From the NCBI GenBank assembly GCA_017432325.1, contig JAFRJJ010000069.1, positions 1 to 64,000 of the forward strand: DNA of 64,000 nucleotides. The letters run 5' to 3'. A model generated the notes under the pieces. That model was not told the origin of the DNA. It searched no databases and was given only the letters and a program-made list of their open reading frames with translations. Every line of letters starts with the position of its first letter. Within the stretch, counting starts at the first letter, position 1. The position numbers were made by a program, and so were the translations under genes. Shown here piece after piece: positions 1 through 64,000 of this stretch. The DNA is from Solobacterium sp. Lineage in GTDB: Bacteria; Bacillota_I; Bacilli_A; Erysipelotrichales; Erysipelotrichaceae.

Positions 1-10
1 AACCTCCTTT
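1..10 (-). promoter_or_regulatory. Possible ribosome binding site of a reverse gene beyond the left edge
   Basis: Read on the minus strand these bases are AAAGGAGGTT, a near-perfect Shine-Dalgarno sequence. A reverse gene probably starts a few bases outside the window, which would make the first 211 bases a divergent intergenic region. The gene itself cannot be seen. Confidence 0.4.
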
Positions 11-70
11 ACAGCGGCCGCCATGTTCTGTGTACTTTTATTATGTATGAAATCTGTAAGACCAACATCT

Positions 71-124
71 AGTGGAATTTTGGGAAAGACAAATTTCCAC
101 TTCACATATTCGGGAGTGGAACTT
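71..124. repeat. Cluster of three AGTGGAAnTT elements
   Basis: Three copies of AGTGGAAnTT lie in the intergenic region: forward at 71-80, reverse at 92-101 and forward at 115-124. The first two form an imperfect inverted repeat with 11-base arms. This may be an operator or hairpin serving the divergent genes. Apart from this and the promoter of the next gene, I see nothing in bases 1-211. Confidence 0.4.
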
Positions 125-185
125 AACTTTTCACTTCAGGGGTTTTTAAAAATTCCGGGACAGCCGTGTGCAAGATTTAAATATC

Positions 186-206
186 CTCACAAGTGTGCTA
201 AAATTG
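186..206. repeat. Intergenic element shared with 17586-17606
   Basis: These 21 bases match 17586-17606 at 19 positions, and both differences are transitions. The core is CACAAGTGYGCTRAAATTG. Here it covers the extended -10 box of the lipoprotein gene; the second copy lies in the divergent ispG/rpmG region. A shared regulatory site is possible. Confidence 0.4.
196..204 (+). promoter_or_regulatory. Extended -10 promoter giving a near-leaderless transcript
   Basis: TGcTAAAAT (-10 at 199-204) ends seven bases before the ATG at 212, so the predicted start of transcription is 211. There is no Shine-Dalgarno sequence before this ATG. The -35 region (about 176-181, TTTAAA) is weak. Confidence 0.5.
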
Positions 207-211
207 CATCT

Positions 212-1015
212 ATGAAGCATTCATTGATCAAAAAAACAGCGGCAGCTTGTATATCGCTTCTGATGCTTGCAGGATGCAGCACAGACCGGATCGATGTAGC
301 TTCCGATGTCAACAGAAAACTTGCGGAAGCGGTCGAGATACCGGCGCATCAGCCGATCTACAACAGTACCTGTTATATGTATTACAAACAGCCGTATGTC
401 GGCAGGATCACATCAGACCTGACAAGCAACGTTTTTGCGCTGAACGGTACACAGTTTGTCATGAACCTGAATGTCCCCGGGATCATCAACATGGCTTATT
501 ATCCCGGCCAGACAGTAGGGGGCATGAATGTAAAGGGTGCTTCCATCATACTGGAAACAGCGGGAACGTATGAGAACTACGACGGAGACCAGCAGACATA
601 TGTCTGCAGGATCTACAGATCATCTTCTTCATATGTTACGATCATGACGACCGATTACGCAGAGTTCTTCGCCGTCAGCAGGTACTATGAGGTAGCTCCG
701 CTCGCGTATGAAATGCTGGTGATCGCAAAATCACTTGATGTGGATAAAGATGAAGTTTTGGACCGCTATTCAAGCCATAGTGTGATATCCTATCAGAAGA
801 AGAAACTTGAACTCTTCCAGAATATAACGCCGGTGAACGGTGTTATCGATGAGCTGTTTGTCGACAGCAGTCCCGGCGGGATGAAGCTTGGTGATAACGA
901 AGATTATATGGAAGCTTCGCCGTCAGCGACACCCGATGAACCGCTGTGGCCGGTCTACAGTGAAACGGAAAATCCCGAAACTGCGGAGCCTGAGGAAACA
1001 GGCAATCCCGGTTAG
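212..1015 (+). CDS. Putative lipoprotein of unknown function
   Basis: A 267-residue protein with a typical lipoprotein signal: Lys-rich start, hydrophobic stretch, then the lipobox LAGC, so Cys22 would be lipidated and the protein anchored outside the membrane. The body has no motif I recognise. The C-terminal ~40 residues are rich in Pro, Glu and Ser. Upstream in-frame starts exist, but the ATG at 212 is chosen because it gives the intact signal peptide and sits exactly behind an extended -10 box. Translation would then be leaderless, as no ribosome binding site is present. It is 63 bases from the next gene. Function unknown. Confidence 0.8.
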   Translation: MKHSLIKKTAAACISLLMLAGCSTDRIDVASDVNRKLAEAVEIPAHQPIYNSTCYMYYKQPYVGRITSDLTSNVFALNGTQFVMNLNVPGIINMAYYPGQTVGGMNVKGASIILETAGTYENYDGDQQTYVCRIYRSSSSYVTIMTTDYAEFFAVSRYYEVAPLAYEMLVIAKSLDVDKDEVLDRYSSHSVISYQKKKLELFQNITPVNGVIDELFVDSSPGGMKLGDNEDYMEASPSATPDEPLWPVYSETENPETAEPEETGNPG

Positions 1016-1078
1016 GATGACTATTAACAAGAAAGATGAATTGTCTTAGAATAAAAGTGACAGAAAGGAATTAACAGC

Positions 1079-1921
1079 ATGCTGAAAAAACTGCAGAATC
1101 TCTTATTTGAAGAAGAGGAAATTGAAGAAGAGGAAATCGTTGAAGAACCGGAACCGCAGCCGGAGCCTGTCCGTAGGCGCAAGAAGGAAACGAGACCCGA
1201 ACCTGTCGAGACCGAGCAGGTACAGGCAGAAACCAAGACAACAATGCAGAGAATCGACGTTACACAGCCGCTGCAGACGATCGGCAGTGCTGCACCAGCC
1301 GCTAACGAATCTGTATTCAGACCTGCTGAACCCGAAAAACCGAAGGGACTCGGCCTGACAGTTGATGAACTGGAAGGTACAGCAAAGCAGCAGGCACAGC
1401 CGGAACCTGCAAAACCGGCAGCACCCGCGCCTGCAAAAACGTCCCGTCAGAGAAAGTCAGGTTATGATTTCTCACCTGTGATCTCTCCGATCTTCGGCGT
1501 GGATGAAACAGATATGAATGCCGTCAAGGCGACCGTAGGCTCCAGAAGAGGAAAGAAGGATGATGAAAATGTATCGAAAGTCATCAGCCCGATCTACGGT
1601 ATGACAAAAGAAGAAGAATCACTGCTCGCTTCCTCATCGAAACCGGCAGCTACCATGAAGCCGACTCAGCGCGCTGAGGAGTCAGTCTTTACTGCACCTC
1701 AGGCAGCTGCACCTGCAGAGGCTGCTGAAGACGATGTTCCGGAATTCTCCCTGGATGATATCCTGAGAGTCGGCGATGAGCAGTACGCAAAGGATAACCG
1801 TATGGTCATGCAGTCACTGTTCCCGGATCTCGACGGCAGTGATGAAGAAGTTCCCGATGAAACGACAGTTGTCGACAGCAGGAATGTCACTCCTTACGGA
1901 ACGATTGGAAGGAAAAACTAA
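1079..1921 (+). CDS. Acidic low-complexity protein with duplicated VISPI[FY]G motif
   Basis: A 280-residue protein with no signal peptide or membrane segment. It begins with a Glu-run (residues 11-29), continues through Pro/Ala/Glu-rich disordered sequence, and carries the short motif VISPI[FY]G twice, at residues 134-140 and 168-174, each next to basic residues. ESVF is also seen twice (77-80, 201-204). The acidic tail contains PEFSLDDILR near residue 221. A good GAAAGGA lies before the ATG, and the stop shares one base with the murC start (TAATG), so the two genes are probably translationally coupled. A link to the cell envelope or division is inference from position only. Confidence 0.75.
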   Translation: MLKKLQNLLFEEEEIEEEEIVEEPEPQPEPVRRRKKETRPEPVETEQVQAETKTTMQRIDVTQPLQTIGSAAPAANESVFRPAEPEKPKGLGLTVDELEGTAKQQAQPEPAKPAAPAPAKTSRQRKSGYDFSPVISPIFGVDETDMNAVKATVGSRRGKKDDENVSKVISPIYGMTKEEESLLASSSKPAATMKPTQRAEESVFTAPQAAAPAEAAEDDVPEFSLDDILRVGDEQYAKDNRMVMQSLFPDLDGSDEEVPDETTVVDSRNVTPYGTIGRKN

Positions 1922-3231
1922 TGAAATACTATTTCATCGGCATTAAAGGCACGGGCATGGCTGCCCTTGCCTGCATGCTGCATGATCTGGGAAATGAAGT
2001 CAGCGGAAGCGATCTGGCGAAGCATTTCTTCACGGAAGATGAACTTCGCAAAAGAGAGATTCCGCTCTTTGAGTTTTCACCGGACAATATTCCGGATCAT
2101 GCATCCATCGTGATCGGCAACGCTTTCCTGGAGGACTTCCCGGAGGTGATCGCTGCCAGATCAAACCCGACATGCACATGCATGCGCTATCACGAATTTG
2201 TCGGCTCATTCCTGAAGCCGTATCATCTGATCGCGATCGCCGGCAGCCACGGCAAGACGACAACAACCGGAATGATGTCCTGCATCATGAAGGAAAAGGG
2301 GAATACCGGCTGGCTGATAGGTGACGGCAACGGCCACATCGATTCCCGGACGGAGTACTTCTGCCTGGAGGCTGATGAATTCCGCAGGCATTTCCTCGCC
2401 TATACGCCTGATTACGCGATCATCAATAACGTTGAGATCGATCATGTAGACTACTTTAAGGATAAAGCGGATTACCGCAGCGCCTATGAAGAATTCTCAT
2501 ACAACGTCAGGAAAGCAATGGTACTCTGGGGTGATGACAGTGAAGCCAGACTGCTGAAGCTGAATCCGGCGATTGAGCATTACTGGTTCGGTGAATCGGA
2601 AGGGAATGACTTCCGGGCTGTGAACGTAGATGAGCGCATTGACGGAATGGATTACGATGTAATATTCCGCGGTGAATTCAAAGGACACTTCTCACTGCCG
2701 TTCGTCGGACATCACATGCTGCTGGATTCGCTCGGAGCGATCAGTACGGCACTGCTGGAAGGCATGGCGGCAGAGGACATTGAACGCGGCCTGTGCACAT
2801 TTACCGGCGTAAAGCGCAGATTCGTGATTGAGTATGACGGCGATAATATCTACGTAGATGACTATGCGCATCATCCGACGGAAGTGGCGGTGACGATCGC
2901 TTCCGCCAGGAAACGCTTCCCGGATAAAAAGCTCGTTGCGATATTCAAACCGCACCGCGCATCCAGAGTCCTGTATTTCGCAGACCAGTTTGCCGATGCC
3001 CTGAAACAGGCTGACAAAGTATATCTCTGCGACTTTACAAGCATTGATGACAAGCAGGACGGAACAGATATCGACATTACTTATCTGCAGAAACGGATTC
3101 CCGGATCTGTCGTCCTGAGCGAAGATGAAACAGGCGCAAAGGTTCTTTCAGAAGAAAAGCCCGCCGTATTCCTGTTCATGTCAAGCAAAGACATCTACTG
3201 GCTTGCAAATCTGGTGAAAAAACACAACTGA
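1921..3231 (+). CDS. murC: UDP-N-acetylmuramate--L-alanine ligase
   Basis: Cytoplasmic Mur ligase that adds L-alanine to UDP-MurNAc using ATP, the first step in building the peptidoglycan stem peptide. Visible features: the N-terminal nucleotide-binding loop GIKGTGMA (residues 7-14), the ATP-binding loop GSHGKTTTTG (108-117), the metal-binding region EADEF (about 150), and the HHPTE signature near 317 in the C-terminal domain. At 436 residues it is of normal family length. It overlaps the stop of the acidic protein gene by one base and is followed by a rho-independent terminator. The downstream order DUF948/YtxH-like, ccpA, tyrS matches the Bacillus murC region. Confidence 0.95.
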   Translation: MKYYFIGIKGTGMAALACMLHDLGNEVSGSDLAKHFFTEDELRKREIPLFEFSPDNIPDHASIVIGNAFLEDFPEVIAARSNPTCTCMRYHEFVGSFLKPYHLIAIAGSHGKTTTTGMMSCIMKEKGNTGWLIGDGNGHIDSRTEYFCLEADEFRRHFLAYTPDYAIINNVEIDHVDYFKDKADYRSAYEEFSYNVRKAMVLWGDDSEARLLKLNPAIEHYWFGESEGNDFRAVNVDERIDGMDYDVIFRGEFKGHFSLPFVGHHMLLDSLGAISTALLEGMAAEDIERGLCTFTGVKRRFVIEYDGDNIYVDDYAHHPTEVAVTIASARKRFPDKKLVAIFKPHRASRVLYFADQFADALKQADKVYLCDFTSIDDKQDGTDIDITYLQKRIPGSVVLSEDETGAKVLSEEKPAVFLFMSSKDIYWLANLVKKHN

Positions 3232-3236
3232 AGACG

Positions 3237-3262
3237 AAAGGCCTGAAAAGGCCTTTTGTTTT
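3237..3262 (+). terminator. Terminator after murC
   Basis: AAAGGCC and GGCCTTT form a 7-bp stem followed by a T-rich run. It separates the murC unit from the DUF948 operon. Confidence 0.85.
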
Positions 3263-3346
3263 ATATCCCTTAAATATGCCTGAAATCAGCTTTTATTTTA
3301 ACATCAACCGCGCTGTAATAAATTCAGTTAAGCGCTACCACCAATG

Positions 3347-3375
3347 TTGAAAAGATTTTCATAAAGTCTTATACT
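3347..3375 (+). promoter_or_regulatory. Sigma-A promoter of the DUF948 operon
   Basis: TTGAAA (3347-3352) and TATACT (3370-3375) with a 17-base spacer, 22 bases before the DUF948 start codon. Confidence 0.8.
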
Positions 3376-3397
3376 AAAAGAGCAGAGGTATGAAATT

Positions 3398-3769
3398 ATG
3401 GATGAATTATTACTTGCGCTATCTAATGTTTCAAGTCAGGTAGTACCGATCGCCGGCGCGCTCGCACTGATTTTTCTGTGCATCGTTCTGAACAGATTAT
3501 GGAAACTGCTTGAGGCAATCACTGCCACAGTCAAAAATCTCAGCCCTACACTGAAACTCGTTGACCAGAGTATTGAAAAGGTACAGGCACCGCTCGATAC
3601 CGTAGTCAAACTCAGCCATTCAGTTGATGATGTCAGGGAAAAGACTGCCGAATCCATCGCCCGTATAGCAAATAATACAGCTGAAAGTACGGAAAATCTG
3701 AAGAGCTTTGTCCAGACAAAGCTGAACAAGAGCGAATCAGCTGAAGAAGAGGCTGTTGAAAATGAGTGA
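3398..3769 (+). CDS. DUF948 (YtxG-like) membrane protein
   Basis: A 123-residue protein with one hydrophobic segment at residues ~14-32 and a long, mostly helical cytoplasmic tail, the layout of DUF948 proteins such as Bacillus YtxG. The function of the family is not established; stress-response links in Bacillus are known only by regulation. It heads an operon with two long amphipathic-helix proteins and lies between murC and a ccpA-like gene, as ytxG does in Bacillus. Its end overlaps the next start by eight bases. Confidence 0.75.
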   Translation: MDELLLALSNVSSQVVPIAGALALIFLCIVLNRLWKLLEAITATVKNLSPTLKLVDQSIEKVQAPLDTVVKLSHSVDDVREKTAESIARIANNTAESTENLKSFVQTKLNKSESAEEEAVENE

Positions 3770-4388
3770 TGAACTGAAACAGTCTGCAGATCATTATTCT
3801 GAAGTGGAAGAAAAGGTTGCGGAACTGAAAGAAAAGCTGTCAGACCTTACGGAAGGCGTACAGGAGACCGTCGAACGGGAAGACAGAAAGTTCTCCATTC
3901 CGGATTTCAAACAGGTCAAGGCGGAAGACAAATCCCTGGAAGAACTCAGATCAAAGACCGGTGAAACTGTCACAAGGACATTCTCCGGAACTGTTGAAAA
4001 ACTGGAAGACTTCTATGACAGGAACCTGAAGGAAACTGTTGAAAGTGCTGCCGGGAAGGCAAAGTCAGCTGCCGCGGATGCTTACAATACGCTTTCCCTG
4101 AAGATCAGCGATCTCCGTGAGGGCACAAAGGAAGCAGCTGAAGAAAGTATCGAAAAAACAGCAGAAGCAGCAGAAGAAGTGAAAGAGTCTGCAGAAGAAA
4201 AACTGAATGAAGCAGCCGGCAGAGCAAAGGAAAAGTTCGCCGGTCTTGCAGGCATCAATGTAGGTGAACTGAAGAATTCGCTGGCTGAAACAGGGGCGAA
4301 AGTCAGATCATACGCAGAACAGGCGTACAAAAACGTTAGTGAGAAATTCGGCGGAAAGGATCCTGAAGATCCGAAAGACGCTGAATGA
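3762..4388 (+). CDS. Amphipathic-helix (YtxH/LEA-like) protein
   Basis: A 208-residue protein made almost entirely of Ala, Glu, Lys, Asp, Ser and Thr. It looks like one long amphipathic helix or coiled coil with roughly 11-residue periodicity (EKTAEAAEEVKESAEEKL type), similar to late-embryogenesis-abundant or apolipoprotein-like sequences. It lacks an obvious membrane segment, unlike typical YtxH. The ATG at 3762 (MSDELK) is preferred over an in-frame TTG two codons upstream because the following gene product starts with the same MSDELK. It is probably a paralogue of the next protein. A role in membrane surface binding or stress protection is inference. Confidence 0.7.
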   Translation: MSDELKQSADHYSEVEEKVAELKEKLSDLTEGVQETVEREDRKFSIPDFKQVKAEDKSLEELRSKTGETVTRTFSGTVEKLEDFYDRNLKETVESAAGKAKSAAADAYNTLSLKISDLREGTKEAAEESIEKTAEAAEEVKESAEEKLNEAAGRAKEKFAGLAGINVGELKNSLAETGAKVRSYAEQAYKNVSEKFGGKDPEDPKDAE

Positions 4389-4402
4389 TCCGTCATGGAT
4401 AA

Positions 4403-4423
4403 AACATCGGATTTTCCGATGAT
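4403..4423 (+). other. Intergenic hairpin without a T-run
   Basis: CATCGG and CCGATG (4405-4410, 4416-4421) pair around a five-base loop between the two paralogous helix-protein genes. No T-run follows, so it may be an mRNA-processing or stabilising hairpin, not a terminator. Confidence 0.35.
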
Positions 4424-4458
4424 CAGATCATACAGAATCACAAGGAGGCATAATTACG

Positions 4459-5508
4459 ATGAGTGATGAACTGAAAAAGCTTGAAGAACTTGCTGAAGAA
4501 GGAAAAGAAGCAGCTAGTGAAACAGCGGAAAAGGTAACAGCGGCTGCCGAGGAAGCAGCCGGCAAAACTGAGGCATTCTTAGAGGAAGCAAAGCACACGC
4601 TTGGTGAATGGACAGAAACTGCCAAGGAAAAGGCTGCAGAGCTCAAGCATGCGGCAGAAGAATTTGCTGAAGAGTCCAAGGCGGCAGCCGGTGAAAAAGC
4701 TGAGCAGCTGGCAGAAGCAGTCAATGACGCCGCTGAAAAAGCAAAGGAAAAGTTCGAAGAACTGAAAGATAAGGCAAAGGATACTGCTGAAGATACAGCA
4801 GAGGCTGTAGAAGAGGCAAAAGAAGAAGCATGCGAAACAGTTGAAGAAGTAAAACAGGATGCTGCTGAAGCTGTTGAGGATGCTAAAGAAGCATTGGAAG
4901 ATGCAAAAGAAGAAGCGTGCGAAGCAGTTGAAGAAGCAAAACAGGATGCTGCTGAAGCTGTTGAGGATGCTAAAGAAGCAGCGGAAGACACAAAAGAGTC
5001 CGTTGCTGAAAAACTGAACGAAACAGCTGACAAGGCAAAAGAAAAACTCAATGATCTGGCAGAAAACGTCAAGGAAAAGTTTGATGAACTGGATCTGGAT
5101 GATCTGAAACAGAGCCTGAGCGATGCCGGTGAGAAGGCAAAGGTATTTGCCGGTACAGCATATAAAGCATTGAGCGAAAAACTGAGCAGCTTCGGTAAAG
5201 ACGAAGGAACGGGTGTTGAGCGCAGTGCTGCAGCTGAAGAGCCTGCAGAAGGAACAGAGCCTTCAGAGTGCACAGAACATGCAGAAGAAACAGCTGAAGA
5301 AAAACTGAATGAAACAGTTGATAAACTGAAGGATGAAGCTGAGAAAGTCGGTGCTGCTGTTACGGAAGGTGCGAAGACCATTCAGAAGGCAGTTGTTGAT
5401 TTCGCTTCCAAACCGGAAGTCAGAGAAAAACTCGACAATATTACAGATACTGCCAAGGATGTTTACGATAAGGGTGTTGAAACACTGAAGAATATTTTCA
5501 AAAAGTAA
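4459..5508 (+). CDS. Long amphipathic-helix (LEA/apolipoprotein-like) protein
   Basis: A 349-residue protein starting MSDELK like its upstream neighbour. Nearly the whole chain is Ala/Glu/Lys/Asp-rich helix with repeated AEE.AK, EDAKEA and DKAKEKL units. Residues ~120-177 contain a 29-residue tandem duplication that is also an 87-bp DNA duplication. There is no signal peptide or membrane segment. A strong AAGGAGG precedes the ATG. It is followed after 27 bases by the ccpA-like gene with no terminator between, so the two may be co-transcribed. Such sequences often bind lipid surfaces or protect proteins in desiccation, but the function here is not shown. Confidence 0.7.
   Translation: MSDELKKLEELAEEGKEAASETAEKVTAAAEEAAGKTEAFLEEAKHTLGEWTETAKEKAAELKHAAEEFAEESKAAAGEKAEQLAEAVNDAAEKAKEKFEELKDKAKDTAEDTAEAVEEAKEEACETVEEVKQDAAEAVEDAKEALEDAKEEACEAVEEAKQDAAEAVEDAKEAAEDTKESVAEKLNETADKAKEKLNDLAENVKEKFDELDLDDLKQSLSDAGEKAKVFAGTAYKALSEKLSSFGKDEGTGVERSAAAEEPAEGTEPSECTEHAEETAEEKLNETVDKLKDEAEKVGAAVTEGAKTIQKAVVDFASKPEVREKLDNITDTAKDVYDKGVETLKNIFKK
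4816..4989 (+). repeat. 87-bp tandem duplication inside a coding region
   Basis: Two in-frame copies of 87 bp (4816-4902 and 4903-4989) are about 93 percent identical. They encode two 29-residue helix units beginning AKEEACE. The high DNA identity suggests recent expansion or active homogenisation of the repeat. Confidence 0.85.
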
Positions 5509-5535
5509 GACTGCGGATGCAGTAGGAGGCCGGAA

Positions 5536-6528
5536 ATGAAACGAGTAACTATTTATGATGTCGCTAAAGAAGCCGGTGTCTCCCTGGCCACTGTTTCCCG
5601 TGTGATCAACGGCAGCGATGTTGTTAAAGCGCCGACACAGGAAAGAGTTCAGGCTGCGATCGAAAAGCTCGGGTACAAACCCAATGCTATCGCTCAGGGA
5701 CTTGCTCTGCAGAAGACAACGACCATCGGACTTGTCGTACCGGAGGCCAGTTTCACATACACAGGCCAGATTATCAATGGTCTGATCGATGTTGCCAAGA
5801 TCTACAACTACAACATTATGCTGCATACGATCACAGAGGGCATTACCGATGTCAATGAGATCGTTGAAGAGATCATCAAGAGCCGTGTCGACGGTGTGAT
5901 CGTTTATAACGATAAGCTGATGATGCCTGAGATCGAACAGCTGTCGAAGTACAATATCCCGATCGTCGTGATCGGCAACCGTGTACGGGCTGACAATGTA
6001 TGCTGTGTTTATGTAGATATCGAGAAGGCGGTTTATGAACTGACATTGAAGTATCTGGAAGAAGACAAGACCAACATTGCGATCATTGAAGACCGCAAGA
6101 ACCATTATTCAAGCCAGCAGATGGTCAGCGGAGCAGAACGCGCATTCGCGAAGAAAGGTATGAAGTTTGGCGGTTATCTGGAGATCCCTTCAGATACAAG
6201 GACGAGTTATGCCTTCCTCAGCAAGTGGCTCAAGGATCATCACTATGATCTGATGATCGGCAACCGCGATTCCCAGGCAATGGCGATCGTGAATACAGCA
6301 AGAGAGAACGGCATCGAAGTTCCGGACGATATGGAAGTCGTATGTGTCATTGACACGAAGTACAACTCCATGATGCGTCCCCAGATCTCAAGCTTCTCGA
6401 TTCCGTCATATGACCTGGGTGCTGTATCCATGAGGATCATGACCAAGATGCTGAACAACCAGACTGACGTACATCCGGAAACAGAGCTGAGCTACCTGTT
6501 TACCCCGCGTCAGACAACGAAGAATTGA
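5536..6528 (+). CDS. ccpA: LacI-family regulator, probably catabolite control protein A
   Basis: A 330-residue DNA-binding repressor of the LacI/GalR family. The helix-turn-helix is at the N-terminus (TIYDVAKEAGVSLATVSRVIN), followed by the hinge helix (KPNAIAQGLA) and a periplasmic-binding-protein-like effector domain. Length and N-terminus fit CcpA, the global carbon catabolite regulator that acts with HPr-Ser-P. The murC-DUF948-YtxH-like-ccpA-tyrS order is the same as around Bacillus ccpA, which supports the assignment, but another LacI paralogue cannot be excluded. A GGAGG sits before the ATG. The stop codon overlaps the -35 box of the tyrS promoter. Confidence 0.75.
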   Translation: MKRVTIYDVAKEAGVSLATVSRVINGSDVVKAPTQERVQAAIEKLGYKPNAIAQGLALQKTTTIGLVVPEASFTYTGQIINGLIDVAKIYNYNIMLHTITEGITDVNEIVEEIIKSRVDGVIVYNDKLMMPEIEQLSKYNIPIVVIGNRVRADNVCCVYVDIEKAVYELTLKYLEEDKTNIAIIEDRKNHYSSQQMVSGAERAFAKKGMKFGGYLEIPSDTRTSYAFLSKWLKDHHYDLMIGNRDSQAMAIVNTARENGIEVPDDMEVVCVIDTKYNSMMRPQISSFSIPSYDLGAVSMRIMTKMLNNQTDVHPETELSYLFTPRQTTKN

Positions 6529-6553
6529 CATTACAAACAACGGCTGTTATAGT
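6525..6553 (+). promoter_or_regulatory. Sigma-A promoter of the tyrS leader
   Basis: Consensus TTGACA (6525-6530), overlapping the ccpA-like stop codon, and TATAGT (6548-6553) with a 17-base spacer. Transcription would start near 6560. Confidence 0.85.
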
Positions 6554-6559
6554 CGTTAT

Positions 6560-6783
6560 GGCTGTGAAAGGAATAAGTACTTTATGCGAAGCCGTACAAG
6601 AGACGTCCCGGGCGGTGAAAGGGACCGGCAGACCATGTAAGGAATACATCCCGGAGCTTCCTGTCTCAAAAGGCAGGGCGTGCGCGCCTGCGTTAAAGGC
6701 ATAGATGAGTGCATGATCCGGAGATCATGAACTAAGGTGGTACCGCGCTTTAGGCGTCCTTAGAATTTAAGGGCGCCTTTATG
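6560..6783 (+). promoter_or_regulatory. T-box leader (tyrosine) of tyrS
   Basis: A classic T-box riboswitch that senses uncharged tRNA-Tyr. Visible parts: the AGAGA motif and GGTGAAAG apical loop of stem I, the specifier UAC at 6645-6647 in the context GAA-UAC-A, the T-box sequence AAGGTGGTACCGCG (6734-6747), and a terminator (GGCGTCCTT/AAGGGCGCC with T-run, 6752-6783). The specifier position lines up with the GUC of the valS leader at 58 kb, which supports both assignments. Uncharged tRNA would favour the antiterminator and tyrS expression. Confidence 0.93.
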
Positions 6784-6806
6784 ATGCGCTCAGGGAGGAA
6801 ATGGAA

Positions 6807-8060
6807 ATGGAATTTATTGAAGAACTGAAATGGCGCGGCCTTGTGAAAGACTGCACCGATTATGACGGACTTGTCGAGCAGCTGAAGAAACCGACGACCA
6901 TTTACTGCGGTTTCGATCCGACTGCTGATTCCCTCCATGTCGGTCATCTGCAGCAGATCATCCTGCTGAGAAGGTATCAGAACGCAGGTCACACGCCGAT
7001 CGCTCTTTGCGGCGGATTTACGGGTATGATCGGAGATCCCCGTCCTACGACAGAACGCAAACTTCTGACGCATGAGGAAGTCCTTCACAATGCGGAGTGC
7101 ATCAAGGAACAGCTTGCGAAGTTCCTGAAGTTCGAAGGCGGCAATGCTGCGATCATGGAAAACAACAATAACTGGCTGGGTGACATGAACCTGCTCAGTT
7201 TCCTGAGAGACTTCGGAAAACTGTTCAATGTTTCCTACATGATCAACAAGGACACGATCAGAAAACGTCTTGATTCCGGTATCTCCTACACGGAATTCAG
7301 CTACACGATCCTGCAGGCGATCGACTGGCTCTTCCTTTACAGAAGACATCACTGCCAGATCCAGATCGGCGGCTCCGACCAGTGGGGCAACCTGACGACA
7401 GGTCTTGAACTGATCCGTAAGGAAGAAGGGGACGCAGCACAGGTATTTGGCATCACTTCACCGCTGATCACAAAGTCTGACGGTTCCAAATTCGGCAAGT
7501 CCGAGGGCAAGAACATCTGGCTTGATCCGGAACGTACCAACGCATATGAGTTCTACCAGTTCTGGCTCAATACACCGGATGCGGATGTCGTTGACTACCT
7601 GAAGCGTCTGAGCCTGCGTTCTCCGGAAGAGATCATGGCTCTGGAAGCAGAGATGCAGGAACATCCGGAACTCAGAAGCGCCCAGAAGGCACTGGCAGAA
7701 GAGCTGACGGAAATGGTACACGGTGCTGACGGTCTTGAGAAAGCAGTACGTATTTCCGAAACACTGTTCGGCGGCGACATCATGAAGCTGAGCGGTGCCG
7801 AGATCAAGGAAGGACTGCAGGACGCAGCCAAGAGTGAGATCGCGGACGGAACAACTGTCATCGACGCGCTTGTTTCTTCAGGTGTATCCCGCTCCAAGGG
7901 TGACGCAAGAAAACTGATCCAGCAGGGCAGCATCCAGGTCAATGGTCAGAAGGTCACTGATATCGGTGCCGTGCTGACAAAGGCAGAAGCGATCGATCAG
8001 GAATTCTCGATCCTGAAAAAGGGAAAGAAAAACTACACGATCCTGACATTCAGCGAATAA
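6807..8060 (+). CDS. tyrS: Tyrosyl-tRNA synthetase
   Basis: A 417-residue class I aminoacyl-tRNA synthetase that charges tRNA-Tyr. The HIGH-type motif is HVGH (residues 44-47), the KMSKS-type motif is KFGKS (228-232), and the C-terminal ~70 residues form an S4-like RNA-binding domain. This is the TyrS type usual in Firmicutes. Two ATG codons are possible; the second (6807) is chosen because GGAGG at 6794-6798 lies eight bases from it and only two bases from the first. Expression is controlled by the T-box leader directly upstream. A terminator follows. Confidence 0.96.
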   Translation: MEFIEELKWRGLVKDCTDYDGLVEQLKKPTTIYCGFDPTADSLHVGHLQQIILLRRYQNAGHTPIALCGGFTGMIGDPRPTTERKLLTHEEVLHNAECIKEQLAKFLKFEGGNAAIMENNNNWLGDMNLLSFLRDFGKLFNVSYMINKDTIRKRLDSGISYTEFSYTILQAIDWLFLYRRHHCQIQIGGSDQWGNLTTGLELIRKEEGDAAQVFGITSPLITKSDGSKFGKSEGKNIWLDPERTNAYEFYQFWLNTPDADVVDYLKRLSLRSPEEIMALEAEMQEHPELRSAQKALAEELTEMVHGADGLEKAVRISETLFGGDIMKLSGAEIKEGLQDAAKSEIADGTTVIDALVSSGVSRSKGDARKLIQQGSIQVNGQKVTDIGAVLTKAEAIDQEFSILKKGKKNYTILTFSE

Positions 8061-8069
8061 GCATCAAAA

Positions 8070-8097
8070 GTACATCCCCGGGGATGTGCTTTTTTTC
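8070..8097 (+). terminator. Terminator after tyrS
   Basis: ACATCC and GGATGT pair around CCGG and are followed by GCTTTTTTT. Confidence 0.85.
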
Positions 8098-8182
8098 AGG
8101 CATGATCAAAAATACGGATATGTATGCTGAATCTGTTCCGTCAGAAAGTGACAGCCATGTTATAATCACATGGAGGTATTTT

Positions 8183-8782
8183 ATGCGAAGATTACTGATT
8201 TGTCTTTTTTCATTTGCATTGATACTGTCCGGATGCGTGATCCGCAGGAATGACAGTGGGACAGCGGCACAGACCGCATATGAAGGATATTATAAGGCGA
8301 TCGAAGATAATGAACGCTTCATCGGAAGATCCCTTTACTATACGATCAGCGCACAGATGAGCAATATGCCTGACGGAACACACCGTTACTACGTATTTCT
8401 CGATAACGCGCAGGTTTCCATGTACGATGTCACAATGATGGCAGTTGAGAACGATGTTCCTTTTGAAGATTCGAAGAAAATGATGCCGAGCGTAGGCATC
8501 TTCGATTCAAGGGATTACAGTCTGATCCCTTATCAGGCAAACGCTGATGCCGGCTATGTGAAAGGCCTTGTGCTCGGCGGCGAATGCGAGGAGAAGGAAG
8601 TCAAGCTGAAGCTGATGGTCGAATGGAAAGACAGAAACCGTGAGAGAGTTACACGTGAATATATATCAATGGTACTGACAACAGACGGATTTATTTATCC
8701 CAGCGAACTGCTCGTAGAACCGGTACCGGAGAGCACTGCTGAACCTTCAGCACTGCCTGAGGAGGGAACCGATGAGCACTGA
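8183..8782 (+). CDS. Putative lipoprotein of unknown function
   Basis: A 199-residue protein with a lipoprotein signal peptide ending in the lipobox LSGC, so the mature protein would be lipid-anchored outside the cell. The remainder is a mixed alpha/beta domain with no motif I recognise and a Pro/Glu-rich tail. TGGAGG lies seven bases before the ATG, and an extended -10 (TGtTATAAT, -10 at 8161-8166) just upstream could be its promoter. Its end overlaps the flippase gene by 11 bases, so a role coupled to envelope assembly is possible but unproven. Confidence 0.8.
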   Translation: MRRLLICLFSFALILSGCVIRRNDSGTAAQTAYEGYYKAIEDNERFIGRSLYYTISAQMSNMPDGTHRYYVFLDNAQVSMYDVTMMAVENDVPFEDSKKMMPSVGIFDSRDYSLIPYQANADAGYVKGLVLGGECEEKEVKLKLMVEWKDRNRERVTREYISMVLTTDGFIYPSELLVEPVPESTAEPSALPEEGTDEH

Positions 8783-10415
8783 AACATCTTCAAGAGTGAA
8801 ACAGTCATTTCTGGCCGGATCATTGACAAGTTCCGCAGGCGTATTCCTGGCAAAGGCGATCGGTTTGTTCTATGTCATTCCTTTTACCGCGCTTGCCGGT
8901 GAAAAGAACATGATCTTTTATTCTGCGCCTTATACATACTACAATGTTCTGCTGCAGATCAGTTCTGCCGGTCTGCCGTATGCGATCGCTGCGATCGTTG
9001 CGAAATATGTTACCCGCAATGACTATAAAACGGTCATGCTGATCAGAAGGCTGTCCACAGCGATCCTGAGCGTATCGGGCTTCCTGATGGCGATGGTATT
9101 CATCCTCATCTCCAAGCCTCTAGCAACAGCCATCCTGGGCTCACAGGCCACCGGTCTGGACATCTCCCAGATGCGCACCTGCTTTATGATCCTGGCCATC
9201 GCGCTGTTCCTTGTACCGATCCTGTATTCCTACAGAGGATTCTACCAGGGCATGAAGGAACTGCGTGTTTATGCGGATTCACAGGTGCTTGAACAGGTCG
9301 CCAGAGTTGCCGCGCTGCTGGGACTCGGATATGTGACTGTCAGGATCCTCCGCTTCAACAGTATCTGGGCTGTGTACATGGCGATCCTCGCGACATCGAT
9401 CGGTGCGTTATGCGCGATCCTGTTCTACAGCCGGTTCGACAGACGCCATATCGGTGCGATCGCAAGAACTGCGCGTGCGCAGGAAACACCTGCGGTCAGA
9501 AGGAACGATATCCTCAAGGAACTGTTCGCATTCGGTCTGCCGTATCTGTTTGCGGCGATCCTCGGCAATTCCCAGACACTCATCAATACGAATTTCTTTG
9601 TGCCGACCATGACAAAGCTCGGCATGCAGTATGATACAGCGACACTGATCTACGGCATTATCGAAGTCCAGTGCGATAAGCTGACTTCTATTCCGCAGGT
9701 GCTTGGCGCGGGATTCTCCGTCGGTATCGTCCCATATATGACGACAGCCCTGGAGACCAGAAACATGAAGGATCTGCGCCGTTATGTGCGTGAGTGCCTC
9801 GATACAGTGCTTTACATCGGTGTGCCGATCTGCTTCTGTCTCTGTGTACTGTCACGTCCGATCTACTGCGTCATGTATGGAAATGCCAATCTCGATTATG
9901 GTGCGCAGGCATTGTCCTATGCAGCACTGCTTGCAATCGTGACCACGATCACTCCGGTATGCAGTTCCATGATGATGACGCTTCATCTGAGAAAAGAAAG
10001 CATCTTCTATCTACTGATCGGCTTTGTCGTCAAGTGCGCGACATTCTATCCTGTGATCCGCATGATCGGTTATCCCGGCGCGATCATCTCCAGCGTGCTC
10101 TGCAGCTGTACGATCATTTACCTGTGTCTGGGCAAGATCAAGAACAGATACGGCGCGACATACGGACAGACTGTGGTCAGGCTCTTCAAGATGATCCTCG
10201 GATGCATGGCCATGAACGGCGTATTTGCCCTCATCGAACTGGCAGGCTTTACGTTCAATACAGCGTCCAGACTGGTATGTCTCGGACAGCTTGCGCTTGT
10301 CGGAATTGCCGGCATGATCGTTTATATTTCTGTTACCGCCGCAATGAAAGTACCGCAGGCTGTATTCCATAAGTCCATGAAGCAGCTGATCGGCGGTGTC
10401 TTCCGCAGGAGATAA
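8772..10415 (+). CDS. MurJ/SpoVB/YtgP-type lipid flippase
   Basis: A 547-residue integral membrane protein with about 14 hydrophobic segments, of the MOP exporter superfamily (polysaccharide transporter branch containing SpoVB and YtgP). The N-terminal sequence (QSFLAGSLTSSAGVFLAKAIGLFY) is typical of the YtgP/MurJ branch, which moves lipid II across the membrane for peptidoglycan synthesis. The substrate is inferred from family, not seen in sequence. Translation is probably coupled to the upstream lipoprotein (11-bp overlap), and five bases separate it from the pseudouridine synthase gene. Confidence 0.88.
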   Translation: MSTETSSRVKQSFLAGSLTSSAGVFLAKAIGLFYVIPFTALAGEKNMIFYSAPYTYYNVLLQISSAGLPYAIAAIVAKYVTRNDYKTVMLIRRLSTAILSVSGFLMAMVFILISKPLATAILGSQATGLDISQMRTCFMILAIALFLVPILYSYRGFYQGMKELRVYADSQVLEQVARVAALLGLGYVTVRILRFNSIWAVYMAILATSIGALCAILFYSRFDRRHIGAIARTARAQETPAVRRNDILKELFAFGLPYLFAAILGNSQTLINTNFFVPTMTKLGMQYDTATLIYGIIEVQCDKLTSIPQVLGAGFSVGIVPYMTTALETRNMKDLRRYVRECLDTVLYIGVPICFCLCVLSRPIYCVMYGNANLDYGAQALSYAALLAIVTTITPVCSSMMMTLHLRKESIFYLLIGFVVKCATFYPVIRMIGYPGAIISSVLCSCTIIYLCLGKIKNRYGATYGQTVVRLFKMILGCMAMNGVFALIELAGFTFNTASRLVCLGQLALVGIAGMIVYISVTAAMKVPQAVFHKSMKQLIGGVFRRR

Positions 10416-10420
10416 GCTAC

Positions 10421-11131
10421 ATGAGGCTTGATAAACTGCTTGCGGACTCCGGATTCGGAAGCAGGAATGATGTGAAAAAACTGATGAAGGACAAACTCGT
10501 CAGCGTCAACGGACAGATCGTGACCAATCCGGGATATAAAGCGGATGAGGAACATGATGTTATCACGGTGGACGGAGAGAGAGTCCGCTACCGCAGATAC
10601 GCGTATTTCCTGCTGAACAAACCGAAGGGCTATGTCAGTTCTACAGATGATCCGGATTCTGTCCTGTATCTGATCCATGAACCGGACAGAAACCTGTTTC
10701 CCTGCGGACGTCTCGACAAGGACACGACAGGCCTGCTCCTGATCACCAATGACGGTGATCTTGCGCATGAACTGCTTTCTCCGAAGCATCATGTGGAAAA
10801 GGAATACGCGGTCACATTAAAAGATCCTCTTGCTGAAGAGGACCTTGAACGGTTCAAAGAAGGGATCATCCTTGAAGATGGAGAGAGATGCAGACCTGCG
10901 TCATATACGATCGAAGATGACCATCACTGCCGTCTTGTCATCAAGGAAGGGAAGTATCATCAGATCAAACGGATGTTCCAGGCGATCGATAACGAAGTTA
11001 TTGGACTGGAACGCATCCGTATGAAGGACCTTGTCCTGGATGCAGACCTGCCTTCAGGCAGTTACCGTGAACTGACGGATGAAGAAGTCAGCAGTCTCAG
11101 AAGACGTGATCCGGGATCTGAGGAGGTGTGA
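10421..11131 (+). CDS. RsuA/RluB-family pseudouridine synthase
   Basis: A 236-residue enzyme that isomerises a uridine in rRNA to pseudouridine. It has an N-terminal S4 RNA-binding domain (MRLDKLLADSGFGSRND) and the catalytic motif GRLDKDTTGLLL with the active Asp, as in RsuA (16S position 516 in E. coli). Which uridine it modifies cannot be told from sequence. The last 35 bases overlap the 3' end of the converging ispH gene, and no terminator is visible between the two. Confidence 0.9.
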   Translation: MRLDKLLADSGFGSRNDVKKLMKDKLVSVNGQIVTNPGYKADEEHDVITVDGERVRYRRYAYFLLNKPKGYVSSTDDPDSVLYLIHEPDRNLFPCGRLDKDTTGLLLITNDGDLAHELLSPKHHVEKEYAVTLKDPLAEEDLERFKEGIILEDGERCRPASYTIEDDHHCRLVIKEGKYHQIKRMFQAIDNEVIGLERIRMKDLVLDADLPSGSYRELTDEEVSSLRRRDPGSEEV

Positions 11132-12002
11132 ATTCACCGGTCTCTGCATAGGACTGCAGAAATGAAATTACCTGGGATGTCAGTATCGTAGGCGTGGATG
11201 ACCCCGCGGTCACCGCTACGGTATCGGCATCCTTTATCATTTCTTCCTTCAGGTCCATGCAGGTCTCTGCCATATAGACATGTTTGATACCGGAAGAAAG
11301 ACCGATCTGCTTCAGCTGGTTCGTATTGTTGGAGTGGGGATCACCGACAACGATCAGGACATCGGTGTCCTTCAGGTCCATGACGGCTGTCTGGCGGATC
11401 CTTGTGGCTGCGCAGATCTCGGGAGCCGGAAGGGCATCGGGCCAGCGCTTCAGGCAGGCAGCCAGTATTTTCTCCGTATCCAGGATGCCGAGCGTCGTCT
11501 GATTTGTGATCATGATATGTTCCAGTGAATCAGGCAGCGCAGCAACATCCGACTCATTCGTCACCAGCCAGACACGGTCACTGAGACCGAGCGCGCCGTC
11601 TGCTTCAGGATGGCCTTTTTTGCCGATATAGATCACGTCGCCTTTCCTGCAGTGTTCTTTGATCAGGTCGTGGGTCTTCAGGACATCCGGACAGGTTGCG
11701 TCGATCGTGATCAGACCTTTCCGTTCCGCTTTTTCCCTGACGGCATCGCTGACGCCGTGGGCAGTGAAGATCACGACGCCTTCATCGATCATATCAAGCA
11801 GTTCCAGTCTGGTTTTATGGGAATCCTCAACAAAGCGGATGCCGAGGGCTTCACATTCCCTGACAACATATTTATTGTGAACGATCATTCCGAGCATGCA
11901 TACCGGCATGCCCTTATACTGCTCGGCTGTCTCCCTGGCGATCCTGATCGCCCTGACTACGCCCTGACAGTATCCTCTCGGTACGACAGGTATGATTTTC
12001 AT
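11097..12002 (-). CDS. ispH: 4-hydroxy-3-methylbut-2-enyl diphosphate reductase
   Basis: A 301-residue iron-sulfur enzyme for the last step of the MEP (non-mevalonate) isoprenoid pathway, making IPP and DMAPP. The three conserved cluster cysteines are visible: C12 (YCQGV), C104 (DATCPD) and C197 (EICAAT), with the AHG motif (81-83) and TNQTTL (166-171). A GAGGAGG precedes the start. The partner gene ispG is 4.5 kb away. The gene is divergent from cshB and converges on the pseudouridine synthase with a 35-bp overlap. The order ispH-cshB-nfo is also found in Bacillus. Confidence 0.95.
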   Translation of the reverse strand: MKIIPVVPRGYCQGVVRAIRIARETAEQYKGMPVCMLGMIVHNKYVVRECEALGIRFVEDSHKTRLELLDMIDEGVVIFTAHGVSDAVREKAERKGLITIDATCPDVLKTHDLIKEHCRKGDVIYIGKKGHPEADGALGLSDRVWLVTNESDVAALPDSLEHIMITNQTTLGILDTEKILAACLKRWPDALPAPEICAATRIRQTAVMDLKDTDVLIVVGDPHSNNTNQLKQIGLSSGIKHVYMAETCMDLKEEMIKDADTVAVTAGSSTPTILTSQVISFLQSYAETGEFTPPQIPDHVF

Positions 12003-12016
12003 TCAGGCTCCTCCTC

Positions 12017-12044
12017 TTCACAAAACGAAAAAAACCGATATAAT
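12017..12044 (+). promoter_or_regulatory. Candidate promoter of cshB
   Basis: TTCACA (12017-12022) and TATAAT (12039-12044) with a 16-base spacer in the divergent ispH/cshB region. Confidence 0.5.
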
Positions 12045-12135
12045 TTGGCTGTCATCCGCTGAGCGGATCCAACATGTTTTATTGTACTCTGAACTGCGTC
12101 TGTTTGGAAAGTCAGAGGAACATGAGGAGGTACCA

Positions 12136-13506
12136 ATGAAGAAATTTGAAGATTTTAATATGAAGAGCAGCACGATGGATTTTATCCGTCTCAATGGTTT
12201 TACCGAACCGACACCGATCCAGCAGGAAGTCATACCGGCATTCCTGCGCGGTAAGGATATCATCGGTCTCTCCAAAACGGGTACAGGAAAAACACATGCG
12301 TTCCTGATTCCTCTGATGGAAAAGATCGATCCGTCACTGGATCAGTGCCAGGCAGTCATTACTGCTCCGACCAGGGAACTGGCTGCCCAGATCTATGAGA
12401 AGGCAAGGATGATGCAGGAGATCGATCCTCAGATCCGTGTCCGTCTGTTCATCGGCGGGCAGGACCGTGACCGTGAGATCCAGCAGCTGTCTGTCACCCA
12501 GCCGCATATCGCGATCGGTACGCCGGGCAGGATCAAGGATATGTTCCTGAATGCCGGAGCGCTCCGTATTGAAGAAACACCTGTGCTGATCGTTGATGAA
12601 GCTGATATGACGCTGGAATACGGGTTCCTTGACGAGATCGATGCGTTTGCCGGAAGGATGAGAGAGGATCTCGAAATGCTGGCATTCTCGGCAACGATGC
12701 CCGATCAGCTGAAGCCGTTCCTGAAGAAATACATGCATCATCCCATTACATTTACGATCGAAGATGATGAGGACTTTAATCCCCGCATCCGTCATATCCT
12801 CGTACCGTGCTATCATCACACATACGTTGAGACGATCCGTTCCATTATGCCGGGTTTTAATCCGTATGTCTGCCTGATCTTCGCAAACACAAGGGAAATG
12901 GCAGCCCAGATCGCGGAAGGACTGCGTGCTGAGGGTGTCGAAGTGACGGAACTGCACGGCGACCTGGAAAGCAGAAAGCGCAAGCAGGCTATGAAGGAGA
13001 TCGCCGACAGCAGATATACATATGTCGTATGTACGGACCTGGCTGCCAGAGGCATCGATATCCCGACCGTGACGCATGTTATTTCATGCGGATTCCCCAG
13101 TGACCTGGAATACTATATCCACCGTGCGGGACGTACGGGAAGGGCAGGCTCCGACGGTATCTGCTATGCGCTGTACCAGGAATCCGACGATCAGGCGATC
13201 CGTTCCCTGATGAAGCGCGGTGTCCGCTTTGAGCACAGCCGTTATCATAATGACGAGTGGACAAAGCTGCGTCCTTACGGACAGAAGTTCCAAAAGCAGG
13301 AAGATGAGCTGTCCAAACAGATCTCCAAGATGATGACAAAGAAGAATACCAAGGTAAAGCCCGGGTATAAGAAGAAGCGTCAGGCAGCGATCGAAAAACT
13401 GCAGCGCCAGAAGAAGCGCGAGCTGATCCGTGCCAAGATCAAAGAAGAGAAGAAGGCAAGATACCGCCAGGCCCAGAGAGAAAAGAACGCCGGGGATTCC
13501 GAATGA
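12136..13506 (+). CDS. cshB: CshB-type DEAD-box RNA helicase
   Basis: A 456-residue ATP-dependent RNA helicase. Motifs in order: Q motif region (FTEPTPIQQ), motif I SKTGTGKT (46-53), PTRELAAQ, GTPGR, motif II DEAD (154-157), motif III SAT (185-187) and motif VI HRAGRTGR (329-336). The C-terminal ~65 residues are strongly basic and probably bind RNA. Similarity and the neighbouring ispH and nfo genes match Bacillus CshB, which acts in cold growth and RNA metabolism. The ATG at 12136 is chosen because GAGGAGG precedes it; upstream in-frame sequence lies within the promoter region. The stop overlaps the nfo start (ATGA). Confidence 0.93.
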   Translation: MKKFEDFNMKSSTMDFIRLNGFTEPTPIQQEVIPAFLRGKDIIGLSKTGTGKTHAFLIPLMEKIDPSLDQCQAVITAPTRELAAQIYEKARMMQEIDPQIRVRLFIGGQDRDREIQQLSVTQPHIAIGTPGRIKDMFLNAGALRIEETPVLIVDEADMTLEYGFLDEIDAFAGRMREDLEMLAFSATMPDQLKPFLKKYMHHPITFTIEDDEDFNPRIRHILVPCYHHTYVETIRSIMPGFNPYVCLIFANTREMAAQIAEGLRAEGVEVTELHGDLESRKRKQAMKEIADSRYTYVVCTDLAARGIDIPTVTHVISCGFPSDLEYYIHRAGRTGRAGSDGICYALYQESDDQAIRSLMKRGVRFEHSRYHNDEWTKLRPYGQKFQKQEDELSKQISKMMTKKNTKVKPGYKKKRQAAIEKLQRQKKRELIRAKIKEEKKARYRQAQREKNAGDSE

Positions 13507-14384
13507 TCATCGGCTGCCATGTAAAAATGACTGCCCCGGAATATCTGGAGGGCAGCGTCAAAGAAGCGCTCGGTTATGATGCCAATGCGCTGATGCTGTA
13601 TACAGGAGCGCCGCAGAATACAAAACGCAGGCCTCTGGAAGACATGCGCATCAATGAAGCCAAGGAACTGATGCATCAGAACGGGATCCCGATGCAGCAT
13701 ATGATCATCCATGCGCCGTATCTGATCAATCCTGCCAATGCCGTCAGGCCTGAAGTGTTTGAACTGGCTGGGGAATTCCTGTATTCCGAAGTGATGAGGA
13801 CGCATGCCATCGGTGCATCCTATATCGTCCTTCATCCGGGAAGCTTTACGACGACAGACATACCGACAGGCATCGATACTGTCGTCAGATGTCTGAATGG
13901 TCTGCCCGAACTGCCGGAGAGTATCATGATCTGCCTGGAAACGATGGCAGGCAAGGGCAGTGAGCTTGGCAGGACATTTGAAGAACTTGCGGCAATCCTG
14001 GAACGCCTGGATCATCCGGAGCATTACGGGGTCTGTCTGGATACATGTCATATCAATGACGCAGGCTACGATGTCAATGATTTTGACGGAGTGCTTGATG
14101 AGTTTGACCGTATCCTTTCCCTGGAAAGGCTGCGTGTGATCCATCTCAATGATTCAAAGAATATCCGCGGAGCACGGAAAGACAGGCATGCGAATATCGG
14201 TCTTGGAACGATCGGCTTCGACACACTGCGCAGGATCACTATGAATCCCCGTACCGCAAAGATCGCCAAAATACTGGAAACACCTTATATCGGGGGAGAG
14301 CCTCCTTATGCAAAGGAGATCGCCATGCTGAGGAAGGGTGTTTACGAAGAAGGCTGGCAGGAACATCTGACAGTGTCTGAATAA
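13503..14384 (+). CDS. nfo: Endonuclease IV
   Basis: A 293-residue AP endonuclease that cuts DNA 5' to abasic sites in base excision repair. It has the TIM-barrel family pattern with all expected zinc ligands visible: H70, H111, E146, D180, H183, H214, D227, H229 and E259. It overlaps the cshB stop by four bases and is followed by a terminator that begins within its last codons. Confidence 0.95.
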   Translation: MIIGCHVKMTAPEYLEGSVKEALGYDANALMLYTGAPQNTKRRPLEDMRINEAKELMHQNGIPMQHMIIHAPYLINPANAVRPEVFELAGEFLYSEVMRTHAIGASYIVLHPGSFTTTDIPTGIDTVVRCLNGLPELPESIMICLETMAGKGSELGRTFEELAAILERLDHPEHYGVCLDTCHINDAGYDVNDFDGVLDEFDRILSLERLRVIHLNDSKNIRGARKDRHANIGLGTIGFDTLRRITMNPRTAKIAKILETPYIGGEPPYAKEIAMLRKGVYEEGWQEHLTVSE

Positions 14385-14397
14385 GGCACTGTTTTTT
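14370..14397 (+). terminator. Terminator after nfo
   Basis: ACAGTG (14370-14375) and CACTGT pair and are followed by TTTTT. The left arm lies inside the end of nfo. Confidence 0.75.
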
Positions 14398-14437
14398 GTA
14401 TGTAAGAATGCAGAGGACAGGATAAAGGATGTTCCTG

Positions 14438-14466
14438 TTGGCATGTACCGCAATATACGTTATGCT
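14438..14466 (+). promoter_or_regulatory. Candidate promoter of the rubredoxin/rubrerythrin operon
   Basis: TTGGCA (14438-14443) and TATGCT (14461-14466) with a 17-base spacer, about 115 bases before the first gene. I see no clear PerR-type operator. Confidence 0.5.
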
Positions 14467-14585
14467 TAAGTCAGAAACCTGCATCAGACAGACATCATCG
14501 GACTGAAACCGGTAACTCCATTGTTATCTGATTTTGTGGTTGTCAGGAGAGTTCTGTCCGCATGTTTCAGAAGGAGGAAACGCGT

Positions 14586-15239
14586 ATGCGCTACATTTGT
14601 CTGGTCTGCGGCTATGTCTATGACGAAGCCGTGGAAAAGGCTTTGTTCGGCACACTTCCCGATGACTGGAAATGTCCGCTCTGCGGGGCGGCACGGTCTG
14701 ATTTCCGGCCGGAGAAACAGCAGGAGCCTGCCGAAGCAAATACATCCGTACCGCTGTCATCCTCTTATGACGAGGATACCGATCAACCGTATTCTCCCGG
14801 TCAGCTTTCCGCAATATGCTCGAATCTCGCGCGCGGATGCGAGAAGCAGTACAAACAGGAGGAAGCTGCGCTTTTCAGGGAATTATCCGATTATTTCCGT
14901 TCTGCAGTACCGGCCGCACCGAATGCCGGTGTACAGATGATCGCCGGGATCCTGCAGGATGATATTGAACGTTATGCCTCTGTCAGGGCAGCCGCTGTCA
15001 GTGAGAATGACCGCGGCGCGCAGCGTGTCTGTGTCTGGGGTGAGAAAGTTACCAGAGTACTGGCCAATACTGTCGGCAGATACCTAAGGGAAGGAGAAGC
15101 CATGCTGGAGGATACCGACATCTGGGTATGCACGGTCTGCGGATTCGTATGGGTCTCGGACCAGGCACCTGAAATGTGTCCTGTATGCAAGGTACCGTCC
15201 TGGAAGTTTGAAAAGATCGGAAGGAGCGCAGTCAGATGA
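14586..15239 (+). CDS. Double-rubredoxin protein with a central helical domain
   Basis: A 217-residue protein with an N-terminal rubredoxin (C5-x2-C8 and C30-x2-C33, with [11 protein letters not shown]) and a C-terminal rubrerythrin-type rubredoxin (C182-x2-C185 and C198-x2-C201). Between them lie ~130 helical residues that resemble a worn ferritin-like domain; I cannot assign a full set of di-iron ligands there. It probably shuttles electrons to peroxide-reducing partners in an anaerobe's oxygen defence. The ATG at 14586 has GGAGG eight bases upstream. Its stop overlaps the next start (ATGA), so both proteins are likely made together. Confidence 0.75.
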
Positions 15240-16423
15240 AAACAAAGGTTGCTGTAAGAAATCTGCGGCTCTGTACGAAAGACTGTCTGTGCCTGTATGT
15301 CTGTCCGACCGGTGCGTCGGATACGGAAAACAGCATCATCGATGTCAGCAGATGCATCGGCTGCGGCATGTGCGCAGATGCCTGCCCGAGTGCAGCTATC
15401 AGTATGGTGCCTCTGGAATATCCGCCCCAGCAGGCAAAAACAGAGACTGTCCGCAAGGCGCTGAACGCTATGGCCCAGAGCAAGGCAGACGCCGAAGCTG
15501 CCGCGCTGCAGATCGCGGAACAGACGGATCAGGAAGGCCTGAAACGGCTGATGAAAGCCGTTGCCATGTCCGAGCGCCTGATTGCCGAAGACATCATGCG
15601 CGAAGCAGGGTTTATGCTGCCGCAGAGCGGCAATACGCATGAACTGCTACAGGACATGATCAAACACCCGCCCGGCCCGCAGTTCCCTGCGGAAGCAGCA
15701 GAGAAACTCATCAAATCGATTCCATGCAATGAAACAGTGAAAGAAGGAGAATGCAAAATGACAAAATGGAAATGCTCGATCTGCGGTTATGAACACGAAG
15801 GGGATACACCTCCCGAGAAATGCCCTGTATGCAAACAGCCTGCATCAGTCTTCATCAAGGTTGAAGAGACACCTGAGCCGGTAAAGAAGAGCAGATATGC
15901 CGGTACAAAGACAGAACAGAACCTACGGGAAGCTTTTGCCGGTGAATCACAGGCAAGAAACAAATATACATATTACGCTTCCGTTGCGAAGAAGGCCGGC
16001 TTCGAACAGATCGCCGCGCTGTTCCTGCAGACAGCTGAGAATGAAAAAGAACATGCGAAGCTCTGGTTCAAAGCGCTGGGTGAACTCGGTGATACAGCCG
16101 AGAATCTGCTGCATGCGGCTGAAGGTGAACATGCCGAATGGACAGACATGTATGAGCGGATGGCAAAGGAAGCCGAAGGGGAAGGATTCCCCGAGCTGGC
16201 AGCCCAGTTTAGAGGTGTCGGCGCGATCGAAAAACTCCATGAGGAAAGATACCGTGCATTGCTGAAGAACATCGAACAGAAGGAAGTATTCAAAAAGAAT
16301 ACGGAAACTGTCTGGGAATGCCGGAACTGCGGCTATGTGACAGTCGGTCCGGAAGCTCCGGAAGTATGCCCTGTATGCAGTCATCCGCAGGCATATTTCG
16401 AAGTCAGAAAAGAAAATTACTGA
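15236..16423 (+). CDS. Ferredoxin-rubredoxin-rubrerythrin-rubredoxin fusion
   Basis: A 395-residue multidomain redox protein. Residues 1-60: ferredoxin-like domain with a canonical second cluster motif (C40, C43, C46, C50) and an unusual first one (C13-x3-C17-x-C19-x3-C23). Residues 70-165: helical linker. Residues 175-205: rubredoxin (C180, C183, C196, C199). Residues 222-350: ferritin-like di-iron domain with E237, E270-x2-H273, E298/E301 and E332-x2-H335. Residues 360-390: second rubredoxin (C362, C365, C378, C381). It should reduce hydrogen peroxide to water. An in-frame ATG at 15758 (Met175) has an excellent ribosome binding site, so the rubrerythrin part may also be made separately. Confidence 0.85.
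15744..15760 (+). promoter_or_regulatory. Internal ribosome binding site and start inside the rubrerythrin fusion
   Basis: AAGGAG (15744-15749) lies eight bases before an in-frame ATG (15758-15760). The protein from this start begins [10 protein letters not shown] and would be a complete 221-residue rubredoxin-rubrerythrin-rubredoxin. Whether it is used is not shown. Confidence 0.6.
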
Positions 16424-16430
16424 TACACTG

Positions 16431-16458
16431 AAGGTCCTTCCGGAAGGAAGGGCCTTTT
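16431..16458 (+). terminator. Terminator after the rubrerythrin operon
   Basis: AAGGTCCTT pairs with AAGGGCCTT (one G-T pair), followed by TTTTC. Confidence 0.75.
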
Positions 16459-16461
16459 CAT

Positions 16462-16488
16462 GAAAAAAACACGGAGCGTTGTCCGTGT
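16462..16488 (-). terminator. Terminator after ispG
   Basis: On the minus strand ACACGGA pairs with TCCGTGT and is followed by a T-run, directly after the ispG stop. Confidence 0.85.
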
Positions 16489-16494
16489 TTGCAA

Positions 16495-17562
16495 CTACTG
16501 TCTGCGTTCCTCTACGATCTTCAGGATCTCTGCTTTCAGCGCGTCTTCCAGCTCGCTCTGCGGGACTGTCCTGAGCAGTTTGCCTTTCGCAAACAGCATG
16601 CCCATTTCATATCCGCCCGCAACACCGATATCGGCACGGCTGGCTTCCTGCATGCCGTTGACCGGACAGCCCATGACAGCCACCTGGATATCCTCATGAA
16701 TGTCCGCCAGGAATTCTTCCATCTTTTTGACCAGCGGCAGCATATCATACTGGATCCTTCCGCATGTCGGGCAGGCGACCAGATCGGGAACCTTGTCATA
16801 CAGTCCGAAGCATTTCAGAAGCTGTTTGGCAATGATCAGTTCATCCTTCGGCGGTCCGGATACGGATACGCGGATGGTATCGCCGATCCCTTCATGCAGC
16901 AGCGTTCCGAGTGCCGCGGAACTCTTGACCGCGCTTTCCGCAAAACCGCCTGCCTCGGTCACACCGAGGTGCAGGGGATAAGGGAAGTGCTTTGCGGCAG
17001 CTTCATACGCGGCGATCGTCAGGGCAACATTTGATGATTTGAATGAAAGGCAGATGTCATGGAAGCCAAGGTCTTCCAGGATCTTGACATGTCTGTCGGC
17101 ACTGTCGATCATCGCCTCTGCGCACGGTCCGCCGTATTTCTGCAGGAACTGCTGTTCCAGGGAACCGGAATTGATGCCGATCCTGATCGGCACATGGTTT
17201 TCCAGGCACTTTTTGACGACAGCTTCCGTATGTTCACGTTTGCCGATGTTGCCCGGATTGATGCGGATCTTATCCACATGTCCGTCCAGCGCAAGCAATG
17301 CCAGCTGGTAGTTGAAATGAATGTCCGCTACCAGAGGGATGTTTGTTTTTTCCTTGATGTAAGGGATCGCAAGCGCGTCTTCCTTATCCAGCACTGCCAG
17401 ACGGGCGATCTGGCAGCCGCCTGCTTCAAGCTCATTGATCTGTCTGATGCTTGCTTCAATATCTTTTGCAGGAACGTTCGTCATTGACTGAATGACACAT
17501 GCGTCCTGTCCGCCGATCTGCAGTCCTCCGACATAGATCGGGCGTGTTTCAGTTCTTTTCAT
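16495..17562 (-). CDS. ispG: 4-hydroxy-3-methylbut-2-en-1-yl diphosphate synthase
   Basis: A 355-residue [4Fe-4S] enzyme that makes HMBPP, the substrate of IspH, in the MEP pathway. Cluster ligands are visible as C264-x2-C267 and C299 (CPTCGR and GCPVNG), with Glu306 shortly after. The N-terminal TIM barrel carries the usual VADIHF and RINPGNIG motifs. The ATG at 17562 is chosen because GGGAGG lies just upstream; the in-frame TTG before it is part of that ribosome binding site. It is transcribed away from rpmG. Confidence 0.95.
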   Translation of the reverse strand: MKRTETRPIYVGGLQIGGQDACVIQSMTNVPAKDIEASIRQINELEAGGCQIARLAVLDKEDALAIPYIKEKTNIPLVADIHFNYQLALLALDGHVDKIRINPGNIGKREHTEAVVKKCLENHVPIRIGINSGSLEQQFLQKYGGPCAEAMIDSADRHVKILEDLGFHDICLSFKSSNVALTIAAYEAAAKHFPYPLHLGVTEAGGFAESAVKSSAALGTLLHEGIGDTIRVSVSGPPKDELIIAKQLLKCFGLYDKVPDLVACPTCGRIQYDMLPLVKKMEEFLADIHEDIQVAVMGCPVNGMQEASRADIGVAGGYEMGMLFAKGKLLRTVPQSELEDALKAEILKIVEERRQ

Positions 17563-17585
17563 GAGATGACCTCCCAAAACATTAT

Positions 17586-17606
17586 CTCACAAGTGCGCTG
17601 AAATTG
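17586..17606. repeat. Second copy of the 186-206 intergenic element
   Basis: Same 21-base element as at 186-206 with two transitions (core CACAAGTGCGCTGAAATTG). It lies 24-44 bases upstream of the ispG start, where on the minus strand it ends next to TGAGATAAT, a possible extended -10. It could mark a shared operator. Confidence 0.4.
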
Positions 17607-17722
17607 ACATTTTTCCCTGACAGATCCCCGGAATGGAAATGAAGGCATGTCAAAAAGCCCGGAGAATGGCTTCAGATGCATTATTTCCGTGTTATTTTTT
17701 ATCACGGCTTGAAATGAATTCC

Positions 17723-17751
17723 TTGGAAAAAGAAAATACATGTGATATACT
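17723..17751 (+). promoter_or_regulatory. Promoter of rpmG
   Basis: TTGGAA (17723-17728) and TATACT (17746-17751) with a 17-base spacer, 29 bases before the rpmG start. Confidence 0.75.
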
Positions 17752-17779
17752 CTCAAGGTAAATCAGGAGGTTTGAAAAA

Positions 17780-17932
17780 ATGCCTAGAGACAATATCACC
17801 TTTAAATGCTCAGTCTGCGGTGAAGAAAACTATATCGGTACAAGAAACAAGCGCAAGCACGCTGAGAAAATGGAAATCAAAAAGTATTGCCCGAGATGCA
17901 ATCAGAAAACTCTGCATAAGGAGAAAAAATAA
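17780..17932 (+). CDS. rpmG: Ribosomal protein L33
   Basis: A 50-residue ribosomal protein (MPRDNITFKCSVCGEENY...). It carries the four zinc-binding cysteines of the C+ form (CSVC and CPRC), with the typical NKRKHAEKMEIKKYCPRC core. AGGAGG lies 10 bases before the ATG. A terminator overlaps its stop codon, so it is a single-gene unit. Confidence 0.95.
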   Translation: MPRDNITFKCSVCGEENYIGTRNKRKHAEKMEIKKYCPRCNQKTLHKEKK

Positions 17933-17951
17933 CCTGCCGGGTTATTTTTTT
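17926..17951 (+). terminator. Terminator overlapping the rpmG stop
   Basis: AATAACC and GGGTTATT pair around TGCC and are followed by a T-run. Confidence 0.85.
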
Positions 17952-17962
17952 GAATATCGGGT

Positions 17963-18565
17963 ATGAAGATCGATATACTGCCGATCGGGCTGTATCAGGA
18001 AAACATCTACGTTCTGCATGACAACGGTCATGTGCTGATCATCGATCCCGGAAGATACGGGAAGGAGATCATGAAAAAGATCTCGTCTGATGAAACAGTC
18101 GATGCTGTGATCCTGACACACGGACATTCCGATCATACAATGGCAGCAGACGACATGGCTGATGAATACGGATGTCCCGTATATATGAATCACGGGGATC
18201 TTCCGCTCACGGCGAAAGATGCCGGCAGGATCGACGGGACGGAATATCCCATCTGGTCGCCTTTGGAAGATCTGCCGGAAGGGGATATGACGATCGGTTC
18301 ATTTCCTCTGCACATCTACCACACACCCGGTCATACGGCCGGAAGTGTCCTGATCCGTTACAGAAACGTTCTGTTTACCGGAGATACGCTGTTTGCGTCC
18401 AGCATCGGAAGAACGGATCTTTATTCGGGTGACGAAGCACAGATGATCGCTTCACTCAGAAGGATCGTCAGGCTTCCCGCAGATCTCACGTTCTATCCCG
18501 GACACGGGCCTTCATCCACAATCGGCCTTCAGCTGAAGGTCAATCCCTATCTGCAGAATCTATGA
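17963..18565 (+). CDS. Metallo-beta-lactamase-fold hydrolase (glyoxalase II-like)
   Basis: A 200-residue cytoplasmic metal-dependent hydrolase. The signature HGHSDH is present with H53, H55, D57 and H58, followed by TPGHTAG and FTGDTLF for the second metal site. Its length and motifs match the short YqgX/GloB-like group; the natural substrate, a thioester or phosphodiester, is not known. No good Shine-Dalgarno sequence precedes the ATG, which is 30 bases after the rpmG stop. Confidence 0.85.
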   Translation: MKIDILPIGLYQENIYVLHDNGHVLIIDPGRYGKEIMKKISSDETVDAVILTHGHSDHTMAADDMADEYGCPVYMNHGDLPLTAKDAGRIDGTEYPIWSPLEDLPEGDMTIGSFPLHIYHTPGHTAGSVLIRYRNVLFTGDTLFASSIGRTDLYSGDEAQMIASLRRIVRLPADLTFYPGHGPSSTIGLQLKVNPYLQNL

Positions 18566-18590
18566 AAAAAACCGGGAGACCGGTTTTTTT
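18565..18590. terminator. Bidirectional terminator between converging genes
   Basis: An A-run, ACCGGGAGACCGGT hairpin and T-run in symmetrical order serve the hydrolase gene on one strand and the 88-residue gene on the other. Confidence 0.8.
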
Positions 18591-18855
18591 ACTCTTCTTC
18601 GACGCCGTAACCTTTTTTCAGGTCCACCACAGGCAGTGAAACGGTGTTTTCCCTGTTCTGGATCTCGATTTTGACGATCTGATCGAGAGGAAGGTTTTCG
18701 ATCAGGAATCCGTTGACCAGATCCAGCTCCACCGGATTGTCCTCAGGGGACTTGAAATCCTGCGGATTCGTCACATAACCGGACCGGATACTGCCGTCCT
18801 GAAGTGTGACAGTTATGAACTTATTCAGATACGGGAGAACTTGATCGCGGTCCAT
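18589..18855 (-). CDS. Small hypothetical protein, possibly Sm-like
   Basis: An 88-residue acidic protein I do not recognise. Residues 10-65 look like a small beta barrel (ITVTLQDGSIRSGYVT, then PVELDLVNGFLIENLPLDQIVKIEI), a pattern reminiscent of Sm/Hfq-type folds, but no family signature is clear. GAGG precedes the ATG. It is a single gene divergent from the DUF523 gene, with which it may share an operator. Confidence 0.65.
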   Translation of the reverse strand: MDRDQVLPYLNKFITVTLQDGSIRSGYVTNPQDFKSPEDNPVELDLVNGFLIENLPLDQIVKIEIQNRENTVSLPVVDLKKGYGVEEE

Positions 18856-18893
18856 TCAGTTACCTCACTATAATTTAATATATCACAAGAGAA

Positions 18894-18908
18894 AGTGAAT
18901 ACTTCACT
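18894..18908. promoter_or_regulatory. Palindrome in a divergent intergenic region
   Basis: AGTGAA-TAC-TTCACT is a perfect 6-base inverted repeat between two divergent small genes. It could be an operator for both. Confidence 0.35.
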
Positions 18909-18955
18909 AAAAGTACGGATTTGCCAAATGTTGTATGATAAATACAGGAGCGATC

Positions 18956-19387
18956 ATGACGAAGATATGTGTCAGCGCGTGTCTGGCCGGTTTCCGGTGC
19001 AGATATGACGGAAAAACAAATGAAATACCGGAGATCAGAAAGATGGCGGAAGAGGGTACTGCCGTACCCGTATGTCCGGAGGTATGGGGCGGTCTGCCTG
19101 TACCGAGGATCCCGTCTGAACGCATTGACGGGCATGTCATCAACCGGGAAGGCACCGATGTGACGGAAGCGTACATGAAAGGCAGCAGGCTTGCTCTGGA
19201 AACATGCCTGAAAGAAGGCTGCCGTACAGCAGTCCTGAAAGCCAGGAGCCCGGCATGCGGCTATGGGAAGATCTACGACGGCACATTCACAAAGACATTG
19301 GTAAACGGAAACGGAACATTCGCGGAAATGCTGGAGGAACACGGCATCGAAGTGATGACAGAAGAAGAATTCATAAACAGGAACTGA
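18956..19387 (+). CDS. DUF523 (YbbK-like) protein
   Basis: A 143-residue protein of the DUF523 family. It has the family's conserved cysteines: CVSACLAGFRCRYDG at the start, CPEVWGGLP near residue 40, and ARSPACGYG near residue 98. The family is widespread and uncharacterised; the cysteines suggest metal or cluster binding, which is inference. The ATG at 18956 is chosen because CAGGAG sits just upstream and the family begins at MTKICVSACLAG. A terminator follows the stop. Confidence 0.85.
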   Translation: MTKICVSACLAGFRCRYDGKTNEIPEIRKMAEEGTAVPVCPEVWGGLPVPRIPSERIDGHVINREGTDVTEAYMKGSRLALETCLKEGCRTAVLKARSPACGYGKIYDGTFTKTLVNGNGTFAEMLEEHGIEVMTEEEFINRN

Positions 19388-19417
19388 TCATTCCAAAAAA
19401 GGGAATGATCTTTTTTT
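19386..19417 (+). terminator. Terminator before comGA
   Basis: GATCATTCC and GGGAATGATC form a stem followed by seven T bases. Confidence 0.85.
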
Positions 19418-19445
19418 GTGCGTATTTATGAGTGAAGGGAGGAAT

Positions 19446-20426
19446 ATGGAAGAACTGCTCAAGGAATTTTTACGGACAGCGCTGAAATACGGAGCGACAG
19501 ATATCCATTTCAGTGTTGACGCGGAAGGTGTGCTGGCTGTTGAAATGAGGATCGGCGGCAGGATGTACCGTCTTCCCCAGAAGGCAGCGGACGAGCGGTT
19601 TTTCCGCTTTCTGCTGTACAGGGCGGATATGGACGTGAGCGCTGCAGCACTGCCGCAGACCGGTTCCTTTGAGATCACCGTGGACGGCAGGCGTATCGCG
19701 CTCCGGTTTGCGCTGGTCAGCGGATTTCACCAGAAAAGCGGCGTGCTTAGGATCCTCAGCAGTACGGGCAGTCTGTCTGTCAGTGATCTGAGCATGGATG
19801 AGGCGCAGGTAAATTACCTGAAAAGCATTACGGGACACAGATCCGGACTCTACGTCTTCTCCGGACCTACCGGCAGCGGCAAAACGACAACGATGTATAC
19901 GATACTCAACGAAACAACAGGAAGAAAGATCTATACGCTGGAAGATCCTGTGGAAGTATACTCCGAGAAATATGTGCAGCTTCAGGTCAATCCCCAGGCA
20001 CATCTGTCTTTTGCGGAAGGGATCCGTCAGCTGATGCGGCATGATCCGGACATCATCATGATCGGCGAGATCAGGGACGGCGAAGCTGCCAGGATGGCTG
20101 TCAGATGCGCGTTGACCGGTCATCTGGTCGTTACATCCATCCATTCCGCGGACTGTACAGGCGCGGTGCACAGGCTGCTGGATCTCGGTATCCATGAATA
20201 CCAACTGAGCGATGTTCTGTGTGGTATCACAAACCAGAGACTTTATGACAGAAAGGACAGACCCGGCAGAATCTGCGTATACGAAGTGATGGACAGGGAG
20301 GAGGTGAACTATTATTTCGGAAACCGGAAGCACAGCAGCAGATTCAAAAAACTTTCGGAAGCGGTTATGGAAGCTGTTGAAAACGGATATATCGATCTTC
20401 CGCAGGCAGCGCAGGATCTTGCTTGA
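19446..20426 (+). CDS. comGA: ComGA-type pseudopilus ATPase
   Basis: A 326-residue GspE/PilB-family ATPase that powers assembly of the competence pseudopilus for DNA uptake. Walker A is GPTGSGKT (140-147), the Walker B region is IIMIGEIRD (about 205), with the typical Asp and His boxes between and after. It is shorter than pilus PilB proteins and lacks the zinc domain, as ComGA does. The ATG at 19446 is chosen for its GGGAGG, although the spacing is short; an in-frame ATG six codons upstream is an alternative. It heads a seven-gene comG operon. I see no ComX box; any promoter would lie within or before the preceding terminator. Confidence 0.92.
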   Translation: MEELLKEFLRTALKYGATDIHFSVDAEGVLAVEMRIGGRMYRLPQKAADERFFRFLLYRADMDVSAAALPQTGSFEITVDGRRIALRFALVSGFHQKSGVLRILSSTGSLSVSDLSMDEAQVNYLKSITGHRSGLYVFSGPTGSGKTTTMYTILNETTGRKIYTLEDPVEVYSEKYVQLQVNPQAHLSFAEGIRQLMRHDPDIIMIGEIRDGEAARMAVRCALTGHLVVTSIHSADCTGAVHRLLDLGIHEYQLSDVLCGITNQRLYDRKDRPGRICVYEVMDREEVNYYFGNRKHSSRFKKLSEAVMEAVENGYIDLPQAAQDLA

Positions 20427-21393
20427 ACCGTTTGACTGTGAAGGCATTCTGTCACTCCTGAATGCCGGCTTTTCCCTGCGGCAGTGTCTCCATGTGCTGG
20501 AGGATGAACGGAATACGGAATGCTTCGCAAAGATGCGCAGCCAGCTGGAAAACGGAGAACCGGGAGACCGCGTTATGACAGACTTCTGCCCGGACAAATA
20601 CAGACGTTATCTGGAAGGGTTTATCCAGGTACTGCCGGTAAAGAAAGCGCTTGGTCTTTCCATACGGATGGCCAATGCCCGGCAGGCATCCAGAAAACAG
20701 TACCTGTCGCAGGCCGCATATCCTCTGAGCATGTTTTTACTGATGCTGTGCGGCTGTCTGCTGTTCTCGGAATTCTGTTTCCCGGCACTGCTTTCCATGA
20801 TGGAAGGATTCCGGATCGATCTCTCGTTTTACAGCCGCATTGCCTCAGCGGTACGTCTTGTCAGCAGCAGCCTGCTGGCGTTTGTGATCATTGTGCTGAT
20901 CCTGACAGCAGTCTGCACCCGTCGGAAATACCGCATCAAAGCTTATTGTTTTATCGCTTCAAAAGGGATCCTGCCTGTCATCAGGGAATATGTATCTGCC
21001 AGGTTCATCCTCTTTTACACACAGTGCATTGAAATGGACCTGCATACGATGCAGAGCCTGCAGATCCTGAAGAGCCTGGATTCCCAGCCGCTGATCAGGA
21101 TGCTGGCAGCGGGGATGGATGAAGCGCTGCGTGACGGGAACGCATTTGAGGAAGCCATGCACAGCAGGTATCTGGATCCCTCTCTCTACCGGTTTATGAG
21201 GATCGCGGTCCATACGGAAGGGGCCGGGAATATGATGAACAGTTATCTGCAGATGTCATCCCTGCGCATGCAGAGAAAACTGAAAAGATACTCGGAAGTG
21301 ATCAGGCTGGTCAGTTATGCCGGTGTGGGGGTCATGCTGATCATCGTATACCGCATCCTCATGATGCCGCTGTCCGTATTGTCAGACATATAG
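20377..21393 (+). CDS. comGB: ComGB-type pseudopilus membrane platform protein
   Basis: A 338-residue polytopic membrane protein of the GspF/PilC family, the inner-membrane platform on which the pseudopilus is built. It has hydrophobic segments at about 110-135, 160-185 and 305-335, with two similar cytoplasmic helical domains. It overlaps comGA by 50 bases and probably uses the TTG at 20377, preceded by a weak GGAAG; no ATG fits the expected N-terminus. Confidence 0.88.
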   Translation: MKTDISIFRRQRRILLEPFDCEGILSLLNAGFSLRQCLHVLEDERNTECFAKMRSQLENGEPGDRVMTDFCPDKYRRYLEGFIQVLPVKKALGLSIRMANARQASRKQYLSQAAYPLSMFLLMLCGCLLFSEFCFPALLSMMEGFRIDLSFYSRIASAVRLVSSSLLAFVIIVLILTAVCTRRKYRIKAYCFIASKGILPVIREYVSARFILFYTQCIEMDLHTMQSLQILKSLDSQPLIRMLAAGMDEALRDGNAFEEAMHSRYLDPSLYRFMRIAVHTEGAGNMMNSYLQMSSLRMQRKLKRYSEVIRLVSYAGVGVMLIIVYRILMMPLSVLSDI

Positions 21394-21402
21394 GAGGTGC
21401 TG

Positions 21403-21696
21403 ATGAAAAAAGGTTTTACATTGCTTGAAATGATCATTGTAGTAACGATCGTATCGATTCTGTTCATCCTGTCTGTTCCGAATATCCAGAAGGTGCTCGG
21501 GATCGTAAATGAAAAAGGCTGTGACGCACTGGTGAAAGTCGTGGATTCCGCGATCCTGGAATACAGGCTTGCTTATGACAGGGATCCCAACAGTGTCAAT
21601 GACCTGATCAATGAAGGACTGATGAGTGATGTTCAGAGAACTTGTGAAGACGGCAGGACGGTCTCGATCTACAACGGGCAGGCACAGGCGAACTGA
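21403..21696 (+). CDS. comGC: ComGC-type major pseudopilin
   Basis: A 97-residue pilin with a class III leader MKKG, cleaved by prepilin peptidase before FTLLEM, and a hydrophobic helix with Glu5. It forms the main fibre of the competence pseudopilus. AGGAGG overlaps the comGB stop and sets the start at 21403. Confidence 0.93.
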   Translation: MKKGFTLLEMIIVVTIVSILFILSVPNIQKVLGIVNEKGCDALVKVVDSAILEYRLAYDRDPNSVNDLINEGLMSDVQRTCEDGRTVSIYNGQAQAN

Positions 21697-22015
21697 GGGC
21701 TATGTGCTTCTGCAGCTGCTGATCAGCCTGTCCGTCCTGTCCGTTCTCGGACTGCTGGGACTGCAGTCAGCCCGTTATTCACGCGGAGCTTTTTCGATGT
21801 TTCCCGACCGCTATCTGGAAGTACAGTCAGAAGCGATCCTGCATGCCGGCAGCAGGTCGTTTACAGCAGAAGATGACAGACGGACACCGATCGGCTTCAA
21901 CCGTTATGGGAATGCCGCGCATGTCGGGACGATCACATTTTCAGACGGCAGGAAAACATATACGGCGGTGATCGAACTGGGAGGCGGAAGACTGGTCTTC
22001 CGGGATGAGAGATGA
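21629..22015 (+). CDS. ComGD-like minor pseudopilin
   Basis: A 128-residue protein with a longer basic leader of about 22 residues ending in TEG, cleaved before YVLLQLLISLSVL. Gln replaces the usual Glu5, which is unusual. It starts inside comGC, with a 68-bp overlap in another frame, which fits the comGD position. It is probably a minor subunit that caps or primes the fibre. Confidence 0.72.
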   Translation: MFRELVKTAGRSRSTTGRHRRTEGYVLLQLLISLSVLSVLGLLGLQSARYSRGAFSMFPDRYLEVQSEAILHAGSRSFTAEDDRRTPIGFNRYGNAAHVGTITFSDGRKTYTAVIELGGGRLVFRDER

Positions 22016-22218
22016 GCCTGATGGATCTGCTCGCAGGACTGGCGGTTCTGTCTGTCTCTGTCATCCTGACAGTATCCGCTGTACGCACTTCATGCGATTC
22101 CGCGGAGCTGATCAGAAGACGCTCACAGGAAATGAACGATACTCACAGACAGATCAGTGAAAGGATCACATCATGCGTCATATGCGAAACAGAAGCGGAT
22201 TCTTCACCTTTGAACTGA
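22012..22218 (+). CDS. ComGE-position small pseudopilin-like protein without a leader
   Basis: A 68-residue protein that begins directly with the hydrophobic helix (MSLMDLLAGLAVLSVSVILTV). It has no Lys-rich leader and no Gly cleavage site, and an upstream stop in the same frame excludes a longer form. Counting from Met1, Asp stands at position 5 where pilins have Glu. It overlaps both neighbours (ATGA with the upstream gene) and fills the comGE slot. It is either an atypical subunit that needs no processing or a decaying gene. Confidence 0.6.
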   Translation: MSLMDLLAGLAVLSVSVILTVSAVRTSCDSAELIRRRSQEMNDTHRQISERITSCVICETEADSSPLN

Positions 22219-22574
22219 TATTCGTACTCTCCGCGTGTATGTTCCTGATGCCTGCGGCATTTGCCTGTCTGAAACTGCTGATCCCACTGACAGAATTTAA
22301 CGAGGAGATCCAGGATGAGATCGCGCTGTGCCAGCTGAGGCACATTCTGATCGTATCGGACAGTTTCCGGATCACTCCGCAGGAAGTTCATTTTATCTAT
22401 CATGAAGAGGAAAATGTACTGCGCTTTGTCAATAACCATCTGATCCTTTCACCGGGTACACAGATCATCCTTTCGGACATCTCAGGCATTGTGTTCAGCG
22501 GATCCGGAGAGATCCTGGTGCTGAAATACAGCAGGGAAGGCAGGGAAACAGAACGGGTGCTGGTGCATGTATAA
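22173..22574 (+). CDS. comGF: ComGF-type minor pseudopilin
   Basis: A 133-residue protein with leader MRHMRNRSG, cleaved before FFTFELIFVL, keeping Glu5. The soluble domain is mostly beta strands, in line with ComGF. AAAGGA lies before the ATG. It overlaps both neighbours within the comG operon. Confidence 0.8.
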   Translation: MRHMRNRSGFFTFELIFVLSACMFLMPAAFACLKLLIPLTEFNEEIQDEIALCQLRHILIVSDSFRITPQEVHFIYHEEENVLRFVNNHLILSPGTQIILSDISGIVFSGSGEILVLKYSREGRETERVLVHV

Positions 22575-22926
22575 AAAGGGATCTGTCAGTACCTATTTTC
22601 TGAGCATCTTCATTCTGATCACGTCTGTGATCGCGGTCATTGCGGAAAACAGCATATCCCGTTTAAGAGCGCTGAGCAATCTCATAAAGATCAATGACTA
22701 TCTGTCTGCCGAAGAAGCAGTGATCAGATACATCGGCTGTGAGCTGAAAAACGGTGTTCCTGTATCCGGCTTCTATACATATGCCGGAGTATCGTTCCGG
22801 GCCGAGTGCGGGATGGATTCCTGCCTTGTTACGATCAGTGATCCGGTCAGTGAAATGCTGGATATACAGCTGTATGGAAATGACAGACATATCTATGATT
22901 ATGTCCCTGTACGTGCAGAGGATTAA
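22567..22926 (+). CDS. ComGG-position minor pseudopilin-like protein
   Basis: A 119-residue protein with a short basic start (MYKKG) and one hydrophobic helix (STYFLSIFILITSVIAVIA), followed by a small soluble domain with two close cysteines. The GS junction may be the processing site. It is last in the comG operon, the comGG slot. Sequence conservation of ComGG is poor in general, so the call rests on position and layout. Confidence 0.65.
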   Translation: MYKKGSVSTYFLSIFILITSVIAVIAENSISRLRALSNLIKINDYLSAEEAVIRYIGCELKNGVPVSGFYTYAGVSFRAECGMDSCLVTISDPVSEMLDIQLYGNDRHIYDYVPVRAED

Positions 22927-22963
22927 ATACACTGGCCTGAATGTTTAATTATTTTGTGTTCCG

Positions 22964-22991
22964 TTGACAAAAGAGACCATTCTTATAAAAT
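22964..22991 (+). promoter_or_regulatory. Promoter of efp
   Basis: Perfect TTGACA (22964-22969) and TAAAAT (22986-22991) with a 16-base spacer, 22 bases before the efp start. Confidence 0.8.
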
Positions 22992-23012
22992 AATGACGTA
23001 GGAGCATAAAAT

Positions 23013-23576
23013 ATGATTATTGTTAATGATTTAAGACCCGGAACATCGTTTGAATATGAGAATAACCTTTATACTGTTCTCAATCTTGATCTGAACAAAA
23101 CTGCCATGAGACAGATGGTCGTAAAGGCAAAGGTCAAGAATCTGCGTACCGGTGTTATCAACGAGATCTCCTTCACCGGAGGGGATAAAGTTGAACCTGC
23201 GCATATCGAAAAGAAAGAGATGCAGTACCTTTATGATGACGGTGAAGCACTGGTATTTATGGATACCGAGACATATGAACAGATCGAAATTCCCAAGAGC
23301 AATCTTGAATGGGAACTGAAATTCATGAAAGAAAATGACATGGTCAACATCACGATGTACAACAACGAGATCCTCGGCGTGATCCTGCCGGATAAAGTTG
23401 CTCTTCAGATCGTGGAATGCGAGCAGGCAGTAAAAGGTGATACTGTGTCAGGTTCAGCAAAGACAAAGAATGCCAAGGTAGAAACAGGTCTGGATATCAA
23501 AGTACCCATGTTCATCGAAAACGGTGAGATCGTTCTGGTATCCACAGCAGACGGTAAGTATTCAGGCAGAGCGTAA
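23013..23576 (+). CDS. efp: Elongation factor P with a non-lysine active loop
   Basis: A 187-residue translation factor that relieves ribosome stalling at polyproline stretches, with the three EF-P beta-barrel domains at normal length. Without gaps against the Bacillus protein, the loop KPGKG becomes KTAMR: Met32 stands where the lysine or arginine that receives the activating modification is normally found. The rest is well conserved, including MQYLYDDGE, VKGDT and the C-terminal GKYSGRA. It therefore probably works unmodified or in another way. It has its own promoter and terminator. The next gene product is rich in proline. Confidence 0.93.
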   Translation: MIIVNDLRPGTSFEYENNLYTVLNLDLNKTAMRQMVVKAKVKNLRTGVINEISFTGGDKVEPAHIEKKEMQYLYDDGEALVFMDTETYEQIEIPKSNLEWELKFMKENDMVNITMYNNEILGVILPDKVALQIVECEQAVKGDTVSGSAKTKNAKVETGLDIKVPMFIENGEIVLVSTADGKYSGRA

Positions 23577-23603
23577 AATGTGCTGATAAAGCACATTTTG
23601 TTT
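23575..23603 (+). terminator. Terminator after efp
   Basis: AAAATGTGC and GCACATTTT pair and are followed by GTTT. It overlaps the efp stop. Confidence 0.7.
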
Positions 23604-23619
23604 CAATAGGGGTTAGCTT

Positions 23620-26310
23620 ATGAGTGAAATAGATAACAATGTGTCGGAAAACGAACAGATGCCAGCTCCAGTCAAACCTACACGTAAACGGAGACCAAGG
23701 AAGATCAACGATCAGGCAGCTGATCAGAATACAGAAGACGCGGAAAAAACAGTGAAGCGCACCCGCAGAAGAAAGACCGACGCGGCAGCGGAAAACACTG
23801 ACCAGGAACAGGCAGAAAAAGCGCCTGTCAAGCGTACCCGCAGAAAGAAAACGGAAGAACAGGCGGATACAGAAGGCAGTAAGCCTGCTGAAAAGCCAGT
23901 GAGACGCACGCGGAGAAAGAAAACGGAAGAATCGGCTGAAACATCTGCTGTGGAAGCAGCTGATGCTGAGCAGGCTGCAGTCAGGAAACCTCGCAGAAGA
24001 AGATCAGCTGAAACTGAGACGGATGCTGTTAAAAAGCCTCCTGTCAGAAGGATCAGAAGGAAGAAAACTGAGGCAGTTGAAGAAGCTGTTCCTGATTCTG
24101 AGCCGGCGGTTCCGGCTGAAGCAGAACAGCTTAATGAGACAGAGCCTTCCGCAGCAGAAAACGGAGCGGTTCTGGCTTTTGGCATGCCTGAAACAGTCAA
24201 TGCCGAACCTGTCAGGGAAATGCCCGGAGAAGGTGAAGAACTTCCTTCCAGATATGAAACACCTGAGTATCAGGCATTCCTGAAAACACAGTTCCCGGAA
24301 GAGAACCCGGTAATGGATATCGTTCCAGGTGAAGAACAGAGCGAACGCACCGTGCCTGAAGAACCGGCTGATACTGAAGCTGTACCTGAGGAAGTGCCTG
24401 CTGAAGAAAACAGACAGACAGCAGAACCGGAAGTGATCCCGTTTACTGCTGAACCGGTTTCTGAAGAGAATATCCCTGAGCGTGCGATGCCGGAAGCAGC
24501 ATCCGTACCGGCTGAGGAAAAAAGCAAAGAGACCGCTGAAGAAAGCACTGAACCGGAAACTTTTGAAGAAACAGCCGAAGAACCTGTGATCACTGCAGAG
24601 GAACAGCCTGAAGCTGAACCGGAAGTGATTCCGATCACGGCAGAAGCAGTTCCCGAAGAGAATATTCCTGAGCGTGCAATGCCGGAAGAAACAGAAAAAC
24701 AGGAAGAAAAAGAAGAAGCATCTGAAGAAAACACAGAACCGGAAGCTCCTGAAGCAGCAGATGAAGAACCTGTAATCACTGCGGAAGAGGAACCGGAAAC
24801 TGAAACACCGGCTGAAGCAGAGCCGGAGAAAACAGTTGAGGAAACTGAAGAAAGCACTGAACCGGAAGTTCCCGGGGAAACAGCTGAAGAACCTGCGGTA
24901 CCTGCGGACGTACAGCCTGAAGAAAAAACTGCTGAACCGGAACCTGTTCCGGATGAGCCTGAGCGAACTGTTTCTGAAGAGGGTGAAGAACTTCCTTCCA
25001 GGTATGATACTCCTGAGTATCAGGCATTCCTGAAGGAACAGGAAAAAGAAGACCAGCCTGCGGAGACAGAAATCAATGCTGAAGAAGGCATTGAACGGAC
25101 AGTTCCTGAAGAAACAGCAGAAGCCGGCCAGGATATTCCCAAACAGGCTGAAGAAGGAAATGAAGAACTTCCTTCCAGGTATGATACTCCTGAATACCAG
25201 GCATTCCTGAAAGAGCAGGAAAAAGAAGAGATCCCGTTTACGGACAGCGAATTTCCTCCTGAGGAAAGCGGTGAGCGGAGCGTTCCGGAAGGATCTGAAG
25301 AAAAGGATCCGGGACCGCGCAGAAAGCGTATTGCGGAACAGAACCGGAGAAAAAAGAAGAAGTCCAAGAAGAAGGAAAAATACGTCAGTAAGCTTGAACG
25401 TGGCATCGTGGAAGAAAAACCCGTGCCTGTTCAGGAACCTGAAACGGAAACACCTGCAGAAGTGCGTGAGGAACCGGAGGTCATTCCGTTTGTCATTCCT
25501 AAGAATGAAGAACCCGAAGAGATCCCGTTCGTCAATCCGAGGGATGAGGAACAGCAGGCAGAGGCGATCCCGTTCCTGTCTGAACTGAAGCCTGAAGAAC
25601 CGGCGGAAGGGGAAGCGGAACGCACCAGAAGCATATCCCTGTCATCGATCGAAGCGGAAGCTTCTGAACCGATCCCGGAGCCCTCTGTTTCCTTTGAGGA
25701 ACTGAAGTACAAAAGGAATCCGCTGATCAAGAGGATCAGTGATCCGAACGGCTGCATGGCCAATGTCACGGAACAGACTTCCAGAAGCGCAATGTCCATT
25801 CTCATGGGACTGCTGCTGAAATGGGGTTTCAGCTGTGTCATGTATGTTGCGTATGTCGCAAATGTGCTGAATAAAGATGCGTTCAGCTACGCGAGAATGG
25901 TATTTACGGATGCCTCATGGCTCTGGTTCAGACTTGTGATGATCTGCATCGCTGCGGAACTGATCACGCTGCTGCCGGCAAAACTGATCTGCCGCGGCAA
26001 TCGGAAAGCCGGTGCAGGAAAGATCATGACGGTCATGCTGGAGGCAGATTTCAGCCCGCTGCTGTTTATGGCAGGCGGCGCGCTGCTGTTTGTCAATACC
26101 GCTGCCGGCATTGCGGTGACTGCTGTGGCTGCCGGATATGAACTGCTGATGAGGGTCAAGGCGCTGGAGATCGCGACTGAATGCAGAAAGATACCTGCTC
26201 TCATTGCTTCACTGCTGTTCTTCTGTGTGCTTGCAGCACTCGGTTATTACGGTCTGAAGTACCTGGGCGGTGACCTGATCAAGATCTATTCGGTCATTTC
26301 CGGAAAATAA
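23620..26310 (+). CDS. Large repeat-rich protein with a C-terminal membrane domain
   Basis: An 896-residue protein I do not recognise. Residues ~18-155 hold six copies of a basic motif (RTRRRKT type) spaced 20-30 residues apart. Residues ~160-640 are Glu/Pro-rich with repeated units: ELPSRYxTPEYQAFLK three times (near 206, 456 and 515), EPEVIP..A..SEENIPERAMPE twice, and ERTVPE variants. A second basic patch is near 565-590. Residues ~725-896 form four or five membrane helices. There is no N-terminal signal, so the repeats probably lie in the cytoplasm, where the basic motifs could bind nucleic acid. It is a single-gene unit with a terminator after it. Confidence 0.75.
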   Translation: MSEIDNNVSENEQMPAPVKPTRKRRPRKINDQAADQNTEDAEKTVKRTRRRKTDAAAENTDQEQAEKAPVKRTRRKKTEEQADTEGSKPAEKPVRRTRRKKTEESAETSAVEAADAEQAAVRKPRRRRSAETETDAVKKPPVRRIRRKKTEAVEEAVPDSEPAVPAEAEQLNETEPSAAENGAVLAFGMPETVNAEPVREMPGEGEELPSRYETPEYQAFLKTQFPEENPVMDIVPGEEQSERTVPEEPADTEAVPEEVPAEENRQTAEPEVIPFTAEPVSEENIPERAMPEAASVPAEEKSKETAEESTEPETFEETAEEPVITAEEQPEAEPEVIPITAEAVPEENIPERAMPEETEKQEEKEEASEENTEPEAPEAADEEPVITAEEEPETETPAEAEPEKTVEETEESTEPEVPGETAEEPAVPADVQPEEKTAEPEPVPDEPERTVSEEGEELPSRYDTPEYQAFLKEQEKEDQPAETEINAEEGIERTVPEETAEAGQDIPKQAEEGNEELPSRYDTPEYQAFLKEQEKEEIPFTDSEFPPEESGERSVPEGSEEKDPGPRRKRIAEQNRRKKKKSKKKEKYVSKLERGIVEEKPVPVQEPETETPAEVREEPEVIPFVIPKNEEPEEIPFVNPRDEEQQAEAIPFLSELKPEEPAEGEAERTRSISLSSIEAEASEPIPEPSVSFEELKYKRNPLIKRISDPNGCMANVTEQTSRSAMSILMGLLLKWGFSCVMYVAYVANVLNKDAFSYARMVFTDASWLWFRLVMICIAAELITLLPAKLICRGNRKAGAGKIMTVMLEADFSPLLFMAGGALLFVNTAAGIAVTAVAAGYELLMRVKALEIATECRKIPALIASLLFFCVLAALGYYGLKYLGGDLIKIYSVISGK
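24232..25227 (+). repeat. Three dispersed in-frame copies encoding ELPSRYxTPEYQAFLK
   Basis: Copies at 24232-24285, 24982-25050 and 25159-25227 encode nearly the same peptide. The last two are almost identical in DNA and extend to EQEKE. They look like docking sites for a partner protein. Confidence 0.8.
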
Positions 26311-26314
26311 ATCC

Positions 26315-26345
26315 AATGGGAACAGAGCAAATCTGTTCCCATTTT
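26315..26345 (+). terminator. Terminator after the repeat protein gene
   Basis: AATGGGAACAGA and TCTGTTCCCATT form a 12-bp stem followed by TT and a C/T-rich run. Confidence 0.85.
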
Positions 26346-26358
26346 CTTCTTCAGGTAC

Positions 26359-26364
26359 TATAAT
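26359..26364 (+). promoter_or_regulatory. -10 box of the ribU riboswitch transcript
   Basis: A perfect TATAAT lies just before the riboswitch. The -35 (TTCCCA at 26336-26341, 17-base spacer) is weak and overlaps the preceding terminator. Confidence 0.6.
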
Positions 26365-26376
26365 ACAAACGATAAA

Positions 26377-26483
26377 ACTCAGGGCTGGGTGAAATTCCCG
26401 ACCGGCGGTAAACCCCGCGAACTGTTTCGGCAGAACGAACCGGTGAGATTCCGGTGGCGACAGTAAAGTCTGGATGGAAGAGT
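26377..26483 (+). promoter_or_regulatory. FMN riboswitch (RFN element)
   Basis: The hallmark GGGTGAAATTCCCGACCGGCGGT region is present, with GGTGAGATTCCGGTGGCGACAG and AGTCTGGATG further on. The closing stem P1 pairs ACTC (26377) with GAGT (26480). With FMN bound it should favour the downstream terminator and switch off ribU. Confidence 0.95.
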
Positions 26484-26513
26484 ATTTTATTCTTTACATG
26501 TATCTTTTTCCCC

Positions 26514-26542
26514 GAGGTTTTTATCATTAAACCTCTTTTTTT
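26514..26542 (+). terminator. Riboswitch-controlled terminator before ribU
   Basis: GAGGTTT and AAACCTC pair and are followed by seven T bases, 20 bases before the ribU start. Confidence 0.85.
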
Positions 26543-26562
26543 GAGGTAATGGAGGAAAACCT

Positions 26563-27171
26563 ATGACAACTTCAACTACAGAACGTTCCAACATCCATGT
26601 TTTAGCCAAGATCGCAATTCTCGGTGCGATCGCATTTGTCCTGATGATGGTAGAATTCCCGGTCCCGTTCATCGCTCCGCCGTTCTACAAGATGGACTTC
26701 AGTGAACTTCCCGTACTGCTCGGCGGCTTTGCGCTTGGTCCGATGGCTGCTGTCGGGATCGAAGCGCTGAAGATCGTCCTGAACCTTCTGTTCCAGGGGA
26801 CATCCACCGCTTATGTCGGAGAACTGGCAAATTTCCTGATCGGCATCTCACTGTCTGTTCCGGCTGCCATGATCTACAGTGCCAATAAGTCAAAGAACAG
26901 CGCGATCAGAGGTATGGTGATCGGATCCGTTACGATGGCGGTCGTCGGCGTGCTGCTGAACTATATTGTCCTGCTGCCGGCTTACAGCTTCTTCTATCAC
27001 CTGCCGATCGATACGATCGTCGCAATGGGCGGAAAGATCTTCCCGTTTGTTACGAACAAGCTGACATTCGTCATCGCGTGTGTTACACCGTTCAATCTCC
27101 TGAAGGGGATCATGATCTCGGTGATCACCGCATTGATCTACAAAAGAGTGTCACCTGTACTTCACAGATAG
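26563..27171 (+). CDS. ribU: Riboflavin ECF transporter S component
   Basis: A 202-residue membrane protein with about six helices, the substrate-binding subunit of a group II ECF transporter that takes up riboflavin with the shared EcfA/A'/T module encoded elsewhere. The region around FYKMDFSELPVLLGGFALGP is typical of RibU. The FMN riboswitch directly upstream fixes the substrate. GGAGG precedes the ATG. Confidence 0.95.
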   Translation: MTTSTTERSNIHVLAKIAILGAIAFVLMMVEFPVPFIAPPFYKMDFSELPVLLGGFALGPMAAVGIEALKIVLNLLFQGTSTAYVGELANFLIGISLSVPAAMIYSANKSKNSAIRGMVIGSVTMAVVGVLLNYIVLLPAYSFFYHLPIDTIVAMGGKIFPFVTNKLTFVIACVTPFNLLKGIMISVITALIYKRVSPVLHR

Positions 27172-27177
27172 TCACAG

Positions 27178-27201
27178 CCTGCAAGAGATTGCAGGTTTTT
27201 T
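27178..27201 (+). terminator. Terminator after ribU
   Basis: CCTGCAA and TTGCAGG pair around GAGA and are followed by six T bases. Confidence 0.85.
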
Positions 27202-27210
27202 AAACATTCG

Positions 27211-27238
27211 TTGGTTTGTACTTTACTTATGTTATAAT
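27211..27238 (+). promoter_or_regulatory. Promoter of the tail-anchored protein, cmk, der, gpsA cluster
   Basis: TTGGTT (27211-27216) and an extended -10 TGtTATAAT (-10 at 27233-27238) with a 16-base spacer. Confidence 0.7.
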
Positions 27239-27274
27239 TTTGTGGTACTTAATGCGTTAAAAGGAGTTTTGTCT

Positions 27275-28372
27275 ATGGAGTATTCACGTACAAAGAAATA
27301 TGAAGAACTGAGAAATCATATGCAGAATGATGTGGATGATACATTATCCACGGAAGATCTTTCTGTATTTCAGCAGCGACTGAACAGGATGGATCCTGTT
27401 AATTTCGAAGCTCCGATGGAATATACAGGTTCCAGGAACTATGATCCGGTCCATGCGAAAAATGATGTGCCTTACACACAGCCCGAACCTGCACGCAAAC
27501 CTGCGCAGCAGGCTTTTGAAGCGCCCAGGGCGGCTGCCGGTTCCAGACAGTACCGCGACCAGGTCGATCTGAATGATCATGTTCTGCACAGCAGAAATGA
27601 AAATGATACTTCGAATCTTCTGGATAACGATTATATGAATGAGTATATCCGTGAAGTCAAGCAGTACAACATCGACCAGGGCAACGCGCTGACGCAGGAT
27701 ACCGAACTGAATGTCCTGAAGTCTCTGAAGGGCGATAACATGTCATCACGCCGTCCTTATTCGGATGATGCTTTTACTTCAGTCAAAGGCTCCCAGCGCA
27801 GAGCGATGGAACAGGATTCCATGGTAAGACCGATGGGTCCGGTTTCCCAGCCGAAACAGCAAACAGCTCCGATCAGCCAGGTGAATACTCAGCAGGATGT
27901 CGACATCCCGTTCATCAAATCAGATACATCATCCAATATTGACCTCGAGGATGATTATCTGTTCGAAAAGCCGGAAACTCTGAAAAAACGCGAAACAACC
28001 AAGATGGATACTGTCGGCGGTACGACGATCGGCGGCGTGACCATGACAAAGGCAGATATCGCTGCGCAGGTACAGAGCCTGATCAGCGCAGAAGACGACT
28101 CCATGGAACTGCCTGACTTCCTTGACGGATCGGAAACGAATACATATTCCGATGTCCCGGTCAATACAAAGACACAGCAGCAGCTGATCCAGGAAACGAC
28201 ACAGATGCGCGCGCAGCTGGATAACTATGAAGAAAACCTGAATGACGTCAACGATCAGATGAGCCGTACCAACAGGGTGCTCAACTTCGTACTGATCGTT
28301 CTGATCATCGCGCTGGGTGCAGGTCTGGCTGTAGTGCTTTACTGGATTCTGATGGCAAAGGGGATTCTCTGA
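27275..28372 (+). CDS. Tail-anchored low-complexity protein of unknown function
   Basis: A 365-residue protein with no N-terminal signal. Residues 1-320 are polar and largely disordered, with Gln, Asn, Asp and Thr runs and repeated SR.Y patches (GSRNYD, GSRQYRD, SSRRPYSD). A coiled-coil stretch (~305-335) precedes a single hydrophobic helix (VLNFVLIVLIIALGAGLAVVLYWILM) at the very end, so it is probably held in the membrane by its C-terminus. AAGGAG precedes the ATG at 27275. Its stop overlaps the cmk start. I do not recognise the family; a scaffold or division role is only a guess from layout. Confidence 0.72.
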   Translation: MEYSRTKKYEELRNHMQNDVDDTLSTEDLSVFQQRLNRMDPVNFEAPMEYTGSRNYDPVHAKNDVPYTQPEPARKPAQQAFEAPRAAAGSRQYRDQVDLNDHVLHSRNENDTSNLLDNDYMNEYIREVKQYNIDQGNALTQDTELNVLKSLKGDNMSSRRPYSDDAFTSVKGSQRRAMEQDSMVRPMGPVSQPKQQTAPISQVNTQQDVDIPFIKSDTSSNIDLEDDYLFEKPETLKKRETTKMDTVGGTTIGGVTMTKADIAAQVQSLISAEDDSMELPDFLDGSETNTYSDVPVNTKTQQQLIQETTQMRAQLDNYEENLNDVNDQMSRTNRVLNFVLIVLIIALGAGLAVVLYWILMAKGIL

Positions 28373-29037
28373 TGAAAAAGATCAATATTGCAATGGACGG
28401 ACCGAGTGCTGCCGGTAAAAGCACGGTCGCTGATATACTTGCCGAAAAACTCGGCTACATTCACCTGGATACAGGCGCGATGTACCGCTGTGTTGCCCTG
28501 AAGGCACTGAGGGAAGGAATTGCCCTGGATGACGCGGATGCTCTGAAGGAAATGCTTTCCCGTACCGATATCCGCCAGGACACGGAAAAACACTTCTATC
28601 TTGACGGAGAAGATGTTTCAAAAGCGATCCGTGAAGATCATATCTCCATGGCAACAAGCGACGTATCCAAAGTCGGCGTTGTTCGTGAGGATCTGGTAAG
28701 ACGCCAGCAGAAGCTTGCCGAGGAAAAGGGTTATATCGTAGACGGCAGGGATATCGGAACTGTCGTTCTGAAGGATGCTGAGGTAAAGATCTACCTCACA
28801 GCATCCGCGCATGCAAGAGCACTGCGCAGACTGAAGCAGAATCAGGAAAACGGGATCAGTACATCTGATCTGGAGACGATTGAAAAAGAAATCGAAGCCA
28901 GGGATTACCAGGATATGCACAGGGAGATCTCGCCGCTCACAAAGGCAGAAGATGCCATTGAGATCGACAGCTCTGATCTGACGATCGACGAGGTCGTGGA
29001 TCGTGCATATGCACTGGCTGCGAAATTTCTGGAATAG
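28372..29037 (+). CDS. cmk: Cytidylate kinase
   Basis: A 221-residue kinase that phosphorylates CMP and dCMP with ATP. The P-loop GPSAAGKST (10-18) is visible, with HLDTGAMYR, the DGRDIGTVV motif and the lid region RALRR. Length is normal. It starts one base inside the preceding stop (TGATG) and is followed by der after 11 bases, the common Firmicute cmk-der pairing. Confidence 0.95.
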
Positions 29038-29048
29038 GAGGAATCCTG

Positions 29049-30362
29049 ATGAAAAAAGGAGTCATTGCGATCGTTGGCCGCCCGAATGTGGGCAAGTCAA
29101 CGATTTTTAACAGACTTACGGGAGAACGGATCGCCATCGTTGAGGATACCCCGGGCGTAACCAGGGACCGTATCTATTCCACAGCTGTATGGCAGGGCAG
29201 AACGTTCCATCTGATCGATACGGGCGGGATCCAGCTTGAAGACCAGCCGTATCAGGAAGAGATCAGGGCACAGGTGCAGATCGCGATGTCCGAAGCGGAC
29301 GTCATCCTGTTCCTGACTTCCGTCAAGAACGGTGTAACGGAAGACGACCGCTATATCGCGGGTATCCTGCAGAGACAGGACAAACCGGTCGTGCTTGCGG
29401 TCAACATGGTGGATGATGAAACAAAAGCCATGAATATCTATGAATTCTATGAACTGGGTGTCGGGGATCCGATCGCGTGCAGCGGGATCCACGGCGTCGG
29501 TACAGGTGATATTCTGGATGCCTGCATTGCGCTTCTGCCGGAAGAAACACCGGAAGAGGAAAGTGATGCCATCAGGATCGCCGTTATCGGCGAACCGAAT
29601 GTCGGTAAGTCATCACTGGTCAACGCGATCCTGAACCAGGACCGCGCTATTGTTTCCAATGAACAGGGAACGACCAGGGATGCGGTAGACACGCCGTTCA
29701 GATTTGAAGGCAGGGATTATGTCATCGTAGATACAGCAGGCATCAGAAAACGCGGACGTGTCTATGAATCCGTTGAAAAGTATTCGGTACTCAGGGCTAT
29801 GGCCGCAATTGAGAAATGCGACGCTGCGCTGTTTGTGATCGACGGGGAAAAGGGTATCCGTGAACAGGACAAGCATATTGCCGGATACGCGAGTGAAGGC
29901 GGCAAACCTGTGATCATCGTAGTCAATAAATGGGACGCCGTTGAAAAAGACGAACGTACCATGAATGAGTTCACGCAGAGGATCCGTACGGAATTTGCGT
30001 ACCTCTCATACGCACCGATCGTATTTGTTTCCGCGAAAACAAGACAGCGCGTCAACTCGATCATCCCGGAAGTTGACAGAGTAGTGGAAAATGCCCGCAG
30101 GAGGATCCCGACGAATGTGCTGAACGAGGTGATCGCCGATACGCAGATCACAACACCCGCGCCGGCACGCAACGGCAAGCGTTTCCGCATCTATTACGCT
30201 ACGCAGGTCTCGGTACAGCCTCCGACATTCGTACTGTCCTGCAACGATCCGAAACTGATGCATTTCACTTATGAGCGTTTTATTGAGAATCAGCTGAGGC
30301 AGGCATTTGATTTTGAAGGTACGCCGATCAAGCTGATCACAAGAAAGAAGATCACGGAATGA
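29049..30362 (+). CDS. der: Double-domain ribosome assembly GTPase Der
   Basis: A 437-residue GTPase needed for 50S ribosome assembly. It has two tandem GTPase domains with P-loops GRPNVGKST (9-17) and GEPNVGKSS (181-189), NMVDD- and NKWD-type G4 motifs, and a C-terminal KH-like domain. GGAGG lies before the ATG. The stop overlaps the gpsA start by four bases. Confidence 0.96.
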
Positions 30363-31354
30363 AAACGGTAATTCTCGGAACAGGCAGCTGGGGAACAGCA
30401 TTATGCCAGGTGCTGACCGACAACGGTCAGGACGCTGTGATGTGGGGTATCGATCAGAAGGAAGTCGATGACATCAATCTGAATCACCGCAACAGCAAAT
30501 ACTTTGATGCCCCGGTATCGGAAAAGATCAGGGCATACAATGATATCAAGGTCGTATCCGACGCGGATGTCATCCTGCTGGGCGTACCGACAAAAGCACT
30601 CGAGCCGGTGATCACGAATGCGGCAGGATACCTGACAAAGAAGGTCATCGTGATCAACGTGGCAAAGGGTTTCCACCCGGACACACATGAGCGGCTTTCC
30701 GATGTCATCCGGAGAGTCATGCCGGCTGACAAACTGGAAGCTGTCGTATCGCTCATCGGTCCTTCCCATGCGGAAGAGGTGATCGTGAGGATGCTGACGG
30801 CGGTCAATGCGGTCTCCGTCAATGAAGAAGCTGCCCGGACGATCCAGCATATGTTCTCCAATGATTATTTCCGTGTATACAGAAACACGGATGAGATCGG
30901 TGCTGAATCGGGTGTGGCGATCAAAAACATCATGGCGATCGCAAGCGGTATCCTGACCGGTGTCGGTGAGGGAGACAATGCAAAAGCAGCGCTGATGACC
31001 AGAGGTCTTGCCGAAATGACTAGATTTGGCATTGCCCTGGGCGGCAGAAAGGAAACATATCTCGGACTGGATGGGGTAGGTGACCTGATCGTCACCTGCA
31101 CATCGAGACATTCCAGAAACTTCCAGGCAGGTTATGAGATCGGACTGGAGAACGGCGCAGAGGATTTCCTGAAGCGCAACACCAAGACGGTCGAAGGCAT
31201 ATTTGCCTGCAGAGCTGTTCATGACGAAGCGCATGCCAGAGGCATTTCAATGCCGATCACCGATGAAGTATACGCGGTATTGTTTGAAAACAAGAAACCG
31301 ACGGATGCCATCCATGATCTGATGAACAGGGAACTGAAAGCTGAAAATCTGTGA
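30359..31354 (+). CDS. gpsA: Glycerol-3-phosphate dehydrogenase [NAD(P)+]
   Basis: A 331-residue enzyme that reduces dihydroxyacetone phosphate to sn-glycerol-3-phosphate for phospholipid synthesis. The Rossmann motif is GTGSWGTAL (7-15). The substrate region [13 protein letters not shown] and the C-terminal [12 protein letters not shown] are typical. It is translationally coupled to der and followed by a terminator. Confidence 0.95.
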
Positions 31355-31355
31355 G

Positions 31356-31376
31356 AAGAGGCCTTGCGCCTCTTTT
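31356..31376 (+). terminator. Terminator after gpsA
   Basis: AAGAGGC and GCCTCTT pair and are followed by TT; the T-run is short. Confidence 0.7.
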
Positions 31377-31418
31377 CCGTTTTCAGAGAACATTCATGCA
31401 CAGTTCGCGGACTTGGTT

Positions 31419-31424
31419 TATGAT
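31419..31424 (+). promoter_or_regulatory. -10 box for a leaderless transcript
   Basis: TATGAT (31419-31424) puts the predicted transcription start at 31431, the A of the ATG. The -35 is weak. There is no Shine-Dalgarno sequence. Confidence 0.45.
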
Positions 31425-31430
31425 GAAGAT

Positions 31431-32450
31431 ATGAAACGCATACGCAGACTGATCAGACAGGCAGTCATGATGGTGATCATTTGTACGGCAGCACTGTTTG
31501 CTGTATTTGCCATGAGTCCCCAGACCGGGAAAGTGATCATTGAACTGGCCGGTCTTCTGACAAAGAAAACAGAAAACACAGCTGTATCGGAAACTGCTGA
31601 GGCAGCTGGGCAGGAAGAAAAGCCATCGGAGCCTGTACAGGTCGATGAATTCGATGAACTGTATTATCCGTATTACGGTCTGCTGAGCGATGAGCAGAAA
31701 CTGGTCTATCAGCAGGCATACAGGGAACTTCTATTGATGGATGCTGAGATCGAACCGGAAGTCACCGTCTCCGAGGAAGAGGTATCGGAAGCCGCCATGG
31801 CACTGCTGTATGACCATCCGGAACTTTTCTGGCTGGATACAGCATTCAGTTATCAGTACACGGAAGATCATGTATGCACAAAGCTCATCATGGAGTTCAA
31901 CAATACCGCAGAGCATATTGAAGAAGCGAAGAAACTGTTTGATCAGAGCGCGGATGCCATTATCAAAGAAGCCCTGAGCTGTTCAGGGGACTATGAAAAA
32001 GAGAAATATGTGCATGACGCGCTGCTGGACCTGGCAGGCTATGATACGGAAGCTTCCCTGAACCAGAGCGCATTCAGCGCGCTGGTATCACGTACAACAG
32101 TCTGCGCAGGCTATGCAAGGGCATTCCAGTACCTCATGACACGGCTGGGAATTCCCTGTTACTATGTCACCGGATACGCGGAAGGTGAGCATGCATGGAA
32201 TACCGTCATGCTGGACGGGGAGTTCTATAATGTCGATCTGACATGGGATGAGGGTTCCCTGACCGGATACGATTATTTCAATGTGCCGGACTCCCGTTTC
32301 CTTGAAACGCATCAAAGGACCGGCAGATCGCTGAAACTGCCCGCGTGCAACGGAACCGCGTATGCGTCTTTGCAGGACAGCATCAGGATCCCGGATATCT
32401 TCAGAAACCATGATATCCCCGAAGACGGGTTCAAACCGGGCGGGCACTGA
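31431..32450 (+). CDS. Membrane-anchored transglutaminase-like protein
   Basis: A 339-residue protein with an N-terminal membrane anchor (residues ~11-30) and a Glu/Ala-rich linker. Residues ~200-275 form a transglutaminase/protease-like core. The catalytic triad is visible: C225 in VCAGYA, H254 in EHAWN and D269 in VDLTWD. In bacteria such domains act as extracellular peptidases or crosslinking enzymes at the cell wall; which applies here is not known. The ATG at 31431 lies exactly seven bases behind a -10 box and has no ribosome binding site, so it may be leaderless. Confidence 0.8.
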   Translation: MKRIRRLIRQAVMMVIICTAALFAVFAMSPQTGKVIIELAGLLTKKTENTAVSETAEAAGQEEKPSEPVQVDEFDELYYPYYGLLSDEQKLVYQQAYRELLLMDAEIEPEVTVSEEEVSEAAMALLYDHPELFWLDTAFSYQYTEDHVCTKLIMEFNNTAEHIEEAKKLFDQSADAIIKEALSCSGDYEKEKYVHDALLDLAGYDTEASLNQSAFSALVSRTTVCAGYARAFQYLMTRLGIPCYYVTGYAEGEHAWNTVMLDGEFYNVDLTWDEGSLTGYDYFNVPDSRFLETHQRTGRSLKLPACNGTAYASLQDSIRIPDIFRNHDIPEDGFKPGGH

Positions 32451-32469
32451 ACATCAACGAGAATATTAC

Positions 32470-32497
32470 GGGTCCGTGAAGGATCTTATTCACGGTC
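32470..32497 (+). other. Intergenic hairpin without a T-run
   Basis: GGTCCGTGAA and TTCACGGTCC pair with one mismatch. No T-run follows, so it may be a weak terminator or an mRNA-processing structure before the flavoprotein gene. Confidence 0.4.
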
Positions 32498-32528
32498 CTG
32501 CAGATATTGAATACAGGAGGAACCGCAG

Positions 32529-34580
32529 ATGAAACAGGAACTGCAGCCTTTATTTACACCATGGAAGATTGGATCATGCGAGATCAAAAACAGGATCGTT
32601 CTGACTTCAATGGGAGGAACAAATCTGCTCGGATGGATGGAAAAACATCATTTTGACCGGGCAGGCGCAGACTTCATCCTTGAAGCCGCAAGGAACAATG
32701 CCGGACTGGTCCTGCCCGGATGTCAGCCTGTCAGGAATCCGATGTTCGGTGAATGGCTTTATGAAAACGAAAAGATGTACGACGATCTGGCAGAATGGAT
32801 GCCGGAATTCCACAAAACAGGAGCTAAACTCTTTGTGCAGCTGACTGCCGGTTTCGGAAGATCCTTTACTGTTTCTTCCATGATGGAAAAACTGTATAAG
32901 AATCCCGCTTTGAGAAAGATATCAAAGCCTGTCATGGACCTTGACAGGATCTGTGCTTCCGCTTCCCCGTCGCCCAACAGATGGAGCGATGTCATACCTT
33001 CCAGGGAAATGACCAGGGAGGAGATCCATGAATATGTCGACGCATTTGCAAGATGCGCCGTACTGCTGAAAAAGGCAGGGGTTGACGGGGTGGAGATCCA
33101 TGCTGTGCATGAAGGATACCTGCTTGACCAGTTCACGCTGAAATACGTCAATCACAGGACTGACGAATACGGTGGATCATTTGAAAACCGTTACCGATTT
33201 CCTGCTGAGATCGTGTGCGCGGTCAAGGCAGCCTGCGGTGATGATTTCCCCGTATCCCTGCGCTACAGTGTCGTGTCGAAAACCAAGGATTTCCGCAAAG
33301 GAGCTCTGCCTGGCGAGATATATACAGAAGCAGGCAGGGATATGGAAGAAAGCATTCTTGCGGCACGTTTCCTGAAAGAAACGGGATATGACATGCTGAA
33401 CTGTGACAACGGCACTTATGACGCATGGTACTGGGCACATCCGCCTGTCTATATGCCGGAGAACTGCAATCTGGAGGATGTCGAATATCTGCGTCAGAAT
33501 GTCGATATTCCGGTCGTCTGCGCAGGCAGACTTGATCCGTACAAAGCTGCCGAAGAGATCCGGCAGGGAAGGATCGATGGTGCCGGCTTTGCCAGGCCGT
33601 TCCTGGCAGATACGCAGTGGGTCACCAAACTGATGGAAGGAAGGGAAGCGGATATCCGTCCCTGCATCCTCTGCCACAACGGATGCTTCAACATGGCGCA
33701 CTACAAAGGTGTTCCGAATGATCAGGATCTGTATGATTCACTTCATCTGGCAAGATGCGCGGTCAACGCGGAAACGATGCAGAAAGAAAAACACTTCATC
33801 AGAAAGACGAAGCATCCGAAAAAGGTGATCATCATCGGCGGCGGGATCGGCGGTATGGAGACGGCCCGTGTGCTGAAGCTGCGCGGCCATGAACCTGTGA
33901 TCTATGAAAAGTCCGATGTGCTTGGCGGAACGTTTATTCCCGCTTCCGCAGAATCCTATAAAGGCAAGCTGCGTGACCTGCTGGAATGGTACCGCAGACA
34001 GATGCGTGAACTGAATATTGAGGTGCACCTGAACGAACGGATCGGCAGTGCCGATGAATTCAAAGGGCAGGAGATCGTCATCGCAACAGGTGCCGTACCG
34101 CGTCTTTTGCGGAGTGTTCCGGGATATGAAAAGATGATCGAAGCGTGTGATTATCTAAACGGTCAGGCAACAGGCGACCGGGCAGCTGTGATCGGCGGCG
34201 GACTGACGGGATGCGAGATCGCTTATGAACTTGCGCTGCAGGAACATCATCCTATCATCATTGAAATGAAGGATGATCTGATCTCCCAGAAAGGAGTCTG
34301 CCTGGCAAACAGTTCTTACCTGAGGGAATGGTTTGCACTGCATGAGATACCCGTATATCTGGAGACGACACTGAAGGAAGTAAAAGATGACATGATCGTC
34401 TGTGAGAAAAACGGTAAAGAGTTCACGATCAGCTGTGACAGCGTGATCAGCTGTGCAGGCTATCTTCCTTCACCGCTTGCAAAGCCTTCTCAGCATATCC
34501 ATACGGTCGGGGACTGCAGATCGGTCGGAAACCTGAGAACGGTCATCTGGAACGCGTATGAAACGGCAATGAGGATCTGA
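32529..34580 (+). CDS. Old-yellow-enzyme family flavin oxidoreductase (BaiCD/BaiH-like)
   Basis: A 683-residue NADH-dependent flavoprotein. Residues 1-~370 form the FMN-binding TIM barrel (KNRIVLTSMG, GVEIHAVHEGYLLDQF). An iron-sulfur site follows (C379-x2-C382-x3-C386, then C410), and residues ~430-683 bind FAD and NADH (VIIIGGGIGG at 433, second Rossmann GGGLTGCE). This is the layout of 2,4-dienoyl-CoA reductase and of gut bacterial enzymes acting on bile acids and flavonoids. The substrate cannot be told. The 23-residue gap before the fourth Cys is longer than the usual ~11. GGAGG lies before the ATG. It is a single-gene unit. Confidence 0.87.
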   Translation: MKQELQPLFTPWKIGSCEIKNRIVLTSMGGTNLLGWMEKHHFDRAGADFILEAARNNAGLVLPGCQPVRNPMFGEWLYENEKMYDDLAEWMPEFHKTGAKLFVQLTAGFGRSFTVSSMMEKLYKNPALRKISKPVMDLDRICASASPSPNRWSDVIPSREMTREEIHEYVDAFARCAVLLKKAGVDGVEIHAVHEGYLLDQFTLKYVNHRTDEYGGSFENRYRFPAEIVCAVKAACGDDFPVSLRYSVVSKTKDFRKGALPGEIYTEAGRDMEESILAARFLKETGYDMLNCDNGTYDAWYWAHPPVYMPENCNLEDVEYLRQNVDIPVVCAGRLDPYKAAEEIRQGRIDGAGFARPFLADTQWVTKLMEGREADIRPCILCHNGCFNMAHYKGVPNDQDLYDSLHLARCAVNAETMQKEKHFIRKTKHPKKVIIIGGGIGGMETARVLKLRGHEPVIYEKSDVLGGTFIPASAESYKGKLRDLLEWYRRQMRELNIEVHLNERIGSADEFKGQEIVIATGAVPRLLRSVPGYEKMIEACDYLNGQATGDRAAVIGGGLTGCEIAYELALQEHHPIIIEMKDDLISQKGVCLANSSYLREWFALHEIPVYLETTLKEVKDDMIVCEKNGKEFTISCDSVISCAGYLPSPLAKPSQHIHTVGDCRSVGNLRTVIWNAYETAMRI

Positions 34581-34642
34581 TAAGTCTGCAGATTCTCATA
34601 TCGGCATTGAAGGGTCATGAACATGCAGGAAAGAGAAAATCG

Positions 34643-34665
34643 AATGAATGACAACTGCATTCATT
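34643..34665. promoter_or_regulatory. Inverted repeat overlapping the -35 of the TerD-like gene promoter
   Basis: AATGAATG-ACAACTG-CATTCATT is an 8-bp perfect inverted repeat whose right end overlaps the TTGACA box. It is a good candidate repressor operator. Confidence 0.5.
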
Positions 34666-34692
34666 GACACTTCAGCAGTTTGATTTTATAGT
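34664..34692 (+). promoter_or_regulatory. Strong promoter of the TerD-like gene
   Basis: Consensus TTGACA (34664-34669) and TATAGT (34687-34692) with a 17-base spacer. Transcription would start near 34699 and give a leader of about 120 bases. Confidence 0.8.
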
Positions 34693-34730
34693 TCAATTAC
34701 GGAAACATTTCTTGTGATTCCGCAGTAAAC

Positions 34731-34795
34731 AATGCGGACGGATTCAGGTCATCCTTTTATTCCTGATAAATCGACCTGAGATAGTCCGCATTTTT
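34731..34795 (+). terminator. Leader hairpin with T-run: possible attenuator
   Basis: A two-tier stem: outer AATGCGGAC (34731-34739) with GTCCGCATT (34784-34792), inner TCAGGTC (34744-34750) with GACCTGA (34773-34779). It is followed by TTTTT. It lies between the promoter and the ribosome binding site of the TerD-like gene, so it would stop or regulate that transcript. The ligand is unknown. Confidence 0.55.
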
Positions 34796-34818
34796 CTGAC
34801 CGGAAATGGAGGTGCACT

Positions 34819-36900
34819 ATGTCTGATGCATTCCGAAAAATGGTATTTACAGAACTGCGCAGGGTCATCATCCCGCTGAACAGGGATATCCTGAGCGATG
34901 AGTCCATGCAGAGAGCACTTACGATGAACATGAATCTCAGCACGCAGTACGGTTATATGTTCGGACCGAAGGATCTGATCCTGATTGCCCGGAACGATGC
35001 CGCTGAGGAAGTTTTTGCCATGGTCTCAGGCATGATCAGTGAAGTAAAAGCGCCTCCGATGTATCCGGATTTTCCTTCCCAGGTGATGGCGATGGATGAA
35101 GCGCAGTTCCGCTTCCATCAGATGATGCACTATTTCTCGACATACGGGGTAGAATTCCTCTTTGATACGAAGGTTGCGAGAGGATGGCTTCCGGATGAAA
35201 AAGAAGGCATCACGGGTACGGAAAAGGTCAGGGAAGACGAGCATCTCTTTGCGGCAAGAGTACTGAATCTGCTGGATGAAAAGGATGCATATCTGTCTGT
35301 TTACAGCATGATCATCTCAAAGCGTGAGCGCATGACCGAACCGGAAAAAGCACTGGTGTCTGAATGCGTGCAGCATCTGGAACCTGAACAGATCAAGGAG
35401 ATCACGGTGCCGTTCAAGGAAAACCTGAACATCGTATTTGCGGTCATGATGGATACCCTCAAGGGCAGTGAAAGACTGGAAGCCATGCGGGCTGTCTGCC
35501 AGAACAGCGGAGACGTGTTCAAAGTTCTCAGATACTATCTTGAACAGCATGAATACCATCTGACGACCAGCCAGAAGCGTACAGGCGTCAGACTGCTTGA
35601 GTCTTATCCGATCGGTGATTTCAAGGGAAACCTGATCCTGTCAAACGCGAAGCGGGAAGAAACGCTGGTCGTTCTGCAGTTCCTGGACTACAACAGGTTT
35701 TCCAAAAGTGAAGCCCATAAAAAGGCCGTATCAATGCTGAGGGGCGACGAACTGCGTTCCTGGGAATCCAGACTGAAAGCAGCGCTGTCGGAGTCGCCTG
35801 ATGCCGGACTGCTGGTGGCTTCCGAGCGTCCCGGCAGCCTGCTGAGATTCGTATCGATGCTGATAAAAGCAGGCGTTGATCCGGAGAAGATTAAGGCTGA
35901 GCTTCTGAAATACGCAGACCGTCTGTCGACCCAGACGCTTGTCAGGGTCAGCACATATTTCTCAAACGGCGCATGCGGGTTCTTTGAAAACAAAATCTAC
36001 GCAAATGCATGGAAAGATTTTGATACGGATCTGCTCGATGGGATCTTCATTGAAGTGCTGAAAAAGAACCTGTCCTGCAAGCAGACACCAATAAGAGGGA
36101 AACGCATATACCTGGAGGATACAGGCTATGATCTGGACCGTTCCGTGATCCAGACAAATGACAAGTCCGAAGAAGGCGGATATATCAGGTCAGGCCTGAC
36201 CATGAAGGTACCAGCAAAAGGAAGGATCATCCGTTTGTTTACATACTGGAATGATAAAGAACGCACGGATATCGACCTGCACGGATACGGCGTCAGGAAT
36301 GACGGAACGACCGTAGAGATCGGATGGCTGGAAGATTTCCGTTCCGAAGGCGGCGCGATCGTCTATTCAGGTGATATTACGCATTCCGACGCGGCGGAAT
36401 TTATTGACGTGGATCTGGAAAATGCGAAACAGGACGGGATCCGAAGTGTTTTATTCACGCTTCACTCCTACACAAACAAAACATTCAAAGAGATCGAAGA
36501 AGTCCTGGTCGGCATCATGGCAGTATCGGAAATCGGTGAAGAAACAGACGTGAAGCTGTACACACCCGCAAACTGCTTCTTCTCACATGAACTCATGTCC
36601 GGGACTGTCGGCATTACCTACGGCTTCCTGAACATCGAGGATATGGAAGTGACATTTGTCGGCAAGACAAGCGCGAGCTGGATGGGCGGCCTGACACCAA
36701 AATACGCGACCGCGGACGGCCTGCCGTTATTTACCGTCAGGTCCTATGTCAGTCTGCTGGCGGAAAGCCAGTCGGCAGCACTGACCGAAAATAAAGAGGA
36801 TGCGGATATCATCCTGCGCCTTGACAAGGGTACGGAAGAACGTGAGATCTCCCTGATCGATGAGAATTACTGGATGGATCTGCCGTCAGTACAGGAATAA
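34819..36900 (+). CDS. Large protein with a C-terminal TerD-like domain
   Basis: A 693-residue cytoplasmic protein. Residues ~1-440 are mainly helical and not assigned, with YPDFPSQVM near residue 75 as one recognisable patch. Residues ~460-640 resemble TerD/CABP domains: the DIDL calcium-type site, IVYSGDIT, IDVDL, and FTLHSYTNKTFKEIEEVLVGIM. TerD proteins act in tellurite and stress resistance, often calcium-binding. No other ter gene is nearby, so this is a solitary member. GGAGG precedes the ATG. Control is likely through the operator-like repeat and leader hairpin upstream. Function unknown. Confidence 0.68.
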   Translation: MSDAFRKMVFTELRRVIIPLNRDILSDESMQRALTMNMNLSTQYGYMFGPKDLILIARNDAAEEVFAMVSGMISEVKAPPMYPDFPSQVMAMDEAQFRFHQMMHYFSTYGVEFLFDTKVARGWLPDEKEGITGTEKVREDEHLFAARVLNLLDEKDAYLSVYSMIISKRERMTEPEKALVSECVQHLEPEQIKEITVPFKENLNIVFAVMMDTLKGSERLEAMRAVCQNSGDVFKVLRYYLEQHEYHLTTSQKRTGVRLLESYPIGDFKGNLILSNAKREETLVVLQFLDYNRFSKSEAHKKAVSMLRGDELRSWESRLKAALSESPDAGLLVASERPGSLLRFVSMLIKAGVDPEKIKAELLKYADRLSTQTLVRVSTYFSNGACGFFENKIYANAWKDFDTDLLDGIFIEVLKKNLSCKQTPIRGKRIYLEDTGYDLDRSVIQTNDKSEEGGYIRSGLTMKVPAKGRIIRLFTYWNDKERTDIDLHGYGVRNDGTTVEIGWLEDFRSEGGAIVYSGDITHSDAAEFIDVDLENAKQDGIRSVLFTLHSYTNKTFKEIEEVLVGIMAVSEIGEETDVKLYTPANCFFSHELMSGTVGITYGFLNIEDMEVTFVGKTSASWMGGLTPKYATADGLPLFTVRSYVSLLAESQSAALTENKEDADIILRLDKGTEEREISLIDENYWMDLPSVQE

Positions 36901-36918
36901 CAACGTTATCGGAACATG

Positions 36919-36948
36919 CCGGAGCAGCCTGCTGCTTCGGTTTTCTTC
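36919..36948 (+). terminator. Terminator after the TerD-like gene
   Basis: CCGGAGCA and TGCTTCGG pair around GCCTGC and are followed by TTTTCTTCT. Confidence 0.75.
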
Positions 36949-36990
36949 TGCATTTCTGTATAATAAAAACAATGAGGAGGAATTGAAGGT

Positions 36991-38253
36991 ATGCTGCTGA
37001 TCAAAAACGCGCGGGTAGTTGACCCGGCCACGAATACGGATGCGGTGATGGACATACTGATCGATCAGGGAATGATCATAGAGACCGGCGACGGGATCGA
37101 AAAAGACTGTGAAGTGATCGATGCGTCGGGACTGACCGCTGCTCCGGGTCTGATGGATGCACACGTGCATTTCAGGGATCCCGGACAGACATGGAAAGAA
37201 GACATCATCACAGGATGCGAAGCCGCCAAAAAAGGCGGGTTCACGACTGTCGTGTGCATGGCAAATACCGTTCCTCCGGTCGATAATGTGGAAACATTGC
37301 AGTACATCCTGAATAAAGCAGGATCAACCGGTATCCGTCTTTTGCAGACAGTCAACGTGACAAAAGGAATGAAGGGGAAGGAACTCGTTGATATGGAGGC
37401 GCTGGCAAAGGCCGGCGCGTCAGGATTTACCGATGACGGTATTCCGATCATGGATGAAAAGATCCTCCTGGAAGCGCTCAGAAAGGCGAAAGAACTGGAT
37501 CTTCCGGTATCGCTCCACGAGGAGGACCCGCTGTTCATCGATCAGCCCGGCGTCAACAAAGGCAGGGTATCGGAGCAGCTGAATTACGGCGGCGCATGGA
37601 ATACGGCAGAGGACATCATGACTGCCAGGGACGGCGTGCTTGCCCTGCATACCGGGGCTTCTGTATGCATCCAGCATATTTCCTCAGCCAATGCCGTAGA
37701 ACTTGTCAGGACATTCAAAAAGCTGGGAGCGGACATCCATGCTGAGGCGACGCCGCATCATTTCACGCTGACAGAGGAAGCTGTCCTGAAGTACGGCACA
37801 CGCGCCAGAATGAATCCGCCGGTCAGGACAGAACATGACAGGCAGATGATCATCGAAGGGCTCAAAGACGGTACGATCGACATGATCGTCACAGACCACG
37901 CTCCCCACAGCAAAGAGGAGAAAGATAAGCCCCTGGAACAGGCGCCCAGCGGCATCACCGGACTGGAAACATCACTGGGACTGGGGATCCGTTCCCTGGT
38001 GGAACCCGGTCATATCACGCTGATGAAGCTGATGGAACTGATGTCCAAAAATCCTGCTGAATTCTACCGGCTCCGTCCAAACAGCATCTCTCCGGGATAT
38101 CCGGCGGATATCGTGCTGTTCGGCGAACATGAGATGTGGACGGTGGATCATTACGCGTCCAGATCGGAAAACTCACCGTTTACCGGATGGGAACTGCCGG
38201 GCAGGATCCATTACACGATCTGTGCCGGCAGGATCGTATATCAGGCTGAATAA
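36991..38253 (+). CDS. pyrC: Dihydroorotase
   Basis: A 420-residue zinc amidohydrolase (class I type) that cyclises carbamoyl aspartate to dihydroorotate in pyrimidine synthesis. Metal ligands H58 and H60 lie in DAHVHFRDPG. HEED, QHIS and TDHAPH follow in order. A TATAAT box (36959-36964) and GGAGGA precede the start. It stands alone, without other pyr genes and without a visible PyrR attenuator. Confidence 0.94.
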   Translation: MLLIKNARVVDPATNTDAVMDILIDQGMIIETGDGIEKDCEVIDASGLTAAPGLMDAHVHFRDPGQTWKEDIITGCEAAKKGGFTTVVCMANTVPPVDNVETLQYILNKAGSTGIRLLQTVNVTKGMKGKELVDMEALAKAGASGFTDDGIPIMDEKILLEALRKAKELDLPVSLHEEDPLFIDQPGVNKGRVSEQLNYGGAWNTAEDIMTARDGVLALHTGASVCIQHISSANAVELVRTFKKLGADIHAEATPHHFTLTEEAVLKYGTRARMNPPVRTEHDRQMIIEGLKDGTIDMIVTDHAPHSKEEKDKPLEQAPSGITGLETSLGLGIRSLVEPGHITLMKLMELMSKNPAEFYRLRPNSISPGYPADIVLFGEHEMWTVDHYASRSENSPFTGWELPGRIHYTICAGRIVYQAE

Positions 38254-38255
38254 CA

Positions 38256-38304
38256 AAAAGGCCTCGCTGACACATTGATTACAATGCCCAGTGAGACCTT
38301 TTCA
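38256..38304. terminator. Bidirectional terminator between pyrC and the converging dehydrogenase
   Basis: AAAAGGCCTCGCTG pairs imperfectly with CAGTGAGACCTTTT, with an inner CATTG/CAATG stem. It works on either strand. Confidence 0.65.
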
Positions 38305-38319
38305 TATGTTCATTGCGGA

Positions 38320-39144
38320 TCAGAAGTCTGTGCTCTGGGAATCGGCAGCGAACTTCCTGGCTTCTTCGATCCTTCCTTCAGCTGTGGAAACAACTGCTTT
38401 GACAGCGTCGGAACCGAGCAGCAGGCGGAAGGGTGCTTCTTCCGCATATGCCATTCTGTAGACAAGCTCTCCGGCTTTCATCGGATCACCGGGCTGCTGT
38501 CTCTTGTTAACGGCATTTGCGTTCTTCCATGTGGAATCCTTATAAGCTTCGACCTTCAGAGGAGCGCTCTTCAGCGCTTCATCATAGAAGTGTGTACGGA
38601 AGGAACCCGGTTCGATGACCATGACGCGGATCCCGAGGGGTTTGAGTTCCTTGCACAGGCCGTCTGTGAGCAGGTCAAGCGCAGCCTTGGAGGATGCGTA
38701 ATAGCCGGAACCGATCGCGGAACGCTCAGCAGCGATGCTGGTCGTGTTCATGATCACGCCTGCGCCTTTTTCCCTCAGGATGGGCAGAACTTCCTTGATC
38801 ATGTTGACTGGTCCGAAGAGATTCGTCGTGAAGAGTTCCTGGATCGCTTCATCTTCACCTTCTTCAACGGAAGAACGGTAACCGTGACCGGCATTATTGA
38901 TCAGAACATCGATCGTTCCGAATTTTTCAACTGTTTTTGCGACAACTTCCTTCATGCCTGCTCTGTCTGACATATCCAGAGTGACCGGAAGACATGTCTC
39001 AGGATAATCGTTTGCGATGCCTTCGAGTTTTGCTAATGATCTGGCGGTAATGACAGCGTTGTCACCGTGTGAAAGGACAGCTCTTGCAATTCCTTCACCG
39101 ATTCCGCCGGCTGACGCGCCGGTAATGATCCATGTTTTTGTCAT
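38320..39144 (-). CDS. Short-chain dehydrogenase/reductase (MerR-linked, first)
   Basis: A 274-residue NAD(P)-dependent oxidoreductase. The catalytic Ser region and YASSK (Tyr-x3-Lys) are present, with NNAGHG. The cofactor loop reads TGASAGGIG, one residue longer than the usual TGxxxGIG. The substrate is unknown. The ATG at 39144 has GGAGG 10 bases upstream. The promoter has a 19-base spacer filled by a palindrome, so the divergent MerR regulator probably controls it. Confidence 0.85.
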   Translation of the reverse strand: MTKTWIITGASAGGIGEGIARAVLSHGDNAVITARSLAKLEGIANDYPETCLPVTLDMSDRAGMKEVVAKTVEKFGTIDVLINNAGHGYRSSVEEGEDEAIQELFTTNLFGPVNMIKEVLPILREKGAGVIMNTTSIAAERSAIGSGYYASSKAALDLLTDGLCKELKPLGIRVMVIEPGSFRTHFYDEALKSAPLKVEAYKDSTWKNANAVNKRQQPGDPMKAGELVYRMAYAEEAPFRLLLGSDAVKAVVSTAEGRIEEARKFAADSQSTDF

Positions 39145-39183
39145 ATTCAACACCTCCGTAAACATGTTTTTATCTGCATTTAT

Positions 39184-39214
39184 ATAGTAATATTTAAAGT
39201 GAACTTTAAGTAAA
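39184..39214 (-). promoter_or_regulatory. MerR-type promoter and operator of the first dehydrogenase
   Basis: On the minus strand TTTACT (-35, plus coordinates 39209-39214) and TACTAT (-10, 39184-39189) are 19 bases apart. The near-palindrome TTAAAGTGAACTTTAA (39194-39209) fills the spacer. This overlong spacer is the hallmark of MerR-activated promoters. Confidence 0.8.
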
Positions 39215-39231
39215 GAGGAAATATACAATTT

Positions 39232-39657
39232 ATGAAAGATTTTTATTCAGTAGGGGAAACAGCGAAGATGTTCGGGATCGCAGCCTCAGCCCTCAGGTAC
39301 TACGAGAGTGAAGGACTGCTCGAACCGGTACCGAAAAATGAAAGCGGCCGACGCGTATACGGTCCGAAAGAATTACGCAGGATCCGTTTTATCGTGACGC
39401 TGCGTGATGCCGGGATCCCGGTGGAAGGCATCCGGCAGTATGTTGATCTGTTCTATGCCGGGGCTGAAACGATCCCGGAGCGCAAACAGATCCTCATCGA
39501 TCATCTGGACAGGCTGAAACAGGAAGCGGAACGCCTCAATGAACTGATCTTACAGCTGGAAGAGATGATCGGTTCCTACGAAGATACCTTTATGAAACGT
39601 GAGATGGACAGCCGGAAGGCTGATCCGGATTACGGAAAAAAGCGGCATGCAGACTAA
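39232..39657 (+). CDS. MerR-family regulator without cysteines
   Basis: A 141-residue regulator with the MerR winged helix (YSVGETAKMFGIAASALRYYESEGL, then NESGRRVY) and a dimer helix (~85-120). It has no cysteine at all, so it cannot use the thiol sensing of the AdhR/NmlR group that its likely operator resembles. It sits between two reverse dehydrogenase genes, one base from the end of the second. Its own start is preceded by AAGAGGAA. The 39.2-kb operator lies just before its ATG, which suggests it also controls itself. Confidence 0.88.
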   Translation: MKDFYSVGETAKMFGIAASALRYYESEGLLEPVPKNESGRRVYGPKELRRIRFIVTLRDAGIPVEGIRQYVDLFYAGAETIPERKQILIDHLDRLKQEAERLNELILQLEEMIGSYEDTFMKREMDSRKADPDYGKKRHAD

Positions 39658-39658
39658 G

Positions 39659-40423
39659 TCAGAGTTTGACTGGATAGACCGCCGCAAGACCTCTGTCAAC
39701 GAGCAGTTCGACGCCGTTGACATAGGAAGACTCATCTGATCCCAGATAAACGGCAGCGTTGGCAACATCCAGCACATTTCCGACCTTTCCTGCAGGGATC
39801 AGCGTTGAACGGTATTCCTGTCTTGCTTTTTCTTCCTCCGGGCTTCTTCCGAGCTCACCGCCCGCAGCAGGGGTGGGAATGATCCCGGGAGCGATCGCGT
39901 TGACCCTGATCTTACGGTCCCTGAGTTCGCTCGTCCATGTGTGAATGAATGACTTCATGGCTGATTTGGCAGCGATATAAAGGCTGAAATCCGGCAGTCC
40001 GAGCGATACTATTACGGATGTGTTCATAATGAATGTCGTACCTTCACCCATGAGGGGCAGGCATGCCTGTGCTGTATAGTAGGTACCCAGTACATTTGTG
40101 CCCATGACACGGTAGAATTCTTTTTCATCGATATCCGTCAGGGATACATAACCGCCGATACCGGCATTGCACATGACGATGTCAACATGTCCCTGTTCTT
40201 CCCTGATCTTTTCAGCCACTTTCAGCATGTCTTCTTTTTTTGTGACGTCAGCCGCCATATAGCCGATGTTTGATCCGATCATGTCAGCAGCTTCCATCAG
40301 CTTGTTTTCTCTTCTGCCGGTGATATAAACATATGCGCCTTTTTCGACATAGCGTCTGGCGATCTCAAGACCGATCCCGGTGCCTCCGCCGGTGATCAGC
40401 GCGACTTTGTTTATTAATCTCAT
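39659..40423 (-). CDS. Short-chain dehydrogenase/reductase (MerR-linked, second)
   Basis: A 254-residue oxidoreductase with a regular cofactor loop TGGGTGIG (11-18), CNAGIGG, and YIAAK (Tyr-x3-Lys). It has the typical C-terminal SDR end with VNGVELLVDRG. Substrate unknown. It converges on merR with a one-base gap and has its own MerR-type promoter with the same palindrome as the first dehydrogenase. The two enzymes probably answer the same signal. Confidence 0.88.
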   Translation of the reverse strand: MRLINKVALITGGGTGIGLEIARRYVEKGAYVYITGRRENKLMEAADMIGSNIGYMAADVTKKEDMLKVAEKIREEQGHVDIVMCNAGIGGYVSLTDIDEKEFYRVMGTNVLGTYYTAQACLPLMGEGTTFIMNTSVIVSLGLPDFSLYIAAKSAMKSFIHTWTSELRDRKIRVNAIAPGIIPTPAAGGELGRSPEEEKARQEYRSTLIPAGKVGNVLDVANAAVYLGSDESSYVNGVELLVDRGLAAVYPVKL

Positions 40424-40449
40424 GATACGATCCTCCTGTCTACATGAAT

Positions 40450-40480
40450 ATCGTAAAAGTTAAAGTGCACTTTAAGTCAA
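40450..40480 (-). promoter_or_regulatory. MerR-type promoter and operator of the second dehydrogenase
   Basis: On the minus strand TTGACT (-35, 40475-40480) and TACGAT (-10, 40450-40455) are 19 bases apart. The perfect 16-bp palindrome TTAAAGTGCACTTTAA (40460-40475) fills the spacer and matches the 39.2-kb operator at 15 of 16 positions. Confidence 0.85.
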
Positions 40481-40490
40481 CAGGTAATTT

Positions 40491-40515
40491 AAAAATCAGT
40501 TCATAAGAACTGATC
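40491..40515 (-). terminator. Terminator after the nuclease-helicase gene
   Basis: On the minus strand ATCAGTTC and GAACTGAT pair around TTAT and are followed by TTTTT. Confidence 0.8.
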
Positions 40516-40541
40516 AAAACATGAAATATCAGAGATGATAA

Positions 40542-42017
40542 TCAGACGCCGTAGATCTCCTGGTTCAGGATCCGGATGATCTGGCTGAACAGTTCGGGGG
40601 CGTTGACGATGACGATCGAGAGCTGCTCACGTACGCGGGTGATCGACTGATAGAACAGATTCGGATACAGGTAATCCGGGTTGGGATGCGGAACGCCCTG
40701 AAGTTTTCCTGCTTCGTCATAGTAGAACGAAGCATCCATCAGCAGGACCACACGGTCAAACTCCTGACCGATGACATGGAAGGGGTCAAAGTCCTGTGAA
40801 AAGCCTGCATACGGATCATCGGAATCATCCGTCCTGACACAGTTGATAAATACATAACCGCGTGAACGGTAATACTCGATCATGTTCTGTGCCTCACCGG
40901 TCGTGTCTGCATAATTGATATCAACGTTCGGGAAGTTCATGGCAAACTCTCCGACATGCCTGAGATTCTTCATGCACAGGATGAATGTATGGAGTTCCTT
41001 GTTGATGCGGATGTGTTCCGACAGCACATAGATCATGACGGATGGAACGGAACGGATCCGGGATACGATGTCATATTTGATCTCTCCGGCAGTCAGGATC
41101 TGGTCGGGATCACAGGAGAAGATGATGGTCGGAGCCTGCAGGACATGATCAAACAGCGCAGGCGTGATCCTGTGCGCTTCATCGATCAGCACATACCTGT
41201 AAGCAGACAGGTCAGGCATGTCTTCTTCACTGGAACATATGGTAAGACGGTCAAAGGCTTTCATGATCTGCCTGTGTTCGTCCGACAGTTTTCCATAATG
41301 CACGAGCAGCACTTCATCTGTCTGTGCAAAGGTGACAGCCAGATCGTACAGGAGCAGTGTTTTGCCGGTTCCCGATCTGCCGTCGATGCAGTGACAGTGG
41401 AAGGAAAGGTTCTTCAGGATCTTGTTTTTGATCTGTTCCTGGGCAGGCGTCAGGAAGTATTCATTCCTGACAAAGAGCTCCGGCGTGATCAGCGGGGATA
41501 CCAGGTACAGAGAAGCTTTGAACAGGTCGTCGATCGCGGAGATATAGTCTGTAAAGCAGGCATGGACAGCATAAACGACCTCACTGAGCGATGCTTCCTG
41601 CAGACAGCCGTTGTTCAGCGTCCAGCATTTCATCGTATTCGTTTCGACCGTAAACAGCATGCATTCTTTCCCCAGACGGGAGAGATAATAGTCATTCTTC
41701 TGGAGCTGGTCCCGGATCTGCTGAGCGGAAACATTCTGTGACTTGAGCTCGATATTCAGGCACGTCGAGTCCGTGAATTTCAGAAGATCGAATTCCTTTC
41801 CGATGCGGGGGATATGATAGCCGAAGAAAAAGCCGTCCAGTTCACTGACTGATACACCGTTTTCAACCAGCGCATTGACCAGGAAACGCAGTGATTCGAT
41901 CTCATGGTATCTTGTGAGGGCTCCGGAAGTCTTATGTGACTGGTGCCGCTTGATAATCTGAAAAGCATATTCTTCCCTGATTCTCGACAATGTGTAAATG
42001 TTTACCGGCTCGGTCAT
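40542..42017 (-). CDS. PD-(D/E)XK-like nuclease fused to a superfamily 1 (DUF2075-like) helicase
   Basis: A 491-residue protein. Residues ~30-130 carry E75-F-D77 followed by the strand motif NIELK (E90, K92), the core of a PD-(D/E)XK nuclease. Residues ~185-491 are a P-loop helicase-like ATPase: Walker A GRSGTGKT (213-220), Walker B LIDEAH (277-282), and later QEFDRVVLL and SITRVREQLSIV motifs as in UvrD/DUF2075 proteins. This build suggests cutting or processing of nucleic acid. It is a single gene with its own terminator and a TATAAT close upstream. A phage defence role is possible but not shown. A weak AGGT precedes the ATG. Confidence 0.75.
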   Translation of the reverse strand: MTEPVNIYTLSRIREEYAFQIIKRHQSHKTSGALTRYHEIESLRFLVNALVENGVSVSELDGFFFGYHIPRIGKEFDLLKFTDSTCLNIELKSQNVSAQQIRDQLQKNDYYLSRLGKECMLFTVETNTMKCWTLNNGCLQEASLSEVVYAVHACFTDYISAIDDLFKASLYLVSPLITPELFVRNEYFLTPAQEQIKNKILKNLSFHCHCIDGRSGTGKTLLLYDLAVTFAQTDEVLLVHYGKLSDEHRQIMKAFDRLTICSSEEDMPDLSAYRYVLIDEAHRITPALFDHVLQAPTIIFSCDPDQILTAGEIKYDIVSRIRSVPSVMIYVLSEHIRINKELHTFILCMKNLRHVGEFAMNFPNVDINYADTTGEAQNMIEYYRSRGYVFINCVRTDDSDDPYAGFSQDFDPFHVIGQEFDRVVLLMDASFYYDEAGKLQGVPHPNPDYLYPNLFYQSITRVREQLSIVIVNAPELFSQIIRILNQEIYGV

Positions 42018-42045
42018 ATGTTTACCTGAAAATATTATAACCGCG

Positions 42046-42080
42046 CAAAAAGAAAACTGCAGAATATTTCATTCTGCAGT
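42046..42080 (-). terminator. Terminator after the penicillin-binding protein gene
   Basis: On the minus strand ACTGCAGAAT and ATTCTGCAGT form a 10-bp stem followed by TTTTCTTTTT. Confidence 0.88.
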
Positions 42081-42088
42081 CTGTCTGA

Positions 42089-44773
42089 TTACCAGTCGAC
42101 TGTGATCGGTCTTGCGACTGCGCAGGCGTTCTTGTAGCTGCCGTCTGCCGCGGTATACCCGCCGCACACCTTGACGTTGCCCCAGAGGTCTGCTACCCAG
42201 CCCTCAAAGTAGTTCGTTTCACTGTATGCTTCACCGGCATATCCGTCATCACAGTATACGGTAGCCCAGTATCCGCTGCCGCCGCTGTATCCGACGAGCC
42301 AGCCGAGATCCACAAGGCATGCGCCCCAGGCTTCAATATCATTGCCCCACTGGTCGTGCAGTGAGATGTTTCTTGAACCGCCGGTACAGAAGGAATCACC
42401 GGTACCGGACCATGTGATCCTGAGCGTGTTGTACTGGTCGTAGGTTGCAGAGATGCCGAAGCTGCTGTCGCTCTTTGCGGCTTCATTCGCGACATACTCA
42501 CGGTATTCCTGGGAGCTGACGAGAGGCTGTGCCTCAAGACCGGCCTTGGATACCTGTGTAGTGATATACGAACCTCCATCGATCCAGTCCTCAGGACGTA
42601 CATGAGGATATGTGCCGTATACGTATGTGACAGTTTCAACATCTTCCGGTTCTTCAACACCCATCGGAGGGGATGTCAGAACGGTGTCTTCGATATCCAG
42701 CAGCAGCTTGTTGATCTGGCCGGGGATATTCAGGTTCTGTTTATAGTCGTTGAAGTAGGTTCCCTGACCGGCGATCGCCATGTCATATCCGACCCACACA
42801 GCATTGGTATATCTGCTGGTGGATGAGATCATCCACTTATCTTTCATTGCGCCGGAAGGAATACCGTACTGGATACCGTCGGAGCCCCAGTCAGAGGTAC
42901 CTGTCTTGGCATAGACCGGATAATCTCTTCTCAGGACCTGCATCCAGTTCACGTTGCCGTAGCCGTAGCCGTCGACATTGTTCTTCATGAGCTGTGAGAC
43001 AAGGTATGCGCTGCCGCTGCTCAGTACTTTTCTGTTCTGGTTTTCCGGATAGTATTCGAAACCGTCCGACAGAACAGCTTTCCTGATCGTATGCGGTTCG
43101 TTGTAGATACCGCGGTTGATGATCATGCCGTGCGCTCCGGCCATTTCCTTGACGGTCGTTTCGAACCAGGTACCGCCGATGGCAAATGACAGGTGGAAGT
43201 TTTCCGCTGTGACTCTGGTATAACCGATCGCGTTCATATAGCTTGCGATCCTGTCTCCGCCGATCGCGTCCTGCACTTTTCCCAGTGTGAGGATCGCCGG
43301 GATATTCAGTGAATATGCCAGGGCGTCCTTGATCTCGATATCGCCTCTGTAGTTGCCTGTTGCGTTGACCAGGACTCTCTTTTCGTGCGGATAGGTGATC
43401 GGTCTGTCCATCAGAACTTCGTTCATGGAATAACCGAGATACTCAAACGCAAGGGCATATGACAGGACCGGCTTGACGGAAGAACCGGGCTGCTTGAATC
43501 CCATGGTAGCGCGGTTGAACAGACGGCCGCCGTCATAGTTTCTGCCGCCGCCGACACCAACGACTTCACCGTTGGTATTATCGATGACCATGATCGCTGT
43601 CTGCATCAGATCATCTGGGAAGACGACGGTCGACTCACTGTTCTGAATGGCTTCGACCTGATCCTGAATGGTCTGGTTCATGCAGGTATAGATCTGCATG
43701 CCGGTCACGGTAGGATCTTTGCCGGTCAGCTTCATGACTTCATCCAGCACCGTATCGATATATGACTGGTTTCTCGCGTCAACGGAAGCGACACGCGTTT
43801 CACCGGCAAGCTGGTCCTCGACCTTGATCGTCTTGGCGAGCGCTGCTTCTTCCTCCGTGATGTATCCGTGATACACCATCATATCCAGCACATCATTTCT
43901 GCGCTTTGTAGCGGAATCGAGGTAGTAGTAAGGGTTATAGCCGTTGGGCAGGTTGACAAGGCCTGCCAGCATTGCGGATTCCGTGAGGTTCAGTTCATTG
44001 CAGTTCTTGCCGAAATAGTAGAGGGCTGCTTTCTGAACGCCTCGGACATGACCGCCGAAGTTCAGCTTGTTCATGTAAAGCTGGAAGATCTCTTTTTTGC
44101 CGATCAGCTGTTCCAGCTTGATCGCAAGGTAGATCTGCTGAACTTTGTAGGGGATGCCCCTGGCAACCTGGATACCTGCTTCATCATTCTGGAAGTAGGT
44201 ATTCTTGACCAGCTGCATCGTGAATGTGGAACCGCCCTGGGAGAAATCCCTGGACTTCAGGTTTTCAAGGATCGCTTTGGTAAAGCGGGGGATATCGAAT
44301 CCGAAGTGCGTGAAGAAACGTGAGTCCTCAATGGAGAGGAACGCGTCCACCAGGCTTTCCGGACAGCTGGCGTAAGTGATGTTTTCACGAAGATAGACGC
44401 CGACCTCAGCGATCGTATTGCCGTCATTGTCGTATATAATGGTGGATTCCTCATTGACGAAGTCCGTCAGCTTCAGCTCGGGAGAATTCTCCACCATCTG
44501 CCATGCGACGGCGGAACCGATCGCGCCGATCGTGATCATGACTATCAGCATCACCATCAGCAGCGCTGTGACGACCGCGAACCCGCGGTGTTTCCTGACC
44601 TGCTTTTTGCGCTTCTTTTCTTTTTCAAGCGTTTCATGCGGATCCTCATGGATGACAGAATATATCTTTGTCGGTCCGTCAGAATCAACAGGCGGCTTTT
44701 TCTTATTTACTGCGTGAGCATTTTCGGAATCCATCTGTTCCTTGATCTCACGATAGTCGATTTTTCTGGTCAT
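42089..44773 (-). CDS. Class A penicillin-binding protein
   Basis: An 894-residue bifunctional peptidoglycan synthase. A basic cytoplasmic N-terminus and one membrane helix (65-90) lead to a GT51 glycosyltransferase with catalytic E149 (EDSRFFTHFGFD). The transpeptidase has SSVK (active Ser431, Lys434), YSLN, and KTGT (Lys623). The last ~170 residues form an extra beta-rich domain with five cysteines and many Gly/Trp/Tyr, not part of the core enzyme. The ATG at 44773 has GGAGG nine bases upstream. An extended -10 (TGtTACAAT on the minus strand) lies before it. Confidence 0.93.
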   Translation of the reverse strand: MTRKIDYREIKEQMDSENAHAVNKKKPPVDSDGPTKIYSVIHEDPHETLEKEKKRKKQVRKHRGFAVVTALLMVMLIVMITIGAIGSAVAWQMVENSPELKLTDFVNEESTIIYDNDGNTIAEVGVYLRENITYASCPESLVDAFLSIEDSRFFTHFGFDIPRFTKAILENLKSRDFSQGGSTFTMQLVKNTYFQNDEAGIQVARGIPYKVQQIYLAIKLEQLIGKKEIFQLYMNKLNFGGHVRGVQKAALYYFGKNCNELNLTESAMLAGLVNLPNGYNPYYYLDSATKRRNDVLDMMVYHGYITEEEAALAKTIKVEDQLAGETRVASVDARNQSYIDTVLDEVMKLTGKDPTVTGMQIYTCMNQTIQDQVEAIQNSESTVVFPDDLMQTAIMVIDNTNGEVVGVGGGRNYDGGRLFNRATMGFKQPGSSVKPVLSYALAFEYLGYSMNEVLMDRPITYPHEKRVLVNATGNYRGDIEIKDALAYSLNIPAILTLGKVQDAIGGDRIASYMNAIGYTRVTAENFHLSFAIGGTWFETTVKEMAGAHGMIINRGIYNEPHTIRKAVLSDGFEYYPENQNRKVLSSGSAYLVSQLMKNNVDGYGYGNVNWMQVLRRDYPVYAKTGTSDWGSDGIQYGIPSGAMKDKWMISSTSRYTNAVWVGYDMAIAGQGTYFNDYKQNLNIPGQINKLLLDIEDTVLTSPPMGVEEPEDVETVTYVYGTYPHVRPEDWIDGGSYITTQVSKAGLEAQPLVSSQEYREYVANEAAKSDSSFGISATYDQYNTLRITWSGTGDSFCTGGSRNISLHDQWGNDIEAWGACLVDLGWLVGYSGGSGYWATVYCDDGYAGEAYSETNYFEGWVADLWGNVKVCGGYTAADGSYKNACAVARPITVDW

Positions 44774-45003
44774 AGTAAACCTCCAGACGTCTTTATATTG
44801 TAACATATTCCATAGACAGTGTATATTTCACTGGTTAACGATGTATTAAGATTTATGTCCAAATCACCGGTATATAGTAATACTGTCAGGCAGTCTGACA
44901 TGACATGATCGCTCACTCGGAAGAAAGATCCGCAAAGAAGCAGTGACTGTTCACCGCTCCGGTATATCCTGTCATTCCGCTCTCTTTTATTGCGCGGGAA
45001 GAA

Positions 45004-45012
45004 TGGTAAAAT
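45004..45012 (+). promoter_or_regulatory. Extended -10 promoter giving a leaderless dnaE transcript
   Basis: TGgTAAAAT with the -10 at 45007-45012 puts the predicted start at 45019, the A of the dnaE ATG. No Shine-Dalgarno sequence is present. I see no other feature between the PBP start (44773) and here beyond the two divergent promoters. Confidence 0.5.
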
Positions 45013-45018
45013 AAGAAT

Positions 45019-48000
45019 ATGTCTGTTCATCTTTATGTAAGAAGCAGCTTTTCACTGCTTGATTCAACGATCCGTATCAATGACCTGGTGCGCAGGGCAA
45101 AACAGTACGGGTATCGGTCACTGGCGCTCACCGACCACAATGTAATGCACGGGGCACCGGTTTTTCTGCGTGCCTGCGCAAGGGAAGGCATCCGCCCGGT
45201 ATTCGGACTGGAAGCGGACTGCATGTATCATGATGAGATCGTACCGTTCCTGCTGCTGGCAAAGGACAATATCGGTTTTTCCGCTCTGATGAAGCTCAGC
45301 TCGGCCATTGCCTCGGGAACCGGATACTGCACGACGGAACAGCTGACTGAAAGCTGCCGGCATTGTTTCCTGATCGTCTTTACCGAAGGCGGGTGGTTTG
45401 AGTCAGCGATCATTTCCGAAGACAGGGATGAGGTCACAAGACGTCTGTCTGTCATGAAGGAGGAACTGCCGCCGTTTGATGTCGCTCTGTCCTATATGGA
45501 CGCCGCGCTCTGGAAAGCAAGGAGCGGCATGATCAAGCGGATCTGTTCCGCGCTGTCGCTTAGGACATGCGCGTTGAACCGGATCTACTACCTGGATGAA
45601 GAAGACAGCGAAAGCTACCGGATCCTGCGGGGGATCGGGCAGGGCAGGACGATCAAAGACCAGTCACTGCCACTGATCACGGGCAGGAGCTTTCTGGACA
45701 AACAGGCCATGGAACAGCTGTATGACAGTGATGACCTTGCCAGGACAGACGAGATCGCCGAACAGTGCAGGGCAGACATGGAACTGGAAAAAACAGGCCT
45801 TCCTGTTTTTGAGACCCCGGAAGGCGTCAGCAGCGCGCAGTATCTGACACAGCTGTGCATTGCCGGACTGAAAAAACGAATGAACGGGAATGTACCGGAC
45901 CAGTACATCAAACGTCTGAAATACGAACTGGATGTGATCATGGAAATGCATTTTGAAGACTATTTCCTGATCGTCTATGACTTTATCCGCTATGCCAGAA
46001 AGCATTCCGTCTATGTGGGACCGGGAAGAGGTTCCGCTGCCGGAAGTCTTGTATCATATACCCTTGGCATTACCCAGATCGATCCGCTGAAATACGGTCT
46101 GCTGTTTGAACGATTCCTGAATCCGGAACGTATTTCCATGCCTGATATCGATACGGATTTTCCTGACAATCACCGCCAGGAAGTGATCGATTATGTCTAC
46201 AGGAAATACGGCAGCGAGCATATCGCGAATATCGTGACGTTCGGCACACTCGGGGCAAAACAGGTGATCCGTGATGTCGGCAGGGTGCTGGACATCGATA
46301 AGCGTGACGTGGATATGCTGGCCAGGATGATCCCGAATACACAGAAGATCACGCTGAGCGACGCGCTCAGGCAGAATGCGCGGCTTTCCCAGGTCGTCAA
46401 TGCCGAGAAGCGTTACCAGAGGCTTTTCCGCATAGCGCTGAAACTCGAAGGTCTGCCCAGACACACGAGCCTTCACGCGGCGGGCATCGTCATGAGCCGT
46501 CTGCCACTGCAGCAGGTCGTGCCGGTGATGCAGGTGGAAGAGGGCATGTCGACCGTGCAGTATACGATGGAGCACCTGGAGAGCAGGGGGCTGATCAAGA
46601 TGGACTTCCTGGGACTGCGCAACCTGACGATCATCGATGATATCGTCAAACGCATCCAGAAAGAAGATCCCGGCTTCCGGATCATGGATATCCCGATGGA
46701 TGACCCTGCAGCATATGAAGTGATCCGTACATGTGATACGACAGGCATCTTCCAGTTCGAATCCTCAGGTATGAAGAACCTGCTGAGAAAGATGAAGCCG
46801 GACTGCTTTGAAGACATCGTCGCCGCGCTTGCCCTGTACAGGCCGGGACCGATGGACAACATCCCGGTCTATCTGAACAACCGCATGAATCCTGATCAGA
46901 TCACATATCCCGACAAAAAACTTGAACCCGTTCTGAAGAGCACATACGGGGTCATGATCTATCAGGAACAGGTCATGCAGACAGCGAGGATCGCTGCCGG
47001 TTTCACGCTGGGCAAAGCGGATGTGCTGAGAAAAGCCGTTTCGAAGAAGAATCTCTCCGAGATGGAAAACCTGAAGCAGGACTTCCTGAGGGGCTGCCGG
47101 CAGAACGGATATCCGGACAACGTCAGTGAATCGCTGTTTGCCTGGATCGAAAAGTTTGCCGGATACGGTTTCAACCGTTCCCATGCGGTCGCCTATGGTG
47201 TTGTCGCATATCAGCTTGCGTACCTGAAGGCACAGTACCCGCTCTATTTCTACTGCGCCCTGATCGATTCCGTCATCGGGGACGATACGAAGTGCGCCCA
47301 GTATATCGATGAGTGCAGAAGACGCAGGATCAGTGTATCCGGTCCGGATGTCAGCCTGAGTGAAGCGGGCTGCGCGGAGGTGAAGGGGAAGCTCGTGCTT
47401 CCGCTGACCGTCGTCAAGTCGATCGGCGAGCACGTGACGGACGAGATCCTGAAAGAACGCGCGCAGAAACCGTTTGATGATTATTTTGACTGCGTTGTCA
47501 GACTGAGCTGTCTGAAGATCAGCCGGAAGATGTTTGAGATGCTGATAGACGCAGGCGCGTTTGACTGCTTCGGGGAGAACCGCAGCACGATGAAAGGCTC
47601 ACTGGATGAAGCGCTAAGCTACGCGGACCTGGTCAGGATCGAAAAGGGCGGTATGAGCCTGATCGATATGTCGCTTGTTTCCAAGCCTGTGATGATCCGC
47701 ATGGCGGATGATGAGGCGGTCAGGAGCGAATGTGAAAAACAGGCGCTCGGTTTCTATATCGGTACCCATCCGATCGCCCTGATGCGCCGGAAATATGACC
47801 TGAATACGGAATCGATCGCTGCCCTGAAGGAGGCTTCGGGTGAAGTGACGGGTTTCGCGATGATCCAGAAGGTACATCAGCACAGGACGAGAAAAGGTGA
47901 TATGATGGCATTCCTGAATGTCATGGATGAAACGGGAAACATTGACCTGACGGTGATGCCCAATCTTTACAGGCAGTACGGGCAGGACCTGGTGAAAGGG

Positions 48001-48090
48001 AATTACATCCTGTTTCATGGTAAAATAGAAAAAGAAGATTCCTGCCTGTGCGGGAAACTGAAGGTATTAAAAGCGGAAAGGAGCAGATGA
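45019..48090 (+). CDS. dnaE: DNA polymerase III alpha subunit (DnaE)
   Basis: A 1023-residue C-family DNA polymerase. Firmicutes use PolC for most synthesis and DnaE for starting strands. The N-terminal PHP domain is degenerate: YVRSSFSLL replaces the metal-binding HxH. Palm residues are visible in PDIDTDF (D376, D378) and KMDFLGLRN (D529), with GPGRGSAAGS and YQEQVM. A C-terminal OB fold is present. It is shorter than E. coli DnaE, as is usual for this group. The ATG has no ribosome binding site and sits at the predicted transcription start. It heads an operon with a two-component pair. Confidence 0.94.
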   Translation: MSVHLYVRSSFSLLDSTIRINDLVRRAKQYGYRSLALTDHNVMHGAPVFLRACAREGIRPVFGLEADCMYHDEIVPFLLLAKDNIGFSALMKLSSAIASGTGYCTTEQLTESCRHCFLIVFTEGGWFESAIISEDRDEVTRRLSVMKEELPPFDVALSYMDAALWKARSGMIKRICSALSLRTCALNRIYYLDEEDSESYRILRGIGQGRTIKDQSLPLITGRSFLDKQAMEQLYDSDDLARTDEIAEQCRADMELEKTGLPVFETPEGVSSAQYLTQLCIAGLKKRMNGNVPDQYIKRLKYELDVIMEMHFEDYFLIVYDFIRYARKHSVYVGPGRGSAAGSLVSYTLGITQIDPLKYGLLFERFLNPERISMPDIDTDFPDNHRQEVIDYVYRKYGSEHIANIVTFGTLGAKQVIRDVGRVLDIDKRDVDMLARMIPNTQKITLSDALRQNARLSQVVNAEKRYQRLFRIALKLEGLPRHTSLHAAGIVMSRLPLQQVVPVMQVEEGMSTVQYTMEHLESRGLIKMDFLGLRNLTIIDDIVKRIQKEDPGFRIMDIPMDDPAAYEVIRTCDTTGIFQFESSGMKNLLRKMKPDCFEDIVAALALYRPGPMDNIPVYLNNRMNPDQITYPDKKLEPVLKSTYGVMIYQEQVMQTARIAAGFTLGKADVLRKAVSKKNLSEMENLKQDFLRGCRQNGYPDNVSESLFAWIEKFAGYGFNRSHAVAYGVVAYQLAYLKAQYPLYFYCALIDSVIGDDTKCAQYIDECRRRRISVSGPDVSLSEAGCAEVKGKLVLPLTVVKSIGEHVTDEILKERAQKPFDDYFDCVVRLSCLKISRKMFEMLIDAGAFDCFGENRSTMKGSLDEALSYADLVRIEKGGMSLIDMSLVSKPVMIRMADDEAVRSECEKQALGFYIGTHPIALMRRKYDLNTESIAALKEASGEVTGFAMIQKVHQHRTRKGDMMAFLNVMDETGNIDLTVMPNLYRQYGQDLVKGNYILFHGKIEKEDSCLCGKLKVLKAERSR

Positions 48091-48752
48091 TGGCCAGAAT
48101 ACTGATTGTGGATGATGAAAAGAATATCAGGGAGGTCGTCCGTGAATATGCCGTGCTGAACGGATACGAAACGGATGAAGCGGAAGACGGCATGCAGGCG
48201 ATGAACATGGTCGCCGAGACCGAATATGACTGTGTGATCCTGGATGTCATGATGCCCAGGCTTGACGGCTTTTCCGCATGCAAACAGATCAAGAAGATCC
48301 GCAGCGTGCCGGTGATCATGCTGTCGGCGCGTCAGGAAGAATATGACAAGCTGTTCGGTTTTGAGCTCGGTGTGGATGATTATGTCGTAAAGCCGTTCTC
48401 ACCGAAAGAACTGATGGCAAGGGTCAAAGTCGTGATCGACCGTTCGAGAAAGAACGATCATCAGGTCATGCGCTATGACGGACTGGTGATCGACGCTGAC
48501 GGAAGAAGCGTTACCGTCGACGGCGTACGTGCGGAAATGACGCCGAAGGAGATCGACCTGCTCATTTATCTCGCCAGACACGCAAATGTCGCGCTTTCCC
48601 GTGACAAGCTGCTGGAAGATGTATGGGGCTACGATTATTTCGGGGATGACCGCACTGTCGACACACATATCAAAATGCTCAGACATAATCTGGGCGACTA
48701 CCGAAATAAGATCGTTACTGTAAGAGGCATGGGGTACAAGTTTGAGGATTGA
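48090..48752 (+). CDS. OmpR-family response regulator
   Basis: A 220-residue DNA-binding regulator. The receiver has D8/D9, the phosphorylation site D52 (LDVMMP) and the VVKPF lysine near 102. A winged-helix output domain follows (TPKEIDLL, DDRTVDTHIKMLRH). GAAAGGAG lies upstream; of two adjacent ATG codons the second (48090) has the better spacing. It overlaps the dnaE stop and the kinase start, so the three are co-translated. The signal and targets are unknown. Confidence 0.92.
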   Translation: MARILIVDDEKNIREVVREYAVLNGYETDEAEDGMQAMNMVAETEYDCVILDVMMPRLDGFSACKQIKKIRSVPVIMLSARQEEYDKLFGFELGVDDYVVKPFSPKELMARVKVVIDRSRKNDHQVMRYDGLVIDADGRSVTVDGVRAEMTPKEIDLLIYLARHANVALSRDKLLEDVWGYDYFGDDRTVDTHIKMLRHNLGDYRNKIVTVRGMGYKFED

Positions 48753-50217
48753 CCGGCACGGAATCGTTTATACGATCTGGAAATACTTTGTTGCGTTCGC
48801 TGTGGGCATTCTGCTGATGCTCGGTTTCATGCAGATCCTGCTGATCAAACCGTATTACCGGAACAACAAGATCGTTACGGTATCACGCGTTACGGATCTG
48901 ATCAAGGAATATATCCTGGAAAACAGCAGTTCGGCGGATGACCTGACGAGAGCCTTCCAGCTGACAGTCGACAACAATGTATGCGTCTGCATCTACAATG
49001 ATGCGGGCAGACGGATCTATGACGCGGACTCGCTCGGGTCCGGATGTGTTTTTCATGTGGCCAATAAGGTGGAAGGAGCCGGCGGTATCAACCTGACGGA
49101 CGGCAAGGTCCTGAAACAGGCTGTCCAGGACAACAACGGTGAATGGAGCCTGAATGTCGTCAATGCGAGAACACAGCAGGAAATGATCGTTTATGGAAGA
49201 CAGTACCGGTTCAATCTGGGAAGCTATTATGTATTCGTCAATTCTCCGCTGGAACCGGTCGATTCGATCATTTCGTTTTTCTCCAGGCAGTATCTGCTTT
49301 ACGGACTGATCGTAGTCCTGGCCGCTTCGCTGATCTCGCTTTATTTTTCCAGAAGGGTGACCATGCCGATCGTCAGGATGAATTCCGAAGCGCTCAAGCT
49401 CGCGCACGCGGACTATTCCGCAAGTTTTGAGGGCGGCGGGTTCACCGAGACGAAGGAGCTTGCCGATACGCTGAACAACGCGAACACGAAACTTTCCAGG
49501 ATCGATGAACTGCGGAAAGACCTGATCGCGAATGTATCGCACGATATCAAGACACCGCTGACCTCGATCAAGGCATATGCGGAGATGATCAAGGATATTT
49601 CCGGCAACAACCCGGAAAAACGTGAACAGCATCTCAATGTCATCATTGATGAAGCTGATTATCTCGACCATCTTGTTTCGGATATGAATGAACTCTCCAA
49701 GATGCAGTCCGGCAACTACGTGCTGAAGCGCAGGAACTTTGACCTGGCGGACAAGATCCGCGAGATCATTTACCTGCACGACGTCATGATCCAGGAAGGG
49801 GATCTCACGGTAACGGCGGATCTGCCGGAAACACTGACGGTCTATGCAGACGAGGTCAAGATCGGACAGGTGATCTCCAATTTCCTTTCAAACGCGATCA
49901 AACATACCCCGGCAGGCAGAAGCATCCATATCAGGGCATACCTGAAGGGGGATGAGGAAACGGTCCGCATGGAGATCAAGGATGAAGGAGAGGGGATCAA
50001 AAAGGAAGACCTTCCGAATATCTGGGACAGATATCAGAAGTCCAGCCGTTCCTTCTCCCGCAGCATGACCAATACGGGTCTCGGCCTGTCGATCGTCAAG
50101 GCGATCCTGGATACGCACGGGGCAGCGTACGGCGTTGAAAGTGAAGAAGGCTGCGGTTCGATGTTCTGGTTTGAACTGAGCAATCCGACGGTAGTGGAGG
50201 ACGCTGATGAAGACTGA
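48742..50217 (+). CDS. Sensor histidine kinase
   Basis: A 491-residue membrane kinase. Two membrane helices (about 12-34 and 188-207) flank an extracellular sensor domain of ~150 residues. Then come HAMP, the dimerisation domain with H267 (NVSHDIKTP), and the ATPase domain with N-box NFLSNAIKH, DEGEGI and TGLGLSIV. It is the partner of the upstream regulator. The start appears to be the TTG at 48742, inside the regulator gene; no ATG precedes the first helix. The signal is unknown. Confidence 0.92.
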   Translation: MRIDRHGIVYTIWKYFVAFAVGILLMLGFMQILLIKPYYRNNKIVTVSRVTDLIKEYILENSSSADDLTRAFQLTVDNNVCVCIYNDAGRRIYDADSLGSGCVFHVANKVEGAGGINLTDGKVLKQAVQDNNGEWSLNVVNARTQQEMIVYGRQYRFNLGSYYVFVNSPLEPVDSIISFFSRQYLLYGLIVVLAASLISLYFSRRVTMPIVRMNSEALKLAHADYSASFEGGGFTETKELADTLNNANTKLSRIDELRKDLIANVSHDIKTPLTSIKAYAEMIKDISGNNPEKREQHLNVIIDEADYLDHLVSDMNELSKMQSGNYVLKRRNFDLADKIREIIYLHDVMIQEGDLTVTADLPETLTVYADEVKIGQVISNFLSNAIKHTPAGRSIHIRAYLKGDEETVRMEIKDEGEGIKKEDLPNIWDRYQKSSRSFSRSMTNTGLGLSIVKAILDTHGAAYGVESEEGCGSMFWFELSNPTVVEDADED

Positions 50218-50863
50218 TTATCTGCCGGGTACGGAATTTACGCTGGTCCAGCAGGAGGATATGTATCATTTCAATTCCGATACGGTAACGCTCGGCCGGT
50301 TTATGAAAGCAAAACGGAAAGACAGTGTTCTGGATATCGGATGCGCGTCCGGAGCACTTTTGCTGTATGCGTCACTGCATCATCCCCGCCGGATCACCGG
50401 GATCGACCTGTTTGAGGAGGTGCTGGAACAGGCACGCCTGAATCTAGACCGCAACCATGTCCAGGCAGATCTTGTTTGTTCCAGGGTGCAGGATTACCGC
50501 CCGGCAGAGCAGTTTGATGTGATCGTCTGCAATCCCCCGTACTTTGATACGGAAAACGAAGAACTGATCAGTACGAACCCGTATCTTGCCTGTGCCAGGC
50601 ATGAAGCGAACCTGACGATGGACGAGCTGTTCGCAAATGTGCGCAGGCTGCTGAAGACCAACGGACATTTCTACCTTGTGCACAGGGCGTCCAGACTGAA
50701 TGAACTGTATCAGACTTCAACCGCATACGGTCTGCAGGCAGTTGAACTGATCCCCGTATACAAAAACAGAACATCCGGTGCATCGGGTGTTCTGCTGGAA
50801 TACTGTTTCGGCAAAAAAAGACAGCTGCGCATCGGGCAGCCTGTCTTTCTCAATGATATGTGA
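50207..50863 (+). CDS. YabB/TrmN6-type tRNA adenine methyltransferase
   Basis: A 218-residue class I S-adenosylmethionine methyltransferase. It has the SAM loop DIGCASGAL (43-51), and NPPY (109-112), the mark of N6-adenine methyltransferases. Start residues (GTEFTLVQQEDMYHFNSDTVTLGRF) match the family that modifies A37 of tRNA1-Val. It overlaps the kinase gene by 11 bases and ends exactly one base before the converging phosphatase gene. Confidence 0.85.
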   Translation: MKTDYLPGTEFTLVQQEDMYHFNSDTVTLGRFMKAKRKDSVLDIGCASGALLLYASLHHPRRITGIDLFEEVLEQARLNLDRNHVQADLVCSRVQDYRPAEQFDVIVCNPPYFDTENEELISTNPYLACARHEANLTMDELFANVRRLLKTNGHFYLVHRASRLNELYQTSTAYGLQAVELIPVYKNRTSGASGVLLEYCFGKKRQLRIGQPVFLNDM

Positions 50864-51616
50864 TCAAGGGTCCAGGAGTCTGGACTTTACTTTTAATATG
50901 TCCTGTTCGCTGACGCCGCAGTCATAGAGGTAGGGCAGGACGCCGGCATATTTGTTTTCGATGAATTCATAGCACTGCATGATCGTATCCGGTCTTGAGA
51001 ACAGGAATTCAGCGCTGTCTTCGTCGCTTGGGTCCGTCAGGTGTGACGCGTAGAAGATATTGCCTCTGCGGAGGTTGGAATAACTCTGCTCATAATTGCT
51101 CATGCAGTCTTCTTTATCCGCACCTGCCAGGTACATCAGCAGCATCGCCAGCACGCCTGTCCTGTCCTTGCCGGCATGGCAGTGGAAGAGGATGCATCCT
51201 TCCGGAGCCTGCGCGATGTAATTGAAGATGTCCCGTACGGCATCGGTCTGTTCGATCATTTCCCTGACATACAGCTTGGCAATGGACAATGTCAGCCTCT
51301 GATAGGCAAGGTTGTCCGTATCCACAGGCTGACTGCCGGCAAAGGGGATCACGCGGTAGTCGATGCCTTCCACACCCTCAAGCCTGTCGGGCGAAACGCT
51401 GATCTCGGCACGCGAGCGCAGATCGATGTCCGCGACCACCCCGTATCCTTTGAGAAACGCGATATCGTTGTCAGTCAGCCTTGAGGTATTGCTGGCACGA
51501 ATAAAACGGTGGTACTGTATGATCCTTTCATGATCGCCGGGATAACCGCCGATCTCCCTGAAATTGTTTCCGTTCTCAAGCGGAAGTCTTGTCCAGTTCA
51601 ATGTAAAGTCATACAT
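50864..51616 (-). CDS. Protein tyrosine/serine phosphatase
   Basis: A 250-residue phosphatase of the bacterial tyrosine-phosphatase superfamily with HCHAGKDRTG: nucleophile C146 and R152 (C-x5-R). The N-terminal NFREIGGYPG is typical. It could act on phosphoproteins or phosphoinositides; the substrate is unknown. The ATG at 51616 has GGTGG upstream. It is 16 bases after the metallophosphatase gene and probably co-transcribed with it. Confidence 0.88.
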   Translation of the reverse strand: MYDFTLNWTRLPLENGNNFREIGGYPGDHERIIQYHRFIRASNTSRLTDNDIAFLKGYGVVADIDLRSRAEISVSPDRLEGVEGIDYRVIPFAGSQPVDTDNLAYQRLTLSIAKLYVREMIEQTDAVRDIFNYIAQAPEGCILFHCHAGKDRTGVLAMLLMYLAGADKEDCMSNYEQSYSNLRRGNIFYASHLTDPSDEDSAEFLFSRPDTIMQCYEFIENKYAGVLPYLYDCGVSEQDILKVKSRLLDP

Positions 51617-51632
51617 AGTATCCACCGTTTAT

Positions 51633-52376
51633 TTATTCATATTCATCCGGGAACATGAACGGTTTGTGAGGATAGGAGGAAGGTACATAAAACTCCTGCA
51701 TGTCATCAAGTCTCAGACAGCCGAGGTTCCTTCCGTAAACACATCCGCAGTCGATGTGGATGATCTTATCCCTGACGCAGATCTTTCCGTCATACGGCCT
51801 GCCATAGAAGAATGTAGGGGTATGACCGACGATCATGATGCAGTCATTGAACGGGTTGTCATCGATTTCGACATAAGCCCAGATCATCTCCGTCTTATCC
51901 GCATCCTTGACACGGAAATTCTTCTTATGATCCATGAAGAATCCCGCGTGCACAAGCAGATACTGCTTTCCATTGTATTTCAGATAGTGATAATATGGCG
52001 CCTTTTTCCAGTAGTTCAGAATATCCATACACTTGGTATAGCTCAGCGCAAGGAACTGCTCGATCGTATTATCACCGGAGTTGCTTTTGCGCCAAAGGAT
52101 ATAGTCTTCACGCTGGTCGCATCTGTCATAAAGACCTTTTTTCATGATGATGAGTTCACGTGAAAACTTCTTCAGCCATTCATCATGATTGCCGATGATA
52201 CAGTGAACATTTTTCATTGATATGATCTGCAGCAGCAGTTCCATGGAATGCGTTCCGCGGTCACAGATATCACCAACGATCCAGAGGGTATCGGACGGCG
52301 AAAAACTGATCTTTTCGAGCATCTGATCGAATTCGGCTTTGCATCCATGCAGGTCACTCATTACATATGTTGCCAT
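51633..52376 (-). CDS. PPP-type metallophosphoesterase
   Basis: A 247-residue two-metal phosphatase. Motifs: SDLHG (D8, H10), GDICDRG (D36, D39), GNHDEW (62-67), LLVHAG and VGHTPT. This resembles serine/threonine phosphatases of the PrpA and diadenosine tetraphosphatase group. Together with the tyrosine phosphatase gene downstream it forms a two-phosphatase operon. Its ribosome binding site (GGGAAAAG) is weak. Confidence 0.88.
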   Translation of the reverse strand: MATYVMSDLHGCKAEFDQMLEKISFSPSDTLWIVGDICDRGTHSMELLLQIISMKNVHCIIGNHDEWLKKFSRELIIMKKGLYDRCDQREDYILWRKSNSGDNTIEQFLALSYTKCMDILNYWKKAPYYHYLKYNGKQYLLVHAGFFMDHKKNFRVKDADKTEMIWAYVEIDDNPFNDCIMIVGHTPTFFYGRPYDGKICVRDKIIHIDCGCVYGRNLGCLRLDDMQEFYVPSSYPHKPFMFPDEYE

Positions 52377-52533
52377 GATCTTTTCCCATTATTTTCTGTC
52401 CATATCATAACATTTTTTTGACAGAATATAACAATCCATGACCGGAATGAAGAGATTTTTTATAGGGATATATGATACATAAAAAAACAGGACTGCCAAG
52501 TTCTCATAAAGACAGCGGAAAAACAGAATCCGG

Positions 52534-52562
52534 TTGACTTGCGTCTTTGTTTCTGCTAGAAT
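52534..52562 (+). promoter_or_regulatory. Promoter of rplU-prp-rpmA
   Basis: TTGACT (52534-52539) and TAGAAT (52557-52562) with a 17-base spacer. The 300 bases between the metallophosphatase and rplU otherwise hold its reverse promoter region and the leader listed next. Confidence 0.8.
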
Positions 52563-52568
52563 CTCTAT

Positions 52569-52660
52569 GTTATCAGCCCTCCGTGGAGGTCTGTAACCGC
52601 TCAGAATAGGATTTTAAGCACAGAAATGTCTCCTTAATGGCGCGTCTTATGATAAATGTG
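52569..52660 (+). promoter_or_regulatory. Probable L21 leader
   Basis: A ~110-base 5' leader before rplU contains a GC-rich hairpin (CAGCCCTCC with GGAGGTCTG, 52574-52593) and a second structured part. Its place before rplU-prp-rpmA is where the Firmicute L21 leader, thought to be autoregulatory, is found. Assignment rests mainly on position. Confidence 0.5.
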
Positions 52661-52676
52661 ACAGGAGGTGCAAAGG

Positions 52677-52988
52677 ATGTACGCAATTATCGAAACAGGC
52701 GGAAAGCAGCTGAAGGTTGAAGAAGGTCAGTCCATCTTCGTTGAAAAACTGGAAGTCAATCCCGGTGATGAAGTGGTATTCGACAAGGTCAACCTGGTAG
52801 CAGGCGCTGCTACAAAGATTGGCACACCGTATGTAGACGGTGCGAAGGTAACCTGCAAAGTTGAAAAGCAGGGCAAAGAAAAGAAGATCATCATCTTCAA
52901 GTACAAGCAGAAGAAGGGTTCCACCCGTCGTAAGCAGGGTCATCGTCAGCCGTATACAAAGCTGACAGTTGTCTCCATCGAGGGATAA
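52677..52988 (+). CDS. rplU: Ribosomal protein L21
   Basis: A 103-residue 50S protein ([17 protein letters not shown], then [20 protein letters not shown]). AGGAGGTG sets the ATG at 52677. It begins the conserved rplU-prp-rpmA cluster. Confidence 0.97.
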
Positions 52989-52989
52989 C

Positions 52990-53301
52990 ATGATCCAGAT
53001 CAGCGTTTATACCCACGATGGAATGATCCGGGAGCTCCGGGTCAGCGGACACAGCGGATCTGCTGAAAAAGGAAAAGATCTGATCTGTGCCGGTGTAAGC
53101 GCAATTACATTCGGACTCTGCAATGCCCTGGATATCCTGACAGACGTGCAGGACATTGAAGTGAACGGAAACAGGATCGTCATCAGAACAGATGACACGT
53201 CAGAGAAGGTACAGACGATCCTTCAGGCAGGCGTGATTCAGCTGGAGACGATTCAGGAAACAGCTGAACAATTTATTCAAATGAAAAAAACGGAGGTGTA
53301 A
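52990..53301 (+). CDS. prp: Ribosomal-processing cysteine protease Prp
   Basis: A 103-residue cysteine protease that removes the N-terminal extension of L27 in Firmicutes. Catalytic H21 (GHSG) and C33 (ICAGVSAI) are both present. It starts one base after the rplU stop, and its substrate is encoded four bases downstream. Confidence 0.95.
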
Positions 53302-53305
53302 TCCC

Positions 53306-53590
53306 ATGAAATTCACACTTGATATTCAGTTCTTCGCATCCAAGAAGGGTGTATCTTCCACAAAGAACGGCCGTGATTCCGCTGGCCGCAGACTCGGTGC
53401 GAAAGTTGCTGATGGTCAGTTCTGCACAGCAGGTTCCATCATCTACCGTCAGAGAGGCACACGTATCTATCCCGGAAAGAATGTTTCCAAGGGCGGAGAT
53501 GATACACTGTTCGCTCTGTGCGATGGTGTTGTTAAGTATGAGCGTCTGGGCAGAGACAAGAAACAGGTTTCTGTTTACCCTGAAGCTTAA
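53306..53590 (+). CDS. rpmA: Ribosomal protein L27 with a cleavable N-terminal extension
   Basis: A 94-residue 50S protein. The first residues [10 protein letters not shown] match the Firmicute extension that Prp cuts before ASKKG, so the mature protein should start at Ala11. The body ([25 protein letters not shown]) is standard. GGAGG precedes the ATG. Confidence 0.97.
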
Positions 53591-53609
53591 GGAAAATACT
53601 GACTGACAC

Positions 53610-53638
53610 AGCTCCTGATCATGATCGGGAGCTTTTTT
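53610..53638 (+). terminator. Terminator after rpmA
   Basis: AGCTCCTGATC and GATCGGGAGCT pair and are followed by TTTTT. Confidence 0.85.
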
Positions 53639-53656
53639 CGGAAAAGGAGGACGGAT

Positions 53657-54931
53657 ATGATCGATCTGATTAAAATAAAAGTGAAAGCCGGAGACGGCGG
53701 CAAAGGCGCAGTAGCTTTCCGGCATGAAAAATACTATCCCAACGGCGGTCCGTCCGGAGGCGACGGAGGCAGAGGCGGCAATATTTACATCCAGGTGGAC
53801 ACGAATGAGACCACGCTGGTCCGTCTGCGCTTTACAAAGAATATCAAAGCCGGGAACGGAAGTCCCGGACTGACCAAAAAGATGCACGGCAAGGACGGCG
53901 AGGATGTCAACATCAAAGTACCGCTCGGTACGATGGTCCGCAATGCGGAAAACGGGGACCTGATGGCAGACCTGACAAAGCCCGGCCAGAAGGTGCTGAT
54001 CGCGCACGGCGGTAAGGGCGGTCTTGGCAATCATCACTTCGCGACAGCCCGTGACAATGCCCCGGAATACGCACAGCCCGGTGAGATCGGTGAAAGCTAT
54101 GAACTGCAGCTCGAGCTCAGGCTGCTTGCGGATGCCGGACTGATCGGTTTCCCGTCTGTCGGAAAATCGACATTCCTGTCGATCGTTACGGCAGCCCGTC
54201 CCGAGATCGCAGCTTATCCCTTCACGACTTTGGAGCCCAACATCGGCGTTGTCACACTGCCCGATGAAAGAAGCTTTGTCCTGGCAGATATGCCCGGCCT
54301 GATCGAAGGCGCGTCGGAAGGCAAGGGACTGGGACATGAATTCCTGCGTCATATCAGACGCTGCCGTGTTCTGATCCATGTCATTGACATGAGCGGCGAA
54401 GAGCGTGACCCTGTGGAGGATTACAGGATCATCAATGAAGAACTTGCAGGCTATGATCTCGAACTGGAAGCCAAACCGCAGATCGTTGTCGCAAACAAGA
54501 TGGACAGCGAGCTGGCTCCCGAATTCCTGGAACTGTTCAAACAGGCTTATCCTGACCTGAAAGTCTATGAGACGAGCACCCTGGAACATAAGGGACTGGA
54601 TGCCGTCCTGTATGCCGCAATGGACTGCATTGAAGAAGCCAGAAAGAATGCTGAAGAGAATACGGAAGAATCCGAGGAGATCGTCGTTTACCGTTATGAA
54701 CCGAAGCGTCCTGACTTTGAGATCGTGAATCTCGGCAACGGCAGATGGAAGGTCGACAGCAAAAAGGTCGACAGACTTGCCGAGCAGGTCGACTTCGACA
54801 AAGAAGATGATACATATCAGTTCGCGCTGACGCTTCAGAAGATGGGCATCGATGCCGCGCTGTATGAAGCAGGCGCCAGGGATGGTGATACGGTCATCAT
54901 CGGAACCTATATTATGGACTATACCGAATAA
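53657..54931 (+). CDS. obgE: Obg/CgtA GTPase
   Basis: A 424-residue GTPase for 50S ribosome maturation and stress control. It has the glycine-rich Obg fold (KAGDGGKGAVAF, GGPSGGDGGRGG), the G domain with P-loop GFPSVGKST (164-172), and a C-terminal OCT domain (~350-424), which marks the Gram-positive form. AAGGAGG sets the ATG at 53657. ruvA follows after 17 bases. Confidence 0.96.
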   Translation: MIDLIKIKVKAGDGGKGAVAFRHEKYYPNGGPSGGDGGRGGNIYIQVDTNETTLVRLRFTKNIKAGNGSPGLTKKMHGKDGEDVNIKVPLGTMVRNAENGDLMADLTKPGQKVLIAHGGKGGLGNHHFATARDNAPEYAQPGEIGESYELQLELRLLADAGLIGFPSVGKSTFLSIVTAARPEIAAYPFTTLEPNIGVVTLPDERSFVLADMPGLIEGASEGKGLGHEFLRHIRRCRVLIHVIDMSGEERDPVEDYRIINEELAGYDLELEAKPQIVVANKMDSELAPEFLELFKQAYPDLKVYETSTLEHKGLDAVLYAAMDCIEEARKNAEENTEESEEIVVYRYEPKRPDFEIVNLGNGRWKVDSKKVDRLAEQVDFDKEDDTYQFALTLQKMGIDAALYEAGARDGDTVIIGTYIMDYTE

Positions 54932-54948
54932 CGGACTGGAGGTCTGAA

Positions 54949-55533
54949 ATGATCGCATTTATTGAAGGCAGGGTCGCCGCATACGGTGCTGACTGGGTCG
55001 TTGTAAACAACCAGGGGATCGGCTGGAAGATCGCGTATCCGCACACGGATGAGATCTCGCTGAACCAGGAGGTCAGGATCTATACATATATGCATATCAC
55101 GGAGAATGATGTCGCGCTGTACGGATTCCGCTCCCAGGAAGAACAGGACCTGTTCATCCGCCTGATCGGAGTCAAAGGACTCGGACCCAAGACAGCTCTG
55201 AACATGCTGACAAGATCCAGCATGGACAATATTATAGCTGCTGTAGAACAGGGCAATGTCGCTGCGCTCAAGGCGCTTCCGGGTGTCGGAGCCAAGACAG
55301 CCAGCCAGATCGTTCTTGATCTGAAGGGCAAGCTTGTCCAGGTTCCCGTCAAACAGGGCACGGCTGCGCAGCCCGCTTATTCAAATGAGATCATGGATGC
55401 TGTAGAAGCTCTGAAGAGCCTGGGCTGGAAGCCTGCAGAGGCAAACAGTGCTGCAAAGGTCATGAGCGAACATCCCGGACTGACTGTCAATGAGTATCTG
55501 AGGATCGGCATGCAGTACCTTTCGAAACAGTAG
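54949..55533 (+). CDS. ruvA: Holliday junction DNA helicase subunit RuvA
   Basis: A 194-residue protein that binds Holliday junctions and recruits RuvB. The N-terminal OB fold, the two helix-hairpin-helix motifs (LIGVKGLGPKTALNML, ALPGVGAKTASQIV) and the C-terminal RuvB-binding domain are in order. GGAGG precedes the ATG. It is followed by ruvB after 15 bases. Confidence 0.96.
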   Translation: MIAFIEGRVAAYGADWVVVNNQGIGWKIAYPHTDEISLNQEVRIYTYMHITENDVALYGFRSQEEQDLFIRLIGVKGLGPKTALNMLTRSSMDNIIAAVEQGNVAALKALPGVGAKTASQIVLDLKGKLVQVPVKQGTAAQPAYSNEIMDAVEALKSLGWKPAEANSAAKVMSEHPGLTVNEYLRIGMQYLSKQ

Positions 55534-55548
55534 CTTGGAGGCTGAACT

Positions 55549-56565
55549 ATGAGTGATAAAGAACGTTTGCTGACAGGAGAACTGGCTCCCGGCGAAGATG
55601 AAGAACAGCTCCGTCCCCAGCGTCTGGATGAATATGTCGGACAGGACAAGCTGAAAGAAAACCTGAAGATCTTCATCCAGGCTGCTTTGCAGAGGGATGA
55701 AGCTCTGGACCATGTACTGCTTTACGGTCCTCCGGGACTCGGAAAGACGACGCTTTCCTATATCCTGGCCAATGAAATGCACACAAAGGTCAGAACGGTC
55801 AGCGGACCGAGCGTTGCCAAGGCGGGTGACCTGGCTGCTGTCCTTTCCGTGCTTGAGCCGGGTGATGTGCTGTTTATCGATGAGATCCACAGACTTCCCA
55901 AAGTCGTTGAAGAAGTGCTGTATCCGGCAATGGAAGATTTCGTGATCGATGTCATGATCGGAGGCGAAGGATCCGGCGCAAGAAGCGTCAGGCTGGAACT
56001 GCCGCCCTTTACCTTGGTCGGTGCAACGACGAGGGCAGGCGACCTTTCCGCACCGCTGAGGGATCGTTTCGGTATCGTATCCAAGCTGGAATACTACACG
56101 AACGAACAGCTGCAGCAGATCGTGCGCAGAACGGCACGCGTGCTCGGCGCTCAGATCGACGATGACGCAGTGGTCGAGATCGCCAGACGTTCACGCGGCA
56201 CACCGCGTATCGCAAACAGACTGCTGAGAAGGATCAGAGATTTCGCTCAGGTGCTGAATAACGGCGTTATTTCAAAAGATATTGCTGAAACATCGCTTGA
56301 CCGTCTGCAGGTAGACTCCCTGGGACTTGATGAAGTCGACCTGAGATACCTCAGAGGCGTCATTGAACGCTTCAAAGGCGGACCGGTCGGTCTGGAAGCA
56401 CTTGCGAATTCCATCAGTGAAGAAACAACGACACTGGAGGATGTTTATGAGCCTTACCTGATCCAGATCGGATTCATCAACCGGACGAGCAGGGGACGTG
56501 TCGCGACCGAAAAGGCGTACCGGCATCTGGGCATCACCCAGCATCACCAGAATTCGCTGTTCTAA
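55549..56565 (+). CDS. ruvB: Holliday junction DNA helicase subunit RuvB
   Basis: A 338-residue AAA+ motor for branch migration. Walker A GPPGLGKT (60-67), Walker [10 protein letters not shown], sensor ATTRAG, and the winged-helix end ([13 protein letters not shown]) are present. A terminator follows. Confidence 0.97.
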
Positions 56566-56570
56566 AGAGA

Positions 56571-56626
56571 AAAAAACATGCTTCCTGTACATGATTTGTT
56601 CATCATCATATCAGGAAGCATTTTTA
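56571..56626. terminator. Bidirectional terminator between ruvB and the SRAP gene
   Basis: ATGCTTCCTG (56578-56587) and CAGGAAGCAT (56612-56621) pair, with an A-run before and a T-run after. Confidence 0.8.
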
Positions 56627-56652
56627 GTATCTTTTTAGAGATCGTTTCCTGC

Positions 56653-57216
56653 TTACACAGGTCTGATCAGACGTTCATGCAGGGAATATGTGAGAGCCGT
56701 CCGGTAGTCACCGTTCCTGCACCAGAATGCGCAGTGTTCCTTATCGAACATGACAGGCTGTCTGTCATGGATCTCTGCCTGTGCCAGTACGGCATCCTCT
56801 GTCAGGATCACCATGCGCAGACCGTCATCAAATTTCTTGTACAGCGCAGCCAGGTAGACGGGTGTTTCGGAAGCGGTAAAATAGAATTTCCTGCGCGGAT
56901 CTTTCGACCATTCATAATAGCCGGAGGCACCGATCAGGCAGCGGGAGGAACCGGCAAAGAAACGGCTGTGCTGGGCAGTCTCGCTTCTTGCGTTGATGAT
57001 GAGTTTCCCATCTGTTCCCGGGTAGCCCCAGATCATCGGCGTCAGTACGCCTTTGCCGGAAGGATCTGCTGTGATCGCCAGCAATGATTCCGACGGGTGC
57101 ACTTCAAACAGGGACAGCTTTGAAAATGCCGCTTCATCCATCTGTGACCTGGCTGAAGCGATCCAGCTTTCTACTGTCTGATTCTCACCGTCAAAGTAAA
57201 GATACCGTCCGCACAT
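56653..57216 (-). CDS. SRAP-domain (YedK/HMCES-like) DNA-protein crosslink protein
   Basis: A 187-residue protein that shields abasic sites in single-stranded DNA by a covalent link through Cys2, exposed after Met removal (MCGRY). Further active residues are seen in INARSET and the late HDRQPVM. The start at 57216 is chosen because Cys2 must follow Met1, and because a -10 box puts the start of transcription exactly there; the ATG at 57222 would lie upstream of the RNA. There is no ribosome binding site, so it is probably leaderless. Confidence 0.88.
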   Translation of the reverse strand: MCGRYLYFDGENQTVESWIASARSQMDEAAFSKLSLFEVHPSESLLAITADPSGKGVLTPMIWGYPGTDGKLIINARSETAQHSRFFAGSSRCLIGASGYYEWSKDPRRKFYFTASETPVYLAALYKKFDDGLRMVILTEDAVLAQAEIHDRQPVMFDKEHCAFWCRNGDYRTALTYSLHERLIRPV

Positions 57217-57222
57217 GACCAT

Positions 57223-57231
57223 ATTGTAGCA
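57223..57231 (-). promoter_or_regulatory. Extended -10 promoter giving a leaderless SRAP transcript
   Basis: On the minus strand TGcTACAAT (-10 at plus positions 57223-57228) predicts transcription from 57216, the A of the MCGRY start codon. Confidence 0.5.
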
Positions 57232-57338
57232 GAAGTGAATGATGAACGTACGATGGATACAGTATGTTCATACAGGTTTCATTTCAATACAAAGATAGAA
57301 AAGAATTGTTTATGATGAAGATGGAGGAATCACAGTGT

Positions 57339-58049
57339 ATGAAAGAATTTGAAGGAAAGACCGTTGTCATCACAGGCGGGGCACATGGTATCGGAAAATG
57401 CATCGCTGAGCAGTTTGCCGGTGAAGGAGCCAGCGTTGAGATCATCGATATCCGGGAGGGAGACTGGTTTACCGGAGATATTTCCGATCAAGCTGTACTG
57501 GAACAGTTCGCGTCATACGTCATTGAGAAGCACGGTTCGATCGATTATCTGATCAACAACGCGCTGCCGAAGATGAAAGGGATACAGGAGTGCTCCTATG
57601 AAGATTTCATGAATGCGCTGGCTGTTGGTACAGCGGCACCGTTCTATCTTACAAAGCTGTTTCTGCCTTATTTCAATGAACATGCCGCGATCGTGAATAT
57701 TTCATCTTCCCGTGACCGGATGAGCCAGCCGCAGACGGAAAGCTATGCGGCTGCGAAGGGCGGTATCCATGCCCTCACGCATGCCCTGGCTGTATCACTC
57801 GGTCCGCGCATCCGTGTGAATTCCGTATCACCGGGTTGGATCGATACATCATACAGGGTATATGAAGGTCCGGACGCGCTGCAGCAGCCGGCAGGCAGAG
57901 TAGGGAATCCCATGGATATTGCCAACATGGTGCTGTATCTCTGTTCGGATAAAGCGGGATTCATTACTGGTGAAAATATCTGCATAGACGGCGGCATGAC
58001 AAAACTGATGATCTATCATGATGATCACGGCTGGACATATCACTGCTGA
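57339..58049 (+). CDS. Short-chain dehydrogenase/reductase
   Basis: A 236-residue NAD(P)-dependent oxidoreductase with TGGAHGIG (12-19), NNALP instead of the common NNAG, ISSSRD and YAAAK (Tyr-x3-Lys). The protein ends with a His/Trp-rich tail. Substrate unknown. The ATG at 57339 fits the family; GGAGG lies 11 bases before it. An in-frame ATG at 57321 lies close to the predicted start of transcription from TATGAT (57311-57316) and is an alternative. Confidence 0.85.
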   Translation: MKEFEGKTVVITGGAHGIGKCIAEQFAGEGASVEIIDIREGDWFTGDISDQAVLEQFASYVIEKHGSIDYLINNALPKMKGIQECSYEDFMNALAVGTAAPFYLTKLFLPYFNEHAAIVNISSSRDRMSQPQTESYAAAKGGIHALTHALAVSLGPRIRVNSVSPGWIDTSYRVYEGPDALQQPAGRVGNPMDIANMVLYLCSDKAGFITGENICIDGGMTKLMIYHDDHGWTYHC

Positions 58050-58088
58050 AAACAAAACAGATATACAGACGATTTCCTGCAGAAGAGA

Positions 58089-58118
58089 TTGAAGAAAGCG
58101 TGCATGTTGGTTTAAAAT
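58089..58118 (+). promoter_or_regulatory. Promoter giving a leaderless transcript
   Basis: TTGAAG (58089-58094) and TAAAAT (58113-58118) with an 18-base spacer predict transcription from 58125, the A of the next start codon. Confidence 0.55.
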
Positions 58119-58124
58119 ATCCGC

Positions 58125-58382
58125 ATGGATGACAACAAAGAGATCGAGATCACACGCGGTTCCAGACTGACGAAGATGAAGGTGACGTACTTCCTGTCTG
58201 TCATGGGCATCTATTTCCTGACTTTTATGGTGCTCTACGGCATATCGGCAGTACTCCTGACGATCTTTCCCGTTCATCCGTACATTACACTGGCTGTGAA
58301 CCTGCTTCTGATGGCAGCTTCCGTGTCGGTCACGAAATTCATTGTCGATATTGAGCTGAAAGATAATTGGCTTCGGCACTGA
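58125..58382 (+). CDS. Small two-helix membrane protein
   Basis: An 85-residue protein with two hydrophobic helices (about 22-46 and 50-70) and short polar ends. I do not recognise a family. The coding sequence lies between its own promoter and the valS promoter, whose -35 overlaps its end. With no ribosome binding site and a -10 placed seven bases before the ATG, it is probably leaderless. Confidence 0.65.
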   Translation: MDDNKEIEITRGSRLTKMKVTYFLSVMGIYFLTFMVLYGISAVLLTIFPVHPYITLAVNLLLMAASVSVTKFIVDIELKDNWLRH

Positions 58383-58395
58383 AAAAGAGTATAAT
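58367..58395 (+). promoter_or_regulatory. Promoter of the valS leader
   Basis: TTGGCT (58367-58372) and TATAAT (58390-58395) with a 17-base spacer. Confidence 0.8.
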
Positions 58396-58401
58396 CTTTT
58401 C

Positions 58402-58609
58402 ATAAGCGCTGAACAGGAGCAGTAATTGCCGGAAACTGTCAGAGAGCTGCCGGGTGGTGCGAGGCAGTGAGCGGAAAGCAGTGAAGTCGTCTGGGAGCTG
58501 GGTCCCCAAACCTCAGTAAGGGATCACGTACATGCACGTTACGCATTTGAGAAGCAATTAAGGTGGTACCACGCAAGACCGGCGTCCTTTGTTAAGGACG
58601 CCTTTTTTA
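58402..58609 (+). promoter_or_regulatory. T-box leader (valine) of valS
   Basis: T-box riboswitch for uncharged tRNA-Val. It shows AGAGA and GGTGCGAG in stem I, the specifier GUC in GAA-GUC-GUCU just before GGGAGC (the same place as UAC in the tyrS leader), T-box AAGGTGGTACCACG (58560-58573) and a terminator GGCGTCCTT/AAGGACGCC with T-run (58582-58608). Confidence 0.93.
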
Positions 58610-58620
58610 CAGGAGGGATT

Positions 58621-61233
58621 ATGGAAAAGAATCTGGAAACAAAATACGACCATCTGAAGGTCGAATCCGGGAAGTATGACGAATGGGTGAAAAAGGGTTA
58701 TTTCACTGCCGGGGACAAATCAAAGGATCCGTTTACGATCGTCATTCCGCCGCCGAATGTCACGGGCATTCTGCATATCGGACACGCATGGGACAACACG
58801 CTGCAGGATATCATTACCCGCTATAAGAGAATGCAGGGATATGACATGCTGTATCTGCCGGGCATGGACCATGCAGGTATCGCGACACAGGCAAGAGTCG
58901 ACGCAAGACTGAAGTCCGAAGGTACGAACCGCTATGAGATCGGCCGTGAAAAGTTCCTGGAACGAGCATGGGAATGGAAAGAGGAATATGCCGCAACGAT
59001 CCGCAAACAGTGGGCGAAACTCGGCAATTCTCTGGACTATACAAGAGAACGCTTTACGATGGACGAGGGCTTCAACGCTGCTGTCAGACATGTATTTGTC
59101 ACGCTGTACAATGAGGGACTGATCTACCGCGGCTGGAGGATCATCAACTGGGATCCGGTTGCCCGTACTGCCCTCAGCAATATCGAGGTTTACCATCAGA
59201 ACGACCCCGGCAAGATGTACTACTTCAAATACCATGTAGTGGATTCCGAAGAGACATTTACAGTCGCTACAACAAGACCGGAAACGATGTTCGGTGACGT
59301 ATGCGTCGTTGTCAATCCGGAAGATCCCAGATTCAAGCACCTGATCGGAAAGAAGGCGGTCAACCCGGCAAACGGGGAAGTGCTTGAGATCATCGCGGAC
59401 GACTATGTCGATGTGGAATTCGGTACCGGTGCGATGAAGTGCACGCCGGCGCACGACCCCAACGACTTCCTGATCGCTGAAAGACACGGTCTGCCGAAAC
59501 CCATCTGCATGAACCCGGACGGAACGATGAACGCGCTGGCCGGGGAATTCGAGGGCATGGACCGTTACGAATGCAGAGACCGCCTGACTGAACGCATTGA
59601 GTCAGAAGGCAACCTGGTCAAGATCGAAGATATCCAGCATGATGTCGGACACTCCGAACGCACGCACTGCGTCGTTGAACCGTATCTTTCCCAGCAGTGG
59701 TTCGTCAAGATGAAGCCGCTGGCACAGGATGTCCTGGATCATCAGGATGATCCGGACCAGAAGATCACATTCTATCCCGAGCGTTTTGAGCGTACATTCT
59801 CACAGTGGCTGGAGAATATCGAAGACTGGTGCATCTCCAGACAGCTCTGGTGGGGACACAGGATCCCGGCATGGTACAACAATACGACAGGGGAGACCTA
59901 TGTCGGTGATACGGAACCGGAAGATATCGAAAACTGGACACAGGATGAAGACGTCCTGGATACATGGTTCTCCAGCGCTCTTTGGCCATTCGCAACACTG
60001 GGCTGGCCCGAGGAAACAGATGATTACCATCATTTCTATCCGACGACCACGATGGTCACCGGATATGACATCATCTTCTTCTGGGTCGCAAGAATGGCGT
60101 TCCAGGCAAGACACTTTACACATGACCGTCCGTTCAGGGATGTCCTGATCCACGGCCTGATCCGTGACGCGCAGGGCCGCAAGATGTCCAAATCACTGGG
60201 CAACGGCATCGACCCGATGCAGGTCATCGATGAGTACGGTGTCGACGCGCTGAGATTCTTCCTCACGACAAACTCCACGCCCGGCCAGGATATGCGTTAT
60301 ATCCCCGAAAAGGTCGAGGCGGCATGGAACTTCATCAACAAGATCTGGAATGCGAGCAGGTTCGTCCTCATGAATCTGCCGGAAGGCATGAGCGCGGATG
60401 ATATCGATCTGAGTCACCTGTCACTGGCCGATACATGGATCCTGAACAAACTGAATGAAACGATCGCGCATGTCAACGCGAACATGGATAAGTATGAGTT
60501 CGCGCTTGTCGGCAACGAACTGTACGCATTCGTCTGGGATGATTTCTGCAGCTGGTATGTGGAAATGAGCAAGGCAAGCCTGTCTTCCGATGATCCTGAA
60601 GTCGTCAAGGCGGCACAGTCCACGCTTTACATCATGCTGGACCATATCGTCAGACTGCTGCATCCGTTCATGCCGTTTGTAACGGAAGAGATCTTCGGCA
60701 TGCTGAATGAGAAAGAAGAAAGCATCTGCATCGCGAAATGGGCTGAAACGGTCGAAGGCCTGCCTGCATGCGATATGGAATCCATGGAGCGCCTGATCTC
60801 GATTATCAAGAAGACAAGAGAAGTCAAGATCGCAAACGATTTGAAGCCGGGTGCGCATCTGGATATCCTTGTCAAGGATATTGACAACCAGCTGATCGAA
60901 CCGGATGAACAGCTGAGCTCGATCCTGGAGCGTATGGCAAAAACAACATGGAAGTCTTCGCTGGACGGCGACCTGACTGTACATCCCGTCAAGTCCGGAT
61001 CCATCTATATTCCTTCCGAACAGCTGCTTGATAAAGCTGCTGAGATCGCAAAACTGACGAGTGAAAAAACACGTCTGGAAAGCGAGATCAAGCGTTCAAC
61101 GGGTATCCTTTCCAATCAGGGATTCCTGGCAAAAGCGCCTGCCGCAAAAGTCGAGACCGAAAAGAAAAAACTCGACGATTACAAAAAGCAATATGATGTC
61201 GTTATTGCGAGATTGCAGGCTTTAAACGTATAA
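58621..61233 (+). CDS. valS: Valyl-tRNA synthetase
   Basis: An 870-residue class I synthetase that charges tRNA-Val. HIGH motif HIGHAWDNTLQ (about 46), a large editing domain (~180-330, with TTRPETMFGD), KMSKS at RKMSKSLGNG (about 520), and a C-terminal coiled-coil arm (~805-870). AGGAGG precedes the ATG. It is controlled by the valine T-box. Confidence 0.97.
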   Translation: MEKNLETKYDHLKVESGKYDEWVKKGYFTAGDKSKDPFTIVIPPPNVTGILHIGHAWDNTLQDIITRYKRMQGYDMLYLPGMDHAGIATQARVDARLKSEGTNRYEIGREKFLERAWEWKEEYAATIRKQWAKLGNSLDYTRERFTMDEGFNAAVRHVFVTLYNEGLIYRGWRIINWDPVARTALSNIEVYHQNDPGKMYYFKYHVVDSEETFTVATTRPETMFGDVCVVVNPEDPRFKHLIGKKAVNPANGEVLEIIADDYVDVEFGTGAMKCTPAHDPNDFLIAERHGLPKPICMNPDGTMNALAGEFEGMDRYECRDRLTERIESEGNLVKIEDIQHDVGHSERTHCVVEPYLSQQWFVKMKPLAQDVLDHQDDPDQKITFYPERFERTFSQWLENIEDWCISRQLWWGHRIPAWYNNTTGETYVGDTEPEDIENWTQDEDVLDTWFSSALWPFATLGWPEETDDYHHFYPTTTMVTGYDIIFFWVARMAFQARHFTHDRPFRDVLIHGLIRDAQGRKMSKSLGNGIDPMQVIDEYGVDALRFFLTTNSTPGQDMRYIPEKVEAAWNFINKIWNASRFVLMNLPEGMSADDIDLSHLSLADTWILNKLNETIAHVNANMDKYEFALVGNELYAFVWDDFCSWYVEMSKASLSSDDPEVVKAAQSTLYIMLDHIVRLLHPFMPFVTEEIFGMLNEKEESICIAKWAETVEGLPACDMESMERLISIIKKTREVKIANDLKPGAHLDILVKDIDNQLIEPDEQLSSILERMAKTTWKSSLDGDLTVHPVKSGSIYIPSEQLLDKAAEIAKLTSEKTRLESEIKRSTGILSNQGFLAKAPAAKVETEKKKLDDYKKQYDVVIARLQALNV

Positions 61234-61240
61234 AACATGT

Positions 61241-61246
61241 TATAAT
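61241..61246 (+). promoter_or_regulatory. Extended -10 box before the hydrolase leader
   Basis: TGtTATAAT with the -10 at 61241-61246 would start a transcript near 61253, giving a leader of about 115 bases. The -35 is not clear. Confidence 0.5.
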
Positions 61247-61268
61247 CGTTACAGGGAGAAATACTTGT

Positions 61269-61298
61269 ATGAACAATCGGAGATGGCAATCAGTCTGA
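61269..61298 (+). CDS. Possible leader peptide MNNRRWQSV
   Basis: A nine-codon reading frame with GGGAG eight bases upstream, placed at the start of the hydrolase leader. Its codons cover the left arm of the terminator-like hairpin at 61280-61326. It could take part in attenuation, but a chance frame of this length is common. Confidence 0.3.
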   Translation: MNNRRWQSV

Positions 61299-61331
61299 AT
61301 GAAAAGAGTACTTGTTTTGCCATCTCTTTAT
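61280..61331 (+). terminator. Terminator-like hairpin between valS and the hydrolase gene
   Basis: GAGATGGCAA (61280-61289) and TTGCCATCTC (61317-61326) form a perfect 10-bp stem with a long loop, followed by TTTATT. It may end valS transcription, attenuate the hydrolase transcript, or both. Confidence 0.6.
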
Positions 61332-61368
61332 TAAGGTTTCGGATTCAGAAGACCGGGAGGTTTTATTT

Positions 61369-62307
61369 GTGAGCAAAAAAGAAAAGAAACATAGACTTCT
61401 GAAAGCAGTCGGGATCACTGCCGCGGCCGGATGTGCTGCCTACGGCGGTCTTTCGTATTACATTTTCAGGGAGGCCTTTGACACGGAGGGTTCCTCTTTC
61501 TATGCGAAGATCCCATGGGACAGATCACCCAATCAGGAGCGGAATGATGAATGGTTCGCATCCAGCGTGCGTGATGAAGACTACATCGAATCATTCGATG
61601 GCCTGAAGCTTCACGCGATCCGTGTAACGAATCATCCTGAGCACCATAAATGGGTGATGGTGATCCACGGATATCATTCCAGCGCAAGCGCCATGATGGA
61701 CTGGCTGTACCGCTTTGACCAGATGGGCTACAACGTCTTCGCGCCTGACATGCGTGCAAGCGGTCTGTCGCAGGGCAGATTCACAGGCTTCGGATGGCCC
61801 GAGCACTATGACGTCATTGCCTGGATCAATTACCTGATTCGTCTGGATCCCGAAGCTGAGATCGCGCTGTTCGGTGCTTCCGCAGGCGCGGCTGCCGTCA
61901 TGTTCACAACAGGCGACTACCTGCCGGCAAATGTGAAGTGTGCTGTGGAAGACTGCGGCTACAGTGATCTGCGCGAGATCCTTATCAACAAAGTCAGCGA
62001 AATGGCAGAAGGCGTCCCGTCCGATATATTCATGCGCGGTGTCGACCTGTTCGTTTCCCAGATCCTGCATTATTCCATGTATGACGTGAGCATCCGCCGT
62101 GCGCTCTCCCAGTCACGGACACCGACACTGTTCATCCACGGCGAAGCGGATACGCTCGTACCCGTCAGTATGGTCTACGAAAACTATTATGCATGCGCGG
62201 CTGAAAAGGACCTGCTCGTCGTAGAGAACGCTGGACACTGTGCTGCATGCATGTCGGAAGAATACGATCCGAAGATCAAGGAATTCCTGAATAAATACGG
62301 TATGTAA
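61369..62307 (+). CDS. Membrane-anchored alpha/beta hydrolase
   Basis: A 312-residue serine hydrolase. A basic start and hydrophobic segment (~12-32) anchor it. The fold shows the oxyanion region VIHGYHSS, the nucleophile elbow GASAG, the acid in HGEADTLVP and the His in NAGHC. Substrate unknown; related proteins are thioesterases or peptidases. The start is GTG at 61369, fixed by GGGAGG eight bases upstream. Confidence 0.85.
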   Translation: MSKKEKKHRLLKAVGITAAAGCAAYGGLSYYIFREAFDTEGSSFYAKIPWDRSPNQERNDEWFASSVRDEDYIESFDGLKLHAIRVTNHPEHHKWVMVIHGYHSSASAMMDWLYRFDQMGYNVFAPDMRASGLSQGRFTGFGWPEHYDVIAWINYLIRLDPEAEIALFGASAGAAAVMFTTGDYLPANVKCAVEDCGYSDLREILINKVSEMAEGVPSDIFMRGVDLFVSQILHYSMYDVSIRRALSQSRTPTLFIHGEADTLVPVSMVYENYYACAAEKDLLVVENAGHCAACMSEEYDPKIKEFLNKYGM

Positions 62308-62314
62308 TCTGGTT

Positions 62315-62337
62315 TCAAAGGGACTAGGGTCCTTTGA
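62315..62337 (+). other. Hairpin between the hydrolase and ppdK
   Basis: TCAAAGG and CCTTTGA pair. No T-run follows, so termination is doubtful. Downstream, TGtTATAAA (about 62359-62367) may serve as the ppdK -10. Confidence 0.4.
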
Positions 62338-62385
62338 TTATAAAAACAGCTTCAATAACTTGTTATAAATAAGAAGGAGGAAACA

Positions 62386-64000
62386 ATGGCTGTAAAAAAG
62401 TATGTCTACAAATTTTCTGAAGGCGACGGAACGATGAGAGAACTGCTCGGCGGTAAGGGTGCAAACCTTGCTGAAATGAGCAAACTGGGAATGCCCGTTC
62501 CGAACGGCTTCACAATCACAACAGAGGGATGCACCGCTTACTATGAGGATGGTAAGAAGATCAATGACGAGATCATGGGACAGGTCCATAAGGCTCTGGC
62601 ATGGCTCGAAAAGGATACCGGCAAAAAGCTCGGCAGTCCGAAAAATCCTCTGCTCGTATCTGTACGTTCCGGTGCGCGCGCTTCCATGCCCGGTATGATG
62701 GACACGATCCTGAACCTCGGTATGAATGATGAGGTAGTTCTGTCTGTTGCTGAAGCTTCTCAGAACAAGCGTTTCGCATATGACAGCTATCGTCGTTTCA
62801 TCCAGATGTTCTCCGACGTTGTCATGGGACTGAGCAAAGCAAAGTTTGAAGAAGTAATCGATGAAGTAAAAGCAGCTAAGGGCGTTAAACTCGATATCGA
62901 ACTTGACGCTGATGACATGGTCGAACTGACAGCCAGATTCAAGGAATTCTATAAAGAAAACCTGAAGGAAGATTTCCCGCAGGACGCTAAAGTTCAGCTC
63001 GAACGCGCGATCGAAGCAGTATTCCGTTCCTGGAATAATGACAGAGCGATCTACTACCGTCGTATGAACGATATCCCTGACAGCTGGGGAACAGCAGTCA
63101 ACGTTCAGTCCATGGTCTTCGGAAACATGGGTGAAGACTGCGGTACAGGTGTTGCATTCACACGTAACCCCGCTACAGGCGAAAAGAAACTGTTCGGCGA
63201 ATTCCTGATGAACGCTCAGGGTGAAGACGTTGTTGCTGGTATCCGTACACCGCAGCCGATCTCACAGCTGAAGAAGACAATGCCCGAAGCATACAAGCAG
63301 TTCGTTGAGATCTGTGACAGACTGGAACATCATTATCATGATATGCAGGATATGGAGTTCACGATCGAACACGGAAAACTCTTCATGCTGCAGACAAGAA
63401 ACGGCAAGAGAACAGCAGCTGCTGCTCTGAAAGTTGCTGTTGACATGGTCAAAGAAGGCCTCGTTACAACCGATCAGGCTCTGATGATGGTTGAACCGAA
63501 GCAGCTCGATGACCTCCTCCATCCGATGTTCGACGCTGCTGACCTGAAGGCAAAAGCAGGTGATGTCATTGCCAAGGGTCTGGCTGCTTCTCCTGGTGCA
63601 GGTTCCGGTGCTGTTGTCTTCACAGCTGAAGACGCTAAGGCATGGAGCGAAGCAGGCAAGAAGGTCGTTCTTGTACGTCTTGAAACATCTCCTGAAGATA
63701 TCGAAGGTATGCATGTATCGCAGGCTATCGTTACTGTCCGCGGCGGTATGACAAGCCACGCTGCAGTCGTAGCAAGAGGCATGGGCGCATGCTGCGTATC
63801 CGGATGCGGTGATATTTCCGTTAATGAAGCTGCTAAGACATTCACAGTCAACGGCGAAACATTCAATGAAGGCGATGTTATTTCCGTTGATGGTACAACA
63901 GGTCTCGTTTACAGAGGCGAGATCAAGACCGTTCCTGCAACGATCTCCGGAAACTTCAAGAAGTTCATGGATTGGGCAGATGCTCGCCGTACTCTGAAGA
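62386..64000 (+). CDS. ppdK: Pyruvate, phosphate dikinase (5' part, runs off the window)
   Basis: 538 codons of an enzyme of about 875 residues that interconverts pyruvate, ATP and Pi with PEP, AMP and PPi. The ATP-grasp part starts MAVKKYVYKFSEGDG and has LGGKGANLAEM and SVRSGARASMPGMMDTILNLG. The phosphohistidine domain has GGMTSHAAVVARG with the catalytic His. The PEP/pyruvate barrel lies beyond the edge. AAGGAGG precedes the ATG. No frameshift is seen. Confidence 0.97.
   Translation, partial: MAVKKYVYKFSEGDGTMRELLGGKGANLAEMSKLGMPVPNGFTITTEGCTAYYEDGKKINDEIMGQVHKALAWLEKDTGKKLGSPKNPLLVSVRSGARASMPGMMDTILNLGMNDEVVLSVAEASQNKRFAYDSYRRFIQMFSDVVMGLSKAKFEEVIDEVKAAKGVKLDIELDADDMVELTARFKEFYKENLKEDFPQDAKVQLERAIEAVFRSWNNDRAIYYRRMNDIPDSWGTAVNVQSMVFGNMGEDCGTGVAFTRNPATGEKKLFGEFLMNAQGEDVVAGIRTPQPISQLKKTMPEAYKQFVEICDRLEHHYHDMQDMEFTIEHGKLFMLQTRNGKRTAAAALKVAVDMVKEGLVTTDQALMMVEPKQLDDLLHPMFDAADLKAKAGDVIAKGLAASPGAGSGAVVFTAEDAKAWSEAGKKVVLVRLETSPEDIEGMHVSQAIVTVRGGMTSHAAVVARGMGACCVSGCGDISVNEAAKTFTVNGETFNEGDVISVDGTTGLVYRGEIKTVPATISGNFKKFMDWADARRTLK

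Follow-up and report, generated by a model that had tools for sequence, protein, structure and literature searches.

It is an open question in the field why, and indeed whether, the ribosome-rescue factor EF-P needs to be modified; more than half of bacteria are reported to encode no known EF-P modification enzyme (PMC6544042). The gene considered here, efp of the gut bacterium Solobacterium sp., lies in a 64,000-nucleotide stretch of genomic DNA that was analysed as a whole (the window), and it encodes methionine at the place of the lysine that is ordinarily modified. Is its product a working EF-P and, if so, does it work unmodified, through some other chemistry, or only beside a second copy?

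The efp gene and its product

The features of the locus are as follows.

19416..22926, + strand: comG-like pilin/secretion genes upstream of efp (sequence reading)
22964..22991, + strand: promoter-like site before efp, TTGACA-16-TAAAAT (11 of 12 matches)
23000..23004, + strand: ribosome-binding site AGGAG, 8 nt before the ATG (sequence reading)
23013..23576, + strand: efp, encoding the Met32 EF-P of 187 amino acids (open frame, EF-P profile matches)
23097..23117, + strand: tip loop K29-M35 (KTAMRQM), seven residues between two strands (sequence and AlphaFold model)
23106..23108, + strand: Met32 codon ATG, where the modified lysine would be encoded (alignment to S. aureus EF-P)
23109..23111, + strand: Arg33 codon, candidate functional tip residue (basic residue at 32, 33 or 34 in 108/108 lineage members)
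23436..23444, + strand: Gly-Asp-Thr motif of domain III, residues 142-144, retained here but lost from the Lys paralog
23574..23600, + strand: 11-bp hairpin after the efp stop, terminator-like (z -3.8)

The upstream genes are presumably comG-like, a naming that draws on the sequence. Shuffled sequence yields 2.2 promoter-like sites at nine or more matches, and the site before efp is suggestive only. The hairpin, which is absent from the terminator-scan listing, stands right after the efp stop and so suggests a single-gene transcript; taken with the promoter-like site and the good ribosome-binding site in front, it suggests that efp is a gene of its own.

The protein is a full-length match to the EF-P equivalog (NCBIfam TIGR00038, 221.2 bits against a cut-off of 185.8), in which all three EF-P Pfam domains (PF08207, PF01132 and PF09285) are matched and the tip loop has seven residues. 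Its AlphaFold model (mean pLDDT 85) has the EF-P fold, with a normally sized loop between strands 18-28 and 36-43, and its closest matches in the PDB are EF-Ps. Residues 29-33 read K29-T30-A31-M32-R33 (codons 23097-23111); the alignment to S. aureus EF-P (6rk3) is ungapped across the tip, so that M32 occupies the position of the modified lysine. A preliminary description of this DNA had noted the change of the tip from KPGKG to KTAMR in an otherwise well conserved protein, and both points are borne out, the Gly-Asp-Thr motif being kept and purifying selection strong. The likeness to the canonical Lys-type EF-P of E. coli, B. subtilis and S. aureus thus extends to the three domains, the loop length, the Gly-Asp-Thr motif and the fold, but there is no lysine at 32 and Thr30-Ala31 replaces Pro-Gly. 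Where a lysine-modified EF-P has lysine at the tip and proline two residues earlier, the window protein has Met32 and Thr30, and it likewise has Met32 where an arginine-rhamnosylated EF-P has arginine. Identity as EfpL or YeiP was considered and rejected, both scores being below their cut-offs (EfpL 122.9 of 216 bits, YeiP 107.6 of 264). An EF-P at 99% identity to the window copy occurs in a Solobacterium sp. MAG from dairy cattle.

The gene after efp had been described as rich in Glu and Pro without long proline runs. This is accurate (896 amino acids, 181 Glu, 89 Pro, two PP and no PPP), and the gene is not a conserved neighbour of the lineage's EF-P. Elsewhere in the window, the ORF at 58621-61233, which we take to be ValS-like, contains IPPPNV, the only PPP among the 57 predicted genes of the window; the genome therefore has a classical EF-P client.

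Distribution of the lysine-free tips

Within the order, a pattern search for KTAMR followed by R-T-G matched 73 of 244 genomes, belonging to 22 of 72 genera; the reversed control pattern had no match among the 244. Since the five residues recur with R-T-G correctly spaced, KTAMR is not a sequencing slip, and assembly error was rejected as its source. A pseudogene reading of efp was also dropped, because the gene recurs in these 73 genomes and is constrained (dN/dS near 0.02). Some form of EF-P was present in 232 of the 244 genomes, the 12 without a match being probably incomplete or missed and not counted as lacking EF-P. Amongst the 73 KTAMR genomes, 37 have two or more EF-Ps and 36 have one, and 20 of these 36 are at least 95% complete, with one genome (G060) consisting of a single contig. 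The KTAMR EF-P must therefore be able to serve alone.

One check proposed in the preliminary description was whether KTAMR is fixed in a clade. Across Erysipelotrichia it is not, being one among several lysine-free tips of a single lineage: looser patterns recovered the sister tips KTAMAK, KTARS, KTARA and KTAQR, together with KTGRQ and KTAMREG in small-genome families. A further draw of 314 genomes, all of the same class, gave 57 matches, with Met tips in families f1, f8, f19 and f23 and with one match (G274) that looks like chance. Two Bacilli EF-Ps from outside the lineage (L152 and L153) have the tips KTAKA and KTARS, further departures from KPGKG, and the EF-Ps of Acholeplasmatales and Anaeroplasma (L208:2655-3203 and L209:4001-4555) have a tip loop that is one residue shorter, HVLQNKVAY, without Pro-Gly.

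The descent of these proteins was followed in a tree of 120 EF-P loci, which were chosen to cover the observed tips. All 72 lysine-free EF-Ps form one clade (SH-aLRT 100) and 33 KPGKG EF-Ps with a neighbouring SDR reductase gene form a second (SH-aLRT 99), both separate from the class's other KPGKG EF-Ps. Where neighbours are readable, in a view that omits seven lysine-free loci with no EF-P in their gene list, the lysine-free efp is usually found within the order at a comG-like locus, and from this shared locus the gene looks inherited. On the best reading, the Met32 EF-P is the general EF-P of Erysipelotrichales and their relatives, passed on by vertical descent. The Lys copy has been gained or lost at least 12 times on the tree, and within one genus some strains have the lysine-free EF-P alone and their close relatives have both.

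The comparison of the tips themselves took in 108 lysine-free sequences, of which 72 had been collected by their tip and a scan of named contigs supplied the other 36. Position 32 is Met, Arg or Gln in this clade and never Lys, and positions 32-34 read MRQ (40 sequences), RSA (14), RAA (13), MRK (13), MAK (12), RQQ (6), QRQ (4) or RLS (2), with MRG, MRE, RAQ and RSQ found once each. The 37 sequences with Arg32 have no basic residue at 33 or 34, and the other 71 all have one there; that is, a basic residue stands at 32 or at 33/34, and never at both, in 108 of 108. Arg33 is encoded by both AGR and CGN codons. It looks as though one basic side chain has shifted by one or two places along the tip, and the Arg33 adjoining Met32 looks more telling than the methionine itself. 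It should be noted that the switch between a basic residue at 32 and one at 33/34 accounts for only three changes on the tree, one of them on well supported branches, and for this reason the shift is a pattern that is not statistically proven.

The Lys-tip paralog and its probable modification genes

The genome to which the window belongs (3.3 Mb, 94.7% complete) has exactly one further EF-P match; it lies on contig 45, is 40% identical to the Met32 EF-P and carries the canonical tip KPGKG. This copy reads K-T-G after the tip; the strict R-T-G form of the pattern missed it, and the KPGKG survey was run with a looser one. Of the two circumstances that the preliminary description had set against its own proposal, a second canonical EF-P is thus present, but the loss of constraint on the Met copy that was to go with it is not. 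In the three genome pairs close enough for dN/dS to be measured, the Met copy gave 0.019, 0.011 and 0.040 and the Lys copy 0.052, 0.000 and 0.027 (the closest pair being that with 0.019 against 0.052). When 16 genomes were compared in all 120 pairings, pN averaged 0.143 in the Met copy and 0.173 in the Lys copy. Purifying selection on the Met copy is strong and has not been relaxed.

An SDR reductase gene follows the EF-P on contig 45, its longest ORF beginning within the last EF-P codons. The reductase scores 158.6 bits to YmfI, below the cut-off of 238, and its sequence retains what we take to be the Y-x-x-x-K motif. In the SDR-linked clade as a whole, KPGKG is kept in all 33 Lys-tip EF-Ps and the SDR is adjacent and on the same strand in all 33; no SDR was found beside EF-P at the 72 lysine-free loci or at the 13 other KPGKG loci. 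The G-D/N-T motif of domain III is lost in 31 of the 33 SDR-linked paralogs and retained by the lysine-free lineage (Gly in 72/72, Asp or Asn in 72/72). A gene for a PnuC-like transporter, of a family that carries NAD precursors, adjoins the Lys-tip EF-P cassette in eight of ten inspected genomes. The conserved arrangement, seen at L159:7053-11013 and also in L160-L164 and L166-L167, consists of the PnuC-like transporter, the Lys-tip EF-P, the SDR and a convergent YnbB gene; the L159 transporter is much extended at its N-terminus.

In B. subtilis, ynbB, gsaB and ymfI are reported to be strictly required for placing 5-aminopentanol on EF-P (PMC5885033). YnbB and EpmA were sought in 62 chosen genomes. 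A YnbB family protein (490-523 bits) is encoded by all 30 genomes with two EF-Ps and by the Lys-only genome G017, and by none of the 30 with a lysine-free EF-P alone; one genome without YnbB (G122) stands outside the two sets of 30 because its tip was not read. All 30 two-EF-P genomes have the YnbB gene and the Lys-tip codons on one contig, no more than 1.5 kb apart in 23 of them and no more than 9 kb apart in 29. On the tree, YnbB and the Lys copy show at least 12 concordant gains or losses, and all 7 independent pairs on well supported branches agree (sign test, p 0.016). The test took in the genomes whose lysine-free EF-P was fetched, 27 of the 30 with two copies and 29 of the 30 with one. 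EpmA was above the cut-off in none of the 62 genomes, E. coli being among the controls that matched. By these two markers, enzymes of lysine modification do not accompany the lysine-free EF-P, a further difference from the canonical Lys-type factor; of the two, YnbB was found, and this only alongside the Lys-tip EF-P.

The remaining Bacillus genes were poor guides. YmfI was above the cut-off in none of 108 genomes, and it was given up as a marker of lysine modification since matches near the cut-off also occur without a Lys copy; three genomes with only a lysine-free EF-P (G028, G035 and G060) encode YmfI-like reductases of 203-231 bits, just under it. GsaB, too, was abandoned as a marker, having no association with the Lys copy (14 of the 30 genomes with two copies had a match, as did 10 of the 30 with a lysine-free EF-P alone, most of the matches being weak). 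The Lys paralog thus resembles the B. subtilis 5-aminopentanol system (YmfI, YnbB and GsaB; PMC5885033) in its coupling to YnbB and an SDR reductase, but differs in that the SDR falls under the YmfI cut-off and the window's genome lacks GsaB. To judge from these gene associations, modification of the Lys copy probably depends on YnbB and follows a route not quite identical to that of Bacillus, a route that probably does not act on the Met copy.

How the Met32 EF-P may work

On balance, we lean towards the view that the Met32 EF-P works without lysine modification, a neighbouring Arg or Lys serving the tip, and that the Lys copy is a modified accessory partner. Like other EF-Ps, the Met32 protein would enter the E site next to peptidyl-tRNA-Pro, and it would aid Pro-Pro bond formation without modification at 32, the CCA end being touched by the side chain of Arg33 (Lys34 or Arg32 in sister tips). 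The Lys-tip paralog would act separately, as an accessory factor with a YnbB/SDR-dependent modification on its Lys32, and the work may be divided between the two copies. A precedent for the proposed mode is provided by EfpL, which is reported to function with an unmodified tip arginine, Arg33 (PMC11611912). The analogy with EfpL/YeiP would lie in the lack of modification and in an arginine near the tip; unlike the Met32 EF-P, EfpL has a longer loop and a branch of its own (PMC11611912). Counting against the idea, E. coli EF-P is reported to lose its activity with K34M and likewise with the loop changes P32S and G33A (PMC6544042). These are single changes in a KPGKG loop, whereas in the Met32 EF-P the whole loop is changed. 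Also against it are the unproven shift of the basic residue, the YmfI-like proteins of three genomes with only a lysine-free EF-P, and GsaB, which Bacillus strictly requires for the modification but which the window's genome lacks.

The alternative left by the preliminary description, an unmodified factor or another chemistry, still stands, its interpretation being partly supported overall and the unmodified option favoured. We think it unlikely that Met32 or Arg33 (in sister tips, Arg32) is the substrate of a novel modification enzyme, one that places a sugar on arginine, for example. The Arg or Lys present at 32-34 in every lysine-free tip could be a shared target, and Arg32 EF-Ps elsewhere are reported to be rhamnosylated (PMC6544042, PMC11611912), but the position of such a target would then vary by as much as two residues between tips. 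EarP, moreover, was found in none of 108 genomes, a weak negative in that no control genome matched either, and Mollicutes are reported all to have EF-P with homologs of the beta-lysylation enzymes absent (Grosjean et al. 2014, PMC4014445). Equally doubtful, in our judgement, is a division of labour in which, where a genome has two EF-Ps, Pro-Pro stalls are rescued by the Lys copy, the Met copy having drifted towards some other function on the ribosome. The Lys copy does keep KPGKG throughout its clade and has enzymes of its own; yet the Met copy is the sole EF-P in 36 of 73 genomes and is conserved like the Lys copy, as the pN values indicate, and it is to the Lys copy that the loss of the Gly-Asp-Thr motif and the turnover by gain and loss belong. 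That the Met copy is decaying or spurious might be supposed from the loss of the key residue and the canonical copy in the same genome, but the open frame, the conserved neighbourhood, a dN/dS near 0.02 and its place as sole EF-P elsewhere refute this.

More tentatively, the preferred reading of an unmodified Met32 EF-P can be extended. It is possible that the lineage has uncoupled EF-P from modification, such that a bare Arg or Lys works at 32, 33 or 34 and Met32 is a spacer, and that an exchangeable cassette (PnuC-like transporter, Lys-tip EF-P, SDR and YnbB) adds a second EF-P bearing a shortened, GsaB-independent relative of 5-aminopentanol, probably an undescribed chemical group.

Met tips themselves are already published. 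They were recorded as a rare subtype, 0.77% of 1166 sequences (Volkwein et al. 2019, PMC6544042), which resembles the Met32 EF-P in having Met at the tip and no Pro two residues earlier, and are also listed in PMC11611912; the passages of the former that treat the subtype give no lineage, neighbouring residue or second copy for it. No paper was found on the lineage, the shifting basic residue or the EF-P/SDR/YnbB cassette, in a search that covered mainly the main texts of openly available papers. What is new here is the context, namely the lineage, the sole-copy genomes and the pairing of the Lys-tip EF-P with SDR and YnbB.

This context bears on the need for EF-P modification. Strains with the lysine-free EF-P as their sole copy are a natural test of whether an unmodified EF-P suffices, and the lysine-free tip variants are a natural mutagenesis series. 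The YnbB-SDR cassette, for its part, points to a modification that would be readable by mass spectrometry.

What the first reader, a model, noticed from the sequence alone, without database searches (positions are those of the whole stretch)
45004..45021. Several genes look leaderless, including dnaE
At dnaE the extended -10 TGgTAAAAT ends six bases before the ATG, so RNA would start on the A of the start codon. The same geometry occurs at 31431 (transglutaminase-like), 57216 (SRAP, minus strand), 58125 (small membrane protein) and, one base off, at 212 (lipoprotein). None of the five has a Shine-Dalgarno sequence, while most genes around them have strong ones. Repeated exact spacing is hard to explain by chance. 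It suggests regular leaderless translation, which is not usual for Firmicutes.
Basis: partly seen in the sequence, partly recalled or inferred. Interest (0 to 1): 0.72.

Follow-up and report, generated by a model that had tools for sequence, protein, structure and literature searches.

The report
Leaderless start signals at dnaE, SRAP
In this Erysipelotrichaceae bacterium about one gene in 25, including the gene for a replicative DNA polymerase, has its promoter so close to the start codon that the mRNA should begin at the A of ATG; relatives have kept this arrangement over great distances, but this way of starting translation is already known from other bacteria, including streptococci.

Summary
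At dnaE, TGGTAAAAT (45004-45012) ends exactly six bases before ATG 45019; the other four sites have the stated spacing (6, 6, 6, 7), though 31431 and 58125 lack the TGn extension. In an 829-kb genome sample, SD-free ATG starts carry a -10-like hexamer 6 or 7 bases upstream 35 times, against 6.5 in shuffles (maximum 14). The excess is confined to ATG, has a pyrimidine at -1 in 32 of 35, and sits at first genes of transcription units. The exact spacing is kept at dnaE in 21 of 27 genus members and at SRAP, whose start is fixed by its catalytic Cys2, in 24 of 30 (shuffle maximum 3 each). The genome-wide excess occurs in 59 of 60 genus members, in only some genera of the family, and not on average in the rest of the phylum. 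Start type at dnaE switched at least 12 times on the DnaE tree. Leaderless mRNAs are the best explanation (0.9), inferred from DNA only. 'Not usual for Firmicutes' is overstated: streptococci have 8-9% mapped leaderless mRNAs. A new lineage and new genes for a known mechanism.

The parts
45004..45012 (+). extended -10 box TGGTAAAAT of dnaE; predicted transcription start is the A of the ATG at 45019
   Evidence: spacing conserved in the genus
45019..48090 (+). dnaE, DNA polymerase III alpha subunit (PHP, NTPase, finger, HHH, OB domains), predicted leaderless
   Evidence: Pfam; an in-frame TAA inside the -10 box excludes a start further upstream (sequence)
57223..57231 (-). extended -10 box TGCTACAAT of the SRAP gene, six bases before ATG 57216
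   Evidence: conserved in 24 of 30 relatives
56653..57216 (-). SRAP (SOS response-associated peptidase) gene, predicted leaderless; start fixed by Met1-Cys2
58113..58118 (+). -10 box TAAAAT, six bases before ATG 58125 (no TGn)
   Evidence: conserved in a close relative
58125..58382 (+). 85-aa ORF (membrane-type), real gene, predicted leaderless
   Evidence: substitutions against a close relative by codon position 1, 0, 7
31419..31424 (+). -10 box TATGAT, six bases before ATG 31431 (no TGn)
31431..32450 (+). transglutaminase-like protein with N-terminal signal-type segment, predicted leaderless
196..204 (+). extended -10 box TGCTAAAAT, seven bases before ATG 212
212..1015 (+). lipoprotein-type ORF, predicted leaderless or with a leader of about one base
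   Evidence: no Pfam match

Best explanation
These genes are transcribed from sigma-70-type promoters whose -10 box lies 6 (sometimes 7) bases before the ATG, so the primary mRNA begins at, or one base before, the A of the start codon. With no leader and no SD, translation must start by direct recognition of the 5'-terminal AUG, most likely by 70S ribosomes with initiator tRNA. About 4% of the sampled genes are of this type; most others use SD starts. Shown here: the sequence geometry, its excess over chance, its conservation and its ATG specificity. Inferred: the transcription start itself. Taken from other bacteria: 70S initiation on leaderless mRNA.
For: (1) 24 at d=6 and 11 at d=7 against shuffled means 3.25 and 3.26 in 707 genes; spacings have two peaks, 6-7 and about 20-27. 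(2) Only ATG shows the peak; GTG and TTG starts give 0/2 and 1/1 at d=6/7, as expected if a 5'-terminal AUG is needed. (3) Position -1 is a pyrimidine in 32 of 35 and in 30 of 32 whole-genome hits, versus 43 of 82 for control spacings: the usual -1Y/+1R start site. (4) Genus dnaE: 21 of 27 at d=6 and 2 at d=7; SRAP: 24 of 30 and 1; shuffles at most 3, while most surrounding columns are randomised. (5) SRAP starts at Met-Cys2, so its start is not a mis-annotation. (6) Candidates lie at transcription-unit starts: 55% have a divergent upstream neighbour versus 25% of other genes, and 10% lie within 20 bp of the upstream gene versus 36%. (7) Genome-wide d6 versus d9-12 counts per spacer: 2.13 in the genus, 59 of 60 genomes above 1; 0.90 in 113 other genomes of the phylum. 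(8) dnaE of other genera mostly has an SD plus a -10 some 20-30 bases upstream, and genera with leaderless dnaE have higher genome-wide ratios (p = 1.9e-5).
Against: No RNA or protein data. No conserved -35 hexamer, and the TGn extension is present in only 9 of 27 dnaE and 18 of 30 SRAP. An additional upstream promoter giving a leadered transcript cannot be excluded at any one gene. The gene caller and SD score are home-made; the cases at 31431 and 212 were not tested by conservation. The -1 tallies use listed subsets of matches copied by hand.
Confidence: 0.9

Rival explanations
1. Leaderless plus leadered: a second, leadered transcript from an upstream promoter exists, and the leaderless one is minor.
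For: Intergenic regions are long (212 bp before dnaE, next to a divergent penicillin-binding protein gene).
Against: No SD in the region, so a leadered transcript would be poorly translated; no conserved upstream columns at dnaE.
Confidence: 0.1
2. The -10-like hexamers near these ATGs are AT-rich chance matches; the real promoters lie further upstream and the genes are translated from leadered, SD-free mRNAs.
For: A -10 match is short, and some single cases (31431, 212) rest on one genome.
Against: The excess is at two adjacent spacings, exceeds all 300 shuffles, needs ATG, has the -1 pyrimidine and is conserved at orthologues.
Confidence: 0.05
3. The promoters are real, but the assumed ATG is not the start; translation starts at a downstream codon with an SD and an ordinary leader.
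For: Possible for some of the weaker candidates in the list, whose starts were not checked against relatives.
Against: SRAP needs Cys2 right after Met1; DnaE's PHP domain begins at residue 4 and the next in-frame start is tens of codons downstream; SD-led orthologues start at the same residue.
Confidence: 0.03

Closest known systems
Leaderless mRNAs of streptococci (S. agalactiae PMC4448216, S. pyogenes PMC6431027)
   Same: Bacilli with a working SD system; 8-9% of mRNAs leaderless; in S. agalactiae all have AUG and 90% begin at its A; the set is conserved between species; holA is leaderless there and predicted so here (L083:4097)
   Different: There mapped by RNA-seq; here inferred from DNA. 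The S. agalactiae main text does not mention dnaE.
TA-led genes of Zheng et al. 2011 (PMC3160421)
   Same: TANNNT about 12 bp before the start codon and no SD; TAtAAT with a TG peak in low-GC genomes
   Different: In Firmicutes they reported Lactobacillales clades and Mycoplasma; Erysipelotrichaceae are not named in the section read.
Leaderless genes of Actinobacteria and Deinococcus-Thermus (PMC3160421)
   Same: -10 box directly before the start codon
   Different: There about 20-40% of genes; here about 4%, beside a dominant SD system.

Membership tests
Leaderless mRNA genes | -10 box placed so that the transcription start falls on or within a few bases of the start codon | tested here: met
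Leaderless mRNA genes | no SD sequence before the start | tested here: met
Leaderless mRNA genes | AUG start codon | tested here: met
   excess only at ATG
Leaderless mRNA genes | conservation of the geometry at orthologues | tested here: met
   dnaE and SRAP; the Y-family polymerase is mixed
Leaderless mRNA genes | mapped RNA 5' end at the start codon | not testable with these tools
   needs dRNA-seq or Cappable-seq
Leaderless mRNA genes | translation initiated at the 5'-terminal AUG (70S) | not testable with these tools
   needs toeprinting, ribosome profiling or reporters

The most novel reading that the evidence does not exclude
In part of the Erysipelotrichaceae, leaderless initiation is a maintained regulatory class enriched for DNA replication and repair (dnaE, holA, recG, SRAP, a Y-family polymerase, RNase HIII, an AddB-like nuclease, a GIY-YIG protein), so that the replicative polymerase is made through a translation route that responds to stress differently from the SD route.
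Probability: 0.12. Interest if true: 0.7.

Novelty: new member of a known kind. Interest (0 to 1): 0.5.

Why it matters
It adds a family of mostly gut bacteria to the short list of Firmicutes with regular leaderless genes. It also gives a natural comparative system: the same gene (dnaE) is leaderless in some genera and SD-led in others, with at least 12 switches on the DnaE tree, so what selects for or tolerates leaderless starts becomes testable. Gene finders that lean on an SD may misplace such starts.

Tried and rejected
A Y-family polymerase as a third conserved case: mixed, several orthologues lie close behind other genes or have an SD. A -35 box: none conserved. Mis-annotated starts: rejected for SRAP and dnaE. 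Unreal ORF at 58125: rejected, third-position substitutions dominate. One paper search failed on a term with a sign. The script stopped after its main counts; only those are used. L103 dnaE was scored 'neither' because its hexamer at six bases is TATAAA. Enrichment for repair genes was seen but not tested against a background set.

Full report
What was checked. The window lies in a 3.3-Mb draft genome of 90 contigs (94.69% complete). Its nearest named DnaE relatives are an uncultured Erysipelotrichaceae bacterium (52% identity, full length) and a Solobacterium MAG (60%, partial), so I take it as Erysipelotrichaceae; this is an inference. The dnaE signal is as described: TGGTAAAAT at 45004-45012, six bases, ATG at 45019. 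The other four sites have spacers of 6, 6, 6 and 7, but two of them (31431 and 58125) lack the TGn of an extended -10.

Is it chance? Shuffled upstream sequences give 3.25 and 3.26 (maxima 8 and 10 in 300 shuffles), and spacings 8 to 17 average 3.1. The second, broad hump at about 20-27 is the ordinary promoter distance of leadered genes. The excess, about 28 genes, is roughly 4% of the genes sampled.

Three independent marks of a transcription start at the A. First, the base before the ATG is a pyrimidine in 32 of 35 of these genes and in 30 of 32 whole-genome hits, against 43 of 82 for control spacings and 91 of 150 for the same pattern outside the family (from listed matches). Second, GTG and TTG starts show no peak. 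Third, the candidates are first genes: 55% have a divergent upstream neighbour (others 25%) and 10% lie within 20 bp of the gene upstream (others 36%).

Conservation. DnaE N-termini in the genus are mostly 38-58% identical to this one, yet 21 of 27 dnaE genes keep the hexamer at exactly six bases and two at seven (shuffle maximum 3). Little else upstream is conserved: a weak TG, an A at -6 and the -1 pyrimidine. SRAP keeps the hexamer at six in 24 of 30 and at seven in one, and its start is beyond doubt because the catalytic Cys must follow Met1 (the role of Cys2 is established knowledge of the SRAP/HMCES family). The 58125 ORF is real: against a close relative, changes by codon position are 1, 0, 7, and the -10 and spacing are kept while the sequence further upstream has diverged.

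Spread. Whole-genome counts of TGNTANAAT-N6-ATG against N9-12 (per spacer) give 2.13 for the genus, with 59 of 60 genomes above 1. In the family the ratio runs from 0.5 to 8.7, with 23 of 58 scorable genera at 2 or more. In 113 genomes of the phylum outside the family it is 0.90 overall, with a few families near 2. In genera without leaderless dnaE the gene usually has an SD and a -10 some 20-30 bases upstream. Genera with leaderless dnaE have the higher genome-wide ratios (Mann-Whitney p = 1.9e-5, not corrected for relatedness). On a quick DnaE tree of 106 rows the start type changed at least 12 times; the root is not inferred, so gain and loss cannot be told apart.

Which genes. Candidates identified by Pfam include holA, recG, RNase HIII, a PD-(D/E)XK nuclease, Ham1, TilS, a GIY-YIG protein, MATE, FtsW/RodA and HAD hydrolases, and a Y-family-type polymerase (L086:4106; named from its N-terminal sequence, not scanned). 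A leaning to replication and repair is suggestive but untested. holA is leaderless by RNA-seq in S. agalactiae (PMC4448216), and a DNA polymerase III subunit gene is leaderless in two enterococci (PMC7724050).

How it works, and what is known. RNA polymerase starting at the A yields an mRNA with a 5'-terminal AUG; in other bacteria such mRNAs are bound mainly by 70S ribosomes (review PMC9031893). Leaderless genes in Firmicutes were predicted in Lactobacillales and Mycoplasma (PMC3160421), and mapped ones make up 8-9% of streptococcal mRNAs and are conserved between species (PMC6431027). A search of the paper library for 'leaderless' with 'Erysipelotrich' found no study of this family. The finding is therefore real and well supported, in a new lineage, but of a known kind.

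Limits. There are no RNA data; the gene calls are home-made; the sample is about a third of the genome; the 31431 and 212 cases rest on this genome alone.

Noticed in passing
L164:951-2501; TGGTATAATATAGATATG at ends of contigs C8, C20, C27, C34, C47, C55: Transposase genes of the IS1182 type (DUF772 and DDE_Tnp_1_6 domains in L164) have the same leaderless geometry; the repeated copies sit at contig ends. A similar repeat (TGGTATAATTTATGTATG) starts a 524-aa ORF in another genus (L315).
   Followed up: partly
window 6555-6764 and 58400-58592: Two T-box leaders (Rfam); the second precedes the valyl-tRNA synthetase-like gene at 58621 and directly follows the 58125 ORF.
   Followed up: no
window 26371-26489 and 52585-52657: FMN riboswitch and a ribosomal protein L21 leader (Rfam).
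   Followed up: no
window 48048-50217: dnaE is followed, with overlap, by a response regulator and a histidine kinase gene.
   Followed up: no
family f5 genus g66 and families f8, f13, f15: A few other groups of the phylum also show a raised d6 ratio (1.5-2.2) and may hold leaderless genes independently; f13 and f15 are single genomes.
   Followed up: no
L083:4097-5134: holA (DNA polymerase III delta) is predicted leaderless here and is leaderless by RNA-seq in S. agalactiae, which suggests a gene that is leaderless across orders.
   Followed up: partly
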